A stretch of DNA of 64,000 nucleotides from Cystobacter ferrugineus (GTDB taxonomy: Bacteria; Myxococcota; Myxococcia; Myxococcales; Myxococcaceae), in assembly GCF_001887355.1 (NCBI RefSeq), contig NZ_MPIN01000023.1, forward strand, positions 1 to 64,000, read 5' to 3'. The translations under genes and the position numbers were made by a program. Under the pieces are notes generated by a model that saw only the letters and a program-made list of their open reading frames with translations, searched no databases and was not told where the DNA came from. Below, piece by piece: positions 1-64,000 of this stretch. Each line of letters opens with the position of its first letter. The first letter of the stretch is position 1.

Positions 1-79
1 CACCCCCTCCAGCCCCGCCCCCTCCGACGACTCCGTGGACCCGTACCTCGCGGCCGTGCGCCGGGAGATGGATCAATGA
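1..79 (+). CDS. 3' end of an upstream CDS, possibly CcmH-like
   Basis: The first 79 bases are open in one frame and end at a TGA (77-79), giving a 25-residue C-terminal tail ending REMDQ. The stop overlaps the start of the next gene as ATGA (76-79), which indicates translational coupling. Because the next gene resembles CcmI, the truncated gene could be the cytochrome c maturation protein CcmH, but too little is present to confirm this. Confidence 0.5.
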   Translation, partial: TPSSPAPSDDSVDPYLAAVRREMDQ

Positions 80-1008
80 ACCCTCCCACCAACTGGACTC
101 CTGGCCTCGCCGTGCTCGCGGTGGGCGTCATCGCCGCGGTGCTCTTCCTCCTCACCCAGCGCCGCAAGGGCGCGCCCTCCGCCTCGCGCGATGACGTGCT
201 CGAGGACCTGGAGCGGCGCTACCAGTCGCGCATCGAGCAGCTCAAGGAGCTCGCGGCGGACAAGCACGCCCTGGCACCCGAGCGCTACGAGGCGGAGCGC
301 TCCCGGCTGGAGCAGGAGGCCGTGGCCGCCCTGCGCGCCCGGGACGAGCACCTCAAGGCCCGCGACAAGGCGCCCGCTCCCTCCACGCCCGCCCCCGCGC
401 CCACGGGCTTCCTGTCGCCGCAGTTCAAGGGCGCGCTGTGGGGCGGTGGCATCGTGCTGTTCTTCGGCGTGCTCGGCTACACGCTCGTGTCCGAGCAGCA
501 CCCGCGGGGCGAGAACGAGGCGGCCACGGGCCGCGTGCCTCCGGGAGCCATGGGCTCGGCGGACGCGCAGCAGCAGGGCGCTCCCCAGATGGACTCGGAG
601 TTCCAGCAGGCCTGGGAGAAGTTGCAGAAGAATCCCGCGGACCTGGAGTCCGCGGCCATCGTGAGCCACGAGCTCATCCGCAACCAGATGTACGAGGAGG
701 CCGAGCGCGTCACCCTGCGCGCCCTGGCGGTGGATCCCTTCAACGTGGAGCTGCGCGTGCACCAGAGCGTGCTCCAGGCCGTGCGGGGTGACGAGGCCGG
801 CGCGCGGCGCGAGCTGCTGCGGTTGTCGGACACCTATCCGGACGCGCAGGAGGGACTGCTCTTCCTCGGCGCCCTCGCCATGAAGCAGGGCGACAAGGCC
901 GCGGCCCTGGATGCCTTCGAGCGCTTCGCGGTCGAGGTGCCCAGCAGCATGCACCCGCCGCCCCTGCTCGCCGCCATCCAGCAGTTGCGCACCGAGCTGG
1001 GCCGCTAG
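76..1008 (+). CDS. CcmI-like membrane-anchored TPR protein
   Basis: This 310-residue protein has a transmembrane helix at about residues 8-26, a basic/acidic helical stretch with a YQSRIEQL...LAPERYEAER pattern like the conserved N-terminal region of CcmI, a second helix at about 120-137, and a TPR-like helical domain from about 165 to the end. CcmI proteins present apocytochrome c to the haem ligase complex at the membrane. The ATGA overlap with the upstream gene fits a ccm operon. Family membership is inferred from the architecture; it could also be a generic TPR membrane protein. Confidence 0.6.
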   Translation: MNPPTNWTPGLAVLAVGVIAAVLFLLTQRRKGAPSASRDDVLEDLERRYQSRIEQLKELAADKHALAPERYEAERSRLEQEAVAALRARDEHLKARDKAPAPSTPAPAPTGFLSPQFKGALWGGGIVLFFGVLGYTLVSEQHPRGENEAATGRVPPGAMGSADAQQQGAPQMDSEFQQAWEKLQKNPADLESAAIVSHELIRNQMYEEAERVTLRALAVDPFNVELRVHQSVLQAVRGDEAGARRELLRLSDTYPDAQEGLLFLGALAMKQGDKAAALDAFERFAVEVPSSMHPPPLLAAIQQLRTELGR

Positions 1009-1126
1009 GCCCGGGCCGCATCGGTCCGAGTCCCGACAGTCAGGACAAGGCCGAGAGCGGGCACTGACCCGAAAAAATGGGGGCCCGTCTCTCTCTCCTC
1101 GGTATTTCCATCCGAGGAGTGTGGAC

Positions 1127-2710
1127 ATGGCCGTTTCACCCCGGCAGAGCGCATCCCGCTCAGGGTTTCTTTGTCTCGTCGCCATCGCGGTGCTGGGTCT
1201 GGTGCCCGCGCTGGCCCAGGCCGCGGATCGCGGCGCCTGGGCGCCGAACGTCAGCTACGCGCAGAGCGACATCGTGACGTATGGCGGCAAGGGCTATGAC
1301 TGCCGCCAGGCCCACACGTCGCTGCCCGGCTGGGAGCCGCCCTATGTCGCGGCCCTGTGGACGGAGCGCACGGGCACGCCGCCGCCGACGGATGTACAGG
1401 CCCCCTCGACGCCCACGGGACTGACCTCCACGGGCAAGACGTCCTCCAGCGTGTCGCTCACGTGGACGGCCTCCTCGGACAACGTGGGCGTCACCGGCTA
1501 CGAGGTGTTCGTCAGCGGCTCCGCGGCCGCGGCGGCCACCACCACGGCCACGAGCGCGACGGTGTCCGGCCTGCAGGCCAACACGACGTACACCTTCACC
1601 GTGAAGGCCCGTGACGCCGCCGGCAACCGCTCCGCCGCCAGCTCCGCCCACAGCACGACCACGTCTCCGGTGACGGATCCCCCCCTGCCGCCCCCGGGTG
1701 ACGTTCCCAGCAAGATCCTCGTGGGCTACTGGCACAACTTCGACAACGGCTCGGGCTTCATCCGGCTGCGCAATGTCTCCACCAAGTGGGACGTCATCAA
1801 CGTCTCCTTCGCCGAGCCGACCAATGGCTCCACCGGCGGCACCATCGGCTTCACGCCCTACGGCACCTCCGAGGCGGACTTCAAGGCGGACGTCGCCTAC
1901 CTCAAGAGCCTGGGCAAGAAGGTCATCATCTCCATCGGCGGTGCCAACGGCCAGGTGCGGCTGGAGACGACCGGGGCGCGTGATGCCTTCGTCAACTCCA
2001 TGCGCTCCATCATCGAGAAGTACGGCTTCGATGGCATGGACATCGACTTCGAGGGGCACTCGCTGTCCATCAACCCCGGGGACGCGGACTTCAAGAACCC
2101 GAAGACGCCCGTGGTGGTCAACCTCATCTCCGCCATCCGCACCCTGCGCAACCACTTCGGCTCGAAGTTCCTGCTCACCATGGCGCCCGAGACGTTCTTC
2201 GTGCAGCTCGGCTACGCGTTCTACGGCGGCACCTGCTCCGGCTGTGACACCCGCGCCGGAGCCTATCTGCCCGTGCTCTACGCCGTGCGCGACATCCTGA
2301 GCTGGCTCCAGGTCCAGGACTACAACTCCGGCCCCATCATCGGGCTGGATGACCAGTACCACAACATGGGCAACGCGGACTTCCACGTGGCCATGACGGA
2401 CATGCTGCTCACGGGCTTCCCCGTGGGGCGCAACGCGAGCAACGTCTTCCCCGCGCTCCGTCCGGATCAGGTGGTCATCGGCCTGCCCGCCAATGGCAAC
2501 GCGGGCGGCGGCTACACGACGCCCGCCGAGGTCCAGCGCGCCGTGAACGCCCTCGTCAAGGGCACCTCCATCGGCACGTACACCGTGCGCAGCTCACCCG
2601 CCAACAACAAGAGCTTCCGCGGCCTCATGTCCTGGTCGGTGAACTGGGATGCCTTCGCCAACTACGAGTTCACCAACAACCACCGGCCCTATCTCGACTC
2701 GCTGAAGTAG
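1127..2710 (+). CDS. Secreted GH18 chitinase with CBM5/12 and FnIII domains
   Basis: The 527-residue product hydrolyses beta-1,4 chitin outside the cell. It has a signal peptide (residues 1 to about 33, ending AQA-A), a chitin-binding CBM5/12 module rich in Trp and Tyr (about 33-80), a fibronectin type III domain (about 92-175) and a GH18 barrel to the C-terminus. The catalytic motif DGMDIDFE lies at residues 302-309, with Glu309 as the expected acid. The ATG at 1127 is chosen because GAGGAG lies about 7 nt upstream and a good signal peptide follows. Upstream in-frame starts would fuse non-secretory sequence. It appears monocistronic and ends in a strong hairpin. Confidence 0.95.
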   Translation: MAVSPRQSASRSGFLCLVAIAVLGLVPALAQAADRGAWAPNVSYAQSDIVTYGGKGYDCRQAHTSLPGWEPPYVAALWTERTGTPPPTDVQAPSTPTGLTSTGKTSSSVSLTWTASSDNVGVTGYEVFVSGSAAAAATTTATSATVSGLQANTTYTFTVKARDAAGNRSAASSAHSTTTSPVTDPPLPPPGDVPSKILVGYWHNFDNGSGFIRLRNVSTKWDVINVSFAEPTNGSTGGTIGFTPYGTSEADFKADVAYLKSLGKKVIISIGGANGQVRLETTGARDAFVNSMRSIIEKYGFDGMDIDFEGHSLSINPGDADFKNPKTPVVVNLISAIRTLRNHFGSKFLLTMAPETFFVQLGYAFYGGTCSGCDTRAGAYLPVLYAVRDILSWLQVQDYNSGPIIGLDDQYHNMGNADFHVAMTDMLLTGFPVGRNASNVFPALRPDQVVIGLPANGNAGGGYTTPAEVQRAVNALVKGTSIGTYTVRSSPANNKSFRGLMSWSVNWDAFANYEFTNNHRPYLDSLK

Positions 2711-2718
2711 CACCCGGG

Positions 2719-2744
2719 GGGCGGGCCCGGCCCCGGGCCCGCCC
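2719..2744 (+). terminator. Strong hairpin after the chitinase
   Basis: A perfect 12-bp inverted repeat, GGGCGGGCCCGG (2719-2730) and CCGGGCCCGCCC (2733-2744), with a 2-nt gap, begins 9 nt after the chitinase stop. There is no T-run, so it may act as a factor-assisted terminator or an mRNA 3' stabiliser. Confidence 0.6.
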
Positions 2745-2747
2745 TGA

Positions 2748-2875
2748 CTCAAAGACAGCCCAGCTCCATCCCGCGAAGAACCGCCTGGGTGCGGTCCCGC
2801 CCCCCCCCAGCCTGGCGAGGATGTTGGACGTCTGGTTCTTCACCGTCCCCTCGGCGCTCCCCAGAGCCTCGGCGA
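2748..2875 (-). pseudogene. Remnant of the 3' end of a LuxR/NarL response-regulator gene
   Basis: About 128 bp match the last ~126 bp of the intact regulator gene at 4452-5093, starting one base before the shared stop codon. I count about ten substitutions and a 2-nt expansion of a C-run that destroys the frame, so identity is about 90 percent. The part copied encodes the DNA-binding helix and C-terminus. The copy is in the same orientation as the intact gene and lies on the far side of the toxin/immunity pair. It is a non-functional fragment that forms a direct repeat around the pair. Confidence 0.85.
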
Positions 2876-2904
2876 GTCTTCACGGAGGCCACGCACAGGA
2901 GCTG

Positions 2905-3639
2905 TCAGGAGGGCGGGGCACCGAGGGTCCGGAGGAAGTCTTCCACCGTGGTGGAGGGATGAAGGGTGATGAAGTGGTTGTCGCCGGAGACGGAGACTTG
3001 CTCGGCCACCAAGATGGAACGGCACCAGAGCGAGAATTCAGCGCAGTCGCGCGGATCCCCCGTGAAGTCGAGGCTGGGCACCGGGCAGTAGAGGGAGCCG
3101 ATCAGGGTGGAGTGCTTCATCGGCACCTGGAAGGAGGCAGGCCTGGGCTCGTGGCTCTCCGTCTTGAGTTGGACCTGAGCGCTGGGCCAACGAAGAAGCA
3201 GGAGTCGAGCGAACTCGTGGGCAGCCAGTGTCCACTGAGGCCTGGCGATGAGAGAATAGTTCTTCCACCCTGGGGGAGGAGGGACGTAGTCGAACAGGCG
3301 GAAGATGTCGGAAGACGAGGTGTCAGGCCTCAAGTCGAGCTGGCCGCTCACCCCCTCGTCGCAGAAGTGGAGGCGCTCGGCCTCGGGGACAAAGGAGCGA
3401 ACCCAAAGCGAGAACTCGGCGATGTCACGAATGTCCGCGCTGAAGGAGATGCACTCACCATCCCGGTGCATGGCGCCGTGGAGCGTGGAATGAGCCATGG
3501 GCAGCTCGAACTCGAAGCAAGAGATACTCTCGGGATTTGTCTCCTGGAAAATGGCGCCGGGCCAACGTGCGAGCAGCCTCCGGGTGAGATCCCCGGCGGA
3601 GAATCGCCAATCCGAAAGCATGATGAGGAAGTATTTCAT
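2905..3639 (-). CDS. Imm52-like immunity protein with two tandem domains
   Basis: This 244-residue soluble protein is encoded directly after a Tox-REase-5-like toxin, with ATGA overlap at 3636-3639, so it is probably the cognate immunity protein. It contains an internal duplication: residues about 10-95 and 130-215 align with shared elements such as RWP, a PM(A/K)HSTL motif and D-x-R-D-x-AEFSLW. Imm52 proteins are commonly found beside Tox-REase-5 toxins. The Imm52 assignment rests on this pairing and on remembered family features, not on a search. The gene ends 29 nt from the regulator remnant. Confidence 0.65.
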   Translation of the reverse strand: MKYFLIMLSDWRFSAGDLTRRLLARWPGAIFQETNPESISCFEFELPMAHSTLHGAMHRDGECISFSADIRDIAEFSLWVRSFVPEAERLHFCDEGVSGQLDLRPDTSSSDIFRLFDYVPPPPGWKNYSLIARPQWTLAAHEFARLLLLRWPSAQVQLKTESHEPRPASFQVPMKHSTLIGSLYCPVPSLDFTGDPRDCAEFSLWCRSILVAEQVSVSGDNHFITLHPSTTVEDFLRTLGAPPS

Positions 3640-4358
3640 GGAGCCCTCCCTCCCGTGATGACGCGGACTCTTCCCGGAATGTTGAGCCGCTTCATGAGAG
3701 ACGCGAAATGGCTCGCTGCCTCCACATTGTTGGTAATGTCTTCGAGACCCGCCGCTGGAGTCTCTGAATCCTTGAGGATGGCTGCATACCTCTCGAATTC
3801 ATCGCCCACCTCCTTGCGAATCTTGGCTCGGATGACCTCGGGGCACTTCGAACCTTCGATGAAGGGGCTGGTCACGGCGTCCTTGATATACTTGACCTCG
3901 ACGAGATGAGCGTCAGGGTGGTTGACGCCGTCAGCCCAGATTCGGGCACCGCCCCCTTGCACGAGAAATTCTTCTTCCCCAGCGTGAGTCCGTTGGAATC
4001 TTCTCGCGAGATCATCGCCCGTTGCCAACCCCAGGAGGATGATGCCGAGGGTCGCCAGCGCTGCATCCACGCCCTCTCCCACGACGGGGACCCCCTGACT
4101 GGCCAGCCAGATGCCGGAGAGGGCACTCATGGCGGCGAGATTCTCTGGAGTGAGCAGAACCCGAGCTTCTCGGAGTGTCGCGCCGGGGACCCCCGCCAGC
4201 CCGAGAGCGAACGAGCGGCACAGCTTCTCCGAGGCAGCCATTTGTGCGACCGGGACCGACGCCGTGCCGCACAGCGCCTCCGGCAGTGAGTTGGCCAAGG
4301 AGGGGGTGGCCAGCCCAAGGGTGAGGCAAAGGAAAAGGACTCGCAAAAACGACTCCAT
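3636..4358 (-). CDS. Secreted restriction-endonuclease-fold toxin (Tox-REase-5-like)
   Basis: The 240-residue protein starts with a signal peptide (residues 1 to about 22, ending SLA-N). A small helical region with hydrophobic segments follows (about 60-112), then a C-terminal domain from about 130. That domain contains GGGARIWADGV, LVEVKYIKD and PFIEGSKCPEVIRAKI. The VEVKYI segment resembles the ExK part of PD-(D/E)xK nucleases, and the domain matches what I know of Tox-REase-5. It is predicted to cleave nucleic acid after delivery to a target cell. It is translationally coupled to the following immunity gene. Confidence 0.7.
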   Translation of the reverse strand: MESFLRVLFLCLTLGLATPSLANSLPEALCGTASVPVAQMAASEKLCRSFALGLAGVPGATLREARVLLTPENLAAMSALSGIWLASQGVPVVGEGVDAALATLGIILLGLATGDDLARRFQRTHAGEEEFLVQGGGARIWADGVNHPDAHLVEVKYIKDAVTSPFIEGSKCPEVIRAKIRKEVGDEFERYAAILKDSETPAAGLEDITNNVEAASHFASLMKRLNIPGRVRVITGGRAP

Positions 4359-4451
4359 TCATGAAGTACGACAAGCCCCAAGCCAAGTGTCAATGGATGA
4401 GAGTGGGTGCCCGAGTCGCAACGAGCATTGCGCCCGGGCCGCAGTCCCCCC

Positions 4452-5093
4452 TCAAAGACAGCCCAGCTCCATGCCCCGGAGAACGGCCTGGGTCCGGTCC
4501 CGGACCCCCAGCTTGGCGAGGATGTTGGACGTCTGGTTCTTCACCGTGCCCTCGGCGGTCCCCAGCGCCTCGGCGATCTCCCGGTTGCTCAGGCCCCGGG
4601 CGATGAGGCGCAGCACCTCCAGCTCCCGGCGGGTGAGCTCCTCCGGGTGCTCCGCGTGGGGAAAGTCCCGCGGCAGCTCCGCGACTCCACGCGACACCTG
4701 CCCGGGCAGTCCGGGTGGAGGCAACGTCTCCCCGCCCGCCACCCGATGGAGCGCCTCGGCGAGTTGATCGCGCGTCACGTCCTTGAGCAGGAAACCCTGG
4801 ACCCCCACGCGCAGCGCCTCCCGCAGCACCGCGTCCTCATCGAACGTGGTGAGCAACACCACGCGCCGGTGCGGATCCGTGCGCCGCAGCGCGCGCAACG
4901 CCTCCAGTCCGCCCATCCGCGGCATCCGCACGTCCATCAACACGACGTCTGGATCCAGCTCGGCCACGAGCCGCAGGGCCTCGTTCCCATCCGCCGCCTC
5001 CCCGACAATCCGCAGGTCCGGGGTGAGATCCAACAGGCTGCGAATGCCCTCGCGCACCAGCGCATGGTCATCCGCCAGGACGATGCGGATCAT
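4452..5093 (-). CDS. NarL/LuxR-family response regulator
   Basis: The 213-residue protein has a receiver domain (residues 1 to about 120, acidic pair Asp8/Asp9, phosphoacceptor Asp54 in VVLMDVRMP, Lys near 104) and a C-terminal LuxR helix-turn-helix (about 148-205, with LTRRELEVLRLIARGLSNREIA). It should bind DNA when phosphorylated by the kinase encoded immediately upstream, whose stop overlaps this start (ATGA, 5090-5093). The MIRIVLADD start is chosen over an upstream one because of that overlap and the family start. The 3' end of the gene is duplicated at 2748-2875. Confidence 0.92.
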   Translation of the reverse strand: MIRIVLADDHALVREGIRSLLDLTPDLRIVGEAADGNEALRLVAELDPDVVLMDVRMPRMGGLEALRALRRTDPHRRVVLLTTFDEDAVLREALRVGVQGFLLKDVTRDQLAEALHRVAGGETLPPPGLPGQVSRGVAELPRDFPHAEHPEELTRRELEVLRLIARGLSNREIAEALGTAEGTVKNQTSNILAKLGVRDRTQAVLRGMELGCL

Positions 5094-6223
5094 CCCTGGG
5101 CCCCTCGCGTGGGCAGCCACGCCACCAGCTCCACGCCCCTCTGGGCCGCCAGACGCCACTCCAAGCGCCCTCCGAGCTGGGTGAAGCGCTCGCGCATGCC
5201 CGTGAGTCCCGCGCCGGGCTCGAGCGCCGTCGCGCCCACGCCGTCATCCCTCGCGTGAAGCTGGAGCGCGCCCTCCTGGGTGGGCACCACGTCGATCCAC
5301 AAGTGGTGCGCGGAGGCGTGGCGCAGCGTGTTGGTGATGACCTCCTGCACACAGCGCAGCAGACAGTGGGCCGTGGCGGGCTCGGTGACGGAGAGTCCCT
5401 CCGGCACCTGGAGATGCACCTCGAGCCCGGGCACCTCGCGCGTCAGATCGGCCAGGGCCGGGCCGAGCTGGAGCGGTCCCTCGCGCAAGGAGGACACCAC
5501 CTCGCGCACCTCGCGCAGGAGCGTCCGGGCGACCTTCTGGGCCCGGCGCACGTGCTCGAGCCCCGGACCCTCCACGGAATGCGAGGCCGCCTCGATGTTG
5601 AGCGAGAGGGCCGTGAGGTGGTGGCCGAGCGAGTCGTGCAGCTCCCGCGCGATACGCAGCCGCTCCTGTTCACGCTCCCGCTCGGCGAGCAGTTCCTGGG
5701 CGGCCTCGAGCCGCGCATGCACCCGGGCCAGTTCCCGGCGCGCGTTCAGCTCGCACTGCTGGATGTGGGCCGCGGTGGCGGTGAACACCAGCAAGCCCGC
5801 GTAGCCGGCCGCCGACGCCAGCGCATCCAGGGGTGGGTACAGGACGAGGTAGACGGCCAGGCTCGCGAGGACCAGCCCCGAGCACCACAGGAGGGTGGAC
5901 CGCGAGGACAGGAACATGGGCGCCTGTCCGGAGATGATGGAGAGCAGCGCCCCCTCGAAGCCCGAGGCGCCGGTGGCGATCACCACCAGCGCCGCGACCG
6001 TCTGGGCCGCCAGAAGGCAGACCCGGGGACGGCTCCCCTGGCGCACGTTGAGCCAGAAAGCCGCGCCAAAGGAGGCGAAGGCGACGAACCACACGAGCAC
6101 GGAGGTGTTGGTCAGGTGCTGGGGCGTGAGGTTCATGACCACGAGTCCCTGCACTCCCACCACGCTCCAGGTCAGCAGCGCGGAGACGAACAGGAGCGGA
6201 TGGAAGATCGAGGGCGACCGCAT
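5090..6223 (-). CDS. Membrane sensor histidine kinase, HisKA_3 (NarX/DesK) type
   Basis: The 377-residue kinase has five or six membrane helices in residues 8-154 and no large extracytoplasmic domain. A coiled coil (about 160-190), a HisKA_3 dimerisation domain with ARELHDSLGHHL (phospho-His at 195) and a HATPase domain with NTLRHA and DDGVGA follow. It should autophosphorylate and pass phosphate to the regulator encoded downstream, with which it forms a two-gene operon. The signal is unknown; the compact multi-helix sensor suggests a membrane-associated stimulus. Confidence 0.9.
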   Translation of the reverse strand: MRSPSIFHPLLFVSALLTWSVVGVQGLVVMNLTPQHLTNTSVLVWFVAFASFGAAFWLNVRQGSRPRVCLLAAQTVAALVVIATGASGFEGALLSIISGQAPMFLSSRSTLLWCSGLVLASLAVYLVLYPPLDALASAAGYAGLLVFTATAAHIQQCELNARRELARVHARLEAAQELLAEREREQERLRIARELHDSLGHHLTALSLNIEAASHSVEGPGLEHVRRAQKVARTLLREVREVVSSLREGPLQLGPALADLTREVPGLEVHLQVPEGLSVTEPATAHCLLRCVQEVITNTLRHASAHHLWIDVVPTQEGALQLHARDDGVGATALEPGAGLTGMRERFTQLGGRLEWRLAAQRGVELVAWLPTRGAQG

Positions 6224-6311
6224 GGGGGGCGCCCAGTCTACGAGCCCGGGCCGCCCAGGTCATCGCGAGAACCCTCGTCCAGGCGGGGCCGTTTTTTCCA
6301 ATGTCCCCCTC

Positions 6312-6427
6312 TCAGTAGGTGACGAAGAGGGGCCGCTGCGCCGTGTTGAAGATGTCGGGATAGAGGGCGATGAAGATGAACCGAGCAACGCGACCATTCC
6401 AACGGCAATCGTTCCAAGCATGCGCAT
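6312..6427 (-). pseudogene. Remnant of a paralogue of the secreted protein at 10157-10795
   Basis: The minus strand carries the start of a signal peptide, MRMLGTIAVGMVA, nearly identical to that of the 10157-10795 protein. It is followed directly, in a shifted frame, by a C-terminal tail ending RPLFVTY that matches the paralogue's PPQIVTY end. About 180 central codons are missing. The leader DNA upstream of the start is also alike in the two copies. This is an internally deleted, frameshifted gene. Confidence 0.7.
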
Positions 6428-6624
6428 GAGCGCGGTCTCCTCTGGGGGGAGTCCGCGGACCCTACACAGCTCGAGACATGGGCCGCATGTGCCGGAAGTC
6501 ACGTGGGACAACGGCCCCGGCCTCGGCTCGCTGGAAGATGCGTCCAGGAAGCCAGGGGACAACCTGGGCTCGTGGACAAAGGCCAGGGTTGATTCGGAGG
6601 GACGTCGTGGGTATCAGGCGCACC
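6428..6624. other. Intergenic region upstream of the first GH3 gene
   Basis: No gene is supported here. It holds the decayed leader of the remnant at 6312-6427, a copy of the short motif GCCGGAAGTCACGTGGG near 6489, and about 90 bp resembling the region just upstream of the second GH3 gene. That resemblance indicates the GH3 duplication included upstream DNA. I could not place a promoter. Confidence 0.5.
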
Positions 6625-8313
6625 ATGTCCTCCGCCCCCTGGCTCCTCCAACTCGCCAGCCACCTCTCGCGAGCCGCGGGGCGTCGCGGAATGCAGCACT
6701 TCACCGAGCAGGTGCACCACGCCGCGCGCGTGAACACGGACACCCTGCTCGCCATCCTCCACCACAACCAGGACACGGACTTCGGCCGGCGGCATGGCTT
6801 CGCCTCGCTGCGCACCGTGGAGGACTTCCAGCGGGCCCTGCCCGTCAGTACCTACGAGCCCTTCCAGCCCTACATGGAGCGCATCGCCCGCGGCGAGCAG
6901 AACGTGCTCACCGCCGACCGGGTGGAATACCTGGGCATCACCTCGGGCACCACCGGTCAGAACAAGCTGCTCCCCGTCACCCGGCCCCACCTGCGGCACA
7001 TCCAGCGCGCGAGCGCGATCAGCCTCGCCGTGGTGGCCGAGAAGGTACCTGCCGCCCAACATCCCGTTCGCGGCATGATCCTCATGAACGCCGAGCTGCG
7101 CGAGCGCACCGAGGGCGGGCTGCTGACGGGCGCGCTCACCGCCATCGCCACCCAGTCCCTGGGCCGCGTCGCGACCCTCGCGCTCACCTCGCCGCCGGAT
7201 GCCTTCTCCATGCGCTCGCACGCCGATGCGCTCTACCTGCACCTGCTCTTCGGCCTGCGCGAGCGCCAGCTCGGCTACCTCATGGCCCCCTTCGCCACGG
7301 GGCTGCTGGACATGGTGCACCTGCTGGAGCAGCGCTGGCAGGACCTGATGGAAGACCTCTCCCACGGCGTGGTGCGCCCGGCGCTCGACCTGGAGCCGAA
7401 GCAGCGCCGCCGCCTCCAATCCCGCCTGCGCCCCGATCCCCAGCGCGTCGAGGAGCTGTCCCGGGTGCTCGAGCAGGGTCCCCACGGCCTCTTGCGCCGG
7501 CTGTGGCCAGGGCTCGCCTTCGCCACCTCCATCACCGGGGCCGGCTTCTCCCTCTACACCCAGCAGCTCGCCCCCTACCTCGAGGGCGTGCCCCTGTACC
7601 CCTCCAACTACATCAGCACCGAGTCGACCCTGGGCGTGGCCCTCGAGCTCGAGCAGGCCGTCTACTGCCTGCTGGTGGGCGCGGCCTTCTTCGAGTTCAT
7701 CCCCGAGCAGGAGCTGGACGCGAAGTCTCCCCCCACCCTGCTGCCCGAGCAGCTCGTGGAAGGCGAGGCCTACGAGCTGGTGCTGACGACCCAGGCGGGC
7801 CTGTACCGCTACCGCCTGGGGGACGTGGTGCGCATCGTGGGCCGCTACCACCAGGCGCCTCTGATGGAGTTCCTCTACCGGCGTAGCGCGCTGCTCAACC
7901 TCATGGGGGAGAAGACCTCGGAGCACGCCGCGCGCCTCGCCCTGGAGCAGGCGCTGGCCACCGAGGGTCTCTTGCCCGCCGACTACAGCGTGGTGGAGGA
8001 GACGGAGACCTTCCCCGGGCGCTATACCTTCTTCGTCGAGCTCCAGGACGCCGCGCGACCCCTCGGGGAGCCGGAGCAGCTCAACCGGGCGCTGGAAGAG
8101 GCGCTGTGCCGGACCAATCCCACCTACGAGCAGAACCGCCGCACCGAGCGGCTGGGCCCCACGCTGCTGCACCGGGTGGCGCCCGGCACCTTCCAGGCCC
8201 TGCGTGAGGTGCTCGTGCGGCGCGGGGCCTCACCCACCCAGGTCAAGGTCCCCCGGGTGGTGCGGGACGCGGAGCTGCAGGGCTTGTTGCGGCAGCGCCG
8301 CGTCACGGGCTGA
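6625..8313 (+). CDS. GH3-family acyl-adenylating enzyme, copy 1
   Basis: The 562-residue protein belongs to the GH3 branch of the ANL adenylating superfamily; plant members conjugate amino acids to acyl hormones. Visible motifs are the ATP-binding loop GITSGTTGQ (residues 103-111), LYPSNYISTE in the middle, and YRYRLGDVVRIVGRYH near residue 390. The ATG at 6625 (MSSAPWL) matches the start of the tandem copy and excludes low-quality upstream sequence. No clear Shine-Dalgarno is present. The bacterial substrate is unknown. The protein is very similar to the next gene and exactly equal in length. Confidence 0.88.
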   Translation: MSSAPWLLQLASHLSRAAGRRGMQHFTEQVHHAARVNTDTLLAILHHNQDTDFGRRHGFASLRTVEDFQRALPVSTYEPFQPYMERIARGEQNVLTADRVEYLGITSGTTGQNKLLPVTRPHLRHIQRASAISLAVVAEKVPAAQHPVRGMILMNAELRERTEGGLLTGALTAIATQSLGRVATLALTSPPDAFSMRSHADALYLHLLFGLRERQLGYLMAPFATGLLDMVHLLEQRWQDLMEDLSHGVVRPALDLEPKQRRRLQSRLRPDPQRVEELSRVLEQGPHGLLRRLWPGLAFATSITGAGFSLYTQQLAPYLEGVPLYPSNYISTESTLGVALELEQAVYCLLVGAAFFEFIPEQELDAKSPPTLLPEQLVEGEAYELVLTTQAGLYRYRLGDVVRIVGRYHQAPLMEFLYRRSALLNLMGEKTSEHAARLALEQALATEGLLPADYSVVEETETFPGRYTFFVELQDAARPLGEPEQLNRALEEALCRTNPTYEQNRRTERLGPTLLHRVAPGTFQALREVLVRRGASPTQVKVPRVVRDAELQGLLRQRRVTG

Positions 8314-8435
8314 AGGGACAAGCCCTCCTCCCCATCGACTCCTGAAGGAGTTGTTCAGGATGCCAGGAGGTCACCTGGGCTCGCGGAAGACGACCAGGGT
8401 TGCCTCCACTCGTGCGCCATGGGATCAGGCGCGCC

Positions 8436-10124
8436 ATGTCCTCCCTACCCTGGATTCCCCGTCTTTTCAGCCACTTCATGCAAGCCGCGAGTCATCGCGG
8501 CAAACAGCGGTTCATCGAGCAGACACGCCACACCGCGCGAGTGAACGCGGACACGCTGCGCGCCATCCTCCACCACAACCGGGACACGGACTTCGGCCGG
8601 CGGCATGGCTTCGCCTCGCTGCGCACCGTGGAGGACTACCAGCGGGCCCTGCCCGTCAGTACCTACGAGCCCTTCCGGCCCTACATGGAGCGCATCGCCC
8701 GCGGCGAGCAGAACGTGCTCACCGCCGACCGGGTGGAATACCTGGGCATCACCTCGGGGACCACCGGCCAGCGCAAGCTGCTCCCCGTCACCCTGCCCCA
8801 GATGGGGAACATACGGCGCACGATCATGATTGGCCGCGCCGTGGTGGCCGAGAAGGTGCCCGCCGCCCGGCGTCCCGCTCGCGGCATGGTCCTCATGAAC
8901 GCCGTGCTCCGCGAGCGCTCCGAGGGGGGGCTGCTGACGGGCGCGCTCACCGCCATCTCCACCCATTCCATGGGTCGCTCCGCCGCCCTCTCAATCACCT
9001 CGCCGCCGGAAGCCTTCCGCATGCGCAAGCACGCCGATGCGCTCTACCTGCACCTGCTCTTCGGCCTGCGCGAGCGCCATCTCGGCTCCCTCATGGCGCC
9101 GTTCGCCTCGGGGCTGCTGGACATGGTGCACCTGCTGGAGCGGCGCGGATCCGGTCTGGTGGACGACATCGCCCGCGGAGTGCTGCGCCCGGAACTCGAA
9201 CTGGAGCCGGAGCAGCGCCGCCACCTCCAGTCCCTCCTGCGCCCCGACCCCGAGCGCGCCCGTGAGATCTCCCAGGCGCTCGAGCAGGGTCCCCACGGCC
9301 TCTTGCGCCGGCTGTGGCCAGGGCTCGCCCAGGTCTCCGCCATCACCGGGGCCAGCTTCTCCCTCTACACCCGGCAGCTCGTCCCCTACCTCGAGGGCGT
9401 GCCCCTGTACCCCTCCAGCTACGTCAGCACCGAGGGAGCCCTGGGCGTGGCCCTCGAGCTCGAGCAGGCCGTCTACTGCCTCGTGGTGGGCGCGGCCTTC
9501 TTCGAGTTCATCCCCGAGCGGGAGCTGGACGCGGAGGCTCCCCCCACCCTGTTGCCCGAACAGCTCGTGGAGGGCGAGGCCTATGAGGTGGTGCTGACGA
9601 CCCAGGCGGGCCTGTACCGCTACCGCCTGGGAGACGTGGTGCGCATCGTGGGCCGCTACCACCAGGCGCCTCTGATGGAGTTCCTCTACCGGCGTGGCGC
9701 GCTGCTCAACCTCATGGGGGAGAAGACCTCGGAGCACGCCGCGCGCCTCGCCCTGGAGCAGGCGCTGGCCACCGAGGGGCTCTTGCCCGCCGACTACAGC
9801 GTGGTGGAGGAGACGGAGACGCTCCCCGGGCGCTATGCCTTCTCCGTCGAGCTCCAGGACGGCGCGCGGCCCCAGGGGGAGCCGGAGCGGCTGAACCGGG
9901 CGCTGGAAGAGGCGCTGTGCCAGACCAATCCCTTCTACGAGGTGATCCGCCGCTCCGAGCGCCTGGGCCCCGCCCAGTTGCACCGGGTGGAGCCCGGCAC
10001 CTTCCAGGCCCTGCGCGAGGTGCTCGTGCGGCGCGGGGCCTCGCCCACCCAGGTCAAGGTGCCCCGGGTGGTGCGGGACGCGGAGCTGCGGGGCCTGCTG
10101 CGCCAGCGCCGCGTCACGGGCTGA
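8436..10124 (+). CDS. GH3-family acyl-adenylating enzyme, copy 2
   Basis: This 562-residue protein is a tandem duplicate of the preceding gene. It has the same ATP loop (GITSGTTGQ), the same STE motif (LYPSSYVSTE) and the same C-terminal YRYRLGDVV segment. Differences cluster in the N-terminal 30 residues and in patches of the central region that may touch the acyl substrate. The ATG at 8436 (MSSLPWIP) lies 122 nt after copy 1, and the intervening DNA resembles the region upstream of copy 1. Both enzymes probably share the adenylation chemistry; whether they differ in substrate cannot be told. Confidence 0.88.
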   Translation: MSSLPWIPRLFSHFMQAASHRGKQRFIEQTRHTARVNADTLRAILHHNRDTDFGRRHGFASLRTVEDYQRALPVSTYEPFRPYMERIARGEQNVLTADRVEYLGITSGTTGQRKLLPVTLPQMGNIRRTIMIGRAVVAEKVPAARRPARGMVLMNAVLRERSEGGLLTGALTAISTHSMGRSAALSITSPPEAFRMRKHADALYLHLLFGLRERHLGSLMAPFASGLLDMVHLLERRGSGLVDDIARGVLRPELELEPEQRRHLQSLLRPDPERAREISQALEQGPHGLLRRLWPGLAQVSAITGASFSLYTRQLVPYLEGVPLYPSSYVSTEGALGVALELEQAVYCLVVGAAFFEFIPERELDAEAPPTLLPEQLVEGEAYEVVLTTQAGLYRYRLGDVVRIVGRYHQAPLMEFLYRRGALLNLMGEKTSEHAARLALEQALATEGLLPADYSVVEETETLPGRYAFSVELQDGARPQGEPERLNRALEEALCQTNPFYEVIRRSERLGPAQLHRVEPGTFQALREVLVRRGASPTQVKVPRVVRDAELRGLLRQRRVTG

Positions 10125-10156
10125 ACGCCCGGGTGGCTGTTCAGCCCCGCCCCACT

Positions 10157-10795
10157 TCAGTAGGTGACGATCTGGGGCGGCTGATTCGTCGCGCCAAAGA
10201 AGTCAGAATAGATGGCGGCGAAGCGATTACCCTGCGCGATCGGGGGCGGCCAGCTGGTCGAGGGCACATTCGACTTGATCGCATTCGCATCCCCTTCCAA
10301 GAAGCCATGCACTTCGAGGGAGCCCGGGTAGAGGGTGAGTCGGTTCAGGGAGATGGGGGACGGGCCCCACCATCCTTCAGTCTCCGACAGCCAAATCCCC
10401 TCCAGCTCCGCCATCCTCACGGAGCCCAAGGTGCTCGGGTCCAGATGGTGGATGCGGAGGAGATGCCGGCCAAACGAGAACCGGGCGTACTCTTCATAGG
10501 AGTAGGCAATCGCGAGCCCCTCGGCACTGGCCGAGATCGCGATCCGCGGCTCGCGCACCGAGTCCACCAGATTGACGGTCCTGGGCGTCAGCGAACAGGT
10601 GTCAGGCGAAACCACCGCGCTCTGGAGCGAGACGCTGTAGGGAGTATCGGCGTACGGATCATCCGCCAGGAGCACCTTGATCGTATAAGCACAGCCCTGC
10701 CAGGACACCTGCTCCGAGTTGACGACAGAATCGGCCTGGGCCGGTGAAGCCAGAAACGCGACCATCCCGACGGCAATCGTTCCAACCATGCGCAT
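10157..10795 (-). CDS. Secreted protein of unknown function
   Basis: I do not recognise this 212-residue protein. It has a clear signal peptide (MRMVGTIAVGMVAFLASPAQA-D) and a beta-rich mature part with Cys residues near 37 and 70 that could pair. It ends in QPPQIVTY. The start at 10795 is supported by GGAGG 8 nt upstream. It converges tail-to-tail with the second GH3 gene, 32 nt away. A decayed paralogue lies at 6312-6427, just upstream of the first GH3 gene, so the GH3 pair is bracketed by two copies of this family. Confidence 0.75.
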   Translation of the reverse strand: MRMVGTIAVGMVAFLASPAQADSVVNSEQVSWQGCAYTIKVLLADDPYADTPYSVSLQSAVVSPDTCSLTPRTVNLVDSVREPRIAISASAEGLAIAYSYEEYARFSFGRHLLRIHHLDPSTLGSVRMAELEGIWLSETEGWWGPSPISLNRLTLYPGSLEVHGFLEGDANAIKSNVPSTSWPPPIAQGNRFAAIYSDFFGATNQPPQIVTY

Positions 10796-10862
10796 GAGTG
10801 CGGCCTCCACTGGGGTTGAGGCCGCGGATTCTATGCGACTCAGGGTGAGAATCGCACGCGCC

Positions 10863-10897
10863 GGAAGTCACGTGGGCGTCACCTCCACGTGACTTCC
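10863..10897 (-). terminator. Perfect 13-bp inverted repeat after the CARDB gene
   Basis: GGAAGTCACGTGG (10863-10875) pairs perfectly with CCACGTGACTTCC (10885-10897) across a 9-nt loop, and short flanking arms also match. It lies 50 nt past the stop of the large minus-strand lipoprotein gene and upstream of the 10157-10795 gene. It is therefore probably a transcription terminator lacking a T-run, or a protein-binding palindrome with a central CACGTG. Confidence 0.55.
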
Positions 10898-10946
10898 TCC
10901 GGGCTGACTCGAGAAGAAGCCGGCCGGGAGGAGATGACGGGGAGCC

Positions 10947-13718
10947 TCAGGGGGCGATGTAGATCCACCCACCGAGCAGGGTGTTGTTGTCCGTGAACAG
11001 CTCGGGGGCACCCACCGGATTCACCACGGCCCCCACGTAGTAGAGCCCTGGCATGTCCGGGTTCGCCGGCGGCGGATAGGCGTTCCCGGAGACAGACACC
11101 GTCTGGCACCAGCCGGGCTGGAGGATTTGCGTGCTGACCTCCCCCACGAGGACATCCTCGGATGGACCCTGGGGCGAAGAAAGATCGAGGGTGGCATCCA
11201 TGGATAGAAGCACACGCACGCCGGTGCTTCCGGCCCGAGTGCCCTGGTTGCACACCGTCAGCTCGACACCCAGGCTCTGGCCACTTCGGACGAACACGGG
11301 ACTCTCCATCTCGGAGATGAAGAAATCCGCCTCGGGGCCCACGCCCAGCCGGTAGCCCGAATGCACGTTGTTGTCCTCGATGAGTTCCGGGGTAGCGTTG
11401 TTCGGATCCACCACGGCGCCCAGGTAGAAACCCCAGTCGCCCGGCCATCTCGGGGGCGAGCCATAGGCCTGGCCGGAGAGGGTCACCGTGACACACTGCC
11501 CAGGGAGCACGGGGGGCACCGGCTGCTCCCCCACGACGACATCCTCGGAAGGCGCGGACGATGACGGAACACGGATGGACTCATCCTTGGACAGCAGCAG
11601 GGTCACTCGGGTGCTCTCGGCCCGGGTGCCCTGGTTGCACACCGCCACCTCGGCGGTGAGCGGCTGCCCGGGCTGCGCGCTGGCCGGGCCCTTCACCGAG
11701 GTGATGACGAAGTCCGCGCCAGCGCCCACGCCCAGCAGGTAACCCGAGTGCGTGTTGTTGTCCTCGATGAGCTCCAGGGTGGCGTTGTCCGGATCCACCA
11801 CGGCGCCCAGATGGAAGGCCCGGACGTCCTGCCGACTCATGGGCGGGACTTGGACAGCGCCGGAGAGGGACACCGTGGCGCATTGGCCGGGAGCGATCGG
11901 ATCCAGTTGTTTGGCATTCACGAGGGAGTCCATGGAAGGCGCGGACGGCGAGGGGTAGCTGATGAATTCGTCCTCGGACAGCAACAGGGCGACGCGGGTG
12001 TTCTCGGCCTGGGTGCCCTGGTTGCACACCGTCACCTGGGCGGTGAGCGGCTGCCCGGGTTCCACACTGGCCGGGCCCTTCACCGAGGTGATGACGAAGT
12101 CCGCGCCATTACCCACGCCCAGCAGGAAACCCGAGTGCGTGTTGTTGTCCTCGATGAGCTCCGGGGTGGCGTTGTCCGGATCCACCACGGCCCCCAGGTG
12201 GAAGGCCCGTGTGCCCGGCCCGCTCGCCGGCGGAGGAGAAATGTTGCCGGAGAGGGACACCGTGGCGCACCGGCCTGGGAACAAGGCGGGCACCTGCGCG
12301 GCGCCCACGAGGGTATCCCCGAAAGGCGCGGACGGAGACGGCGCGCGAATGGACGCGTCCTCGGACAGGACCAGGGCCATGCGGGTGCCGCCAGCCTGGG
12401 TGCCCTGGTTGCACACCGTCACCTCGGCGGTGAGCGACTGCCCGGGTTGCACGCTGGCCGGACCCTTCACCGAGGTGATGACGAAGTCCGTGCCATTGCC
12501 CACGCCCAGCAGGTAGCCCGGGTGCGTGTTGTTGTCCTCGATGAGTTCCTGGGAGGAGTTGCCCGGGTCCACCACGGCGCCCAGGTGGAAGGCCCGCACG
12601 TCGGGCGAGTTCGTAGCCGGGGGCTGGGCCTGACCGAAGAGGAATACCGTGGAACACTCGCCGGGAGCGAGCAGGGGCACCGACCTCTCACCCGCGACGA
12701 CGTCCTCGGAAGGCGCGGACGGAGACGGGACTCGAATGGACGCGTCCTCGGACAGAAGCAGGGCCACGTCGGTGCTGCCGGCCTGGGTGCCCTGGTTGCA
12801 CACCGTTACCTCGGCGGTGAACGACTGCCCGGGCTGCGCGCTGGCCGGACCCTTCACCGAGGTGATGATGAAGTCCGCGCCACGGCCCACGCCCAGCAGG
12901 TAGCCCGGGTGCGTGTTGTTGTCCTCGAAGAACTCCGGGATGGCGTTGTTCGGATCCACCACGGCGCCCAGGTGGAAGGCCCGGATGTCCGGCCGACTCG
13001 GGGGCGGAGGCAGGGCCAGACCGGAAACGGGGACCGTCGTGCACTGGCCGGAGAAGAGCGGAGGCACCGATGCCTCACCCACCAGGACGTCCTCCGGCGG
13101 AGGACCGGCGGGAGACGGAAGACGGATGTTCGCGTCCTCCGACAAAAACAAGCTCACCCGGGTGCCGCTGGCCTGGGTGCTCAGGTTGCACACCGTCACC
13201 TGGGCAGAGAGGGGTTGCCCGGGCTCCACGCTGGCCGGAGCCTTCACCGAGGTGATGACGAGGTCCGGTCGAAACCCGATTCCCACCGGAGCACTGATGC
13301 GCGTGTCATTGCTCGGGTTTCCATCCTCGGGGGTCGAGATGCGCGCACCCACGTACCAGATGCCCTCGGCAGGAACCTGGGCGTACAGAGTCGCCGTCTG
13401 CCGCCTGCATTCTCCGGGCGCCAGGAACGGGTCGAACTGCCCCACCCGCATGTCCGTCTCCTCGGAGATGACGGTGTCCGAGGACAGGAACAACCCACCC
13501 CGCGCGGAGCCCGCCAGGCCCCCCTCGTTGCAGATCGTGGCCGTGACCTCGAAGGAGAGTCCTGGATGGACACTGTGAGGAGCGCTCAACTCCGTCACCA
13601 CGAAATCAGGTCCGGTGAGCAGTTGTTGCGCGGTCTCGTGTCCACCGCCAGGAAGCGGCTCCGGCGCTCCGCATCCCCAAATAGTCATCAAGGCGAGGGC
13701 ACCGAGCCCCGCTTTCAT
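10947..13718 (-). CDS. Large CARDB-repeat lipoprotein
   Basis: The 923-residue protein begins with a lipoprotein signal (MKAGLGALALMTIWGC). It then has seven CARDB-type immunoglobulin-like repeats of about 130 residues. Repeats 2-6 open with a near-identical (V/I)ITSVK(G/A)PASxxPGQ strand, contain VCNQGTQA, and close with HLGAVVDPxNATPELIEDNNTH. Repeats 1 and 7 are the most divergent. Such repeats make extended adhesive stalks; it should sit on the outer membrane or cell surface. The MKAG start is preferred because it gives a proper lipoprotein signal. Its partner is unknown. Confidence 0.85.
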   Translation of the reverse strand: MKAGLGALALMTIWGCGAPEPLPGGGHETAQQLLTGPDFVVTELSAPHSVHPGLSFEVTATICNEGGLAGSARGGLFLSSDTVISEETDMRVGQFDPFLAPGECRRQTATLYAQVPAEGIWYVGARISTPEDGNPSNDTRISAPVGIGFRPDLVITSVKAPASVEPGQPLSAQVTVCNLSTQASGTRVSLFLSEDANIRLPSPAGPPPEDVLVGEASVPPLFSGQCTTVPVSGLALPPPPSRPDIRAFHLGAVVDPNNAIPEFFEDNNTHPGYLLGVGRGADFIITSVKGPASAQPGQSFTAEVTVCNQGTQAGSTDVALLLSEDASIRVPSPSAPSEDVVAGERSVPLLAPGECSTVFLFGQAQPPATNSPDVRAFHLGAVVDPGNSSQELIEDNNTHPGYLLGVGNGTDFVITSVKGPASVQPGQSLTAEVTVCNQGTQAGGTRMALVLSEDASIRAPSPSAPFGDTLVGAAQVPALFPGRCATVSLSGNISPPPASGPGTRAFHLGAVVDPDNATPELIEDNNTHSGFLLGVGNGADFVITSVKGPASVEPGQPLTAQVTVCNQGTQAENTRVALLLSEDEFISYPSPSAPSMDSLVNAKQLDPIAPGQCATVSLSGAVQVPPMSRQDVRAFHLGAVVDPDNATLELIEDNNTHSGYLLGVGAGADFVITSVKGPASAQPGQPLTAEVAVCNQGTRAESTRVTLLLSKDESIRVPSSSAPSEDVVVGEQPVPPVLPGQCVTVTLSGQAYGSPPRWPGDWGFYLGAVVDPNNATPELIEDNNVHSGYRLGVGPEADFFISEMESPVFVRSGQSLGVELTVCNQGTRAGSTGVRVLLSMDATLDLSSPQGPSEDVLVGEVSTQILQPGWCQTVSVSGNAYPPPANPDMPGLYYVGAVVNPVGAPELFTDNNTLLGGWIYIAP

Positions 13719-13995
13719 CCTGCATTCATCCATGGGTCTTCACTCGTTCGGGAGGGGTTGAAGTGTGGCTGCGAACAAAGTCGCGCCACGAGGCTCCCGG
13801 ACGTGGATGACCACTGAGTATTTTATGGAAATTTTGTTGGAAGCGAGGCGCATGAGGCAACGCCTCAGCGCACTTCGCTCCCGCGATTCAGATTACACGT
13901 TCACCTTCACGGGCACATGTGCCGGAAGTCATAGGAGGAAGGAAAGGCCACGAACCCAACGCGCCTTCCCTTGCCCCTGAACCCTCCCGGGAGCC

Positions 13996-15207
13996 CTACC
14001 CGCGCACCGCGGACAACCGGCGCCGCAGCCGACGCACGCGCTCGACGGCGTCCTGGGGCAACAGGCGCTTGGCCACTTCACGCACCTGCCGCATCCCCTG
14101 CTCGCGCCGCACGAACCACCCACCATCACCGCCGGGAGAGAGCACCCGCAGGGACACGGTGCGCCGCTGCTTCGTCGTCCAGTCCGACTTGTACGTCTCG
14201 GTGCCGCGCAGGAAGTCGTAATCGGTGAGCCCGGCCTCGAGGGCATCGCGGAACGTCTCCCCAACGAGCACCAGCCCCACGCTGCGGTTGCGCCACGCCG
14301 GGTCATACCCCGACTGGAAATAGATGAACGAGCTGCCGTGGGTAATGCCATACACCGAGGCCACCGCCTGGCCTCCCACCTTCATCGTGTACAGACGCAG
14401 GCGCCCGCGCTCGGCGAGCAATTGCGTGGCATCCCGGTGGAAGGCCTCGACGCCCCGGCCACGAATGCCCTGGGAGCCTCCGTCCGACTCCCAGCGCATG
14501 GCGTGCAACCGGAAGAAGTCCGTCAGCGGCCCGGCGAGCGCGCCCGGCGCCTCCGTCTTCTCGATGCGGTAGCCCTCCTGCTTCTCCAGCCACTTCTTGC
14601 GCCGCAGGTAGTTGTCCCGCCGGCTCGTGCGCTTGAGGAAGTCGTCGAAGGACTCGCCCCGCCCCAGGGACTCGTAAGGGCAGACATAGCGCTCGGTCAG
14701 CGTCGTACCCACGCCGTGCTTCTCGAAGGTCTCGCGCAGCACGCGCACCGTCACCGAGTCCTCGTGCAGGTCCGTCAGGTCGAGCACGTCCCACTGCTCC
14801 TTCAGCTCCCACAGGGCGGAGGCGAAGGTGCGCGCCACCTCCTCCTCCCGGCCGCGCCGCGCCACCACGTCCAGGTAGTCGCTGCCCACGTGCGACTCGC
14901 CCAGGAAGGCCAGCCGCCGGATGGGACGTCCCAGCACCCAGTGGTAGTCGAAGCCCAGCGGCAGCAGCCCCACCAGCGCCCCACTCCGGTCTCTCGCCTG
15001 CAACACGAAGGGCTGGCGATCGGTGCCGATCCGCCGGCACCACGGGTACAACCACTCCCACGCGTTGAAGGGTCCCGCCTGGCTGTCGTCCAGGAGCGCG
15101 TTCCACTCGGCGCGCATCCCGGCGAGTCCGGACGCGGTCCTCACGGTGGAGACCTCCAGCCACCGCGCGGGGCTGGGAGAGGGCATCAATTCCGCTTCGC
15201 GAATCAC
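13996..15207 (-). CDS. exoI: ExoI, FemAB/GNAT-type N-acyltransferase of spore-coat polysaccharide
   Basis: The 403-residue protein has the double-GNAT (BioF2/FemAB-like) layout, with WNALLDDS near the N-terminus, LLPLGFDYHWVLG, and FIYFQSGYDPAWRNRSVG then TDYDFLRGTETYKSDW in the second half. In M. xanthus the last exo gene encodes an acyltransferase thought to modify amino-sugars of the coat polymer. It is the ninth gene of a conserved operon, 31 nt after exoH. A GTG at 15207 with GAGGT upstream is chosen; ATG at 15186 is the alternative. Confidence 0.82.
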   Translation of the reverse strand: MIREAELMPSPSPARWLEVSTVRTASGLAGMRAEWNALLDDSQAGPFNAWEWLYPWCRRIGTDRQPFVLQARDRSGALVGLLPLGFDYHWVLGRPIRRLAFLGESHVGSDYLDVVARRGREEEVARTFASALWELKEQWDVLDLTDLHEDSVTVRVLRETFEKHGVGTTLTERYVCPYESLGRGESFDDFLKRTSRRDNYLRRKKWLEKQEGYRIEKTEAPGALAGPLTDFFRLHAMRWESDGGSQGIRGRGVEAFHRDATQLLAERGRLRLYTMKVGGQAVASVYGITHGSSFIYFQSGYDPAWRNRSVGLVLVGETFRDALEAGLTDYDFLRGTETYKSDWTTKQRRTVSLRVLSPGGDGGWFVRREQGMRQVREVAKRLLPQDAVERVRRLRRRLSAVRG

Positions 15208-15238
15208 GGTGTCGACCTCATGTCTCGAGCCTGGGGCC

Positions 15239-16414
15239 TCAGCCCACGTTCTTTCGCTCGGGGCGCTCCGGCACCAGCGCGTCCCGCACCACGTTGGCCA
15301 CCTCCGCCATGACCTCGGGCGTGAGATCCTGGTGGCAGGGCACCTCGACGATGGAGCGCCGCAGCTTCGCCACCTCGGGGAAGGCGGACGCGTCACACGC
15401 GGGGTGGAAGTACTTCCAGAAGTCGATGGCCTCGATGCCCCGCGCGCGCAGCCGCTCGAGCACCTGCTCCTTGTTGTCCACCACCAGCGGGTAGAACAGG
15501 GGGCAGACGCCCGGGGAGAGCTGGTTGAAGAGCGGCGCGGACACGTCGCGCAGCCGGCCGAGCAGGAAGAAGTAGTTGCGCCGCCGCCGCTCCACCACGG
15601 CCTCCAGGTCCTGCGCCTGGGCGATGCGGTGGGCGAAGGGGCTCATGCCCAGGTCCACGTGCCGCCGGTCGAAGTGCTGGGTGCCGGTGGCCACGCGCTC
15701 GATCTCCGCGGCCTTCACCGCGCCCTTGCCGAGCCCGCGCACCATGCCGCGCACGCTCCGTCCGAACGCCCCGCCGCGCAGCTCCAGGTTCTGCAGGAGC
15801 GAGGACACGGTGTGGCTGAAGGTGGACGAGGTGGGTGGCAGGGGCGGCTCGGGCAGGCTGTACTGCCGGGAGCCGTTGACGGTGAGCGCCCCGCCGTGCG
15901 GCATGGGCAGCGTCTTGTAGAGGCAGAAGATGCCGATGTCGCCCGTGGTGCCGAGCGGCACCGAGCCGTCCGCGCTCAGGAGCGACAGGGCGCAGTCCTC
16001 GATGAGCGGCAGGCCGTGCTTGTCGGCGATGCGGCGCATCTCCTCGACGGGGCCGGGAAAACCCGCGTAGTGGACGAGGTAGAGCGCCTTCGTCTTCGGG
16101 CCGATGCGCTTCTCCACGTCCTCCAGGTCCACGTCCCAGCGGCTGCCCACCCGGTAGAAGCGCGGCGTGGCGCCGGCGTCCACCACCGCCTCCACCTCCA
16201 CGCCGTGGTGGTAGGCGGGCATGAGCACCTCGCCCGCGTCCAGCCCCAGCATCTTCACCGTCGTCCAGATGGCGTTGCGGGCGAAGTAGAAGTAGCGCAC
16301 GTTGCGCGCGCCAAAGGGCATGAAGTGGCTCGGGGCCCTGCGCCCCGTCAACATGCTCGGCCACAGCGTGGGCAGGGCGGGAACGAACAGCTTGTCGGTC
16401 TTCACCGCTTCCAT
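15239..16414 (-). CDS. exoH: ExoH, DegT/DnrJ/EryC1-type sugar aminotransferase
   Basis: This 391-residue PLP enzyme would transfer an amino group to a keto-sugar nucleotide for coat polysaccharide synthesis. DegT-family features are the LMPAYHHGVEVEAVVDAGATPRFY region, LIEDCALSLLSADG and IGIFCLYKTLPMPHGGAL, where the Lys is the expected PLP-binding residue. The start (MEAVKTDK) overlaps the end of exoG by 13 nt. Paired with two acyltransferase genes, it suggests an N-acylated amino-sugar. The order exoG-exoH-exoI matches M. xanthus. Confidence 0.85.
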   Translation of the reverse strand: MEAVKTDKLFVPALPTLWPSMLTGRRAPSHFMPFGARNVRYFYFARNAIWTTVKMLGLDAGEVLMPAYHHGVEVEAVVDAGATPRFYRVGSRWDVDLEDVEKRIGPKTKALYLVHYAGFPGPVEEMRRIADKHGLPLIEDCALSLLSADGSVPLGTTGDIGIFCLYKTLPMPHGGALTVNGSRQYSLPEPPLPPTSSTFSHTVSSLLQNLELRGGAFGRSVRGMVRGLGKGAVKAAEIERVATGTQHFDRRHVDLGMSPFAHRIAQAQDLEAVVERRRRNYFFLLGRLRDVSAPLFNQLSPGVCPLFYPLVVDNKEQVLERLRARGIEAIDFWKYFHPACDASAFPEVAKLRRSIVEVPCHQDLTPEVMAEVANVVRDALVPERPERKNVG

Positions 16415-17520
16415 CGCGCCATCACCTCCCGGGCCGCGGGGGCCCAGCGGAACTTGGCCGCGCACAACGCGCGGCCGAAAGCCGAGTCATTGAAAACGTA
16501 GAGCCAGGTGTGCCGGCGCACCTGGTCCGTCCAGTCGCGCTTCCACCCCATGTCCGGCCCGAGGAAGTCGAACTCGCGCTGGCCGCGGGCGATGCACTCG
16601 CGCAGCACCTCCTCCATGAGGAGCTGGCCCGGGCTGCAATCCCCCAGCGTCTCGTCGTAGCCGGGCTTGAGCAGGAAGTAGCGCCCGCCGTACTCCAGCG
16701 AGTACTGGAAGGCGACCGCGCGCCCGTCCAGCCGCAGGTAGTACAGCGCCAGCCGGCCGTCATACGCCGCGGTGCGCGCCAGCTCCGAGTAGAAGCCCCG
16801 CGTGCGCCCGTCCTGCGCCATGGCGGTGCCGCGCTCGCCCTTCCAGCCGCTCGCCTCCAGCGCGAAGCCCTCCTCCAGCTTCGCCTCCAGGCCGAGCCCG
16901 CCTTCCACGCGCTCCACCGTGACGCGGCCCTTCTCCTCCAGCTTGCGGCGCCGGCGGCGGCAGTTGGCCTTGAACTTGGACGACAGGCGCGCCTGGTACT
17001 CCTCCCACGTGGCCGGCAGCGGGATGTAGGGCGACTGCAGGGACTCCCACGTCCCCACGGGCAGCCCCGCCCCCTTGGCCGCCTCGTACAGGTGCCAGCC
17101 CGCGCCCCCCTCGGGCACGTCGGTGAGCCGCAGCACGTCCCAGCTCTTGTCCGCCCGCAGGTGGGCGAAGAAAGCGGCGGCGGCCTCGGCGGGCTCGCGG
17201 GCCACCAGGTCGAACCGGCACGAGTGCGGGTTGGCCGTGGCGGAGAGCTGCCGGGCTGGCACCCCGTACAAGGAGGCGCGCTCGGCCATCAACGGCAGCA
17301 CCGCCGTGAGCCGCCCCTCCTCGTCACGCAGCGTGAGCACACGCAGGCGGGCCTCGGGGGCGAAGTCGTCGATCCAGATGCGGAAGAACTCGTGCCGATA
17401 GAAAGGCTCGTCGGCCGTGGACTGCACGAGCGCGTTCCACTCCTGCTCCAGCGCCATGAAGGCGGCGCGATCCGTCACCTCGACAACGCGGGGCTCGGGA
17501 GTGAGCTGTCTGGCTTCCAT
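16402..17520 (-). CDS. exoG: ExoG, FemAB/GNAT-type N-acyltransferase
   Basis: The 372-residue protein is a second double-GNAT acyltransferase of the operon. It has WNALVQS near residue 30, a basic FKANCRRRRRKLEEKG segment, and a C-terminal YFLLKPGYDETLGDCSPGQLL then FDFLGPDMGWKRDW motif typical of this group. It resembles exoI in architecture but is clearly diverged. The ATG at 17520 is chosen because upstream codons look non-coding. A 139-nt gap separates it from exoF, the longest in the operon. Confidence 0.82.
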   Translation of the reverse strand: MEARQLTPEPRVVEVTDRAAFMALEQEWNALVQSTADEPFYRHEFFRIWIDDFAPEARLRVLTLRDEEGRLTAVLPLMAERASLYGVPARQLSATANPHSCRFDLVAREPAEAAAAFFAHLRADKSWDVLRLTDVPEGGAGWHLYEAAKGAGLPVGTWESLQSPYIPLPATWEEYQARLSSKFKANCRRRRRKLEEKGRVTVERVEGGLGLEAKLEEGFALEASGWKGERGTAMAQDGRTRGFYSELARTAAYDGRLALYYLRLDGRAVAFQYSLEYGGRYFLLKPGYDETLGDCSPGQLLMEEVLRECIARGQREFDFLGPDMGWKRDWTDQVRRHTWLYVFNDSAFGRALCAAKFRWAPAAREVMARWKR

Positions 17521-17659
17521 GGGATTGTCCGGCTCCTGACACGGCGCGGCCCGGAGGCCGTGTGCGCCGCAAGTTGGTAACGGGCGCGGCGGCCCACAAG
17601 CCGCGCGCGCCTGATTCATCCAGTGCTGACCGGGCACACCTCCCGCCCGGCGGTCTCTC

Positions 17660-18733
17660 TCAGATTCCCGAGCGGGCCATCTTCAGCAGGCAGCGCGTCA
17701 CCTTGCGGCCGTCATGCCGGATGCGCGAGCCTTCCTTGAGCAGGTCCGCCTCCACGGGGATGACGCCGGCGTCGATGAGGGCGCGGCGATCCACCCGGAC
17801 GGGCGTGGAGCCCTTGCGGGCATAGCGGCGCACGGCCTCCTCGCAGGGGGTGGCGGCGTTGACGAGCACCGCGTCGAGCACCGGCCCCACATGGTCGATG
17901 ACGGCTCGCACGTGGTCCAGGCAGTCCATGCCGTCCGTCTCGCCCGGCTGGGTCATGAGGTTGGCCACCATGACCTTGAGCGCGCGCGTCTCGCGCAGGG
18001 CCTGGGCCACCCCGTCCACCAGCAGGTTGGGCATGACGCTGGAGTACAGCGAGCCCGGCCCGATGACGATCATGTCCGCGGTGCGGATGGACTCGAGCAG
18101 CCCGTCCACCGGCGCCGGGGCGCTGGGGCTGAGCTGCACCTTGCGGATGCGGCCCCGGGCGCGGCAGATGTTGCTCTCCCCCACCACCTCGGTGGAGTCC
18201 TCCATCTGAGCCACCAGGTGCACGGGGGCCAGGGTGCTCGGCAGCACGCGTCCCTTGGCGCCCAGGAGCGTGCCGGACACGCGCACCGCCTCCATGAAGT
18301 CGCCCTTGAGCTCGGCGAGCGCGGAGATGAGCAGGTTGCCCACCGCGTGGCCCGCGAGCCCCTTCTTGCCGGCGAAGCGGTACTGGAACACCTCGCTCAG
18401 CGGGCCCTTGCCCTCGGCGAGCGCCACGAGGCAGTTGCGCACGTCCCCGGGAGGCAGCGCGCCGCGCGTGCGGCGCAGGCGTCCGGAGCTGCCCCCGTCG
18501 TCGCTCATGGCCACCACCGCGGTGAGATCCAACCCGGGCTCGCCCGGCTTCGGCGTCGCGCGTCGGGCCAGGCCCTTGAGCACCATGGGCAGTCCCGTTC
18601 CACCCCCCATGGCCACGATGCGCGTGGGCCGCAGCTCGAGCCCCCGCCGCAGCTCGTTCTGCTCACCCGCCTGCTGCGCCGCGTCCGTCTGCGTGCTCCA
18701 CGTCTCGTCGAGAACCGAATCCGACTCGATCAT
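17660..18733 (-). CDS. exoF: ExoF, YvcK/CofD-like protein
   Basis: The 357-residue protein carries the YvcK/GluK signatures GGGTGLPMVLKGL (about residue 45) and VAMSDDGGSSGRLRRTRGALPPGDVRN, a UDP-sugar-binding Rossmann-like fold related to CofD. YvcK proteins bind UDP-sugars and influence envelope and carbon metabolism; in M. xanthus the homologue is part of the exo operon. About 40 low-complexity residues precede the domain. The ATG at 18733 is chosen. Its exact role in spore-coat synthesis is not known to me. Confidence 0.85.
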   Translation of the reverse strand: MIESDSVLDETWSTQTDAAQQAGEQNELRRGLELRPTRIVAMGGGTGLPMVLKGLARRATPKPGEPGLDLTAVVAMSDDGGSSGRLRRTRGALPPGDVRNCLVALAEGKGPLSEVFQYRFAGKKGLAGHAVGNLLISALAELKGDFMEAVRVSGTLLGAKGRVLPSTLAPVHLVAQMEDSTEVVGESNICRARGRIRKVQLSPSAPAPVDGLLESIRTADMIVIGPGSLYSSVMPNLLVDGVAQALRETRALKVMVANLMTQPGETDGMDCLDHVRAVIDHVGPVLDAVLVNAATPCEEAVRRYARKGSTPVRVDRRALIDAGVIPVEADLLKEGSRIRHDGRKVTRCLLKMARSGI

Positions 18734-18817
18734 GTCCCTACCCCCTTCGACGCCCATCCCAAGAAAACGAGCCGCCGGGCCCCCCGGCGGCGTTCCGCCC
18801 GTACCACCCTGCCTGCT

Positions 18818-20203
18818 CTACCGCGCTCCTCGCGCGAGCAGTACGTGCCTCACGGTGTGGAAGATGATGCTCATGTCCAGGAAAAGCGAGCCGTTCTTCA
18901 CGTAGTACAGATCGAATTCCAATTTGTTGCGCGCGTCCTCCACCGAGGCCCCATAGGGGTAGCGGATCTGCGCCCACCCGGTGAGGCCCGGCTTGACGGC
19001 CTCGCGCAACGAGTAGAAGGGAATCTGCTGCTTGAGTTGCTCGATGAACACCGGGCGCTCGGGCCGCGGGCCCACGAAGCTCATGTCGCCGGTGAGGATG
19101 TTGAAGACCTGGGGAATCTCGTCGATGCGCGTCTTGCGGATGAAGCGGCCCACGCGGGTGACGCGATCGTCATTGGTGCGCGCCCACACCGCGCCATTCT
19201 TCTCCGCGTCGGTGCGCATGCTGCGGAACTTCCACAGCCAGTAGGACTTGCCGTTGAGGCCCGTGCGCTCCTGCCGGTAGAAGATCGGCCCCTTGGAGTC
19301 GAGCTTGATGGCGGCCATGACGATGAGCAGGAAGGGCGCCGCGCACAGCAGCAGCGTGCTGGCCACGAGGATGTCGAAGACGCGCTTGGCGGCACGCCGG
19401 GCGCCCGTCACCGTCAGCTCGTCGGCGAAGGCGAAGTCGCTGGTGCGCAGGTGCGTCACCGGAATCCGGCGCAGCACGCGCTCGCAGAAGCCGGCGGCCT
19501 CGTACACCCGGCGCCCGTCCAGACGGCAGCGCAGGAGCGCGTCCATCCAGTTGGCCCCGCGCATGTCGTCCGCGGCCTGCACCACGAAGTCCGCCTTGAG
19601 CCGCTCGGCCGTGACGTTGACGGGCTCGAGCGCCTGGGTGCCCACGCGCGGCCGGCGCGGGTCCACCATGGCCACCACCTGGAAGCTGTCCTCGCCGCCC
19701 TGCTCGATGGCGGTGGCGAGCGCGCGCGCCTTGAGGCCGTCGCCCACGATGAGCACCCGGCTGGGCCCGCCCACCACGGCGCGCAGCGAGTAGCGCACCA
19801 GGCCCGTGCCCACCAGCGCGCCCACCGCCCCGCCCAGCAGCGCCCCGGGAGGCAGATGAATGGGCAGCACCGCCGGCACCACCAGCATCACCAGCCCGAC
19901 GACGGCCGTGGTCACCCCGGCCGCCTTGAGCAGCCGGGCGCCCCGGCCGCGGTCCTCCGCCGCCACCCTCAAGTCATACAAATCCATGAGGTAGAGCGAG
20001 AACTGGAACGTGGGGACGAACGTCACCCCCAGGAGCATCAATCCCGTCATGGACCGGGCCAGCGCGAGTCCGCCGTCCTCCGGTGCCAGCATCCGCGCGC
20101 ACGCCATCGCGCCGAGAACACAGGCCAGGGCGATCGCGGCTCCCTCGATGAGGAACAGGGTCAGCTTCCTGGCTGAAAAGTAGTGATGGAATACCCGAAG
20201 CAC
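18818..20203 (-). CDS. exoE: ExoE, polyprenyl-phosphate hexose-1-phosphate transferase
   Basis: This 461-residue membrane enzyme would start repeat-unit synthesis by moving a sugar-1-phosphate onto undecaprenyl phosphate. It has about four N-terminal helices, a CoA-binding-like domain (RVLIVGDG), a further helix (DILVASTLLLCAAPFLLIVMA) and the catalytic bacterial sugar transferase domain with FYRQERTGLNGK, WKFRSM, KTRIDEIPQ and GDMSFVGPRPERP. The GTG at 20203 has an excellent GGAGGAGA 6 nt upstream and is preferred to the ATG at 20251. It is the PHPT of the operon. Confidence 0.92.
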   Translation of the reverse strand: MLRVFHHYFSARKLTLFLIEGAAIALACVLGAMACARMLAPEDGGLALARSMTGLMLLGVTFVPTFQFSLYLMDLYDLRVAAEDRGRGARLLKAAGVTTAVVGLVMLVVPAVLPIHLPPGALLGGAVGALVGTGLVRYSLRAVVGGPSRVLIVGDGLKARALATAIEQGGEDSFQVVAMVDPRRPRVGTQALEPVNVTAERLKADFVVQAADDMRGANWMDALLRCRLDGRRVYEAAGFCERVLRRIPVTHLRTSDFAFADELTVTGARRAAKRVFDILVASTLLLCAAPFLLIVMAAIKLDSKGPIFYRQERTGLNGKSYWLWKFRSMRTDAEKNGAVWARTNDDRVTRVGRFIRKTRIDEIPQVFNILTGDMSFVGPRPERPVFIEQLKQQIPFYSLREAVKPGLTGWAQIRYPYGASVEDARNKLEFDLYYVKNGSLFLDMSIIFHTVRHVLLARGAR

Positions 20204-20301
20204 GTATCTCCTCCGTCGCCCACGCCAACGCAGTCCACACACCTCACGCACCTCCGGCCACGGGGGATACCTGCTCCCACCGTGGCCAGAGGTCCGTGGC
20301 G

Positions 20302-21072
20302 CTACTTCTTGCTGGAGTACTCCTTCAAGTACGGCGCCGCGCTCATCTCCGCGCCGTTGAGCACGCAGCCCAGCACCGGCGCCCCACCGAGCTGCTCCAT
20401 GGCCTGGGTGACCGTCCTGGCCTGGGAGTGGTGGGCGCGCACCACCATGAGCAAGCCATCCGTCTGGTGCCCGAGAATGGACGCGTCCGCGAAGGGCAGC
20501 GTCGGCGGCAGGTCCACGTAGACTTCATCGAAGTGGTCGCGCACCAGCTTGAGGAACTGCTTCATCCGGGCGCTCGCCAGCGCCTGGGTGGGCTCCTCGG
20601 GCGTGCCCCCCGCGGTGATGACCGCCATGCGCGTGGCATGGAAGCGGCGCACCAGCTCGCGCACCTCGCACTCGCCGGCGAGCAGCTCGGCGAGCCCGGG
20701 ACGGCCCCGGATGCCGAGCACCTGGGCCACCTGGCCCCGGCGCAGGTCCGCGTCGATGAGCAGGATGCGGCGGTCGGGGTTGGCCCGAGCGGCGGCCAGG
20801 GCGAGGTTCACCGTCGTCACCGTCTTGCCCTCGCCAGGCATGGCCGAGGTGACACCCACCACCTTCAGGGGGCGCAGCTCGCGCATGCGCTCCAGCCTGT
20901 AATAAAGACTGCGGTACTGCTCGGCCGCGATCGAGGCGGGCGCCGTGAGCGACACCACCCGATTGTCCACCGCGTTCGGCGAACCCGCGGACTCATCCAC
21001 CCGGGGAAGGAAGTTCCCCGCCCGTTCCATGGTCTTTTCCATCTTGTTTCCCTCGGAGCCCGTGTTGTTCAT
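20302..21072 (-). CDS. exoD: ExoD, bacterial tyrosine kinase (Wzc cytoplasmic domain)
   Basis: The 256-residue kinase has Walker A (MPGEGKTVTTVN), Walker A' (ILLIDADLRRG) and Walker B (VYVDLPP) motifs of BY-kinases that control polysaccharide chain length. The C-terminal tail has only two Tyr (PYLKEYSSKK), fewer than in many BY-kinases. It starts 11 nt after exoC, the membrane co-polymerase it should pair with. The M. xanthus homologue (BtkA) is a tyrosine kinase needed for spore maturation. Confidence 0.9.
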   Translation of the reverse strand: MNNTGSEGNKMEKTMERAGNFLPRVDESAGSPNAVDNRVVSLTAPASIAAEQYRSLYYRLERMRELRPLKVVGVTSAMPGEGKTVTTVNLALAAARANPDRRILLIDADLRRGQVAQVLGIRGRPGLAELLAGECEVRELVRRFHATRMAVITAGGTPEEPTQALASARMKQFLKLVRDHFDEVYVDLPPTLPFADASILGHQTDGLLMVVRAHHSQARTVTQAMEQLGGAPVLGCVLNGAEMSAAPYLKEYSSKK

Positions 21073-21083
21073 CCGAAATGTCC

Positions 21084-22502
21084 CTAGTTGAGTGTCGAGT
21101 CCGTCGAGTTGGGAGGCACCACGTTGCGGCCTCCGGTCGCGGGCATCAGCACCCGCTTCTCCACCTTCCCTTGCATGTTCGGGACCACCGCCAGGACAGG
21201 CAGGGGCAGCCGGTCACGCAGCTCCTGGGTGTCGCGGATGCTGTCGTCGCGCATCTCGAGCACCACGCCGGTGAGGAGTCCCAGACCCAGCGCCACCAGC
21301 AGGGCGATGAGCAGGCCGCTCACCCGGTCGGGCCTGGCGGCGATGGCCGGCACGGAGGCCGGGGAGACGACGTGGAAGAGGTCCTCGGCACCGCGCAGCT
21401 CCAGCTCCTGCGCCAGCTCGGCCTCCACCCGGCGCGACACCACGCTCTGGTACTTCGTGCGGGCAATCTCGTAGTCGCGCTGCAGCACCCCCAGCTCATG
21501 GGCCCACTTCGGGGTGCGATCCAACCGCTCCTGGTAGGACTTCGCCTGCTGGTGCAGCTCCTCGATCTCCTTCTGGATGGCGGCGATGAGGCTCGTCACC
21601 CGGGTGCGCTCCTGGCGCTCGGCCCACTGGCGGCCCTCGGCCTCCTTGCGCCTGGCCGTCATGGTGGAGAGCTCCTGGTCCAGACGCTTCACCTCGGGGT
21701 GATCCGCCGTCCAGGACGTGCGGGCGGACACCAGATCACGCGTGAGGCTGCTCTCGGCGGCCTCGAGCCGGCCCGCCTCGCTGTCCGCGGCGTTGCGAGC
21801 CCGGGCCAGGTCGGAGCGGCGGGCCTCGGCGACACGCAGCTCCTCGGACTTGGTCTGCAGGAGGGCGCCCACGCGCTCCAGACCGCGCATGTTCATCTCC
21901 AGTTGCTCGGGCAGCTCACCGATGTGGGCCACCTTGAACTGGGCGATCTTCTTCTCCCAGCCCGTCACCGTGGCCGACAGGGCGGCGATCTCATCCTCGA
22001 AGAGCTTGGTGGCGCGCGCGGCCTGGGTCTGACGCGACTTGAGCGTCTCCTCGGCGAAGAGCTGCGGCAGGCGGTTGGCCACCTGGGCCGCCACGTTCGG
22101 ATCCGTGCTGGAGTAGACCAGCTCGAAGGCCGTCTCCCCTTCCACGCGCACGGTGATGTCCTTGCGCATGCGGACGATGGCCGCCTCCAGGCCCTTCTCC
22201 GACACGATGTCCGGATAGAGGTTCATCTCCTCGATGGCCTTCTGCAGCACCGGCCGCGACATCAGCTCCTGGCGCACGGTGAGCAGGCGCTGCTCGGCGA
22301 GCTCGCTCACGGTGCGCTGCACCATCTCCTCACCGGGGCGCTGCGGCTGCACACGCACCACCGACGTCGCCTCGTACACATTGGGCTGCACCAGCACGAT
22401 CGCGGCGCCCACCGCGAAAACCGCCAACACAATGGCCCCGACCAACACCTTGCGGCGCCACAGTGCCTTCAGCACCTGGTCAGCCGTCATCCCACGCTCC
22501 AT
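21084..22502 (-). CDS. exoC: ExoC, Wzz/Wzc-type chain-length determinant
   Basis: The 472-residue inner-membrane protein has an N-terminal Wzz domain with TM1 at about residues 17-37, a long periplasmic coiled-coil region (about 130-390) and a second TM near residue 415 (VSGLLIALLVALGLGLLTGVVL). It lacks the kinase domain, which is supplied by exoD. Together they would control polymer length and secretion. The ATG at 22502 is chosen for its AGGAGGA ribosome site about 7 nt upstream; it begins 26 nt after exoB. Confidence 0.9.
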   Translation of the reverse strand: MERGMTADQVLKALWRRKVLVGAIVLAVFAVGAAIVLVQPNVYEATSVVRVQPQRPGEEMVQRTVSELAEQRLLTVRQELMSRPVLQKAIEEMNLYPDIVSEKGLEAAIVRMRKDITVRVEGETAFELVYSSTDPNVAAQVANRLPQLFAEETLKSRQTQAARATKLFEDEIAALSATVTGWEKKIAQFKVAHIGELPEQLEMNMRGLERVGALLQTKSEELRVAEARRSDLARARNAADSEAGRLEAAESSLTRDLVSARTSWTADHPEVKRLDQELSTMTARRKEAEGRQWAERQERTRVTSLIAAIQKEIEELHQQAKSYQERLDRTPKWAHELGVLQRDYEIARTKYQSVVSRRVEAELAQELELRGAEDLFHVVSPASVPAIAARPDRVSGLLIALLVALGLGLLTGVVLEMRDDSIRDTQELRDRLPLPVLAVVPNMQGKVEKRVLMPATGGRNVVPPNSTDSTLN

Positions 22503-22528
22503 GTGCGCTCCTCCTGATTCCATTGGTG

Positions 22529-23716
22529 TCACCACGCCGTCATGTGCAAGCGAAGCGCCGCCACATTCCGGGAAAGGTTCACATCCGCCGCGGCATCTCC
22601 CATTCCCACCTGTGCGATGCGATCCACGGCGGCCTGCACCGACACGTACCGATTCACCTCGAACTCGAACCCCGCGCTCAGCGTGTAGCCCTGAGACACG
22701 TTGGTGCCCACATTCCACCGGAAGGCGTCCTCTCCCGGAGCCCTGCCATTGCGAAAGAAGCTGGCGGCCGCGAACATCTGCGCCCGCTGGCTGAAGTGCT
22801 TGTTGAACGTCAGTCCCGCGTAGTCCGCCCACAGCGTGTTGGCGAAACCGCTGGCGCCCACCAGGTCGTGGCCGAGGATGAGGCCCATGTCGAAGGTGCC
22901 TCGCTCATGCAGCACCTCCAGCTTCACCCGCGGCATCCAGCCCCGGGTCCCGTCCTGACCGAGGAAGGACACCGGCCCGCCGCGCAGCGTGGCGGTGGTG
23001 TTGCGCGACAGCCGATAGCGCAGGGCGCCGAAGATGCCGTGCGCCTGATCCATGCTGTCGCCGTAGAGGAACGCCTGGTAGCGGTACTCCGCGCCCAGCC
23101 ACAGCCGCGGCGCGGTGCGCACCCACGTCTCCAGATAGGGCGTGTGGACGAAGCCCGCCACACTACCCGACGTGAGCACCCGCACCCCCTCGAACGCATA
23201 TCCCGCCGCCACGTCCACGCGCCGGCTCACCCGGTTGGTGACCGACAGCTTGGAGGCGCCGTAGAGGACGGGCTGGTTGGTGCGCGCCACGCTCTCGCGC
23301 GGCAGGGAGCGGGGATCCGTCACCCGGAAGATGCTCCCGGAGGCCTCCACCCGCAGACGGCGCGAGAGCAGCTTGCGCACGGTCAGTCCGGCGCGGTGAT
23401 CCAACGTCACCGTCCCGCTGCCATGGCGCATCAGCAGATCCGCCGCGTAGAAGCTCTCGAGCTTCAGGGTGCGGTCCTTCACGTCGAGCCCCACCCGCGG
23501 CGTGACCTTCGACATGAGCTGCCCCGTGGGCGTGGTGCCCAGGGCGCCGCCGGTGGGAGCATCGGGAGCCACCACCGGGTTCAGGCGGAAGTCATCGTCG
23601 TAGCGCTCCTCCAATGACACCCGGAGCCGAGGCTCCACCAGCGTGGCGCCGAGCGCCGCCGGGGAGGTCCCCGCCACCGCCGCCACCGCCAGCCATTTCT
23701 TCCATCCCCTGCTCAT
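22529..23716 (-). CDS. exoB: ExoB, outer-membrane beta-barrel protein
   Basis: The 395-residue protein has a signal peptide (MSRGWKKWLAVAAVAGTSPAALGA) and a mature part of alternating amphipathic strands rich in Arg, Tyr and Thr, such as LRVSLEERYDDDFRLNP and FDMGLILGHDLVGA. It ends in a hydrophobic strand. This is the pattern of the exo-operon beta-barrel thought to help pass polymer through the outer membrane together with the Wza-type ExoA. The start has GGAGGG upstream. Assignment rests largely on synteny and the barrel-like pattern. Confidence 0.85.
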   Translation of the reverse strand: MSRGWKKWLAVAAVAGTSPAALGATLVEPRLRVSLEERYDDDFRLNPVVAPDAPTGGALGTTPTGQLMSKVTPRVGLDVKDRTLKLESFYAADLLMRHGSGTVTLDHRAGLTVRKLLSRRLRVEASGSIFRVTDPRSLPRESVARTNQPVLYGASKLSVTNRVSRRVDVAAGYAFEGVRVLTSGSVAGFVHTPYLETWVRTAPRLWLGAEYRYQAFLYGDSMDQAHGIFGALRYRLSRNTTATLRGGPVSFLGQDGTRGWMPRVKLEVLHERGTFDMGLILGHDLVGASGFANTLWADYAGLTFNKHFSQRAQMFAAASFFRNGRAPGEDAFRWNVGTNVSQGYTLSAGFEFEVNRYVSVQAAVDRIAQVGMGDAAADVNLSRNVAALRLHMTAW

Positions 23717-23776
23717 GGCAACCCTCCGTCCCCACACTCCGACCCGACCACGTCCCACGCTCCACCCTCCCCTCGC

Positions 23777-24358
23777 CTACGGCACGACGATGGTGTCGCC
23801 CGGGCGCAGGGACAGCGGCTCGTTGTTCTTCGCGTCCTCCACCAGGTCGCTGTAGCTCACCGGAATGGGCTCGCCCTCGGCGCCCTGGCGGCGCAGCACC
23901 ACGATGCCGTCGCGATCCGCGAAGTCCGTGAAGCCGCCGGCCAGGGCAATCGCCTGGAGCACCGACACCCGGCCGCGCAGGGGATAGGCCCCCGGATGCG
24001 CCACCTCACCGGTGATGAAGACGCGGGTGCTGTTGACCTCGCGGACGATCACCGTCACGCGCGGATCCTGCACGTAGGGCTTGAGCGACTCGCGGATCTG
24101 CTCCGACAGCTCGACGGGCGTGCGACCCTCGGCCCTCACCTCACCCACCATGGGCAGGGAGATGAAACCATCCGGCCTCACCGGCAGCGTGCGCGACAGG
24201 TCCCCATCCCGCCACACCGCCACATCCAACACATCCTCCCGGCCGATGCGGTACGGCTGGTCCGAGTTGTCCACCGGCCGGTTGGCCTGGTGAGCGCACC
24301 CCGACGACAGGAGGAGCATCCCCATCACCGCCCACGACTTCGCGCCCATCATTCCCAT
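23777..24358 (-). CDS. exoA: ExoA, Wza-type polysaccharide export lipoprotein
   Basis: The 193-residue lipoprotein has a lipobox (LLLSSGC), a polysaccharide biosynthesis/export domain (YRIGREDVLDVAVWRDGDLS...RPDGFISLPMVGEV) and an SLBB-like domain (VFITGEVAHPGAYPLRGRVSVLQAIALAGG). It would form the periplasmic/outer-membrane export channel for the coat polymer. It is the first gene of the operon and follows a sigma-54-like promoter about 57 nt upstream of the ATG. M. xanthus exoA (fdgA) is needed for compact spore coats. Confidence 0.92.
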   Translation of the reverse strand: MGMMGAKSWAVMGMLLLSSGCAHQANRPVDNSDQPYRIGREDVLDVAVWRDGDLSRTLPVRPDGFISLPMVGEVRAEGRTPVELSEQIRESLKPYVQDPRVTVIVREVNSTRVFITGEVAHPGAYPLRGRVSVLQAIALAGGFTDFADRDGIVVLRRQGAEGEPIPVSYSDLVEDAKNNEPLSLRPGDTIVVP

Positions 24359-24425
24359 CGCTCGCCTCTCCCCGAAGTTCCCGGCCCCGCTTCGTTCAGG
24401 GGCCTTGTGTTCGGGGAGGGCCTTA

Positions 24426-24442
24426 AGCAGGGGATGTGCCAA
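24426..24442 (-). promoter_or_regulatory. Sigma-54-type promoter for exoA-I
   Basis: Read on the minus strand the site is TTGGCACATCCCCTGCT. It has the -24 TTGGCAC element, exact GG-N10-GC spacing and a -12 CTGCT, so it differs from consensus at one -12 base. The predicted start is near 24415, giving a leader of about 57 nt before exoA. Sigma-54 promoters need an enhancer-binding protein, in line with developmental control of spore-coat genes. Confidence 0.75.
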
Positions 24443-24639
24443 GGACCGCGATGGGGGAAAGTCCACGGATCCTCATGGGTTACGCGCTACCCCCTTGGGG
24501 AAAGGTTTGGGATGTCCGGGAAAAAATTCCGACCTCGGCCTTCAGGACGTACCTGCTTCAGGGCGTGGCTGCTGCCCGGGCGGGGAAAATCCTTTCCCAT
24601 TCAGTCCGGGACTTTTTCCCCTCCCCTGGGACCGACGCG
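24443..24639. promoter_or_regulatory. Shared intergenic control region between two divergent sigma-54-like promoters
   Basis: About 200 bp without a supported gene separate the exoA promoter from the one on the plus strand. It holds inverted repeats that could bind an activator: CCCCTTGGGG (24491-24500), GGAA-AAAA-TTCC (24519-24530) and GGGAAA-ATCC-TTTCCC (24583-24598). The 13-mer CGGGAAAAAATTC at 24517 recurs at 24931. Enhancer function is inferred only from position. Confidence 0.4.
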
Positions 24640-24655
24640 TGGCACGCCGATTGTA
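24640..24655 (+). promoter_or_regulatory. Sigma-54-like promoter for the small membrane protein
   Basis: TGGCACGCCGATTGTA has a full -24 TGGCACG element and correct spacing, but the -12 GC is GT, so it is a weaker match. The predicted start is near 24666, about 54 nt before the small gene at 24720. It points away from the exoA promoter. Confidence 0.5.
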
Positions 24656-24719
24656 ATGACCTTTCAGCGGAACACAGACCTGGAAGGGTCCAGGCTGAAG
24701 AGCACCGGCGGGGGCGACA

Positions 24720-24917
24720 ATGAGCAAGGCGGCGGCGGGAGCGGTGATCGCGATGTTCTCGGTGGGAGCGGGCGTGATGACGATGTTGGGCTCGGTGTTG
24801 GGCGCGTATGCGGAGCCGGCCACGGTGGCGATGCTGGGCGCGGGCCTGTTCGCGGGCAGCTCCATCCTCAATGGCATCAAGGACACGGCCTCCGCGGGCG
24901 TGGCGAAGGAGGCCTGA
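24720..24917 (+). CDS. Small hydrophobic protein divergent from exoA
   Basis: The 65-residue product is almost entirely hydrophobic, Gly/Ala rich and low in charge, with two likely helices (residues 6-28 and 35-52) separated by a short polar turn near AYAEPA. I do not recognise a family. The ATG follows a G-rich, weak ribosome site. Its position next to exoA and behind a sigma-54-like promoter suggests expression with spore-coat genes. A small membrane or phasin-like coat component are both possible. Confidence 0.5.
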   Translation: MSKAAAGAVIAMFSVGAGVMTMLGSVLGAYAEPATVAMLGAGLFAGSSILNGIKDTASAGVAKEA

Positions 24918-25177
24918 GAAGGCTGTAGGGCGGGAAAAAATTCTGCCCCCTGGGACGAGGGAAGAGCAAGAAAGAGGGCACACGGGCCCCTCAGCCGGTC
25001 CGAGGCCTCCCCGGGAGAAGACGCGCCGCGCTTCGCGGCGTGCCTCCTGGGACAGACAGCAGGCGAGCAGACGGCGCATCGCTCGATGGCTCGCCCTTTC
25101 CGGGGGCTGAGCTGGCGTTGCGGCCGAGCGCTTCACGGAGCGAGGACCTCCGCACGAAGACTTCGCGCGTGATGGGC

Positions 25178-25648
25178 TCAGACGTCCTCGTCGGGTAGGA
25201 GCGTGCACAGCAACTCGTCGTCGGGCCCGAGGGGACGCCAGCCGGGGGGCGGTGGTGTGGCGAGGAGCGCGTCGCCGGTTTTCTTTACGCGCTCCTCATG
25301 AGTTGCTGGCGTGTAGGTACTCCAACGAGCGAGCGCCACGGCAACCTTGAGGCGGTTCGCGTCGTCAAGCACGGCCGGCCAACCGTTCGGGAGACGCTGA
25401 GACAGTTCGCGCACGAGCTGCCCGCGCACCAAACGCGTGACCCTGCGGCTTTGCTCAGCCTCGGCAACCAACCCGCTGAACACCTGCACTGCCACGATGT
25501 CATCAGGGCCAAGCTCATCCGCCAGTGCCATCAGCGAAGCGGTGGGGCGCGCCTCGGCGAAGGCGGTGAGCGAGTCATAGCCGCGCTCGCCGACCCGCTC
25601 GTACACGCGCGCTTTCACGTTGCCCTCCCAAGCACGTCCGTCGCTCAT
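25178..25648 (-). CDS. Immunity-like protein, tandem copy 3
   Basis: This 156-residue protein is one of three tandem homologues downstream of a SitA-like toxin. The family shows LYERVxERGYDSLTAFAxARP near the N-terminus, LADELGPDDIxAVQVFSGLVAEAE in the middle, a DGWPAVLDDANRFK segment and a C-terminal PPPPGWRPLGPDDELL(R/C)TLLPDE. All four copies in this window have exactly 156 residues. Function as toxin immunity is inferred from position and copy number. This copy is the farthest from the toxin and carries more substitutions (VYERVGERGYDS). Confidence 0.75.
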   Translation of the reverse strand: MSDGRAWEGNVKARVYERVGERGYDSLTAFAEARPTASLMALADELGPDDIVAVQVFSGLVAEAEQSRRVTRLVRGQLVRELSQRLPNGWPAVLDDANRLKVAVALARWSTYTPATHEERVKKTGDALLATPPPPGWRPLGPDDELLCTLLPDEDV

Positions 25649-25670
25649 CGTCGTTTCCAGAGGGTGAAGA

Positions 25671-26141
25671 TCAAACTTCCTCGTCCGGCAAGAGCGTACG
25701 CAGCAATTCGTCATCAGGCCCGAGGGGAAGCCAGCCGGGCGGCGGTGGCGTAGCACGGAGAGTTGCCCGGGCCTGCTTGACGCGCTCCTTATGCGTTTCT
25801 GGGGTGTAGGCGATCCACGAGCCAATCGCCTCGGCAACCTTGAAGCGGTTTGCATCATCCAGCACGGGTGGCCAACCGTCGGGAACGCTCTCGGACCATA
25901 GGCGCGTGAATACATCGCGCACAAACCGTGTGACCTGCTTGCGTCGCTCCGCCTCGGCGAGCAGCCCGCTCAGCACCTGCACCCCGGCGACGTCATCCTT
26001 GCCCAGTTCCTCGGCTAGCAAGTATAGCGGGACGGCGGGACGCGCATCAGCGAAGGCGGTGAGCGAATCATAGCCGCGCTCGCGGACCCGCTCATACAGG
26101 CGCGCCTTCACGTTGCCCTGCCAGGCACGTCCGTCGCTCAT
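25671..26141 (-). CDS. Immunity-like protein, tandem copy 2
   Basis: This is the middle of three tandem 156-residue homologues. It differs most from its neighbours in the central region (LYLLAEELGKDDVAGVQVLSGLLAEAERRKQVTRFVRDVFTRLWSE), and there it is closer to the distant copy at 34909-35379 (LYLLAEELGEDD...ERRKQVTRLVRDV). It starts 22 nt after copy 1. The spacer holds a GGAGA ribosome site and resembles the last codons of the toxin gene. An immunity role is inferred. Confidence 0.75.
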   Translation of the reverse strand: MSDGRAWQGNVKARLYERVRERGYDSLTAFADARPAVPLYLLAEELGKDDVAGVQVLSGLLAEAERRKQVTRFVRDVFTRLWSESVPDGWPPVLDDANRFKVAEAIGSWIAYTPETHKERVKQARATLRATPPPPGWLPLGPDDELLRTLLPDEEV

Positions 26142-26163
26142 CGTCGTCTCCAGAGAGTGAAGT

Positions 26164-26634
26164 TCAAACTTCCTCGTCAGGCAGGAGCGTGCGCAGCAAT
26201 TCATCGTCGGGCCCGAGGGGGCGCCAACCTGGGGGCGGTGGCGTGGCCAGGAGCGCGTCACCAGCCCTCCTTACGTGCTCCTCATGGGTTGTTGGGGTGA
26301 AGGCAGTCCACGAGCCGAGTGCCTTCGCAATCTTGAAACGGTTTGCGTCGTCCAGCACGGCCGGCCAGCCGTCGGGGAGACACTCCAGCAGTTCACGCAC
26401 GAATTGACCGCGCACCAAACGTGTAACCTTGCGGCTTCGCTCAGCTTCGGCGACCAACCCGCTGAACACCTGCACTGCCGCGATGTCATCAGGGCCAAGC
26501 TCGTCCGCCAGTTCCACCAACGAAGCGGTAGGGCGCGCCTCGGCGAAGGCGGTAAGCGAGTCGTAGCCGCGCTCGCGGACCCGCTCGTACAGACGCGTTT
26601 TCACGTTGCCCTGCCAAGCACGTCCGTCGCTCAT
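26164..26634 (-). CDS. Immunity-like protein, copy 1, next to the toxin
   Basis: This 156-residue protein starts within the stop of the toxin gene (ATGA, 26631-26634) and is therefore translationally coupled to it, as expected for the cognate immunity protein. It has the family segments LYERVRERGYDSLTAFAEARPTASL, GPDDIAAVQVFSGLVAEAE and PPPPGWRPLGPDDELLRTLLPDEEV. It has no signal peptide and is predicted cytoplasmic. I recall related proteins beside DUF2380/TIGR02269 toxins in other myxobacteria, but this is memory and not a search. Confidence 0.8.
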   Translation of the reverse strand: MSDGRAWQGNVKTRLYERVRERGYDSLTAFAEARPTASLVELADELGPDDIAAVQVFSGLVAEAERSRKVTRLVRGQFVRELLECLPDGWPAVLDDANRFKIAKALGSWTAFTPTTHEEHVRRAGDALLATPPPPGWRPLGPDDELLRTLLPDEEV

Positions 26635-27905
26635 CGCCCTCTCCAAGAAGTGAAGTTCATCGGGATGCCATAGCGCTTCATATAATACGTGACGATGTCC
26701 AGGACCTCGTTCCGCGTCAACATCCGGCCAGCCCTGGTCTCGGCGTCGAGCAGCACCTTCATGATCATCCGGTTCCATTCACCCGGCCAAGTGCGCCCCA
26801 GCTTCCAGTCACCACCGCCGTGGATGGCCTCATGGTGCGCCTGCTCCAGCTTGACGCAGAACTGGTCGATGTCCATCTCGCCGGTGAAGCCGCGCCTCTC
26901 GAACCACTCGCGAAACTCTTTCGGCATGACGTGGTGCCGCGGCGGCTCGGCCATGCCAGCCCCAGTCTTGCCCATCTCGTGCATGGCCCCCACCTCGGGC
27001 CCTTCTCCCAGCGCCTCACGCACGCCCCTCGGCAGCTCGCCGTGCGCCCGCGCCAGCATCACCTGGCCCGCCTCGATCCGCACGGCGGCGCTGACAACAG
27101 GCACGGAGAGGACGCCCGCTCGCACCAGGTGGCGCATCCTCTCCACCCACTCGGCCGACACCACCACCCGCGTGCCCATCATCACGCCGTCGCCGCCTAC
27201 CGCCAGGCCGATGCCGACCAGGGCGGGAGCGGACGGAGGCACCGAGGGCAGCGAGAACCTCATCGTCGAGAGCATCGTGGCCGTTTCGATGGCCTCCTTG
27301 AGCACCAGCGCTTTCTGGAGGTTCTCCGCCGCCACGCGCATTCTCTCCACCGTGGCCGCGAATTCCTCCGTGAGGTGGCCTACCAGCGGGGGCACGTCTC
27401 GCGCCGCGGCCTCCACCTGCCCGTGCTCCCGGGAGGAGAGTGCCGTCATGGCGGGCTCGAGCATCTCCTGCCAGCGCCACATGTCCGCGAACATCCTCTC
27501 CACGCTGTAGTAGTGCTGGGTGCACACGGCGTCGGCGAGGTGGAGCAAGTCGACCCAGGCGGCGAGCAGGAGCGAGCCGAGCATGGCAACCTCGAGCCGT
27601 GGGCCGGCGAGGCGCAGCAGGGCGAGCTGCATGTCCGGGTCCTCCACCTCCGCAGCGGAGTGGGCCAGCCGGGTGGCGGCCGCGAGTTCGGCGTCCATCC
27701 ACCGCAGTTGCGCGGCGCCGTAGTCCACGTAACGGACGAAGACGCCGTTGCCTCCGCCAACGCCCCGCCCATGGGCCTTGAGTCTGGAGAGCTCGGCGGA
27801 GATGCGGCGGGTGGAGCCAGACACTTCGCGAAGGGCACCGCGAAACGCCAGTTGAGCCGCGAGCGCCCTCTGCCGCGCCTCGCGCGCCGCACTGTCCGTG
27901 CTCAC
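26631..27905 (-). CDS. SitA-like polymorphic toxin (TIGR02269/DUF2380 C-terminal domain)
   Basis: Starting at GTG 27905, the 424-residue protein has a helical N-terminal half, a central hydrophobic stretch (about residues 225-250, PALVGIGLAVGGDGVMMGTRVVV) and a C-terminal domain from about 315. That domain contains PRHHVMPKEFREWFERRGF, DIDQFCVKLEQAHHEAIHGGG and WPGEWNRMIM. These His-rich motifs match the TIGR02269/DUF2380 family of M. xanthus paralogous lipoproteins that includes SitA-type toxins exchanged between kin cells through outer-membrane exchange; the HH...H pattern suggests an HNH-like nuclease. The lipoprotein signal is in a different frame just upstream. The immunity-like gene follows with ATGA overlap. 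Confidence 0.8.
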   Translation of the reverse strand: MSTDSAAREARQRALAAQLAFRGALREVSGSTRRISAELSRLKAHGRGVGGGNGVFVRYVDYGAAQLRWMDAELAAATRLAHSAAEVEDPDMQLALLRLAGPRLEVAMLGSLLLAAWVDLLHLADAVCTQHYYSVERMFADMWRWQEMLEPAMTALSSREHGQVEAAARDVPPLVGHLTEEFAATVERMRVAAENLQKALVLKEAIETATMLSTMRFSLPSVPPSAPALVGIGLAVGGDGVMMGTRVVVSAEWVERMRHLVRAGVLSVPVVSAAVRIEAGQVMLARAHGELPRGVREALGEGPEVGAMHEMGKTGAGMAEPPRHHVMPKEFREWFERRGFTGEMDIDQFCVKLEQAHHEAIHGGGDWKLGRTWPGEWNRMIMKVLLDAETRAGRMLTRNEVLDIVTYYMKRYGIPMNFTSWRGR

Positions 27906-28090
27906 TACCACCTCCTCACGCGAGGCCCGCCGCCGGTGCACCCGCTCTGGCATCCCGGACTCAGGTGTTGAGACGAGGAGGTGGGAAGACCCATGCCGGA
28001 CGATGCGGAGAGTGACACGCAGCCGGTGGACAGCAGGACCAGAGCGAGCAGAAGGCCCACCCACCGGGCCCGGAGCAAGTCAGCGCGCAT
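27905..28090 (-). CDS. Lipoprotein leader peptide upstream of the toxin, separate frame
   Basis: The 61-residue frame starts MRADLLRARWVGLLLALVLLSTGC, a textbook lipoprotein signal, followed by about 37 polar residues. It ends at TAG (27907-27905), which overlaps the GTG start of the toxin frame as TAGTG, with GAGGAGG just upstream. Either it is a separate small lipoprotein coupled to the toxin, or it is the toxin's own signal peptide split off by a frameshift. Members of this toxin family are normally single-chain lipoproteins, which favours a frameshift. Confidence 0.6.
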   Translation of the reverse strand: MRADLLRARWVGLLLALVLLSTGCVSLSASSGMGLPTSSSQHLSPGCQSGCTGGGPRVRRW

Positions 28091-28173
28091 TGTCCACCCC
28101 CCAGGTCCATGTCGAATCCGCGCGACTCGGCCGTCAAGTGCGCCTCCGCGAGTTTAAACAGTGGCCCAAATAC

Positions 28174-28195
28174 ATCGCAACGGTAGCGTTGCGAT
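28174..28195. promoter_or_regulatory. TetR-type operator
   Basis: A perfect palindrome with 9-bp arms, ATCGCAACG and CGTTGCGAT, around a 4-nt centre GTAG lies 28 nt upstream of the TetR gene start and 84 nt from the divergent toxin leader. Its size and position fit an autoregulatory TetR operator, and its presence argues for the 28224 start over an upstream GTG. Confidence 0.75.
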
Positions 28196-28223
28196 TCTTC
28201 TGGAGGCCCGTTACTTCACGCTC

Positions 28224-28874
28224 ATGAGGAGCAGAGGCAAAGCGGAGCCCAGGCCCCCACCCCGGCCCAAACAGCTTCGCGGCGAGGACCTCGAGAAGAA
28301 GGTGCTCGAGGTCGTGTTGAGCGAGCTGGACCGGGTGGGCCACGAGAAGCTCGCCATCGAGCAGGTCGCCGCGCGAGCGGGCGTGAACAAGGTCACGCTC
28401 TACAGGCACTGGCCCACGAAGCTGGAGCTCAGCCGGGCCGCGGTGCTGCTCGTCGCGGGGGAGACGCCGTCCCAGCCAGATACCGGGACGCTCCGGGGTG
28501 ACCTCCTCGAACAGTTCCGCGCTTTGCGCGCACAGGCCCGCGAGCCCTCACGCCGCGCGGTCTTCCGGTTGCTGTTCGATGCGCGACCGGGAGATCCCAT
28601 CGGGGAACTCGTGCATGAGATCCGGAAGGAGAAGGATGCCCAGGTGATGCGCATCTACGAGCGTGCCATCGAGCGCGGCGAGCTGCGGCCGGACGCCGAC
28701 CCCCGGCTCATCCATGGTCTGCTCTTCGGCGCCATGCTCGGCTTCGAGCTGCTCCGCTGGGGTGACGAGGAGGGCGCGCCCCTGGAAGCCGTGATCGATC
28801 TCGTGCTCGTCGGCGTGCAGCCCCCTCCCAAGTCGGAGCAGCGCCGCCCGGCACGTCGTACGCACGCTCGCTGA
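28224..28874 (+). CDS. TetR-family transcriptional repressor
   Basis: The 216-residue protein has an N-terminal TetR helix-turn-helix (residues about 22-70, ending AARAGVNKVTLYRHWPTKLEL) and a helical ligand domain like the TetR_C_11 group, with RRAVFRLLFDARPGDP and HGLLFGAMLGFELL. It should repress its own promoter through the palindrome at 28174-28195. Neighbours do not reveal an obvious efflux or enzyme target. The divergent toxin operon or the downstream treZ operon could be regulated, but this is inference. Confidence 0.9.
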   Translation: MRSRGKAEPRPPPRPKQLRGEDLEKKVLEVVLSELDRVGHEKLAIEQVAARAGVNKVTLYRHWPTKLELSRAAVLLVAGETPSQPDTGTLRGDLLEQFRALRAQAREPSRRAVFRLLFDARPGDPIGELVHEIRKEKDAQVMRIYERAIERGELRPDADPRLIHGLLFGAMLGFELLRWGDEEGAPLEAVIDLVLVGVQPPPKSEQRRPARRTHAR

Positions 28875-29021
28875 TCCAGGATTCGGCCAGGCAAGCCAGG
28901 GCCCAGCGGAGGTATACCCTACCCGCTCGCCCGCTGGGGTGACGTAGGGGACGAGGATTCCCTCTCATCATGACGCGACCCACCCTTGGGGCCGAGGGGC
29001 CAATTGCGAAGGGAGGGGTGC

Positions 29022-30902
29022 ATGACATCCACGGAGAGCCGGCACCCCCTGGGGACGCATGTCCTGGGGAAGGGCCAGACGCGATTCCGGGTCTGGGCGC
29101 CTCGCCGCCGCCGGGTGGACGTCTGTCTGCAGGAGGCAGCGGGCGTGCGCTACCTGCCGCTGGAGCCTCGCCCGCGGGGCTACTTCGAGGGCATCCACCC
29201 CGTCGTTCCAGGCAGCCTCTACAAATACCGGCTGGACGGTGGAGAGTGCTTCCCGGATCCCTGCTCGCGCTTCCAACCCCAGGGGCCCCATGGTCCCTCG
29301 CAGGTGGTGGACCCCACGAGCCATGCCTGGAAGGACATGGACTGGAAGGGCATCACCCTCGAGGGTCAGGTCCTCTATGAGCTGCATCTGGGCACCTTCA
29401 CCCCCGAGGGCACCTATGCCGCGGCGGCCCGCAAGCTGCCGCTGCTCAAGGAGCTGGGCATCACCACGCTGGAACTGATGCCGCTGCACACGTGCCCGGG
29501 CCGCTTCAACTGGGGCTATGACGGCGCGCAGCTCTTCGCCCCCCACCCCGCCCATGGCGGTCCCGACGAGTTACGGCGGCTGGTGGACGAAGCCCACCGG
29601 CTCGGGCTCGGCATCATCCTGGACGTCGTCTACAACCACCTCGGTCCGGACGGGAACTACCTGGCCCAGTTCTCCCAGGGCTACTTCAATCCGAAGTACC
29701 CCAACGAGTGGGGAGACCCCACCAACTTCGATGACGGAGAGGCCGCGGGGCCCTCGCGCGAGTTCTTCATCCAGAACGCCTGTTATTGGGTGACCGACTA
29801 CCACTTCGACGGGCTGCGCCTGGACGCCACGCAGAGCCTGTATGACGCCTCACCCCGGCACATCGTGGCGGAGCTCGTCGAGCGGGTGCGCGAGGCGGCC
29901 GGCAAGCGCCAGGTGCTCATCATCGGGGAGAACGAGCCCCAGGACGTGAAGCTGGTGACGCCCCCGGCGAAGGGTGGCCACGGCGTGGATGCGCTCTGGG
30001 TGGATGACTTCCACCACACGGCGAAGGTGGCGGCCATGGGCCGCGCCGAGGCCTACCTGCAGGACTACTGCGGCAGCGCCCAGGAATTGCTGTCATGCGC
30101 GCTGCGCAATTCCCTGTTCCAGGGCCAGTACTACCAATGGCAGAAGAAGCCGCGAGGCACGCCGCTGCTGCACACGCCCGCGCCCCAGGTCGTCTTCTAT
30201 CTGCAGAACCATGATCAGCTCGCCAACGCGCTCAAGGGCGAGCGGTTGCACCAGCAGACGGGGCTCGCGCGAGCCCGGGCGCTCACCACGCTGCTGCTCT
30301 TGCTGCCCCAGACCCCCATGCTCTTCATGGGCCAGGAGTTCTTCGCCTCCTCGCCCTTCCTCTACTTCGTGGACCACAAGCCCGAGCTGCAGGAAGTGGT
30401 GCGCAAGGGGCGCAACGACTTCCTCTCCCAGTTCGCCAGCGCCCGTCACGCCCTGGAGCAGGAGGGCTACCAGGTCCCCTTCGGCGAGGAGGCCTTCCGG
30501 CGCTCCAAGCTCGACTGGAGCGAGCGGGAGCGGAACGCGGAGGCGCTCGCGCTCCACCGGGATCTGCTGAAGCTGCGGCGGGAGGATCCGGTGTTCGCGG
30601 CCCAGGACATGGCGCGACTGGCCGGCGCGGTGTTGTCGAAGGAAGCGCTGGTGTTGCGCTATTTCGGAGGCGAGTGGGAGGGCGACCGGCTGCTGCTGCT
30701 CAACCTGGGCGCGGAGCTGGAAATGGCCCCGTGCCCCGAGCCGCTGTTGGTGGCGCCCCCGGGAAATAAGTGGCGCCCGCTCCTGGCTTCTGAGCACGTC
30801 CGCTACGGTGGCATGGGAAGTCCTCCGTTCGCGGAGGATGGCCGCATCCGAATTCCCGGACAGATGGCGCTCGTGCTCACGAGCGAGGAGGAGACGAAGT
30901 GA
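29022..30902 (+). CDS. treZ: Malto-oligosyltrehalose trehalohydrolase (TreZ)
   Basis: This 626-residue GH13 enzyme releases trehalose from maltooligosyltrehalose. It has an N-terminal CBM48-like domain (about 1-95), the barrel with a DVVYNHLGPDGNY motif, nucleophile Asp268 (GLRLDATQSLYD), acid Glu303 (IIGENE) and NHDQ with Asp398. The ATG at 29022 has GGGAGGGG upstream. It overlaps the next gene by GTGA (30899-30902), forming a glycogen-to-trehalose operon. TreY is not in the window. Trehalose commonly protects myxobacterial spores. Confidence 0.93.
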   Translation: MTSTESRHPLGTHVLGKGQTRFRVWAPRRRRVDVCLQEAAGVRYLPLEPRPRGYFEGIHPVVPGSLYKYRLDGGECFPDPCSRFQPQGPHGPSQVVDPTSHAWKDMDWKGITLEGQVLYELHLGTFTPEGTYAAAARKLPLLKELGITTLELMPLHTCPGRFNWGYDGAQLFAPHPAHGGPDELRRLVDEAHRLGLGIILDVVYNHLGPDGNYLAQFSQGYFNPKYPNEWGDPTNFDDGEAAGPSREFFIQNACYWVTDYHFDGLRLDATQSLYDASPRHIVAELVERVREAAGKRQVLIIGENEPQDVKLVTPPAKGGHGVDALWVDDFHHTAKVAAMGRAEAYLQDYCGSAQELLSCALRNSLFQGQYYQWQKKPRGTPLLHTPAPQVVFYLQNHDQLANALKGERLHQQTGLARARALTTLLLLLPQTPMLFMGQEFFASSPFLYFVDHKPELQEVVRKGRNDFLSQFASARHALEQEGYQVPFGEEAFRRSKLDWSERERNAEALALHRDLLKLRREDPVFAAQDMARLAGAVLSKEALVLRYFGGEWEGDRLLLLNLGAELEMAPCPEPLLVAPPGNKWRPLLASEHVRYGGMGSPPFAEDGRIRIPGQMALVLTSEEETK

Positions 30903-32935
30903 CCGCTGCGACTGAAAGCCCCACCCTGCCCCGGTTGTCCTTCTCCTGGCCCGAAGGCGCGGACTTCACGGAGCTGCTTCCGCGCGAGTGGCTGGTGACC
31001 AACGGGCGCGGCGGCTATGCCTCGGGCTCGCTTTCGGCGTGCAACACGCGGCGCTACCACGGGCTGTTCATCCCCGGCCTGGAGAAGAAGGGCCGCACGG
31101 TGATGCTGGCGCGGCTCAACGAGGAAGTGCTCGTGCGGGGCCAGACGTACCGCCTGGACACGGAGCAGTGCGCGGACGGCAACCACGTGACGGGGGGCGC
31201 GCGGCTGCTGCGCGGCTTCCACCTGGAGGGACTGGTGCCGCACTGGCTCTATCAGCTCGGCGAGGCGCGCCTGCAACGCAAGCTGACGCTCGTGCATGGC
31301 GAGAACACGCTCGTCGTGGTGTGGGAGCACCTGTCGGGGCCCGAGGTGGGGCTGCGGCTGAGGCCCTTCCCCGCCCTGCGCATGCACGACGACAAGTTGC
31401 ACACCACCCTGCTGGAGCCCACGGTGTTCCTGTCGAGCTCGCGGGTGGAGCTCCGGGCGAGCGAGGGCGCACCGCCCATGCGCATGCGCCTCTACTCGTC
31501 CGCGCCGGCGCCCTTCGTGGGGTTGCGCGAGACGAGCGCGCCCCAGCTCTACACGGTGGAGCGGTCGCGCGGGTATGACCACTTGGAGACGCTGGTGAGC
31601 CCGGGCTACTTCGATTGCACGTTGCGCCCGGGCGAGCGCCTGGCGATGTGCGTCACCACGGAAGACGCCGCGGTGCTGGAGCGGGACCCCCACGAGACGT
31701 TCTCGCTGGAGTACGAGCGCGAGCGGCGGCTGCTGGTGCAGGTGCCCCCGGCCGCGCGCACGGGGGTGTCGGCGCGGCTGGTGCTCGCGGCGGATCAATT
31801 CATCATCGCGCCCACGCGTTCCACGGACGAGGCCTGGGCGCGCGCGGTGGGCCAGGACGTGCGCTCGGTGATCGCCGGCTACCACTGGTTCACCGACTGG
31901 GGCCGCGACACGATGATCTCCCTGGAGGGGCTGACGTTGAGCACGGGCCGCCACGCCACGGCGGCGGCCATCCTGCGCACCTTCCATCACCACGTGCGCG
32001 ACGGCCTGTTGCCCAACCTCTTCCCCGAAGGCGAGTCCGAGGGCCTGTACCACACCGCGGACGCGACGCTGTGGTTCTTCCATGCCGTGGACCGCTACCT
32101 CCAGCACACGAAGGACGAGCAGTTGTTGCGCGACTTCTATCCGACGCTGACGGGCATCATCACGCACCACCAGAAGGGCACGCGCCACAACATCCGCGTG
32201 GACCCGAAGGATGGGCTGTTGAGCCAGGGCGAGGAGGGCTACCAGCTCACGTGGATGGACGCGAAGGTGGACGGCTGGGTGGTGACACCCCGGCGAGGCA
32301 AGGCGGTGGAGCTCAACGCGCTGTGGTTCAACGCCTTGCGGCTGATGGTGGAGTGGTCCGAGCGGCTGGGCGAGGACGCGCGGCCCTACGCCGCGGCGGC
32401 GGAGCAGGCCCACGGGAGCTTCAACCGGCGCTTCTGGAACCCAGCCACCGGGTGCCTGTTCGACGTGGTGGATGGCGAGGGCGGCAAGGATGACCCCGCG
32501 GTGAGACCGAACCAGGTGTTCGCGATCTCGCTGAAGAACCCGGTGCTGCGGCGGGACAAGTGGGAGCCGGTGATGACGAAGGTGCACGAGCAACTGCTGA
32601 CGCCGGTGGGCCTGCGCAGCCTCGCGCCCGGGCACCCGGACTACAAGCCGAACTACGATGGCGACCTGCGGGCGCGCGACGCGGCGTACCACCAGGGCAC
32701 CGTGTGGGGGTGGCTCATCGGCCACTACGTGGACGCGACGCTGAAGCTGAGCGAGGACAAGCGGGACGCGCGGGCCGTGCTCGAGGGCATGAAGCAGCAC
32801 CTGGAGCACGCGGGCGTGGGGCAGATCAGCGAGATCTTCGATGCCACGGAGCCCTTCCGGCCCCGGGGCTGCATCGCGCAGGCCTGGAGCGTGGCGGAGA
32901 CCCTGCGCGTCTTCCTGAAGACGGACGTGCCCTGA
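30899..32935 (+). CDS. Amylo-alpha-1,6-glucosidase (glycogen debranching enzyme, GDE_C)
   Basis: The 678-residue protein has an N-terminal bisN-type domain (TNGRGGYASGSLSACNTRRYHGLF) and a C-terminal (alpha/alpha)6 GH133-like domain with HWFTDWGRDTMISLEGLTL, QLTWMDAKVDGWVVTPRRGKAVELNALWFNAL and QGTVWGWLIGHY. It would remove alpha-1,6 branches from glycogen. The GTG start overlaps the treZ stop, so the two are translationally coupled and together channel glycogen toward trehalose. Confidence 0.92.
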   Translation: MTAATESPTLPRLSFSWPEGADFTELLPREWLVTNGRGGYASGSLSACNTRRYHGLFIPGLEKKGRTVMLARLNEEVLVRGQTYRLDTEQCADGNHVTGGARLLRGFHLEGLVPHWLYQLGEARLQRKLTLVHGENTLVVVWEHLSGPEVGLRLRPFPALRMHDDKLHTTLLEPTVFLSSSRVELRASEGAPPMRMRLYSSAPAPFVGLRETSAPQLYTVERSRGYDHLETLVSPGYFDCTLRPGERLAMCVTTEDAAVLERDPHETFSLEYERERRLLVQVPPAARTGVSARLVLAADQFIIAPTRSTDEAWARAVGQDVRSVIAGYHWFTDWGRDTMISLEGLTLSTGRHATAAAILRTFHHHVRDGLLPNLFPEGESEGLYHTADATLWFFHAVDRYLQHTKDEQLLRDFYPTLTGIITHHQKGTRHNIRVDPKDGLLSQGEEGYQLTWMDAKVDGWVVTPRRGKAVELNALWFNALRLMVEWSERLGEDARPYAAAAEQAHGSFNRRFWNPATGCLFDVVDGEGGKDDPAVRPNQVFAISLKNPVLRRDKWEPVMTKVHEQLLTPVGLRSLAPGHPDYKPNYDGDLRARDAAYHQGTVWGWLIGHYVDATLKLSEDKRDARAVLEGMKQHLEHAGVGQISEIFDATEPFRPRGCIAQAWSVAETLRVFLKTDVP

Positions 32936-33078
32936 GCCCCACCCCTGCCCTCCTCGACCGCCCTGCTCCTCTGGCGGTTGCCACGGGCTCGATCAGACCA
33001 TGCTAGAAAGTGGGGCCGCCGGAGACCCGGCCCCCGTCCTCGCCTCGGCGTCTCCGCGGCCATCGAGAGGAACACATC

Positions 33079-33381
33079 ATGTATGGTCTGATCGGAAGGA
33101 TGATCGCCGCACCGGGCAAGCGGGACGAACTGCTCGCCGCGCTGAACGGCAGCACCGGGCACATGCCCGGATGCCTCAGTTATGTCATCGCGCTCGATCG
33201 CGAGCACCCGGATGCCCTCTGGGTCACGGAAGTCTGGGACAGCGCGGAGAGCCACAAGGCGTCCCTGTCGCTGCCCGAGGTGCGCGCGGCGATCACCAAG
33301 GCCCGGCCGATCATCGCCGGGTTCGATAACCGGGTGGAGACGATCCCCGTCGGCGGGGTGGGCCTGGCGAAGGCGACGTAA
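33079..33381 (+). CDS. Antibiotic biosynthesis monooxygenase (ABM)-domain protein
   Basis: The 100-residue protein is a small dimeric alpha+beta barrel of the ABM type (MYGLIGRMIAAPGKRDELLAAL... GCLSYVIALDREHPDALWVTEVWDSAESHKASL). Such proteins act as monooxygenases, quinone-modifying enzymes or stress proteins; the substrate cannot be inferred. It has GAGAGGAAC upstream and is followed by an inverted repeat. Confidence 0.85.
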   Translation: MYGLIGRMIAAPGKRDELLAALNGSTGHMPGCLSYVIALDREHPDALWVTEVWDSAESHKASLSLPEVRAAITKARPIIAGFDNRVETIPVGGVGLAKAT

Positions 33382-33417
33382 CGCTCTGGCGGGTGAGGGA
33401 TCCATCGATTCACGACG

Positions 33418-33435
33418 CGACCAGGCACCTGGTCG
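33418..33435. terminator. Inverted repeat after the ABM gene
   Basis: CGACCAGG and CCTGGTCG are separated by CA and followed by TTCATTAG. It lies 37 nt after the ABM stop and 68 nt before the acetyltransferase. It could be a short terminator or an operator; the 2-nt loop favours protein binding. Confidence 0.35.
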
Positions 33436-33502
33436 TTCATTAGTGGTTGATTTCCCAGAACGGGCGATAGAGGCGCCGCCGTGCGGCGCTACCCTCCTGG
33501 GC

Positions 33503-34063
33503 ATGGCACGAACCGAGAAGGAGAAGATGCTCGCGGGTGAGCTGTATGTCGCGGCGGACCCGGAGTTGGTGGTCGGGCGAGCCCGTGCCCGCAAGCTGCT
33601 GCGCGCCTACAACCAGTCCACCGAGGAGGAGCTGGGGCAGCGCGAGACCCTGCTCTCCCAGCTCCTGGGCGCGGTGGGCCCGGGGGTGTGGATCGAGCCA
33701 CCCTTCTTCTGTGACTACGGCGAGCACATCCGGCTGGGCGCTCGCGTGTACATGAACTTCCAATGCGTCATCCTCGACTGCAATCTGGTGACGTTGGGAG
33801 ATGACGTGTTCCTGGGCCCTGGCGTGCACATCTACGCGGCCACCCACCCGCTGGACCCGGACGAGCGAATCAAGGGCCCCGAGCTGGGACGCCCCGTCAC
33901 CATTGGCGCCAAGGTATGGATTGGCGGTGGGTCCATCATCTGCCCGGGGGTGACGATCGGCGAGGGCTCCACCATTGGCGCGGGCAGCGTGGTGGTGAAG
34001 GACATTCCCCCCTACGTCTTCGCCGGGGGCAATCCCTGCCGCGTCATCCGCAACCTGCGCTGA
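33503..34063 (+). CDS. Maltose/galactoside O-acetyltransferase-like hexapeptide enzyme
   Basis: This 186-residue left-handed beta-helix acetyltransferase has the Maa/LacA N-terminal domain (MLAGELYVAADPELVVGRARARKLLRAYN) and hexapeptide repeats ending in IGGGSIICPGVTIGEGSTIGAGSVVVKDIPPYVFAGGNPCRVIR. The catalytic His is in AATHPLDPDER. It would transfer acetyl from acetyl-CoA to a sugar. Length is typical of the family. Confidence 0.93.
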   Translation: MARTEKEKMLAGELYVAADPELVVGRARARKLLRAYNQSTEEELGQRETLLSQLLGAVGPGVWIEPPFFCDYGEHIRLGARVYMNFQCVILDCNLVTLGDDVFLGPGVHIYAATHPLDPDERIKGPELGRPVTIGAKVWIGGGSIICPGVTIGEGSTIGAGSVVVKDIPPYVFAGGNPCRVIRNLR

Positions 34064-34072
34064 GCATCTCGT

Positions 34073-34909
34073 ATGACAGGAATTGATTCGGAGGTTCCTC
34101 CGCTGGCGCGCGAGTGGGCGGCGCGCTTCGCCAACTTCGAGCAGGTTCGAGCGGTGGCGCTCGGTGGCTCCTGGGTGACGGGGTCCGCCGATCCGCTCTC
34201 GGACCTGGACGTGATCGTCTATGCGAGCCCTCCACCTCCCGCCGAGGCACGACGCGCCCTCATCCTGCCCACCGCGCGGCGGGCCGAGATCGACAACACG
34301 TTCTTCGGCACCGGCGATGAATGGATCGACCAGAGCGGCCAGGGCGTGGATGTGGCCTACTGGAGCCCGGAGTGGATGGAGGACCAGTTGGAGCGTGTCC
34401 TCGTGCGCTTCGAGGCGTCGCTCGGCTACACCACCAGCTTCTGGCACACGCTGAGGAACTCACGCGTGCTCTTCGACAGGACGGGATGGCTCACGCGACT
34501 CCAGGAGCAGGCGCGGCTGGCCTACCCGGAGCCCCTGCGCCGCGCCATCGTGGAGAAGAACCATCCGGTGCTGCGGAGGAAGCTGGCCTCGTACCTGGAG
34601 CAGATCGAACTGGCGCTGCGCCGGGCGGACCCGGTGAGTGTGCAACACCGGGTGACGGCGGTGTTGGCGAGCTACTTCGACATCCTGTTCGCGCTAAACC
34701 GCGTCCCGCACCCGGGCGAGAAGCGACTGCTGGCGCACGCGAAGCGGATATGCCCGAAGCGGCCACCCGAGTTGGAAGCCCAGGTGGAGGCAGTGATTCG
34801 CTCGGTGGGCTTCCCCGCGCAGGATCTGCTATCCAACCTCCATGCACTGCTGGATGGACTGGACGCGTTGCTGGAATCCGAGGGGTTGCTCTCGAACTGG
34901 AACGCATGA
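34073..34909 (+). CDS. Nucleotidyltransferase (DUF4037-like)
   Basis: The 278-residue protein has the polymerase-beta nucleotidyltransferase signature GGSWVTGSADPLSDLDVIVY (residues about 28-47), where the two Asp of DLD are metal ligands, followed by a helical C-terminal domain (RRKLASYLEQIELALRRAD...). Related proteins include aminoglycoside nucleotidyltransferases and uncharacterised DUF4037 proteins. It begins 10 nt after the acetyltransferase stop, and its own stop overlaps the following immunity-like gene (TGATG), so it may be co-translated with it. Confidence 0.8.
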   Translation: MTGIDSEVPPLAREWAARFANFEQVRAVALGGSWVTGSADPLSDLDVIVYASPPPPAEARRALILPTARRAEIDNTFFGTGDEWIDQSGQGVDVAYWSPEWMEDQLERVLVRFEASLGYTTSFWHTLRNSRVLFDRTGWLTRLQEQARLAYPEPLRRAIVEKNHPVLRRKLASYLEQIELALRRADPVSVQHRVTAVLASYFDILFALNRVPHPGEKRLLAHAKRICPKRPPELEAQVEAVIRSVGFPAQDLLSNLHALLDGLDALLESEGLLSNWNA

Positions 34910-35379
34910 TGAGTGTGGAGCGTTCCTGGGAGGGCAACTGGAAGGTCCGCCTGTACGAACGGGTCCGTGAGCTAGGCTATGATTCACTCACCGCATTCGC
35001 CGAGGCGCGTCCCGCCGTCCCGCTCTATTTGTTGGCCGAGGAGCTTGGCGAGGATGACATCGCCGCAGTGCAGGTGTTCAGCGGGTTGCTCGCCGAGGCA
35101 GAGCGGCGCAAGCAGGTCACGCGTCTGGTACGTGATGTCCTCGTTCGCGAACTCGCCGATGGACTCCCCAACGGCTGGCCAGCCGAGATGGACGATGCGA
35201 GCCGTTTCGAGGTCGCCATGGCCCTTGGCCGCTGGTCCGCCTACACCCCAGAAACCCACCAGAAACGCGTCGAGCAGGCCAGAGCAGTGATCCGCACCAC
35301 GCCGCCACCGCCCGGCTGGCGCCCGCTCGGACCCGACGACGAGCGACTGCTCACGCTCCTGCCCGACGAGGCAGTCTGA
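34909..35379 (+). CDS. Immunity-like protein, dispersed fourth copy
   Basis: This 156-residue protein is a full-length homologue of the three tandem genes at 25178-26634 (LYERVRELGYDSLTAFAEARPAVPLYLLAEELGEDDIAAVQVFSGLLAEAE... PPPPGWRPLGPDDERLLTLLPDEAV). It is on the opposite strand 8 kb away and has no toxin beside it, so it is an orphan immunity candidate. The start overlaps the nucleotidyltransferase stop (ATGATGA; ATG at 34906 or 34909). Its centre most resembles tandem copy 2. Confidence 0.8.
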   Translation: MSVERSWEGNWKVRLYERVRELGYDSLTAFAEARPAVPLYLLAEELGEDDIAAVQVFSGLLAEAERRKQVTRLVRDVLVRELADGLPNGWPAEMDDASRFEVAMALGRWSAYTPETHQKRVEQARAVIRTTPPPPGWRPLGPDDERLLTLLPDEAV

Positions 35380-35460
35380 GCTTCACGCCAGAGAGCACAA
35401 TGACAGATAGGATCGGCGGAGCCGCTGGAGCGTCCGCCGAGTTCGCTCGCTCCCCTCGGC

Positions 35461-36042
35461 TCAGTGGACGGACGGCTGTTGGTCCGAGGCGGCCTCGGGC
35501 GCCAGCGGAGACTCGAGGCGCGCGGCGAGGCCCTGGCTCACCTGCCGCAGCAGCGCGGCGCAGAACGCCTTCAAGTCATCCGGCTTCCGTGAAGTGATGA
35601 GGCCACCGTCCTCCACCACCTCGCGGTCCACCCAGCGCGACCCCGCGTTGATGAGGTCCGTCTTGATGGAGGGGAAGGACGTCACCGTGCGGCCATCCGC
35701 GATGTCCGCCTCCACCAGCATCCACGGCCCGTGGCAGATGGCGGCGATGGGCTTGTCCGCCTTGAAGAAGTCACGCACGAAGCCCACCATGTGGATGTCC
35801 ATGCGCAGGTGGTCCGGCGAGTACCCCCCCGGAATCACCAGGGCCGCGAAGTCCTCCTCCCGGACGTCCTTCACCGACTTCTCGGCGGTGATGACTTCCC
35901 GGCCCTTCTTTCCCTTCAACTGCTTGCCCGCCTCCACGCCGATGATGACCGCCTCGTGGCCGGCCTTCTTCACCTCGTCGTAGGGAACGCGGAACTCCGC
36001 GTCCTCGAAATCATTGGCCACGATGAATGCGATGCGTGCCAT
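35461..36042 (-). CDS. DJ-1/PfpI-family protein
   Basis: The 193-residue protein has the PfpI flavodoxin-like fold with nucleophilic-elbow Cys in AAICHGPWML, a Glu in FEDAEFRVPYDE and LVIPGGYSPD. Family members act as glyoxalases/deglycases, chaperones or proteases. The ATG at 36042 has GGAGGCGGGG upstream. The C-terminal 20 residues are an extra polar tail. It is probably cytoplasmic and monocistronic. Confidence 0.92.
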   Translation of the reverse strand: MARIAFIVANDFEDAEFRVPYDEVKKAGHEAVIIGVEAGKQLKGKKGREVITAEKSVKDVREEDFAALVIPGGYSPDHLRMDIHMVGFVRDFFKADKPIAAICHGPWMLVEADIADGRTVTSFPSIKTDLINAGSRWVDREVVEDGGLITSRKPDDLKAFCAALLRQVSQGLAARLESPLAPEAASDQQPSVH

Positions 36043-36202
36043 GCCCCGCCTCCTTGGGATGGGTGTGTCCTGAGCAAAACAAGGTGCACACGCCCTCCCC
36101 GGAGGCAAACACGGTCCCCGCCCGACAGCGCAGCGGGCGGGCAGGAGGGAGACTCCCCCCACCCCCGTGCCGTCCAGTCCCGGGCCAGGACTCCGGCCGG
36201 GC

Positions 36203-36643
36203 TCAGCCCGCGTGCCTGGCGATGAGCGCGCCCAGGCGAGGCACCGCGGACTCGACGTTCTTCACCGCCGTCCCGCGCAGCTTCTCGTAGGTGCCCTTGA
36301 TGAGGCCGCTCTTCGAGTGGCTGACCTTCGCGTCGGTGATGGCCAGCAGCGCCCCGGCCACGCGCGAGGCGTTCGACGTGAAGTACGCCGCCACCGGCTT
36401 CCCGCCCGTCTTGGCCTCCTGGTAGAGCGGATCCAACGCCTTGGAGAACTCGGGGAGCAGATCCTCGACGGCGTGCTTGATGAACCCGGGCTTGATGCCC
36501 TTCACGGCCGCGTAGCCCGCCTTGATGGCGAGCCCCGAGATGCCACCCTTGTCGGCGACCTCGGCATCGATGAGCGTGCAGCAGTCGTCGATGACCGCCG
36601 CCTTCTTGGTGTCGTTGGTCAATGTCTCGGTCAGTGACGCCAT
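36203..36643 (-). CDS. Conserved helical protein, DUF6918-like
   Basis: The 146-residue all-helical protein has IDDCCTLIDAEVADKGGISGLAIKAGYAAVKGIKPGFI, LLPEFSKALDPLYQEAK and LRGTAVKNVESAVPRLGALIARHA. It resembles actinobacterial and myxobacterial proteins of unknown function (DUF6918 as I recall). No catalytic motif is visible. The ATG at 36643 gives the family N-terminus. Confidence 0.7.
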   Translation of the reverse strand: MASLTETLTNDTKKAAVIDDCCTLIDAEVADKGGISGLAIKAGYAAVKGIKPGFIKHAVEDLLPEFSKALDPLYQEAKTGGKPVAAYFTSNASRVAGALLAITDAKVSHSKSGLIKGTYEKLRGTAVKNVESAVPRLGALIARHAG

Positions 36644-36748
36644 GAATCCGTGCCTTTCCCTTTCCGTCTCACCGGGCCCCACCGCCTCCACGCGACGCGG
36701 AGGCGCGCCCGGCCCGAGCGGGCGCATAGCACAACAAACCCCCGCGCC

Positions 36749-38323
<1,575 letters not shown>

Positions 38324-38661
38324 GCCACAATCAATACCCACAACCCCGCGCATCGAGCAGTCGCCCCTCCGCGGCTTCCAGGGGGCTTCCGTCCTGCACC
38401 CCACGCTTTCATTCCCCCATCACGCGGGAGCGTCCATTGACGGACACCGACCTCGCCACCGGGGAAGATGGTTTGAAGACCACCGGAACGCACCGGGAGG
38501 CGCCAAGGCGCGCCGGAGTCCTCCCACCGACAGGGTTTCTTCCCGACAACCCTAAAAACTGCAAACGCCCGCCTGTAAGAATGACGGTCTCCCGGGCATA
38601 AGCACGGTGAGCGCTGGATGCAAGTGCCCGAAGTCCTTGCGAACTGCCATCCGCCCGACCA
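38324..38661. other. Intergenic region between kinase and sigma factor
   Basis: No gene is supported here. The region carries an interrupted inverted repeat, GCAAG (38620-38624) and CTTGC (38636-38640), about 25 bp upstream of the sigma-54 -24 element, which is closer than usual for an enhancer. A GC-rich palindromic patch (GGCGCCAAGGCGCGCC) lies near 38500. Enhancer sites are expected but not proven. Confidence 0.35.
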
Positions 38662-38662
38662 T

Positions 38663-38678
38663 TGGCACCCGCGTTGCT
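38663..38678 (+). promoter_or_regulatory. Sigma-54 promoter for the RpoH-like sigma factor
   Basis: TGGCACCCGCGTTGCT matches the sigma-54 consensus at every conserved position (GG-N10-GC, TTGCT at -12). The predicted start is near 38689, giving a leader of about 51 nt before the ATG at 38740. Confidence 0.85.
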
Positions 38679-38739
38679 AAAGGGAAGGGCACGACGCATC
38701 GACGTGAAGCGCAACGTCTTCCATCCCCCGAGAGACACC

Positions 38740-39627
38740 ATGCAAGCTTCCTCCTCCCTCTCTTCCGCGGACACCCTCTCCACCTACCTGGCGGACATCA
38801 ACCAGTACCCCCTGCTGAGCCAGGCCGAGGAGCAGGCGCTCGCGCGGCGCTTCAAGCAGGGCGACATGGCCGCGGGCCACAAGCTGGTGACGAGCAACCT
38901 GCGCTTCGTGGTGAAGGTTTCCTACGAGTACCGCTCCTACGGCATCAAGATGTCCGACCTCATCCAGGAGGCGAACATCGGCCTGATGAAGGCGGTGCAG
39001 AAGTTCGACGCGGACAAGGGCATCCGCCTCATCTCCTACGCGGTGTGGTGGATCCGCGCCTATATCCAGAACTACATCCTCAAGAACTGGAGCCTGGTGA
39101 AGCTGGGCACCACGCAGGCCCAGCGCCGGCTGTTCTTCTCGCTGGCGCGCACGCGCCGCGAGCTGGAGAAGATGGGCCCCGGCGAGGGCAACATCGTCGA
39201 CGCGGAGGAGATCGCCCGCAAGCTCAACGTGAAGGCCACCGAGGTGCGCGAGATGGAGCAGCGCATGGGTGGCAGGGATTTGTCGCTGGACGCGCCGGTG
39301 GGCGAGGAGGGCGACGCCACGCACATGGACTTCGTGGAGTCCGAGAGCGCCTCCCAGGTGGACGAGGTGGCCGACCGCGAGGAGGCGGATCTGACGCGCG
39401 CCCGCATCCGTCAGGCCCTCACCCGGCTGGATCCGCGCGAGCGCTTCATCATCGAGCACCGGGTGATGGGTGACTCGGAGATGACGCTGAGCGAGCTGGG
39501 CGAGCACTTCGGCTTCTCGCGCGAGCGCGCGCGCCAGTTGGAGATCCGCGCCAAGGACAAGCTCAAGGCGGAGCTGGCCTCGCTCATGGCCGAGGTGGGC
39601 CTGGACGAGGCGGCGGCCAGCCGCTAA
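38740..39627 (+). CDS. rpoH: RpoH-like (sigma-32 type) alternative sigma factor, SigB/SigC group
   Basis: The 295-residue sigma factor has region 1.2/2 ([24 protein letters not shown]... [37 protein letters not shown]), the RpoH box [10 protein letters not shown] after region 2.4, region 3 ([18 protein letters not shown]) and region 4 ([23 protein letters not shown]). M. xanthus SigB and SigC, which act in development, belong to this class. The ATG at 38740 gives family length. The gene sits behind a sigma-54 promoter, implying a sigma cascade. Confidence 0.92.
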
Positions 39628-39646
39628 CACCCCGCCCCGAGAACGA

Positions 39647-39677
39647 GTCCCTTCCGGCCCCCCAGGGCGGGAGGGAC
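39647..39677 (+). terminator. Hairpin after the sigma factor gene
   Basis: GTCCCT (39647-39652) and AGGGAC (39672-39677) with partly pairing GC-rich interior form a stem-loop 19 nt after the stop. There is no T-run, so termination is a moderate-confidence inference. Confidence 0.4.
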
Positions 39678-39690
39678 AGGGACGGGGACG

Positions 39691-40371
39691 ATGAAGCCGT
39701 GGAAGGTGATTGACCGGGCGAGTGCACCGGATGGCGGGGAGCTGGTGCTGCACCAGCGCGGCGAGGAGTTCGCCATCCGCGTGAACGGGCGCGAGCTCAT
39801 GTCCAGCCGCCAGCATGGCTCCGAGGAGCGGATGGCGGAGGTGGCCTGCGCGGGGCTCACGGGCGCGCGCGTGCGGGTGCTCGTGGGTGGGCTGGGCCTG
39901 GGCTACACGGTGCGCGCCACGCTGGATCGGCTGTCGGCCACGGCCGAGGTGGTGGTGGCGGAGCTGGTGCCCGCGGTCGTCGCGTGGAACCAGGGGGTGC
40001 TCGCGCCCCTGGCCGGACGGCCGCTGGAAGACTCCCGGGTGAAGGTGGAGACCCGGGACGTGGGCGAGCTGCTGCGCGAGGCCGAGGGCCACTACGACGC
40101 GGTGCTCCTGGACGTGGACAACGGCCCCGAGGCGCTCACCCAGGAGGACAACCGCTGGCTCTACGGCGAGCGTGGACTCACCCGGCTGCGGCGCGCGCTC
40201 AAGCCGCGGGGCGTGGTGGTGGTGTGGTCGGCCTCGCCGGATCGCGCCTTCGCCCAGCGGCTCAAGCGGATGGGCTTCGACACCGAGGTGGTGGAGACGC
40301 CCGCGCGGGGCAAGGCGGGCGGTCCCCTTCACACCCTCTTCATCGGCCGCGTCCGGCCCTCAGGCGCGTGA
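39691..40371 (+). CDS. Spermidine synthase-like methyltransferase-fold protein
   Basis: The 226-residue protein has a SpeE-like Rossmann fold with VLVGGLGLGYTVRATLDRL (cofactor loop), VVVAELVPAVVAWNQ, YDAVLLDVDNGPEAL and GGPLHTLFIG. It lacks the complete N-terminal domain and several polyamine-binding residues of true spermidine synthases, so it is better called spermidine synthase-like. Its 3' end overlaps the convergent amidase gene by 12 bp. Confidence 0.82.
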   Translation: MKPWKVIDRASAPDGGELVLHQRGEEFAIRVNGRELMSSRQHGSEERMAEVACAGLTGARVRVLVGGLGLGYTVRATLDRLSATAEVVVAELVPAVVAWNQGVLAPLAGRPLEDSRVKVETRDVGELLREAEGHYDAVLLDVDNGPEALTQEDNRWLYGERGLTRLRRALKPRGVVVVWSASPDRAFAQRLKRMGFDTEVVETPARGKAGGPLHTLFIGRVRPSGA

Positions 40372-41853
40372 CTTCACGAGCGGCTGGCGATCCTTCCAGG
40401 GCCGGGCCTGCTCGAGCTGCGACGCCAGACGGATGAGCGTGGCCTCGTCGCCGAAGCGGGCGGCGAACTGCACCCCGATGGGCAGCCCGGCGGCGTTCCA
40501 GTAGAGCGGCACCGACATGGCGGGCTGTCCCGTCATGTTGAAGAGCTGGGTGTTGGGCGTGCGCTCCAGGGCGTTGGCCCCCAGCTCGTCGATGAGCTTC
40601 ATGAAGAGCGGCTTGAGCGGCAGCTTGCGCAGGGCCGTGAGCGCGGCGACCTCCAGGGGCTTGAGCGCGAGCTCGCCCACGCGCACCGGGGGATAGGCGA
40701 GCGTCGAGTCCAGGAAGAGGTCGTAGCGCGAGTGGAAGGCGGCGGTGATGCGGCCCGCCGCGTGGATGGCTTCCCGGGCCGCCTGGAACTCGGACGCGGA
40801 GAGGGCATTGCCCAACTGCCCGAGCGCCCAGGTGGCGGGCTCCACGTCACCCGGCTCCACCGGGCGGCGCCGGTACTCGCCGATGATCTTGAGGAAGTAG
40901 GCCACGCTGGCCGAGACGACGACGAAGTAGGCGCGCACCAGCTCGTCCCGGGGGAACACGGGCGCGTCCTCGACGAGCTCGTGCCCCAGCTCCTGGCACA
41001 GCTTCGCCGCGTCCTGCACGGCGGCCACGCAGTCCGGGTGCACGTCCTGGCCCAGGAGCGAGCGGGTGGAGAAGGCGATGCGCAACCGGCCCGGAGGCAC
41101 GCCCACCTCCTGGAGGAAGGGCCGGGCCACCGGCGGCGCCACATAGGGCGCGCCCGGCTCCGTGCCATGGGTGACGTCGAGCATCGCGGCGCTGTCCCGC
41201 ACACTGCGCGTGAGCACGTGTTGCTGCACGAAGCCGTTCCACCCCTCGCCGGAGTCCGGACCCACGGGATTGCGCGCCCGCGTGGGCTTGAGACCGAAGA
41301 GGCCGCAGGCCGACGCGGGAATGCGGATGGAGCCGCCGCCATCTCCGCCATGGGCCATGGGCACCACGCGCGCCGCCACGCACACCGCCGAGCCCCCGCT
41401 GGAGCCCCCGGGCGTGTGCTCCGGATTCCAGGGGCTGCGCGTCGGCCCCCGCAGCGCCGACTCGGTGACGCCGAGGATGCCCAGCTCGGGGGTGCTCGTC
41501 TTGGCCACGAAGTTGAGCCCGGCGCGGCGGTAGCGCGTGATGAGCTCCGCGTCGTGGTCCGGCACGAAGCCCACCAGGGCCCGGCAGCCCGCCGTGAAGG
41601 GCTCGTCCTTCACGTAGCCATCCAGGTCCTTCACGAGGAAGGGCACGCCGGCGAAGGGGCCCTCCGGCAGCGGCCCCGCGGCGGCCTTGCGTGCCTTCTC
41701 GTACATCGTGTGGACCACGGCGTTGAGGCGTGGGTTGATGGATTCGATTCGGGTGATGACCTCCTCCACCAGCTCGGAGGGGTGGACCTGCTTCGTGCGG
41801 ACCAGCCCGGCGAGGTCCGTTGCGTCGAATGCGTCGTATCCCTGGATGGCCAT
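40360..41853 (-). CDS. Amidase-signature hydrolase
   Basis: The 497-residue enzyme has the full amidase Ser-cisSer-Lys triad: Lys75 (FLVKDLDGY), cis-Ser152 in TPGGSSGGSA, and nucleophile Ser176 in GGDGGGSIRIPA. It hydrolyses an amide bond; the substrate is unknown. It lacks a signal peptide and is not beside gatB or gatC, so it is a stand-alone amidase and not GatA. It diverges from the EVE-domain gene, with 26 bp between their starts. Confidence 0.92.
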   Translation of the reverse strand: MAIQGYDAFDATDLAGLVRTKQVHPSELVEEVITRIESINPRLNAVVHTMYEKARKAAAGPLPEGPFAGVPFLVKDLDGYVKDEPFTAGCRALVGFVPDHDAELITRYRRAGLNFVAKTSTPELGILGVTESALRGPTRSPWNPEHTPGGSSGGSAVCVAARVVPMAHGGDGGGSIRIPASACGLFGLKPTRARNPVGPDSGEGWNGFVQQHVLTRSVRDSAAMLDVTHGTEPGAPYVAPPVARPFLQEVGVPPGRLRIAFSTRSLLGQDVHPDCVAAVQDAAKLCQELGHELVEDAPVFPRDELVRAYFVVVSASVAYFLKIIGEYRRRPVEPGDVEPATWALGQLGNALSASEFQAAREAIHAAGRITAAFHSRYDLFLDSTLAYPPVRVGELALKPLEVAALTALRKLPLKPLFMKLIDELGANALERTPNTQLFNMTGQPAMSVPLYWNAAGLPIGVQFAARFGDEATLIRLASQLEQARPWKDRQPLVKSRA

Positions 41854-41879
41854 GGGCGGGCTATCTACCATGGGCCGTC

Positions 41880-42326
41880 ATGGCGAAACCCCAGTACTGG
41901 CTGATCAAGAGTGAGCCATCCGTCTACGCCTACGCCCAACTGGAGCGCGAGGGGCGGACGGAGTGGTCGGGAGTGCGCAACTTCGAGGCCCGCAACAACC
42001 TCCGGGCGATGAAGCCCGGGGATTTGTGTCTCTACTATCACTCCAACGAGGACAAGGCCGTGGTAGGCGTGGCCCGGGTGCTCACCTCCCCCACCGAGGA
42101 CTCCACCGCTCCCGGGGAGGACTGGGCCTCGGTGGAGATGGGCCCCCTCGTGGCGCTCCAGAAGCCGGTGACACTGGCCACCGTCAAGGCCACCCCCGCG
42201 CTCGGGGAATTTCCGCTCATCACCCGGAGCCGCCTGAGCGTGGCCCCCGTCACCCCGGAGCACTTCCAGCACGTGCTGGAGCTGGGCGGCACGAAGCTGC
42301 CGAAGAAGCTGCCCAAGGCGTCCTGA
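41880..42326 (+). CDS. EVE-domain (thymocyte nuclear protein 1-like) protein
   Basis: The 148-residue protein is a complete EVE domain: YWLIKSEPSVYAYAQLEREGRTEWSGVRNFEARNNLRAMKPGDLCLYYHSNEDKAVVGVARV and a C-terminal ITRSRLSVAPVTPEHFQHVLELGG. EVE domains belong to the PUA-like fold and bind modified nucleobases. The start is at ATG 41880, 26 bp from the divergent amidase start. Confidence 0.93.
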   Translation: MAKPQYWLIKSEPSVYAYAQLEREGRTEWSGVRNFEARNNLRAMKPGDLCLYYHSNEDKAVVGVARVLTSPTEDSTAPGEDWASVEMGPLVALQKPVTLATVKATPALGEFPLITRSRLSVAPVTPEHFQHVLELGGTKLPKKLPKAS

Positions 42327-42330
42327 GGGC

Positions 42331-42936
42331 TCAGGCGTTCGCCGGGTGCAGCTTCTGTTGCAGGAGGTTGGCCCGGTTGAGCGCCGCCAGGAGCTGCTGG
42401 CGCAGCGACTCGGCGTCGCGGGAGATGTCCACGAAGTCCTGCTCCCGCGCGTCGTTGGCCAGCGTCTGGGCGCTCTCGGCCACCCGCGCCATGCGCTCGT
42501 TCACCCCCTGCAGCGAGCTGATGAGCTCCTCGGGCTTCACCGGCTCGCCCTGCGTCCTTCCCGCCAGCCCCTGCATGGTCGCGCTGAGCGAGCCGGCTTC
42601 CTGGCCCAGGCCGGCGAAGCGCTCCATGAGCGACTGGTACACCCGCGTGCGCGCCTGCAGCTCCTGCGCGCGGCTGTTCACCTCGGCGGCCAGGGCCTGC
42701 TGGCGATCCCTCCACCCATTGAGCACGCCCAGCAGCGAGCGCATGTGCGCCACCAGCCGCTCGTCGCAGTCCGCCACGGAGTTGAGCAGATGGCCCATCT
42801 TCTCCAGGTGCTTCTGCGCGCGCAGGGGCCCCGTGCGGATCTCCTGGGCGAGGGACTCGAACCTGCGCAGCTCCTCCTCGATGGCCGCGGCGGCGGCCAC
42901 CAGCTCGGGGGATTCGGACTGCTGCCGCTTGCTCAT
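42331..42936 (-). CDS. Coiled-coil protein of unknown function
   Basis: I do not recognise this 201-residue protein. It is almost wholly helical and rich in Ala, Leu, Glu and Gln, with heptad-like patterns from about residue 10 to the end, no membrane segment and no signal peptide. The repeated LxxLNxV-type spacing suggests a cytoplasmic coiled-coil dimer. It converges with the EVE gene, with 4 nt between their stops. Confidence 0.75.
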   Translation of the reverse strand: MSKRQQSESPELVAAAAAIEEELRRFESLAQEIRTGPLRAQKHLEKMGHLLNSVADCDERLVAHMRSLLGVLNGWRDRQQALAAEVNSRAQELQARTRVYQSLMERFAGLGQEAGSLSATMQGLAGRTQGEPVKPEELISSLQGVNERMARVAESAQTLANDAREQDFVDISRDAESLRQQLLAALNRANLLQQKLHPANA

Positions 42937-43002
42937 GGGGACGGCTCCAGACGTGGCGGGGAAGATTCCCCTGTTCCTAGCTAGCACCAGATGCGGCCGG
43001 TC

Positions 43003-44475
43003 TCACGTCCCAGGATGGGCCGGAGCCGCCGGGGACTGGGGGGGCGCCGGGTGCAGCAGCGTCACCTTGGGCCCCACGAAGGTATGGCGCTGGAACGCCA
43101 CCCAGTAGAGGACGAGCAGGGCCAGACAGCCGGCGAACGTGTAGCCCGCCAGCTCGTTGGGCGGCAGGACGAAGAGCACCATGATGGCCGCGCACCAGGC
43201 GAGCGCCACCCCGTTGACGAGCGGCGAGAAGCGCCCCAGGTCCCACGGCCCCCGGTGGGACCAGGTGCCGTTGCGCCGGGCCCTCCAGCCCACCCAGATG
43301 GGCACGGCATACGAGGCGTAGAGCGCCAGCGTACTGAGCGCCACCATGGCCGCGTAGGCCCCGCTCCAGATGGCCACCACGAAGGCGGCCACCACGGACA
43401 CCCAGACGGCCACATGCGGGCTGCGGAAGCGCGGCGACACGCTCGCCAGCAGCGGCGAGGCCGGCAGCCCCCCGTCGCGCGCGAAGGCGAAGAGCATGCG
43501 CGAGTTGGACGTCACCGAGGACAGCCCGCAGAACCACATGGCCCCGATGGCGATCCACACCAGCGCCCCACCGAGCGCGGGCCCGAGCGACTCGCGCAGC
43601 ACGTACAGGAAGGGGTTGGGCGCGTTGGCCGCGGCCGGCAGGTCCCCGATGGCCAGCGTCACCCCCACCAGCAGCACGTAGCCCACCACCGCGCTCACCG
43701 CCACGGACAGGAAGATGCCCCAGGGGGCGTTGCGCGTGGGGTCCTTCGTCTCCTCGGACACGTGGGCGCTCGCGTCGTAGCCGGTGAACGTCCACTGCGC
43801 CTGCAACAGGCCGATGAGGAAGCCGTAGGAGTAGGAATAGTCCTCGGCGGTGAAGCGCGTGAAGAGGAAGCCCAGGTCGCGCCGGGGCGCGAAGGCCACC
43901 AGCGCGCCGATGAGCAGCGCCACCCCGGCCACGTGGTACCAGGCCGACAGGTTGTTGAGCAGCGCCACCGCGCGCACGCCCACGTGGTTGAGCACCGCGT
44001 GGGAGAAGAGGATGGCCGCGTAGATCGGCAGCACGTAGCCACGCTCGCGGGGCCAGCCGAGCATGTCCGCGACGAACTCCGCGAGGCCATAGTCGATGCC
44101 CGCGGTGATGGCGAACTGGCCGATGGTGTTCAACCACGCCGTGAAGAAGCCCACCCGGGGCCCGCCCAGCATGGCGGACCAGTGGTAGAGCGCTCCCGCC
44201 GTGGGGAACGAGGAGGCGAGCTGGGCGAGGCTCGCCGCCACCATCAGCGTCATCACCGCCACCAGCGGCCAGCCCACCGCCATGACGAAGGGCCCGCCAA
44301 AGCGCAAACCATGGCCGTAGAGCGTCACGGCTCCGGTGAGGATGGAGATGATGGAGAAGGAGACGGCGAAGTTGGAGAAACCGCCCATCTCCCGGAGGAG
44401 TTGCTGCGCATAGCCCAGGCGCTGCAGTTGGGCCGCATCCGCGTCGAGCGAGGCACCCTTCGGGTCGTTGTCCAT
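43003..44475 (-). CDS. APC-superfamily amino acid permease
   Basis: The 490-residue permease has about 12 membrane helices and the N-terminal motif LREMGGFSNFAVSFSIISILTGAVTLYGHGL typical of the GABA/choline/amino-acid permease branch of the APC family. FTGYDASAHVSEETKDPTRNAPWGI is a conserved APC loop. It would import an amino acid or related amine with a cation. The specific substrate cannot be assigned, and no catabolic genes adjoin it. Confidence 0.9.
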   Translation of the reverse strand: MDNDPKGASLDADAAQLQRLGYAQQLLREMGGFSNFAVSFSIISILTGAVTLYGHGLRFGGPFVMAVGWPLVAVMTLMVAASLAQLASSFPTAGALYHWSAMLGGPRVGFFTAWLNTIGQFAITAGIDYGLAEFVADMLGWPRERGYVLPIYAAILFSHAVLNHVGVRAVALLNNLSAWYHVAGVALLIGALVAFAPRRDLGFLFTRFTAEDYSYSYGFLIGLLQAQWTFTGYDASAHVSEETKDPTRNAPWGIFLSVAVSAVVGYVLLVGVTLAIGDLPAAANAPNPFLYVLRESLGPALGGALVWIAIGAMWFCGLSSVTSNSRMLFAFARDGGLPASPLLASVSPRFRSPHVAVWVSVVAAFVVAIWSGAYAAMVALSTLALYASYAVPIWVGWRARRNGTWSHRGPWDLGRFSPLVNGVALAWCAAIMVLFVLPPNELAGYTFAGCLALLVLYWVAFQRHTFVGPKVTLLHPAPPQSPAAPAHPGT

Positions 44476-44575
44476 GAACCGGAACTATGTCCACTGGCGC
44501 CAGCGGACGAAAAGGGCCGGTCTCGCGGAATGTGGGCTCGTCACCGCTCCGGGGCGGGAGGCCCATCCCCCGGGC

Positions 44576-45157
44576 TCACGGGTTCGGGTTCGGAGCGGGG
44601 GCCGGAGCGGCTCGGGGCGCGGGGGCCGCCGGCGGAGCCGGGGGGGCGGGGGGAGCTGGGGGCACTGGAGGGCGAGGGAAGGACACGGTGTTCATCTCCG
44701 CCTCCAGCTTCCGCCAGGTGTCGGGGCCGAGGATCTTCTTGATGGTCACCATCAACGCCACCCGGTTCTGCCGCACGGCCGTCTCGGCGCGGCCCACCTT
44801 CTCCACCAGCTCCTTCACGGTGGACTCATTGGGGGCGTCCTGACGCAGCTCCCGCTCCAGCGCCAGTTGCGTCCGCTTGTGCTCCGCCTCCAGGGAGATG
44901 AGCTCCTGGTTGGAGTCGAAGATGAGATCCTGGACCTTGCTCACCGTCCCCTTGGGCAGATCGAGCTTCTCCACCAGCTCCGGGGGAATCCCCGAGGACG
45001 CCGGCCCCAGGGGACCACCCCGGGTGCGAACGATGTGCACGGTGCGCTCGCCCCCGGCGCCCTTCTCCGCGTTGACCGTCACCACCGTCTGCTTGTCCTG
45101 CGCGAAGGCGGGCACGGCGGTGAGGATTCCGATGGCACACCACAGGTTCTTCAACAT
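44576..45157 (-). CDS. Periplasmic Spy/CpxP-like protein with Pro-Ala tail
   Basis: The 193-residue secreted protein has a signal peptide (MLKNLWCAIGILTAVPAFA-Q), an alpha-helical central region (LPKGTVSKVQDLIFDSNQELISLEAEHKRTQLALERELRQ... RQNRVALMVTIKKIL) like the CpxP/Spy/CnrX heavy-metal-sensor group, and a low-complexity Pro/Ala tail. AAGGAG lies 8 nt before the ATG. It is the third gene of an ECF-sigma operon and may act as a periplasmic sensor or chaperone. Confidence 0.75.
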   Translation of the reverse strand: MLKNLWCAIGILTAVPAFAQDKQTVVTVNAEKGAGGERTVHIVRTRGGPLGPASSGIPPELVEKLDLPKGTVSKVQDLIFDSNQELISLEAEHKRTQLALERELRQDAPNESTVKELVEKVGRAETAVRQNRVALMVTIKKILGPDTWRKLEAEMNTVSFPRPPVPPAPPAPPAPPAAPAPRAAPAPAPNPNP

Positions 45158-45186
45158 GGTTCCACTCTCCTTGGACTGACTGCGTT

Positions 45187-45771
45187 TCACTGCGACCGCG
45201 ACGGATGGATGACCCGGAGGGCCGTCCGGAAGGGCTCGGCGTCGAGCGCCGTGGAGTCGGGCGGACGCACCCAGGTGGCGAGCAGGCCGAAGGTGGCGTA
45301 CGCCCTGTCCTCGACGGCCGGACGGGTGCGCGTGTAGCCGTCCACCTCTCGCACCAGGGTCTCCAGCTCGGAGTCCCCCCGGGCCCAGGTGTCCGGGAGG
45401 CGCTCCCCGGTGCCCGCGGAGGGCTCGGCTCGCAGGACGCCCTCGAGCGGCACCCCCGGCCCCGGCTGCGGCGCGTGCTCCAGGGTCTCGTCGCGCACCG
45501 AGAGGGCGAAGACCAGGAGCGCCGCGGCGCAGGTGGCGCCCGCGCCGGCCACCCACTGGCGGCGACGCTGGCGGCGGCGCACCACCCCGAGGATGGCCTC
45601 GGGCGTGAAGGCGGGGGGAAGAGGTGGCTCGACGAGCCGCAGCCGCCCCGCGGAGGAATGGAGGCGGGCGAGCGCGCGGCAGTCCGCGCAGTGCTCCAGG
45701 TGGGCCTGGAGCCCCGGAGGCCGGGGCAGTTGCTCGTCCACGAGGGCCGCGGCGAAGTCCTGGCAGCTCAT
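45187..45771 (-). CDS. Anti-sigma factor with zinc-finger-like N-terminus
   Basis: The 194-residue protein has a ZAS-like motif (HLEHCADCRALARLH, HxxxCxxC) in residues about 25-40, one transmembrane helix near residue 82 (WVAGAGATCAAALLVFAL) and a periplasmic tail. It should hold the cognate ECF sigma factor at the membrane. It overlaps that gene by ATGA (45768-45771). Confidence 0.85.
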   Translation of the reverse strand: MSCQDFAAALVDEQLPRPPGLQAHLEHCADCRALARLHSSAGRLRLVEPPLPPAFTPEAILGVVRRRQRRRQWVAGAGATCAAALLVFALSVRDETLEHAPQPGPGVPLEGVLRAEPSAGTGERLPDTWARGDSELETLVREVDGYTRTRPAVEDRAYATFGLLATWVRPPDSTALDAEPFRTALRVIHPSRSQ

Positions 45772-46319
45772 GGGGTGTCTCCTCGCAGCGCGTCCGCAGC
45801 CTTGAGCTTCTGGAGCGCCCGGTAGAGGTGGATGCGGACCGTGCCGCGGGTGATGTTCATGGCGTCGGCGATGGCATCGAGGTCGAGCCCCTCGAGGTAG
45901 CGCAGGGAGAAGGCCGTGGCCTGCTGCGCCGGGAGCGTGCGCAAGGCCCGGCCGAACGCGAGCCACCGCTCGGCGCCGGAGAAGGACTCCTCGGGAGAAG
46001 GCAGGGGGGCGGGACCCAGGTCCAACACCTCGCGCAACACGTGCCAGAGCCGCCGCCGGCGCAGGTGGCCCATCGCGCGCGAGACGAGGATGCGCCGCAG
46101 CCAGGCCGGGCCCGCCCGGGGATCTCTCAAGGTGAGGCGTTTCTCGTAGGCATCGGCCAGGGCGGACTGCACCAGGTCCCTCGCCTCCTCGCCCTCCCAG
46201 ACGAGCCGGCGGGCCAGCCGCAGGAGCGCCGCCTGTTCACCCAGGACGAGCGCGTCGAAGTCGAGGGCGAGGCCCCTCTCCTCTCCTGACGTCTCCTGGA
46301 TGACGGCTGTGTCCTTCAC
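45768..46319 (-). CDS. ECF-family RNA polymerase sigma factor
   Basis: The 183-residue protein has sigma region 2 (LRLARRLVWEGEEARDLVQSALADAYEKRLTLRDPRAGPAWLRRILVSRAMGHLRRR) and region 4 (LRTLPAQQATAFSLRYLEGLDLDAIADAMNITRGTVRIHLYRALQKL). It heads an operon with its anti-sigma factor and a Spy-like protein, suggesting an envelope or metal stress circuit. A GTG at 46319 with AGGT upstream is chosen; GTG 46346 is an alternative. Confidence 0.9.
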   Translation of the reverse strand: MKDTAVIQETSGEERGLALDFDALVLGEQAALLRLARRLVWEGEEARDLVQSALADAYEKRLTLRDPRAGPAWLRRILVSRAMGHLRRRRLWHVLREVLDLGPAPLPSPEESFSGAERWLAFGRALRTLPAQQATAFSLRYLEGLDLDAIADAMNITRGTVRIHLYRALQKLKAADALRGDTP

Positions 46320-46451
46320 GGTGGGACCTCGCGACTCGGTATCCACACTGGAGGACGCGGGAGCCGCCCGGGCGGCATACCGCTGATTTTCTCCCCGATT
46401 TTTTCTCCGCCGGGGACCCCCGTCCCGGAACGCCTGACGGGGGACGTGCCC

Positions 46452-47039
46452 TCAGCCCGCGATGGGGCGCATCAACCGGACCGCGAGCTGGTTGTAGTGG
46501 TCGCGCTTCTCGGTGTCCCCGAGGTGCGCCCAGACCTCGGCCAGCGCGCGCGCCGTGTCCGTCCCGCCCGGGTGCAGCTCCAGCGCCACCTCCAGCACAT
46601 GGCGCGCGTGCCGGTAGCGCGCCTTGCCCGTCAAACCGATGCCCCGGGTGCGCTGCTTTCCCGACTCCTTCAGCAGCGCCTCGCCCAACTCGGTGATCTC
46701 CGCCGCCGTCCCCTCGCGCCAGCCGTCCTCGGGGTTGAGCAGTTGCGCCTGCTCCAGCAGGGGCCGGGCCGCCTCGGGCTCGTCCAGCTCGAGCTGGCAG
46801 AGCGCCGCGTTGCGATAGTGCTCGGCCGTCTCGGGATCCAGGTCGATGGCGCGCTCGAAGCATTTGATCGCCTCGCGCGGCCGGCCCAGGCTGACGAGCA
46901 CGGAGCCCTTGGCGCTGAGCGCCAGCACATGGTGGGGATCCTGGGCCAACACCCGATTGAATACCTGAAGAGCCGCCTCGTGGCGGCCGGCGATCGAATG
47001 GCTGACACCCTCGTTGAACGCCGCTAGCAAAGTGGACAT
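46452..47039 (-). CDS. Tetratricopeptide repeat protein
   Basis: The 195-residue protein contains about three TPR-like repeats in residues 1-110 (AAFNEGVSHSIAGRHEAALQVFNRVLAQDPHHVLALSAKGSVLVSLGRPREAIKCFERAIDLDP) and another helical pair near 140-180. It lacks a signal peptide and is probably a cytoplasmic scaffold. The partner is unknown. Confidence 0.85.
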   Translation of the reverse strand: MSTLLAAFNEGVSHSIAGRHEAALQVFNRVLAQDPHHVLALSAKGSVLVSLGRPREAIKCFERAIDLDPETAEHYRNAALCQLELDEPEAARPLLEQAQLLNPEDGWREGTAAEITELGEALLKESGKQRTRGIGLTGKARYRHARHVLEVALELHPGGTDTARALAEVWAHLGDTEKRDHYNQLAVRLMRPIAG

Positions 47040-47233
47040 ATGGCCCCTTCTGGCCGGGCTCGCGTTCCCCCGCCCGCGCATCCGGCAACGGTCTGAAACG
47101 AACGAAACCCGTAGCCTGACAGCATCGAGCCCCGGATGAGAACCCGGTCCGTGCACGGTCGGAACGTTTCCGTGAATTCAGCCCGCGCCCTCCTGGACCT
47201 GACCTTCATCCAGCGGAAAGCGCACCTTCTGAG

Positions 47234-47261
47234 CTGAACTGCTGAACGCTGAACCCTGAAC
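47234..47261. repeat. Short CTGAAC heptad-spaced direct repeats
   Basis: CTGAAC occurs four times at 47234, 47242, 47249 and 47256, with spacing of 8, 7 and 7 nt. It lies just past the 3' end of the epimerase gene. It may be simple slippage or a small binding array. Confidence 0.5.
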
Positions 47262-47275
47262 GAAACCGCTGGCCC

Positions 47276-48073
47276 TCAGCCGCCGCGGTCCACCAGGAGC
47301 GCCGAGAAGCCCGCGACGAAGTCCGGGTAGCGCGGCCGCCAGCCGAGTGCCTTGAGGCGGGCATTGGAGATGGCCCGATCTCCTCGGAGCGAGGGATGCA
47401 GCGAGGCCAGTGGCACCGTGGGAGGTGGAGGCACGCCCAGCCGCGCGCACAGCCAGCCCAGGGTTTCCGCCTGGGTGGCGGGCCGGTCATCCGCCACGCA
47501 GTACGTCGCGCCGGGGATGCCCCGCTCCAGCACCACGCGGAGGGCCTCCACCAGGTCATCCACATGAACCCGCGAGATGCGGCCCCCCCCACCCTCGGGG
47601 ATGCGGGCCGTCCCGGCGAGGACGCGCTCGTGCATGCCCCGGCCGGGGCCATAGATGCCCGCGATGCGCAGGCAGATGCCCCCCAGTGGCCGGTAGACGG
47701 CCTCCGCGTCGAGCCGTCCCCGGGCGTTGGGCGCCTCGGGCTGGACCGGGGTGTCCTCGTCCACGTGTCCCCGCGCGCTCCCGTAGACGCCCGTGGAGGA
47801 CAGATAGACGAGGCGCGAGGGGCGCGCCCGCGTCAGTGATTCGGCCAGGGACGCGTCGAGGCCCGCGTCGGGAGGAATGGAGATGACCACCTCGGCCCCC
47901 GCCGCCGAGGCCACGGCCTCCTCCAGGGACACGAGCGCGACGCCCACGCGCGCCAGGAGCTCCCGGCGTCCCGGGTCGCGCGTCACCGCCCGCACGGGGC
48001 GCCCTCGCGGCGCCTCCACGAGCGCCAGGCGCGTCAACGTGTCACCACATCCGAGCAGGACGAGAGGATTCAT
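47276..48073 (-). CDS. NAD-dependent epimerase/dehydratase-like SDR protein
   Basis: The 265-residue protein is a short extended-SDR enzyme with a YeeZ-like layout: nucleotide loop LVLLGCGDTLTR (an altered GxGxxG), LVYLSSTGVYG and LRIAGIYGPGRG. The canonical YxxxK is not evident, so a reductase role is uncertain. The start is at ATG 48073. Confidence 0.8.
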   Translation of the reverse strand: MNPLVLLGCGDTLTRLALVEAPRGRPVRAVTRDPGRRELLARVGVALVSLEEAVASAAGAEVVISIPPDAGLDASLAESLTRARPSRLVYLSSTGVYGSARGHVDEDTPVQPEAPNARGRLDAEAVYRPLGGICLRIAGIYGPGRGMHERVLAGTARIPEGGGGRISRVHVDDLVEALRVVLERGIPGATYCVADDRPATQAETLGWLCARLGVPPPPTVPLASLHPSLRGDRAISNARLKALGWRPRYPDFVAGFSALLVDRGG

Positions 48074-48237
48074 GAGGGCCGACTCCACGCGTCCCCTTCG
48101 GGCGGCACTTCGCTCCCGGCAAGCGGAGTTTCAGTCAGTGTCCAAAAACAAACGTTTGCACCGAGAGCCTCCACCGGCCCGCTCCGCGTGAAACGCCCCC
48201 ATGGCAACCTGAACTTCCCCCCCTGAGTCCCCCCCCC

Positions 48238-49569
48238 ATGAAGACCACGCTCGCCGCCCGCCGGGTCAAAAGCCGGGTCTTCTTCGTCTCCGCCGCGATC
48301 ATCCTGGTGACCTCGCTGGCCCAGTGCGCGTTCCACGGCTTCATCTGGGCGGAGGTGGGGCACATGGTGCTCGTCCAGCTCTCCTGGGTCGCCAGCTTCG
48401 TCCTGCTGGGCGTGGGGGTGGGCTCGGGGCACATGACGTCGGGGACGCCCGGCCCCATGTCCGGGCTGGTGTGCCTGGTGTGCATGACCCAGCTCACCCT
48501 GCTGACCGGAGGGAGCGAAAGCCCCTACCTCGTGACGCTCGTGTCCGTGCCGCTCCTGGTGTCGATGTTCACGCCGGACCTCCGGCTGCCGACGCTGGTG
48601 TCGCTCGTGGCGATGCTGGGGGCGATCCTGTTGATCAACCGCCTCGAGGGCATCCCACCGCGCACCTTCCTGCCCCAGATGCTCGCCTATGGGGCCATCG
48701 GCAGCATCGGGCTCTACGCGGGGAAGAGCTACCGGAAGCTGCGCCGGGCGGAGCAACTGGCGCAGGAGGAGCGGCTCCAGGCCCTGGAACGGCTGGCCGA
48801 GAGCGAGCGGCTGCGGCGCCACGCCGAGAGCGAACGCGCGGACATGGAGCGGCTGATGATGGTGGGGCAGCTCGCGGCCGGCGTGGCGCACGAGGTGAAC
48901 AACCCCCTGGCCTTCGTGAAGTCCAACCTGCACTACCTGCAGCACGCGCTGACGAGCACGGACAGCCCCACCGACGTGGCGGAGCTGCACGAGCTGCTGG
49001 ACGAGACGCGCCAGGGCGTGCTGCGCATCCAGCGGATCATCACGGACCTGAGGCAGTACTCGCACCCCATGGGCGCCCCCGAACAGGAGGGCTCGCCCCG
49101 CCAGGCCATGGAGGAGGCGCGGCGGCTGGCCCTGTCGCGGCTGCACTCCCGGAGCGAGGTGGTGTTGGACGTTCCCGAGGAGCTGCCCAACGTCCGGCTG
49201 GAGCAACGGCACCTGATGCAGGTGCTGCTCAACCTGCTGCTCCACGCGGCACAGGTGGTGGAGGAGGCCGGACCCGAGCGCCCCGCCCGCATCCTCCTGA
49301 AGGCCCGGCGGACCGCCCGCGACGTCCAGGTGGTGGTGGAGGACAACGGACCGGGCATACCCCAGGACGTGTTGCCCCGGCTCTTCGACCCCTTCTTCAC
49401 CCCCCAGTGCTCCACGAAGGGTGTGGGCTTGGGGCTCGCTCTTTGCCGGGAGTACGTGCTCCGGGTGGGCGGAACGCTCACCGCGGAAAACCGCCCCGAG
49501 GGCGGCGCCCGGTTCATTCTCACACTGAACCAGTCCTCCGCACCCTCGACGCTGAGCCGAGAGACCTGA
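48238..49569 (+). CDS. Membrane sensor histidine kinase, orphan
   Basis: The 443-residue kinase has five or six membrane helices in residues 15-160, a coiled-coil linker (about 165-205), a HisKA domain with phospho-His218 (AAGVAHEVNNPLAF) and a HATPase domain with VEDNGPGIPQDV and GVGLGLALCREYV. No regulator gene adjoins it. It resembles other myxobacterial cytoplasm-facing kinases in its HEVNNP motif. Confidence 0.9.
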   Translation: MKTTLAARRVKSRVFFVSAAIILVTSLAQCAFHGFIWAEVGHMVLVQLSWVASFVLLGVGVGSGHMTSGTPGPMSGLVCLVCMTQLTLLTGGSESPYLVTLVSVPLLVSMFTPDLRLPTLVSLVAMLGAILLINRLEGIPPRTFLPQMLAYGAIGSIGLYAGKSYRKLRRAEQLAQEERLQALERLAESERLRRHAESERADMERLMMVGQLAAGVAHEVNNPLAFVKSNLHYLQHALTSTDSPTDVAELHELLDETRQGVLRIQRIITDLRQYSHPMGAPEQEGSPRQAMEEARRLALSRLHSRSEVVLDVPEELPNVRLEQRHLMQVLLNLLLHAAQVVEEAGPERPARILLKARRTARDVQVVVEDNGPGIPQDVLPRLFDPFFTPQCSTKGVGLGLALCREYVLRVGGTLTAENRPEGGARFILTLNQSSAPSTLSRET

Positions 49570-49599
49570 GCCAGAGGCGGTGCTACAAGCGGCCGCAAC

Positions 49600-51321
49600 G
49601 TGAACACCCCCTCCGATACCATCCCCACTTTCGAACAACTGGGCCTGGATGCCCCCCTCGTGGAGGCGCTCAGCGCACTCGGCTACGAGGAGCCCACGCC
49701 CATCCAGCGCGCCGCCCTCCCCCCGTTGATCGCCGGCAAGGACTTGCTGGGCATCGCCGCCACGGGAACGGGAAAGACCGCCGCCTTCTCCCTGCCGCTC
49801 CTGCAGCGGCTCACCCCGGGTCAGCGCGAGCCCTTCTCCACGTCCGCGCTCGTGCTCGTGCCCACGCGCGAGCTGGCCATGCAGGTGGCCGAGGCCATCC
49901 ACCGCTATGGCCAGAAGATGGGCGTGAGCGTGCTGCCGCTCTACGGCGGCCAGCCCATCGGCCAGCAGCTGCGCGTGCTCAAGCGCGGCGTGGACGTGGT
50001 CGTCGCCACGCCCGGACGCGCGTTGGATCACCTCAAGCGCCAGTCGCTCCTGCTCGACTCCCTGCGCACCGTGGTGCTCGACGAGGCCGACGAGATGCTC
50101 GACATGGGCTTCGCCGAGGACCTGGAAGCCATCCTCGATGCCACTCCGCAGGAGCGGCAGACGGCGCTCTTCTCGGCCACCCTCCCCCCGCGCATCGCCT
50201 CCATCGCCGAGCGGCACCTGCACTCGCCCGTGCACGTGAAGATCGCCCGGGAGAAGCTGCCCGCCGGCACCGGGCCCCGTGTGCGTCAGGTGGCCTATAT
50301 CGTCCCGCGCCCCTTCAAGGCCGCCACGCTCGGACGCGTGCTGGACGTGGAGGCGCCCACCACCGCCATCGTCTTCTGCCGCACGCGCACCGAGGTGGAT
50401 GAGCTCACCGTGTCGCTCAACGGCCGGGGCTGGCGCGCCCAGGCGCTCCATGGCGGCATGGATCAGGCGCAGCGCGACCGCGTGCTCAAGCAGTTCAAGA
50501 GCCACGCGGTGGAGCTGCTCATCGCCACGGACGTGGCCGCGCGCGGACTGGACATCGAGAAGCTGTCCCACGTCGTCAACTACGACGTGCCCAACGCGCC
50601 CGAGGCGTACGTGCACCGCATCGGCCGCACGGGCCGCGCCGGACGCGAGGGCGTGGCCATCACCCTCGCCGAGCCCCGCGAGCACCGGCTGCTGCGCAAC
50701 ATCGAGAAGCTCACCGGCCAGAAGATCGAGCTGGCCACCGTGCCCACCGTGGCCGACCTGCGCGCGCGCCGGCTGGAGCTCGTGCGCGCCTCCCTGCGCG
50801 AGGCGCTCGTCGCGGGCGAGCTCGACTCCTACCGCTCCGTCGTGGAGAGCCTCGCCTCCGAGTTCGATCTGGTGGACGTGGCCGCCGCCGCGGTGAAGCT
50901 GCTCCACGACGCGCAGGTGGATGGCCAGAACGAGGAGGAGGAGGAGATCCCCGTGGTGAGCCCGCCGTCGGACAAGGGCCCGCGCGCGCCGCGTGGCGCC
51001 CGCTCCGGCGAGCGCCCCGGGCCCAGCACCCGGCCGGACGCGCCTCGCAGCGCCAAGCGCCGCGCGCCGCCCGACGCGTCCTTCGACATGGCGCGGCTGT
51101 TCATCGGCGTGGGCCGCCAGGCCGGCGTGCGTCCCTCGGATCTCGTGGGCGCCATCGCGGGCGAGGCGGGCGTGGAAGGCAAGCGCATCGGCGCCATCCA
51201 GATTGGCGACACGTACTCGCTCGTCGAGGTCCCCGAAGCCCTCGCGGATCAGATCGTCGCCGCGTTGCGTCAGACCACGCTGCGCGGCCGCAAGGCCCAG
51301 GTACGCCGCGATCGGGGCTGA
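49600..51321 (+). CDS. DEAD-box RNA helicase with DbpA-type RNA-binding domain
   Basis: The 573-residue helicase has Q motif (PTPIQRAALPPLI), motif I (AATGTGKTAAF), Ia (PTRELAMQV), II (VLDEADEMLD), III (SATLPP), V (ATDVAARGLDIEKL) and VI (HRIGRTGRAGREG). A basic linker (about 455-490) leads to a C-terminal DbpA-type RRM (MARLFIGVGRQAGVRPSDLVGAIAGEAGVEGKRIGAI). It should act in ribosome assembly or cold adaptation, like DeaD/CsdA. The start is GTG. Confidence 0.95.
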   Translation: MNTPSDTIPTFEQLGLDAPLVEALSALGYEEPTPIQRAALPPLIAGKDLLGIAATGTGKTAAFSLPLLQRLTPGQREPFSTSALVLVPTRELAMQVAEAIHRYGQKMGVSVLPLYGGQPIGQQLRVLKRGVDVVVATPGRALDHLKRQSLLLDSLRTVVLDEADEMLDMGFAEDLEAILDATPQERQTALFSATLPPRIASIAERHLHSPVHVKIAREKLPAGTGPRVRQVAYIVPRPFKAATLGRVLDVEAPTTAIVFCRTRTEVDELTVSLNGRGWRAQALHGGMDQAQRDRVLKQFKSHAVELLIATDVAARGLDIEKLSHVVNYDVPNAPEAYVHRIGRTGRAGREGVAITLAEPREHRLLRNIEKLTGQKIELATVPTVADLRARRLELVRASLREALVAGELDSYRSVVESLASEFDLVDVAAAAVKLLHDAQVDGQNEEEEEIPVVSPPSDKGPRAPRGARSGERPGPSTRPDAPRSAKRRAPPDASFDMARLFIGVGRQAGVRPSDLVGAIAGEAGVEGKRIGAIQIGDTYSLVEVPEALADQIVAALRQTTLRGRKAQVRRDRG

Positions 51322-51411
51322 ATGCCCATCAGCTGAACTCTCGTCACCTGAGATAAGCGAGATCGAGGTGAATCCTCGTGGATCAGGTTGAGGGGATTTG
51401 ATGGACTGAGC

Positions 51412-51428
51412 GTGTCGAAGTCCGACAC
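51412..51428. promoter_or_regulatory. Inverted repeat upstream of the polyol operon
   Basis: GTGTCG and CGACAC separated by AAGTC lie 75 nt upstream of the first polyol transporter gene. The size fits an operator for a regulator of the operon, but no regulator gene is seen nearby. Confidence 0.4.
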
Positions 51429-51502
51429 CTCGCCTCAAAGTCCCCCCGACCGCCCGACATGCGTTTCGCGTGTGTCGTGGCGCCTGTTCCCGGAGTCGCC
51501 AC

Positions 51503-52822
51503 ATGAAGAAATCATTCGCTGCCCGCACCGCTTTTGGGCTCGGATTGTTGCTGGGTTCTGGCAGTGCCCTGGCCGCCACCACGCTGACGATTGGCACCGT
51601 CAACAACGGTGACATGGTCCGCATGCAGGCGCTGTCGAAGACCTATACGGAGCAGCATCCCGACGTGGAGCTGCGCTGGGTGGTGCTCGAGGAGAACACG
51701 CTGCGTCAGCGGCTCACCACGGACATCACCACCGGGGGCGGACAGTTCGACATCATCACCATCGGGGCGTACGAGGCGCCCATGTGGGGGCGCAAGAACT
51801 GGATCCTGCCGCTGGAGAAGTTCTCGCCCACGTATGACGTGGACGACCTCATGCCCAACGTGCGCAAGCAGTTGAGCGTGGACGGCAAGCTGCGCGCGCT
51901 GCCCTTCTATTCCGAGGGCTCCATCACCTACTACCGCACGGACTTGTTCGCGGCCAAGGGCCTGAAGATGCCCGAGGAGCCCACCTGGACGGAGATCCGC
52001 GGCTTCGCGGAGAAGCTGCACGATCCCTCCAAGAACGTGTACGGCATCTGTCTGCGGGGCAAGGCGGGCTGGGGCGAGAACATGGCGCTCGTCACCACCA
52101 TCGTGAACGCCTACGGCGGACGCTGGTTCGACGAGAAGTGGCAGCCCCAGCTCGACTCGCCCGAGTGGAGCCAGGCGGTGAACTTCTACGTGGACCTGCT
52201 GAGCAAGTTCGGCCCGCCGGGACCGAGCAGCAACGGGTTCAACGAGAACCTCACGCTGTTCAACGCGGGCAAGTGCGCCATGTGGGTGGACGCGAGCGTG
52301 GCGGGGGCCTTCGTCACCGACAAGACGCAGAGCCAGGTGCCGGACAAGGTGGGCTTCGTCAAGGCGCCGCGCCAGGTGACCCCCAAGGGCAGCTCCTGGC
52401 TGTGGACGTGGGCGCTGGCGGTCCCCAGCAGCTCCAAGCAGCAGCAGGCCGCGTTCGACTTCATCCAGTGGGCCACGTCCAAGGAGTACGCCAACCTCGT
52501 GGCCAAGCGTTATGGCATCTCCGCGATGCCGCCGGGCACGCGGCTGTCCACCTACGCCAACGCCGAGTACATGAAGGCCACGCCCTTCGCGCGCGTCACC
52601 CAGGAGGCCATCCAGACGGCCAACCCCGACTCGCCCACGCTCAAGCCCGTGCCGTACACCGGCGTCCAGTTCGCCACCATCCCCGAGTTCCAGGCCATCG
52701 GGACGCTCGTGGGCAAGAGCATCTCCGGCGCCCTCGCGGGCAGCTCCAAGGTCGACGCGGAGCTGAAGAAACTGAACGAGTCCGTGCAGCGCACGATCAA
52801 GCGCGCGGGCTACATCAAGTAG
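51503..52822 (+). CDS. mtlE: Polyol (mannitol/sorbitol) ABC transporter, substrate-binding protein
   Basis: The 439-residue periplasmic protein has a signal peptide (MKKSFAARTAFGLGLLLGSGSALA) and the SBP family 1 fold (LTIGTVNNGDMVRMQALSKTYTEQHPDVELRWVVLEENTLRQRLTTDI). It resembles SmoE/MtlE polyol binders. It is the first of six genes in the order binding protein, two permeases, ATPase, polyol dehydrogenase and fructokinase, matching Pseudomonas mtlEFGKD...Z. Mannitol, sorbitol or arabitol are all possible substrates. Confidence 0.88.
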   Translation: MKKSFAARTAFGLGLLLGSGSALAATTLTIGTVNNGDMVRMQALSKTYTEQHPDVELRWVVLEENTLRQRLTTDITTGGGQFDIITIGAYEAPMWGRKNWILPLEKFSPTYDVDDLMPNVRKQLSVDGKLRALPFYSEGSITYYRTDLFAAKGLKMPEEPTWTEIRGFAEKLHDPSKNVYGICLRGKAGWGENMALVTTIVNAYGGRWFDEKWQPQLDSPEWSQAVNFYVDLLSKFGPPGPSSNGFNENLTLFNAGKCAMWVDASVAGAFVTDKTQSQVPDKVGFVKAPRQVTPKGSSWLWTWALAVPSSSKQQQAAFDFIQWATSKEYANLVAKRYGISAMPPGTRLSTYANAEYMKATPFARVTQEAIQTANPDSPTLKPVPYTGVQFATIPEFQAIGTLVGKSISGALAGSSKVDAELKKLNESVQRTIKRAGYIK

Positions 52823-52878
52823 TCACTCGCGCGCCGCTCCGCCCCCACCCCCACCGCTGACCCCCTTGGAGTACCTCG

Positions 52879-53760
<882 letters not shown>

Positions 53761-53772
53761 GACTCCCCCACC

Positions 53773-54606
<834 letters not shown>

Positions 54607-54618
54607 CGGAATACGTCC

Positions 54619-55701
<1,083 letters not shown>

Positions 55702-55715
55702 AACAGACCTCACCC

Positions 55716-57209
55716 ATGCACACCCTCGATCAGGCCCATCTCTCCACCCTGCCCGCCGCCATCGTCCGCCCCGGTCATGACCGCACGAAGGTGCGCGCCG
55801 GCATCGCCCACATCGGCGTGGGCGGCTTCCACCGCGCGCACCAGGCCATCTACACCGACCGCGCGCTGGCACGGCCCGGCCAGGAGGGCTGGGGCATCTG
55901 CGGCATCAACCTGCTGCCCCAGGACGCCGCCATGGCCGTGGCGATGAAGAAGCAGAACGGCCTGTACACCGTGAGCGAGATGGCGCCGGACGGCTCGCAC
56001 GTCTCGCGCGTCGTGGAGTGCATGGTCGAGTACCTCTATGCCCCGGACAGCCCCGAGGCGGTGCTGGCGAAGCTGAGCCACCCGGACATCCGCATCGTCT
56101 CGCTGACCATCACCGAGGGCGGCTACCTGCTCGACGAGCACGGCCGCTTCAACCTGGAGCACCCCACGGTGGCGCATGACCTGGCGAACCCGGAAGCCCC
56201 CCAGGGCGCGTTCGGATACATCGTCGGGGCGCTGGAGCGCCGGCGCAAGGCGGGCGTGAAGCCCTTCACCGTCATGTCCTGCGACAACCTGCGCCACAAC
56301 GGCGCCCAGGCCCGGCGCGCCGTGGTGGCCTTCGCCCGGGCGAGGTCTCCGGAGCTCGCGGAATGGATCGAGCGCGAGGTGGGCTTCCCCAACGGCATGG
56401 TGGACCGCATCACCCCGGCCACGGACGCCGCCGCCAGGCAGAAGCTGCGCGAGTTGACCCAGGTGGACGACGCCGCGCCCGTCATCTGCGAGGACTTCAT
56501 CCAGTGGGTGCTGGAGGATGACTTCCGCAACGGCCGCCCCGACTGGCACGAAGTGGGCGTGATGTTCACGAAGGACGTGTCCCCGTACGAGGAGGCGAAG
56601 ATCCGCCTGCTCAACGCGTCCCACACGATGCTCTCCTACCCGGCGTACCTGTCGGGCCTGCGCAAGGTGGACGACGCCCTGCACGACAAGCTCTTCTTCA
56701 GCTACCTGCGCGGCTTCCTGGATCACGACGCGGGCGTGTGGCTCAAGTCGCTGCCCGGGCTCGACATCGAGTCCTACAAGGACACGCTCCTGCGCCGCTT
56801 CGGCAACCGGGCCGTGGGCGATCAGCTCGCGCGCCTGTGCATGGATGGCGGCTCGAAGATCTCCGGCTTCGTGCTGCCCACCCTGCACGCGATCCTCGAG
56901 AACGGGCGGCCCTACCACCGCATCGCCTTCTTCCTCGCCGCCTATGATCGCTACCTCAAGGGCAAGGACGAGAAGGGCGAGGCCTATCCCATCAACGAGC
57001 CCAACGCGCGCCCCCTGCTCGAGAAGGTGATGGCGAGCGACTCGCCGATGACGCTCATCCAGCTCAAGGAGGTCGTGGGCACGCAGATTCCGGCGCACCA
57101 GGGCTTCGTCGAGCTGTACCTGAAGCTGCGCCAGCAGATCGATACCCAGGGCGTGGTGGCGACGCTCACGTCGCTCGATCCCGCGAGCAAGACCCCGCCC
57201 GCGGCGTGA
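55716..57209 (+). CDS. mtlD: Polyol-specific long-chain dehydrogenase (mannitol 2-dehydrogenase type)
   Basis: The 497-residue enzyme oxidises a hexitol to the ketose, for example mannitol to fructose, with NAD. It has an N-terminal Rossmann domain (IAHIGVGGFHRAHQAIY) and the polyol dehydrogenase motif KIRLLNASHTML with catalytic Lys. Length is typical (about 490). It lies 14 nt after the ATPase gene. The symbol follows Pseudomonas mtl nomenclature and does not mean the E. coli mannitol-1-phosphate dehydrogenase. Confidence 0.93.
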   Translation: MHTLDQAHLSTLPAAIVRPGHDRTKVRAGIAHIGVGGFHRAHQAIYTDRALARPGQEGWGICGINLLPQDAAMAVAMKKQNGLYTVSEMAPDGSHVSRVVECMVEYLYAPDSPEAVLAKLSHPDIRIVSLTITEGGYLLDEHGRFNLEHPTVAHDLANPEAPQGAFGYIVGALERRRKAGVKPFTVMSCDNLRHNGAQARRAVVAFARARSPELAEWIEREVGFPNGMVDRITPATDAAARQKLRELTQVDDAAPVICEDFIQWVLEDDFRNGRPDWHEVGVMFTKDVSPYEEAKIRLLNASHTMLSYPAYLSGLRKVDDALHDKLFFSYLRGFLDHDAGVWLKSLPGLDIESYKDTLLRRFGNRAVGDQLARLCMDGGSKISGFVLPTLHAILENGRPYHRIAFFLAAYDRYLKGKDEKGEAYPINEPNARPLLEKVMASDSPMTLIQLKEVVGTQIPAHQGFVELYLKLRQQIDTQGVVATLTSLDPASKTPPAA

Positions 57210-57223
57210 GGAGCCAGCCCACC

Positions 57224-58192
57224 ATGACGCGCCTCATCGCCTTCGGAGAAGCCCTGGTGGACATGCTGTCCAGCCGCCTGGGCGCCTCCACCGAGAAGGA
57301 AACCTTCACGCCGTACGCCGGAGGAGCCCCCGCCAACGTGGCCGTGGCCTGCGCGCGGCTCGGAGTGCCGAGCCTCTTCGTCGGCATGCTGGGCCGGGAT
57401 CAATTCGGCGACTTCATCCTCGCGGAACTGGCCTCGCACGGCGTGGACGTGAGCCACGTCGAGCGCACCAGCGCGGCCAAGACGGCCCTGGCCTTCGTGT
57501 CCCGGGATGCCTCGGGAGATCGCCGCTTCGACTTCTACCGGCCGCCCTCGGCGGACCTGCTGTACCGGCCCGAGCACCTGCCCGCGAACCTGTTCGACGC
57601 CTCGTCCATCCTCCACCTGTGCTCGAACACGCTGACGGAAGAGGCCATCACCACCACGACCTTCGCGGTGGCGGATGAGGCCGCGAAGGCGGGAGCGATG
57701 ATCAGCGTGGACGCCAACATCCGCGCCAACCTGTGGCCGGACCACCGCGTGGACACCGCGCGGGTCACCGCGCTGCTCGACCGGGCCCAGTTGATCAAGC
57801 TGGCGCGCGAGGAGCTGGAGTTGCTGCGGGGGGACGAGCCCGAGGAGCGCTGGCTCCAGGCGCGTCTGGCCGCCGGGGCCGCGCTGGTCATCATCACCGA
57901 TGGAGGCGAGCCGGTGACGGCGGTGACCGCGCACACCCGTATCCAGGTGACGCCGCCCAAGGTCCAGGTCGTCGACACCACGGCGGCCGGGGATGCCTTC
58001 ATCGGAGGGTTTCTCTCGACGGTGGTGGATGCGCGGCTCAACCGGAAGACCCTGGCGGCCTGGGCCTCCGATACGGCGCTCGTGCGCCAGGCACTGGGGT
58101 TCGCGAGCCGGTGCGGTTCATTCACCGTCACCCGGCCGGGCTCCTACGCCGCGCTGCCCGGGCGCGAGGACCTGGCGGCCCTGCGCTCCTGA
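57224..58192 (+). CDS. mtlZ: Fructokinase, PfkB family
   Basis: The 322-residue kinase has PfkB signatures, the N-terminal AFGEALVDML and GGAPANVAVACARLG, and the C-terminal VDTTAAGDAFIGGFL with catalytic Asp. It would phosphorylate fructose made by the preceding dehydrogenase. It is the last gene of the operon and ends at a strong hairpin. Confidence 0.93.
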   Translation: MTRLIAFGEALVDMLSSRLGASTEKETFTPYAGGAPANVAVACARLGVPSLFVGMLGRDQFGDFILAELASHGVDVSHVERTSAAKTALAFVSRDASGDRRFDFYRPPSADLLYRPEHLPANLFDASSILHLCSNTLTEEAITTTTFAVADEAAKAGAMISVDANIRANLWPDHRVDTARVTALLDRAQLIKLAREELELLRGDEPEERWLQARLAAGAALVIITDGGEPVTAVTAHTRIQVTPPKVQVVDTTAAGDAFIGGFLSTVVDARLNRKTLAAWASDTALVRQALGFASRCGSFTVTRPGSYAALPGREDLAALRS

Positions 58193-58203
58193 GCAGAGCC
58201 GAG

Positions 58204-58232
58204 CCCTCGCCCTCTCGAATGGAGGGCGAGGG
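58204..58232. terminator. Convergent terminator hairpin
   Basis: CCCTCGCCCTC (58204-58214) pairs perfectly with GAGGGCGAGGG (58222-58232) over a 7-nt loop. It lies between the polyol operon and a convergent lipoprotein gene, so it probably terminates both. Confidence 0.7.
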
Positions 58233-58237
58233 TCCGT

Positions 58238-58522
58238 CTAACGCTGGGGCAGGCTCTCACCGGAGTCGACGGCACCGTCCGGGTTGGGCGCGTTGGCGGG
58301 AGCGGCCGGGGTGCCCGGGTTGCTGAGTGGATCGCCGTCGATGCCATTGGGCGCATTGGGGATGTTGCGGTCCGGGTTCGGATCCAGCCCCGAGCCTCCG
58401 ATGCCTGGAGTCGAGGTGGGCGTGGGTGGCTCCGTGTCCCGGGTGGCCGTGGTCGCGCATCCCGAGCCGAGTGCCACCGCACCCGTGAGCAGACCCGCCA
58501 GCAGCAGTTTCGTCTTCGTCAT
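58238..58522 (-). CDS. Small lipoprotein
   Basis: The 94-residue protein has a lipoprotein signal (MTKTKLLLAGLLTGAVALGSGC) followed by a low-complexity, Pro/Asn/Gly/Asp-rich tail. The ATG at 58522 has GGGAGGGAAGG upstream. No function can be assigned. Confidence 0.75.
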   Translation of the reverse strand: MTKTKLLLAGLLTGAVALGSGCATTATRDTEPPTPTSTPGIGGSGLDPNPDRNIPNAPNGIDGDPLSNPGTPAAPANAPNPDGAVDSGESLPQR

Positions 58523-58636
58523 GGCCTTCCCTCCCATGGTGGGATGTTAAATGTGGGGCGTTGCCGAGCCACGGACAGCGAGTGCTTGCCTGGTGGGCCG
58601 CTGCTGACCTCGCGCATCCCCTATCATCGAACCCTC

Positions 58637-59743
58637 ATGCGCCTTCGCTCTCCGCTCATCTGGTTCGCAGTCGCGGCAGTCCTGCTCCCGCTGACGGTGG
58701 GCGCCGAGCCCCCACCGGTGTCCCTGGAGGAGGCACTCCGCCAATCCCCCACCGTTGTGCTCGGCCAGGTCGAGAGCATGGACCGCCGCGGCGAGCGTCA
58801 ACTCTTCACCCTCCAGGTGGAGCATGTCGCGCGGGGTGAGCTGCCCGATGTCATCACCTTCGACGCCGAGCCCCCCAAGGGGGAGCGCCCTTTCATTGGA
58901 CTCGGGACGAGGATGATCGCGTTCCTCGAGCCAACCACCCAGGAACAACCTCGCTTCCGGCTCGCCCTCGGTGGCGCCGCAGCGCTGAGGGTCATCAGGG
59001 ACAAGGTCCATGCCACGTTCTCCGTGGAGGAAGGCCCGTGGTTACAACTGTGCGGCGCCTCGCCCCCAGACGAGCGCAGGGCATGCAGAGTACCGCTCGA
59101 CCGGTTCTTGAGCGAGGCGGGGCTGCGCCCCTTCACCCCGTCCAGAGAAGCAATCTTCCGCGTCCTCCAACCCCCACAATGCAAGCCCTGTAACCTGGAG
59201 GGACAGTTGCACAAGAGCGATGCTCCGGATTTGAAGGATTGTGGGACCGCACCGGAGCAGGGCACCACCCCCCATATCCTTCAGTGCGTGCGAGAGTCCC
59301 TGAAGGGACGTACCCCCTTCCTGGTACGTGTGCCTCGCCACGATGGGGTGGATTTATTCGCCTTGGACACCTTCGTGTCGGACGGGACCCATTTCCGTGA
59401 AATATCTTTTTATCCCAGCATGGGAGTAGGACCTCGGTGCTCGGCCCTGGTGAGTCAGCGGCGCTGCGAATCACTCGTGATACGCGAATCGGACACGCCA
59501 TGGCTCCAATGCGAGACTCCAGGTAAGCACGAAGAACTTTGCTCCCAGAGCCGACGTATCGACGCGCTCGGGCCCGCCGAGAAGGTGTCCCGGTTGAGCT
59601 GCGACCCCGAAGGCCGGCGAGGCATGTGGCTCTGTGACGTGCTCCCAGCCGGAACCAGGTCGGGCAAGCACACCCCTCGCCATGACGGTCCGGACTTCAT
59701 CTGCTCCACCCGGTCCAAGCGGATCTTCTGTCGCGAGGAATGA
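58637..59743 (+). CDS. Secreted protein of unknown function
   Basis: I do not recognise this 368-residue protein. It has a signal peptide (MRLRSPLIWFAVAAVLLPLTVGA-E), an N-terminal domain that may be an OB-like beta domain (VVLGQVESMDRRGERQLFTLQVEHVARGELPDVITFDA) and a Cys-rich C-terminal half with about a dozen Cys. It converges with the DUF3396 gene, 23 nt apart. Base composition looks slightly less GC-rich toward the 3' half than in its neighbours. Confidence 0.65.
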   Translation: MRLRSPLIWFAVAAVLLPLTVGAEPPPVSLEEALRQSPTVVLGQVESMDRRGERQLFTLQVEHVARGELPDVITFDAEPPKGERPFIGLGTRMIAFLEPTTQEQPRFRLALGGAAALRVIRDKVHATFSVEEGPWLQLCGASPPDERRACRVPLDRFLSEAGLRPFTPSREAIFRVLQPPQCKPCNLEGQLHKSDAPDLKDCGTAPEQGTTPHILQCVRESLKGRTPFLVRVPRHDGVDLFALDTFVSDGTHFREISFYPSMGVGPRCSALVSQRRCESLVIRESDTPWLQCETPGKHEELCSQSRRIDALGPAEKVSRLSCDPEGRRGMWLCDVLPAGTRSGKHTPRHDGPDFICSTRSKRIFCREE

Positions 59744-59766
59744 AGCGGAAGCCCTACGTCATCAAA

Positions 59767-60570
59767 TCAATCCAGGAAGCGCCGTGACCACCTCCGGACC
59801 TCCTCCTGGGTAAAACCCATGGCGTTATAGAGGTTCCCCTGCTCCCCAGTCGTTTCAGTCAAGGGGAGTGGTTCCAACCAGGGTTCGAGCAGCCGTGCGA
59901 ATTCACGGTACGTTGGCAGATCGTGTCCCGAGGAACGGATGGACTCATCCGCACGGCGCAAGGGCCAATACAAGCGGAGCGCGAATCCAACATGACCCGA
60001 GGCGAATCGAAGCTGGGAAGCCATCTCCAAGGCAAGCTCTCGCACCTTCGTGGGCCCATGCTCATGCAGGTATTCGGTGGGAAGCGTCGCGAACAGGAGG
60101 CTCACTGTATCACGCGAGGGCGTGCGCCAGGGAATTCGAGCCTGGTAATGGAATTCATAGCCGTTGCGACTGCGAGGACCTCCATCCAAGATCACTCGCG
60201 TCGCGTAACCCCGCTTCTCCATCCGATCGGCGATGTCTTCGGGAAGTTCTTCAATGAACCGGAACGGACGGTCGGACGAGAGAAGTCGACGAACGTAGCT
60301 CCATCGCTCCACAGTCAAGGCATCGCCTTCGTCGTCATTAGTGAATGAATGTCGAATGGTTTTAGGACCCTCCCCCACCCCGCGCATGTAGACCTCGACA
60401 GCGTGGCGCACCCCCTCTGCGATCTCGGGGTGATCGTGCGGAAGGTAGAAGGCGAAGCGGATCACGTCCCGCGCGAGCAACTCCCTTCTCAGTCGGGGCA
60501 GTTCCCCACTCCACAAGCGATGACGCACGGGAGGCAGGCACCGATAGCGAATACGAGGAGGGCGAATCAT
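59767..60570 (-). CDS. DUF3396 (type VI immunity family) protein, short form
   Basis: The 267-residue protein has FAFYLPHDHPEIAEGVRHAVEVY, YQARIPWRTPSRDTVSLLFATLPTEYLHEHGP and a C-terminal TQEEVRRWSRRFLD, which match what I remember of myxobacterial DUF3396/type VI immunity proteins. These are usually longer (roughly 340 residues); here a central block after GHVGFALRL seems missing, so it may be internally deleted. It starts 12 nt downstream of the xylulokinase fragment and has no toxin beside it, so it is an orphan immunity candidate. Confidence 0.65.
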   Translation of the reverse strand: MIRPPRIRYRCLPPVRHRLWSGELPRLRRELLARDVIRFAFYLPHDHPEIAEGVRHAVEVYMRGVGEGPKTIRHSFTNDDEGDALTVERWSYVRRLLSSDRPFRFIEELPEDIADRMEKRGYATRVILDGGPRSRNGYEFHYQARIPWRTPSRDTVSLLFATLPTEYLHEHGPTKVRELALEMASQLRFASGHVGFALRLYWPLRRADESIRSSGHDLPTYREFARLLEPWLEPLPLTETTGEQGNLYNAMGFTQEEVRRWSRRFLD

Positions 60571-60582
60571 TCAACCCCTCTC

Positions 60583-60808
60583 TCACCGCTCCAGCCGGAG
60601 GGCGGGATACAAGCGGCGCCAGCGGGCGTACTCCTCGGCGTAGCGGGGAACGAGCGCGGCGTCAGGCTCCACCACCCGGGCCACCGGCGGCGGCACGGGG
60701 AGCGTGAATGGATCCTCTCCCGTCGCCGCGAGCCGTCCCAGCCGCGCCGCTCCGAACGCGCCTCCGAAATCGCCCTCGGCATGCACATCCAGCGGCCGGT
60801 CGAGCACG
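60583..60808 (-). pseudogene. Fragment of the xylulokinase 3' end
   Basis: About 222 bp (60587-60808) match 62776-62997 of the intact xylulokinase with 8 differences by my count, about 96 percent identity. It encodes the final ~75 residues (DRPLDVHAEGDFGGAFGAARLGRL... RRLYPALRLER) with an intact frame and stop, but no start domain. Same orientation as the intact gene. Confidence 0.9.
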
Positions 60809-60814
60809 AATGTC

Positions 60815-61447
60815 TCAGGGTGCACCCGAGTTGGCGGATGCCATTTCGCTGAGCGCGATCCGTAGAGACTGGAAGCTCCGAGACAGATTCCGAGAAGGAA
60901 CCATGTGCTCGCCGACCGCTCGGGCCACCTCTATCTTCCGCAGCCCGGTCTTGAAATAACCTGCGTTCTTGAGCACATGCTCAAAGGCTTCCCATGTACC
61001 GCCCGCGATACCATCGGGATCGCGGTATCTGGCTTGAGCGGGAACGGTTGGCTTTACCCGCGGATATGCAGTTCGGACAGCATCCCAGTCTCCGAAATAC
61101 CAAGCCTCAAGTTCCTCGATCGCAACTCGATTGACGACAGCGTAGACTTTCTTCTTGGGTGATGACCTCGTGGAGAGGCCAGCCTCCAAGGCGAGACTTT
61201 CAAGCTTGCGCTTGAGCTCAACACAGTCGTCATCATCGCGGTCCACCACCACCACGATACGCCACGTCTCTGGGAGCCAGCTCGCATAACCCCGCAAGCG
61301 CTCCGGAAGTCGCATCAACAATTCATCCTTGCATTGGTGAGGGTAGACCTCGAATGAAGTGTCGCCGAGCATTCGTGGCAGAACAAGCCGCAGGGCCGCC
61401 TCCATAGAGGGTTCCTCAACAAACACCTCTACATGTTCGACGCTCAT
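60815..61447 (-). CDS. DUF4276/TOPRIM-like protein, partner of the ATPase
   Basis: The 210-residue protein starts with a TOPRIM-like Glu motif ([22 protein letters not shown]) and has an acidic DxD cluster ([21 protein letters not shown]), followed by [21 protein letters not shown], a segment I associate with DUF4276. Its start overlaps the ATPase stop by ATGA (61444-61447). TOPRIM nuclease partners of ABC-type ATPases are known in OLD-like, Gabija, PARIS and RloAB/AbiL systems. It ends 6 nt from the xylulokinase fragment. Confidence 0.75.
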
Positions 61448-62697
61448 CCCCGTCCCCCCTTTTTCCGCGGGGCCCCCGCGTTTACCAGGGGATCGCCGAC
61501 ACCAAACCTGCCCTCGAGCCATAGATGACCCATGGACGCACCAGCCTCGACAAACTGGGGCACCCCTTGGATGTCTGACGCCCGAATGGCCTGGGAATAA
61601 CCTTGCTCGTTGCGGTAGAGGACACGGACCTCCTCCGGCTTCAAGGCATTGAGGAAGAACGGCGAATGCGTGGTCACCAGGAGCTGTGAACGCTCGGTTG
61701 CGGCCCTGCATTCCTCCGCGAGTTCGGGCAGAAGGCGCGGATGCAGGAAGTTCTCGGGCTCCTCGATGCCCACGAACTGAGGAGGCTCGGGATCATGCAG
61801 CACCGTGAGGTAGGCGAGTAGCTTGAGCGTTCCATCCGATGCAAAGCGCGACAGCACCGGGCGCTCGAAAGGCGCATCCTTTATCTGCAGAAGCAGACGG
61901 CCGTCCGGCATGGGTTCCGCCAATACCTTCTCAAGGCGCGGTACCCGGCGTTGGAGGATCGCGAAGATCTGTTCCAGATGACGCGGATGTTGTTCCTTGA
62001 GGTACTGGATGACGTTCGGAAGGTTATCGCCAGTCTTGCTGAGGCGCTCCTGGGGCCCAGCTTCGGGTTGCCCACGGGTGTCGTCGATCGACAGGTAGGA
62101 GACGTACCAATCGGTGATGAACTCACGGAGCGCAGCGACCCGTGGATGCGCGGCAAACTGACCCAGCGTGTTGACGGCAATCAGGTCGGGCGACCGTAGC
62201 GGTGTCTCCTTGCGTTGCTCTTTCTCATCAGGAAGTTCGCCGCTAATGGCGTACCCCTGTCCATTCTTGTAGTCGAGAAAACGAAAGGGAGCACCATAGG
62301 ACCCTCGTTTCCATTGCAACCACTCCTCGGCAACGAACGGACCCTTGGCTCCTTCATCAAGCGCCAGGTGGTATGTGATGACGGGAAGTCCAGGGCGCTC
62401 CCTGTACTTGATTTCGATGACCACGGGGCCGTCCTGCCCGCGCGTCTTCAACTCCCTGGCTCGTCCACGGCGGTCCCATGCGTGGCGCAACCCGAATTGG
62501 AAGCACTCGGAGAGAAAATTGAAGACATCAAAGACGGTCGACTTGCCGCTGCCATTCGGCCCGAGGAGAGCAGTGAGTGGAGTGACATCCTTGAACTCAA
62601 CAGCCTTGAGGGCGCGGTAGTTCTCGACCCGCAGATACTCGATGCGTGGCGGCCCACTAGAACGGGGCTGCATTTTGGACTTGGTCTTACCAGCCAT
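61444..62697 (-). CDS. AAA/ABC-type ATPase of a two-gene defence-like module
   Basis: The 417-residue cytoplasmic ATPase has RecF/OLD-like features: [34 protein letters not shown] (Walker A), an ABC signature-like [19 protein letters not shown], Walker [14 protein letters not shown] and switch His in [12 protein letters not shown] helical insert separates them. It would act as a sensor/motor for the TOPRIM-like partner. Codon use is visibly less GC-rich than in xylulokinase and the polyol genes, which fits acquisition by transfer. Confidence 0.85.
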
Positions 62698-62771
62698 CAG
62701 GCAGATTCCTCCGGAACAAGGGATGCCTCTTCAGGAGCTTGGGATCCATCGTTATTCTTCGGCCTTCCGAT

Positions 62772-64000
62772 TCAACGCTCCTGCCGGAGCGCAGGATAGA
62801 GGCGGCGCCAGCGGGCGTACTCCTCGGCGTAGCGGGGAACGAGCGCGGCGTCAGGCTCCACCACCCGGGCCACCGGCGGCGGCACGGCGAGCGTGAATGG
62901 ATCCTCCCCCGTCGCCGCGAGCCGTCCCAGCCGCGCCGCTCCGAACGCGCCTCCGAAATCGCCCTCGGCATGCACATCCAACGGCCGGTCGAGCACGCTC
63001 GCGAGGATCTTCAACCAGAGGGGTGAGCGCGAGCCCCCACCCACCGCCGACGCCCGCTCCACCCGCGTCCCCGCATCGGCCAGCACCCGCATGCAGTCCG
63101 CGACGGCATACGCCACGCCCTCCATCACCGCTTGCGTCAGCGCCTCGCGCCCATCCCCGTGCGCCAGTCCCACGAAGGCCCCGCGCGCTCCGGCGTCGTT
63201 GTGTGGCGTGCGCTCCCCCGACAGGTAGGGAAGGAACTTCACCGGCGACGGCGCCCGCACGCGCTCCCCCACCGCGGCGATGAGCGAGGGGGCCGGCTCG
63301 CCCAGCAGCGCCGACAGCCACTCCAGGCTCGCCGCTGCGGACAGGATGACGCCCATCTGATGCCACGTGCGAGGCACCGCGTGGCAGAACGCATGCACCG
63401 CACCCTCGGTGTTCGGAGAGAAGCGCGCATTGGAGACGAACAGCACCCCCGAGGTGCCCAGCGACACGAACGCCGCCCCGGGCTTCACCGCGCCAATGCC
63501 CACCGCGCTCGCCGCGTTGTCCCCTCCCCCTCCCGCCACCACCGGAGCACGGTGCATGCCCCAGCGCCGCGCGAGCTCGGGCCGCAGCCGGCCAGACGAC
63601 TCCGAGCCCTCCACCAGGCGCGGCATGTGCTCGCGCGTGAGCCCCGTGGCCGAGAGCAGCGCATCGGACCAGTCCCGCTTCGCCACGTCGAGCCACAGCG
63701 TTCCCGCCGCGTCCGACATCTCGGAGACGTGGTCGCCGATGAGGAACAGCCGCAGGTAGTCCTTGGGCAGCAGCACCTTGCGCGTCCTCGCGAACACGTC
63801 CGGCTCGTGCTCGGCGACCCAGAGCAGCTTCGGCGCGGTGAAGCCCGGCATGGCGAGGTTGCCGGAAATCTCTCGCGAGCGCGGGCAGCGCTCCTCCAGC
63901 AGGCGGCACTCGGCCTCCGAGCGTCCGTCGTTCCAGAGGATGGCCGGGCGCAGCGGCTTGTCATCCGCTCCGAGCAGCACCGCGCCATGCATCTGTCCCG
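62772..64000 (-). CDS. xylB: Xylulokinase, 5' end beyond the window
   Basis: The FGGY kinase (about 410 residues visible) begins within the conserved GQMHGAVLL motif at the window edge and contains AILWNDGRSEAECRLLE, GGGGDNAASAVGIGAVKPGAAFVSLGTSGVLF and a C-terminal ATPase domain (VGGGSRSPLWLKILASVLDRPLDV). It phosphorylates D-xylulose, made from D-arabitol by polyol dehydrogenases. With the mtl operon 4.6 kb away on the other strand it completes a Pseudomonas-like mtl gene set (MtlY). The last ~75 codons are duplicated at 60583-60808. Confidence 0.93.
   Translation of the reverse strand, partial: GQMHGAVLLGADDKPLRPAILWNDGRSEAECRLLEERCPRSREISGNLAMPGFTAPKLLWVAEHEPDVFARTRKVLLPKDYLRLFLIGDHVSEMSDAAGTLWLDVAKRDWSDALLSATGLTREHMPRLVEGSESSGRLRPELARRWGMHRAPVVAGGGGDNAASAVGIGAVKPGAAFVSLGTSGVLFVSNARFSPNTEGAVHAFCHAVPRTWHQMGVILSAAASLEWLSALLGEPAPSLIAAVGERVRAPSPVKFLPYLSGERTPHNDAGARGAFVGLAHGDGREALTQAVMEGVAYAVADCMRVLADAGTRVERASAVGGGSRSPLWLKILASVLDRPLDVHAEGDFGGAFGAARLGRLAATGEDPFTLAVPPPVARVVEPDAALVPRYAEEYARWRRLYPALRQER

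Follow-up and report, generated by a model that had tools for sequence, protein, structure and literature searches.

An ABC ATPase/DUF4276 gene pair of Cystobacter ferrugineus, its predicted TOPRIM nuclease and its relatives among type I restriction genes

In RloA/RloB an ATPase is accompanied by a small TOPRIM-like partner, and in Septu the partner, PtuB, is an HNH nuclease. OLD-type ABC ATPases paired with separate nucleases form a known class, the TOPRIM-linked members of which include PARIS (PMC12839542), where the ABC ATPase and the TOPRIM nuclease are encoded by two genes (PMC10568477). AriA of PARIS senses phage triggers such as Ocr (PMC12839542), and AriB cuts tRNAs once AriA has sensed the trigger (PMC12409363, PMC12839542). 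WonAB also consists of an ABC ATPase and a separate nuclease, WonB being of the PD-(D/E)xK type, and aborts infection by stopping translation (PMC12137116). In the OLD protein BpOLD, the two metals are held by E400, D455 and D457 and by E404, T506 and E508, and K562 also takes part in catalysis (PMC6755086). A number of candidate systems carry the name HEC, for Hma-embedded candidate, and several of these, including HEC-06, are reported to have antiviral activity (PMC12988326); HEC-05 and HEC-06 are also named elsewhere (PMC11411939). HEC-01 is listed among the systems of Desulfovibrio piger in a passage that gives no mechanism (PMC12724379). A literature search, which did not extend to bioRxiv preprints (the one naming the HECs included), found no report of a defence-activity test of HEC-01 and no paper on DUF4276.

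Here we describe an ATPase/DUF4276 gene pair from a stretch of 64,000 nucleotides of C. ferrugineus DNA (contig NZ_MPIN01000023.1, positions 1 to 64,000), referred to below as the window. What is new is the assignment of DUF4276 to the TOPRIM nucleases, with predicted catalytic residues, as suggested by structural models, and a recurrent type I restriction context, as judged from sequence matches around the relatives.

The gene pair and its assignment to HEC-01

The first-pass annotation had placed an ATPase gene and a gene for a small partner at 60815-62697, and both were found there on the minus strand. The features of the pair, in window coordinates, are as follows.

61444..62697, minus strand: ABC ATPase, OLD/AriA-like, 417 aa (PADLOC HEC-01A); from Pfam, PADLOC, conservation and model
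60815..61447, minus strand: DUF4276 protein, 210 aa, predicted TOPRIM nuclease (PADLOC HEC-01B); from Pfam, PADLOC, fold and conservation
61444..61447, minus strand: ATPase stop and DUF4276 start overlapping as ATGA, with presumed translational coupling; from sequence
DUF4276 protein, candidate site residues: E11 (with E12 and E16), D69xD71, E112xE114 and K171; from conservation

A mechanical list of open reading frames gave a 298-aa ORF (60815-61711) for the smaller gene, which is over-extended, as the alignment of relatives begins at the ATG at 61447 and leaves 210 aa. With this short start the protein matched PF14103 in Pfam at E 6e-28, in agreement with its earlier description as DUF4276-like; its sole further Pfam match was sub-threshold (E 0.19), and NCBIfam gave no match at E up to 1. 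The ATPase matched AAA_21 (E 1.6e-31) and AAA_15 (E 1.2e-15) in Pfam, and its NCBIfam matches, among the best 25 of 40 families, were all under the family cut-offs. Because the stop and start overlap as ATGA, translational coupling of the two genes, likewise proposed on first pass, is plausible; the same 4-nt overlap (-4) is the commonest spacing among relatives (48/80), and 11/80 have a spacing of -1. The ratio dN/dS among three congeners was 0.036-0.053 for the ATPase gene and 0.076-0.088 for the DUF4276 gene, and from these low values the pair is real and both genes are under purifying selection.

In PADLOC, the ATPase matched the HEC-01A model PDLC04182 at E 3.6e-164 (residues 17-402 of 417) and the DUF4276 protein matched the HEC-01B model PDLC04202 at E 7e-88; the ten PADLOC models that the latter matched at E up to 1 were all HEC-01. 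Among the best 25 of 142 families matched by the ATPase, AriA (E 6.7e-31) and mad3 (E 1.2e-21) lay far below HEC-01A. Since both proteins match HEC-01 models far above any others among the matches listed, and the two-gene layout is the same, the pair on these profile matches belongs to the catalogued candidate HEC-01 (PADLOC-DB) and the system is not new. Set against the HEC-01 naming, the window copy stands alone, and 9/80 relatives lie among type I restriction genes. The labels of two further models in PADLOC-DB appear to be swapped, PDLC04144 ('HEC-01B') matching the ATPase and PDLC04143 ('HEC-01A') matching DUF4276.

In a sequence search of the PDB the ATPase had PtuA (5.3e-16) and the OLD-family endonuclease 6p74 (1.8e-13) as its best relatives, with AriA at 6.8e-5, and by sequence matches the protein also resembles RecF/SMC weakly. 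Its AlphaFold2 model (pLDDT 87.4) matched PtuA, OLD and SMC heads in Foldseek, with E down to 5.1e-14, and gave Z 19.6-22.1 in the best 50 structural matches listed, SMC heads coming first. Retron entries among the Foldseek matches name an HNH partner. In 54 sequences K52, S287-D288-G289, E313 and H344 are invariant or at least 90% conserved, and these we take to be the Walker A lysine, a signature-like SDG, the Walker B glutamate (in EEPEN) and the H-loop histidine, respectively.

Fold and candidate active site of the DUF4276 protein

The Glu and DxD motifs that had been picked out in the small partner correspond to E11, D69 and D71, which are invariant, as are E112 and E114, in 81 aligned DUF4276 sequences; E16 is conserved in 0.92 and K171 in 0.96 of 85 sequences. 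An AlphaFold2 model made from the 81-sequence alignment (pLDDT 88.7, pTM 0.85) has strands at residues 5-10, 31-36, 62-69 and 104-109 that alternate with helices in the order β-α-β-α-β-α-β, with E11 closing strand 5-10 and D69xD71 closing strand 62-69, as in TOPRIM. When the model was compared with 350,542 chains in Foldseek, no match fell under E 0.001, the top one being a weak match (E 0.029) to the C-terminal region of the Burkholderia pseudomallei OLD protein. VIA-align, run on Foldseek's top 1000, placed OLD C-termini at ranks 1, 3, 4 and 5 (Z 9.9-10.5, 169-172 residues aligned), rank 1 being 6nk8 (Z 10.5) and ranks 3-5 Xanthomonas campestris OLD entries (Z 9.9-10.2). Rank 2 was 2p62, a hypothetical Pyrococcus protein (Z 10.2), and rank 6 was 8ux9_A from the PARIS complex (Z 9.0, with 165 residues aligned), taken as AriB because chain B of 8ux9 is named AriA; the match that followed, succinyl-CoA synthetase, had Z 8.1. 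Structure prediction, the check that had been suggested for the TOPRIM fold, thus favours it at the level of a model.

In a profile comparison by hhalign, DUF4276 aligned with 17 OLD TOPRIM sequences from the window's own order with a score of 30.7 and E 6.5e-4, at a probability of only 27%, in a register that places E11 on the OLD TOPRIM Glu and D69xD71 on the DxD. The best of 40 column shuffles scored 18.4 and the reversed profile 13.6, and the positive control, RloB against OLD TOPRIM, scored 38.7 (probability 72%). A DUF4435 profile of three sequences did not align by hhalign even with OLD TOPRIM and was hence uninformative, and a PDB sequence search with the DUF4276 profile returned chance matches alone.

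The likeness to the Class 2 OLD proteins (BpOLD, XccOLD) takes in the TOPRIM domain together with the helical C-terminal region (169-172 residues) and extends to the order of the key residues: Glu and DxD, then another acidic pair and finally a C-terminal Lys. E11/E16, D69xD71, E112xE114 and K171 keep the order of the BpOLD site, a mapping that past the Glu and the DxD was read from order and spacing, with no superposition; two differences are that ExE replaces the TxE of BpOLD and that the second Glu is shifted by one. The DUF4276 protein is predicted here to be a TOPRIM nuclease whose two-metal site, of the OLD type, is formed by E11/E16, D69xD71 and E112xE114, with K171 as a helper.

The first-pass annotation had drawn a parallel with PARIS, RloAB and split OLD systems, which is apt as regards the mechanism of PARIS and of a split OLD but does not extend to membership of PARIS or RloAB by sequence. 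With PARIS the pair shares the two-gene ATPase/TOPRIM layout and the alignment of the DUF4276 model to 8ux9_A; it differs in the size of the small protein (210 aa against 306 residues in 8ux9_A). The ATPase does match AriA (6.7e-31), but its match to HEC-01A (3.6e-164) is far stronger. Membership of PARIS was rejected, as DUF4276 has no AriA/AriB-type profile match and the fused AriAB model PDLC02981 fails at E up to 1. Three RloB sequences carry EGxKTE, DxD and ExW in the order of EEPSME, DRD and EAW of DUF4276; RloAB was nevertheless set aside, there being no RloB (PF13707) match at E up to 1 and no in-register hhalign alignment with 22 RloB sequences. Septu is similar in that PtuA is among the best matches of the ATPase and an ABC ATPase is joined by a separate small nuclease, yet here the partner is DUF4276 and not the HNH nuclease PtuB. 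The partner nucleases of WonAB and PtuAB are not TOPRIM, unlike the predicted DUF4276 nuclease. The Class 2 OLD proteins are one polypeptide, whereas the ATPase and DUF4276 are encoded by separate genes, and a fused OLD of any of Classes 1-3 was rejected on the same ground. Gabija was excluded as well, no GajB helicase lying beside the ATPase, the neighbours of the pair being an FGGY kinase gene and, past DUF4276, a TsiV gene.

Relatives, restriction genes and the local insertion site

A genome scan gave 179 relatives, from which 80 loci were kept, with 53-69% identity over the best segment. Their hosts belong to the Pseudomonadota, Planctomycetota, Chloroflexota, Acidobacteriota and Latescibacterota, among others, and include a cyanobacterium and Methanosarcina. 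The ATPase gene, partial at some contig ends, lies directly upstream of the DUF4276 gene on the same strand in 79/80 loci, and at the sole exception 142 bp of contig precede the DUF4276 gene. Distance matrices of the two proteins are correlated (r 0.81, n=79), with 0/999 permutations reaching this value and a maximum of 0.38 among them. By these comparisons the ATPase and DUF4276 genes form one overlapping, co-inherited unit. Within the family Myxococcaceae, a match was found in 10/96 genomes (10/83 of those complete and clean enough), and 3/4 genomes of the genus carry the pair. The tree of relatives mixes phyla, the Pseudomonadota alone requiring 14 changes. A relative was present in 8/72,556 plasmid records and in 0/50,697 phage records at E 1e-5; IMG/VR yielded two loci, both with the ATPase upstream. 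Among the incomplete matches, the decayed DUF4276 remnant of G044 lacks the first TOPRIM motif and has no ATPase within 13 kb, the match in G090 covers residues 3-102 only, and one of two sites in G011, situated at the end of a contig, contains an internal TGA.

Some further occurrences were noted. Plasmid pSYSM of the model cyanobacterium Synechocystis sp. PCC 6803 (L177, 6799-8540) has a distantly related pair, with 39% identity for the ATPase and 26% for DUF4276, near a phosphorothioation-associated gene, and this strain would be a convenient genetic test system. In pGLE121P3 the pair lies among conjugation genes. The source genome itself has two separate OLD-like TOPRIM matches (C1:1204531-1204722 and C1:159786-159977), in long open frames of 699 and 869 aa.

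The first-pass annotation had made its proposal hinge on occurrence of the pair among defence genes, and matches in the flanks of the relatives show it to recur among type I restriction genes. At least one such gene, as found by single-query searches, was present in the examined flanks of 17/80 loci, hsdR in 16 of them, and the remaining 63/80, some being short contigs, had none in the examined flanks. The nearest upstream neighbour matched a type I specificity subunit in 11/72 loci and the nearest downstream neighbour a type I restriction subunit in 7/74 scanned (of 79). Nine of the 80 loci have hsdM or hsdS on one side of the pair and hsdR on the other, all on one strand and in some cases with intervening genes; at these embedded loci the hsd genes and the pair may form single operons. 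On the Meiothermus plasmid pMtWR-220, for example, one strand carries genes in the order DNA methyltransferase, DUF262, hsdS, DUF4433, macro domain, ATPase, DUF4276 and hsdR. The density of hsdR is about 16 bearing loci per Mb (80 loci, 1.02 Mb in total), against a background of about 0.12 per Mb (27 HSDR_N matches, a few genes being counted in more than one piece, across about 217 Mb from 39 Myxococcota genomes), a comparison of order of magnitude in which the background was taken from Myxococcota instead of the phyla that the 80 loci represent, and by a different method. The embedded state requires eight changes for the nine loci, as counted on a quick tree with SH-aLRT support only and no shuffle control, on which gain and loss are inseparable. 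The window copy itself has no adjoining restriction gene, its neighbours being those listed here.

62772..62997, minus strand: 3' end of the FGGY sugar-kinase gene (FGGY_N, FGGY_C in Pfam), right copy of a 226-bp direct repeat
60583..60808, minus strand: duplicated 226-bp kinase 3' end, left copy; 217/226 identical
59767..60570, minus strand: TsiV-type immunity gene; PF11876 (E 1.9e-13) and PADLOC PDC-M20B (E 1.1e-75)

The pair had been thought to lie on acquired DNA, and its GC content of 0.592, compared with 0.684 for the window, agrees with this (0.24% of equal-sized sliding windows, the pair's own included, are as low), as does congener G003, where the flanking kinase is present and the pair absent. 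The resident kinase gene runs from 62772 past 64000, and the left copy of the repeat of its 3' end sits 6 bp downstream of the DUF4276 stop, where it would represent the left boundary scar of the insertion. In congener G001 the pair is accompanied by a 48-bp relic (79% identical) of the repeat at the same place; beyond it come an ORF of 299 aa, a TsiV gene of greater length and, after these, the shared downstream genes. Congener G002 has the kinase, the pair and then a small gene (58238-58537) labelled lipoprotein-like by eye and with no Pfam match; the 226-bp repeat is absent. Site-specific integration with att sites was rejected, the repeat being the 3' end of a protein gene and G002 having the pair without it. 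In addition, no tRNA gene was found in the window, and neither of the two genes flanking the pair is an integrase in Pfam. The 226-bp repeat thus looks like a scar left by recombination, the presumed route of insertion. Nine more loci of the family have a kinase match. Five of them carry a mannitol-dehydrogenase homologue downstream, three of the five a PfkB kinase homologue as well, at varying distance; neither was found at the other four. From these varying contents across congeners and family loci, the kinase site has held different cargo in different strains.

The TsiV gene of the window is without an internal stretch found in the 347-aa copy of G001, and the 299-aa ORF that precedes TsiV there (L020, 4668-5567; no Pfam match) has no counterpart in the window; for these reasons the gene looks like an orphan, degenerating immunity gene. 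At the same locus of G002, a 119-bp repeat (L021, 9431-9549 and 10435-10553; 97% identical) flanks a short insert with a DUF697 gene and takes in the 3' end of the lipoprotein-like gene next to it, a second insertion with a duplicated native gene end. In another genus, the 3' region of the kinase gene is flanked by the two copies of a 150-bp direct repeat (G007; L166, 500-649 and 2390-2539; 89% identical). A 399-aa ORF on the plus strand of the window (58544-59743), with no Pfam match above cut-off, is shared with G001 and was not found in the examined stretches of G002 and G003.

Possible mode of action

We hypothesize that the pair is probably a two-gene, split OLD/PARIS-like immune system acting by abortive infection, in which the ATPase would detect infection and then license the TOPRIM nuclease, and we hold this with moderate confidence. 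By analogy with PARIS and WonAB, the ATPase would be the sensor and scaffold and DUF4276 the effector. The ATPase may keep the DUF4276 nuclease idle as a scaffold and may sense an infection signal, perhaps a phage anti-restriction protein, a trigger suggested by analogy from the place of the pair among restriction genes. ATP-dependent activation of the ATPase would then license the nuclease, which would cut host nucleic acid and stop growth before phage release; tRNA is slightly favoured over DNA as the substrate, since the split ATPase/TOPRIM layout is that of PARIS. The first-pass view of a candidate phage-defence system is thus supported as an interpretation, with the system already known to PADLOC as candidate HEC-01.

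Alternatively, the pair may be a split OLD directed at DNA, a metal-dependent DUF4276 degrading or nicking phage or host DNA while the ATPase controls access to the substrate. In favour of this, the closest folds are the C-termini of Class 2 OLD proteins, and these cleave DNA in vitro (PMC6755086). DUF4276 also offers candidate positions for each of the two metals and has the conserved K171, and DNA is the target of the type I restriction systems in which the pair is embedded. However, AriB, the nearest split partner, cuts tRNA (PMC12409363), and the second Glu of DUF4276 is at +5 (E16), not at +4 as in BpOLD (E400 to E404); we regard a DNA target of this kind as possible, though rather unlikely.

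The nearby TsiV-type immunity gene in the source genome and in G001, and the 299-aa ORF without a Pfam match that lies between the pair and TsiV in G001, could also be read to mean that the pair is a toxin-antitoxin-like or inter-bacterial competition module, carried as cargo at a toxin/immunity site and not mainly directed against phage. Such a role seems improbable to us, given that G002 has no TsiV match within 15 kb after the pair and that the recurring neighbour in other phyla, as seen among the nearest neighbours and in searches for type I genes, is type I restriction; a DUF4276 remnant without the ATPase does exist (G044), but it is decayed. A housekeeping DNA-repair pair without a defence role, comparable to RecF/RecR, would fit the weak likeness of the ABC ATPase to RecF/SMC and the occurrence of TOPRIM in RecR, but is highly improbable and was rejected on the patchy spread (10/96 family genomes, 3/4 in the genus), the mixing of phyla in the tree (14 changes for the Pseudomonadota), and the presence of the pair on plasmids (8/72,556 records) and among restriction genes.

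If the pair does act as an abortive-infection system, it is interesting to speculate that HEC-01 serves as a back-up alarm for restriction. Its repeated recruitment to type I restriction loci would then be due to an ATPase that senses phage anti-restriction proteins or a disabled restriction complex and fires DUF4276, a separate kind of TOPRIM nuclease. This would be a parallel to PARIS that is independent of it, found in archaea and many bacterial phyla; we offer it tentatively and with some doubt. In other respects the copy in the window is an unremarkable, well-maintained representative of a candidate system already catalogued. For DUF4276, a domain of unknown function, the predictions made here provide a likely catalytic mechanism and residues to mutate, and, were the anti-restriction alarm to prove true, the guarding of restriction by an ATPase/TOPRIM pair would have arisen or spread well beyond PARIS.
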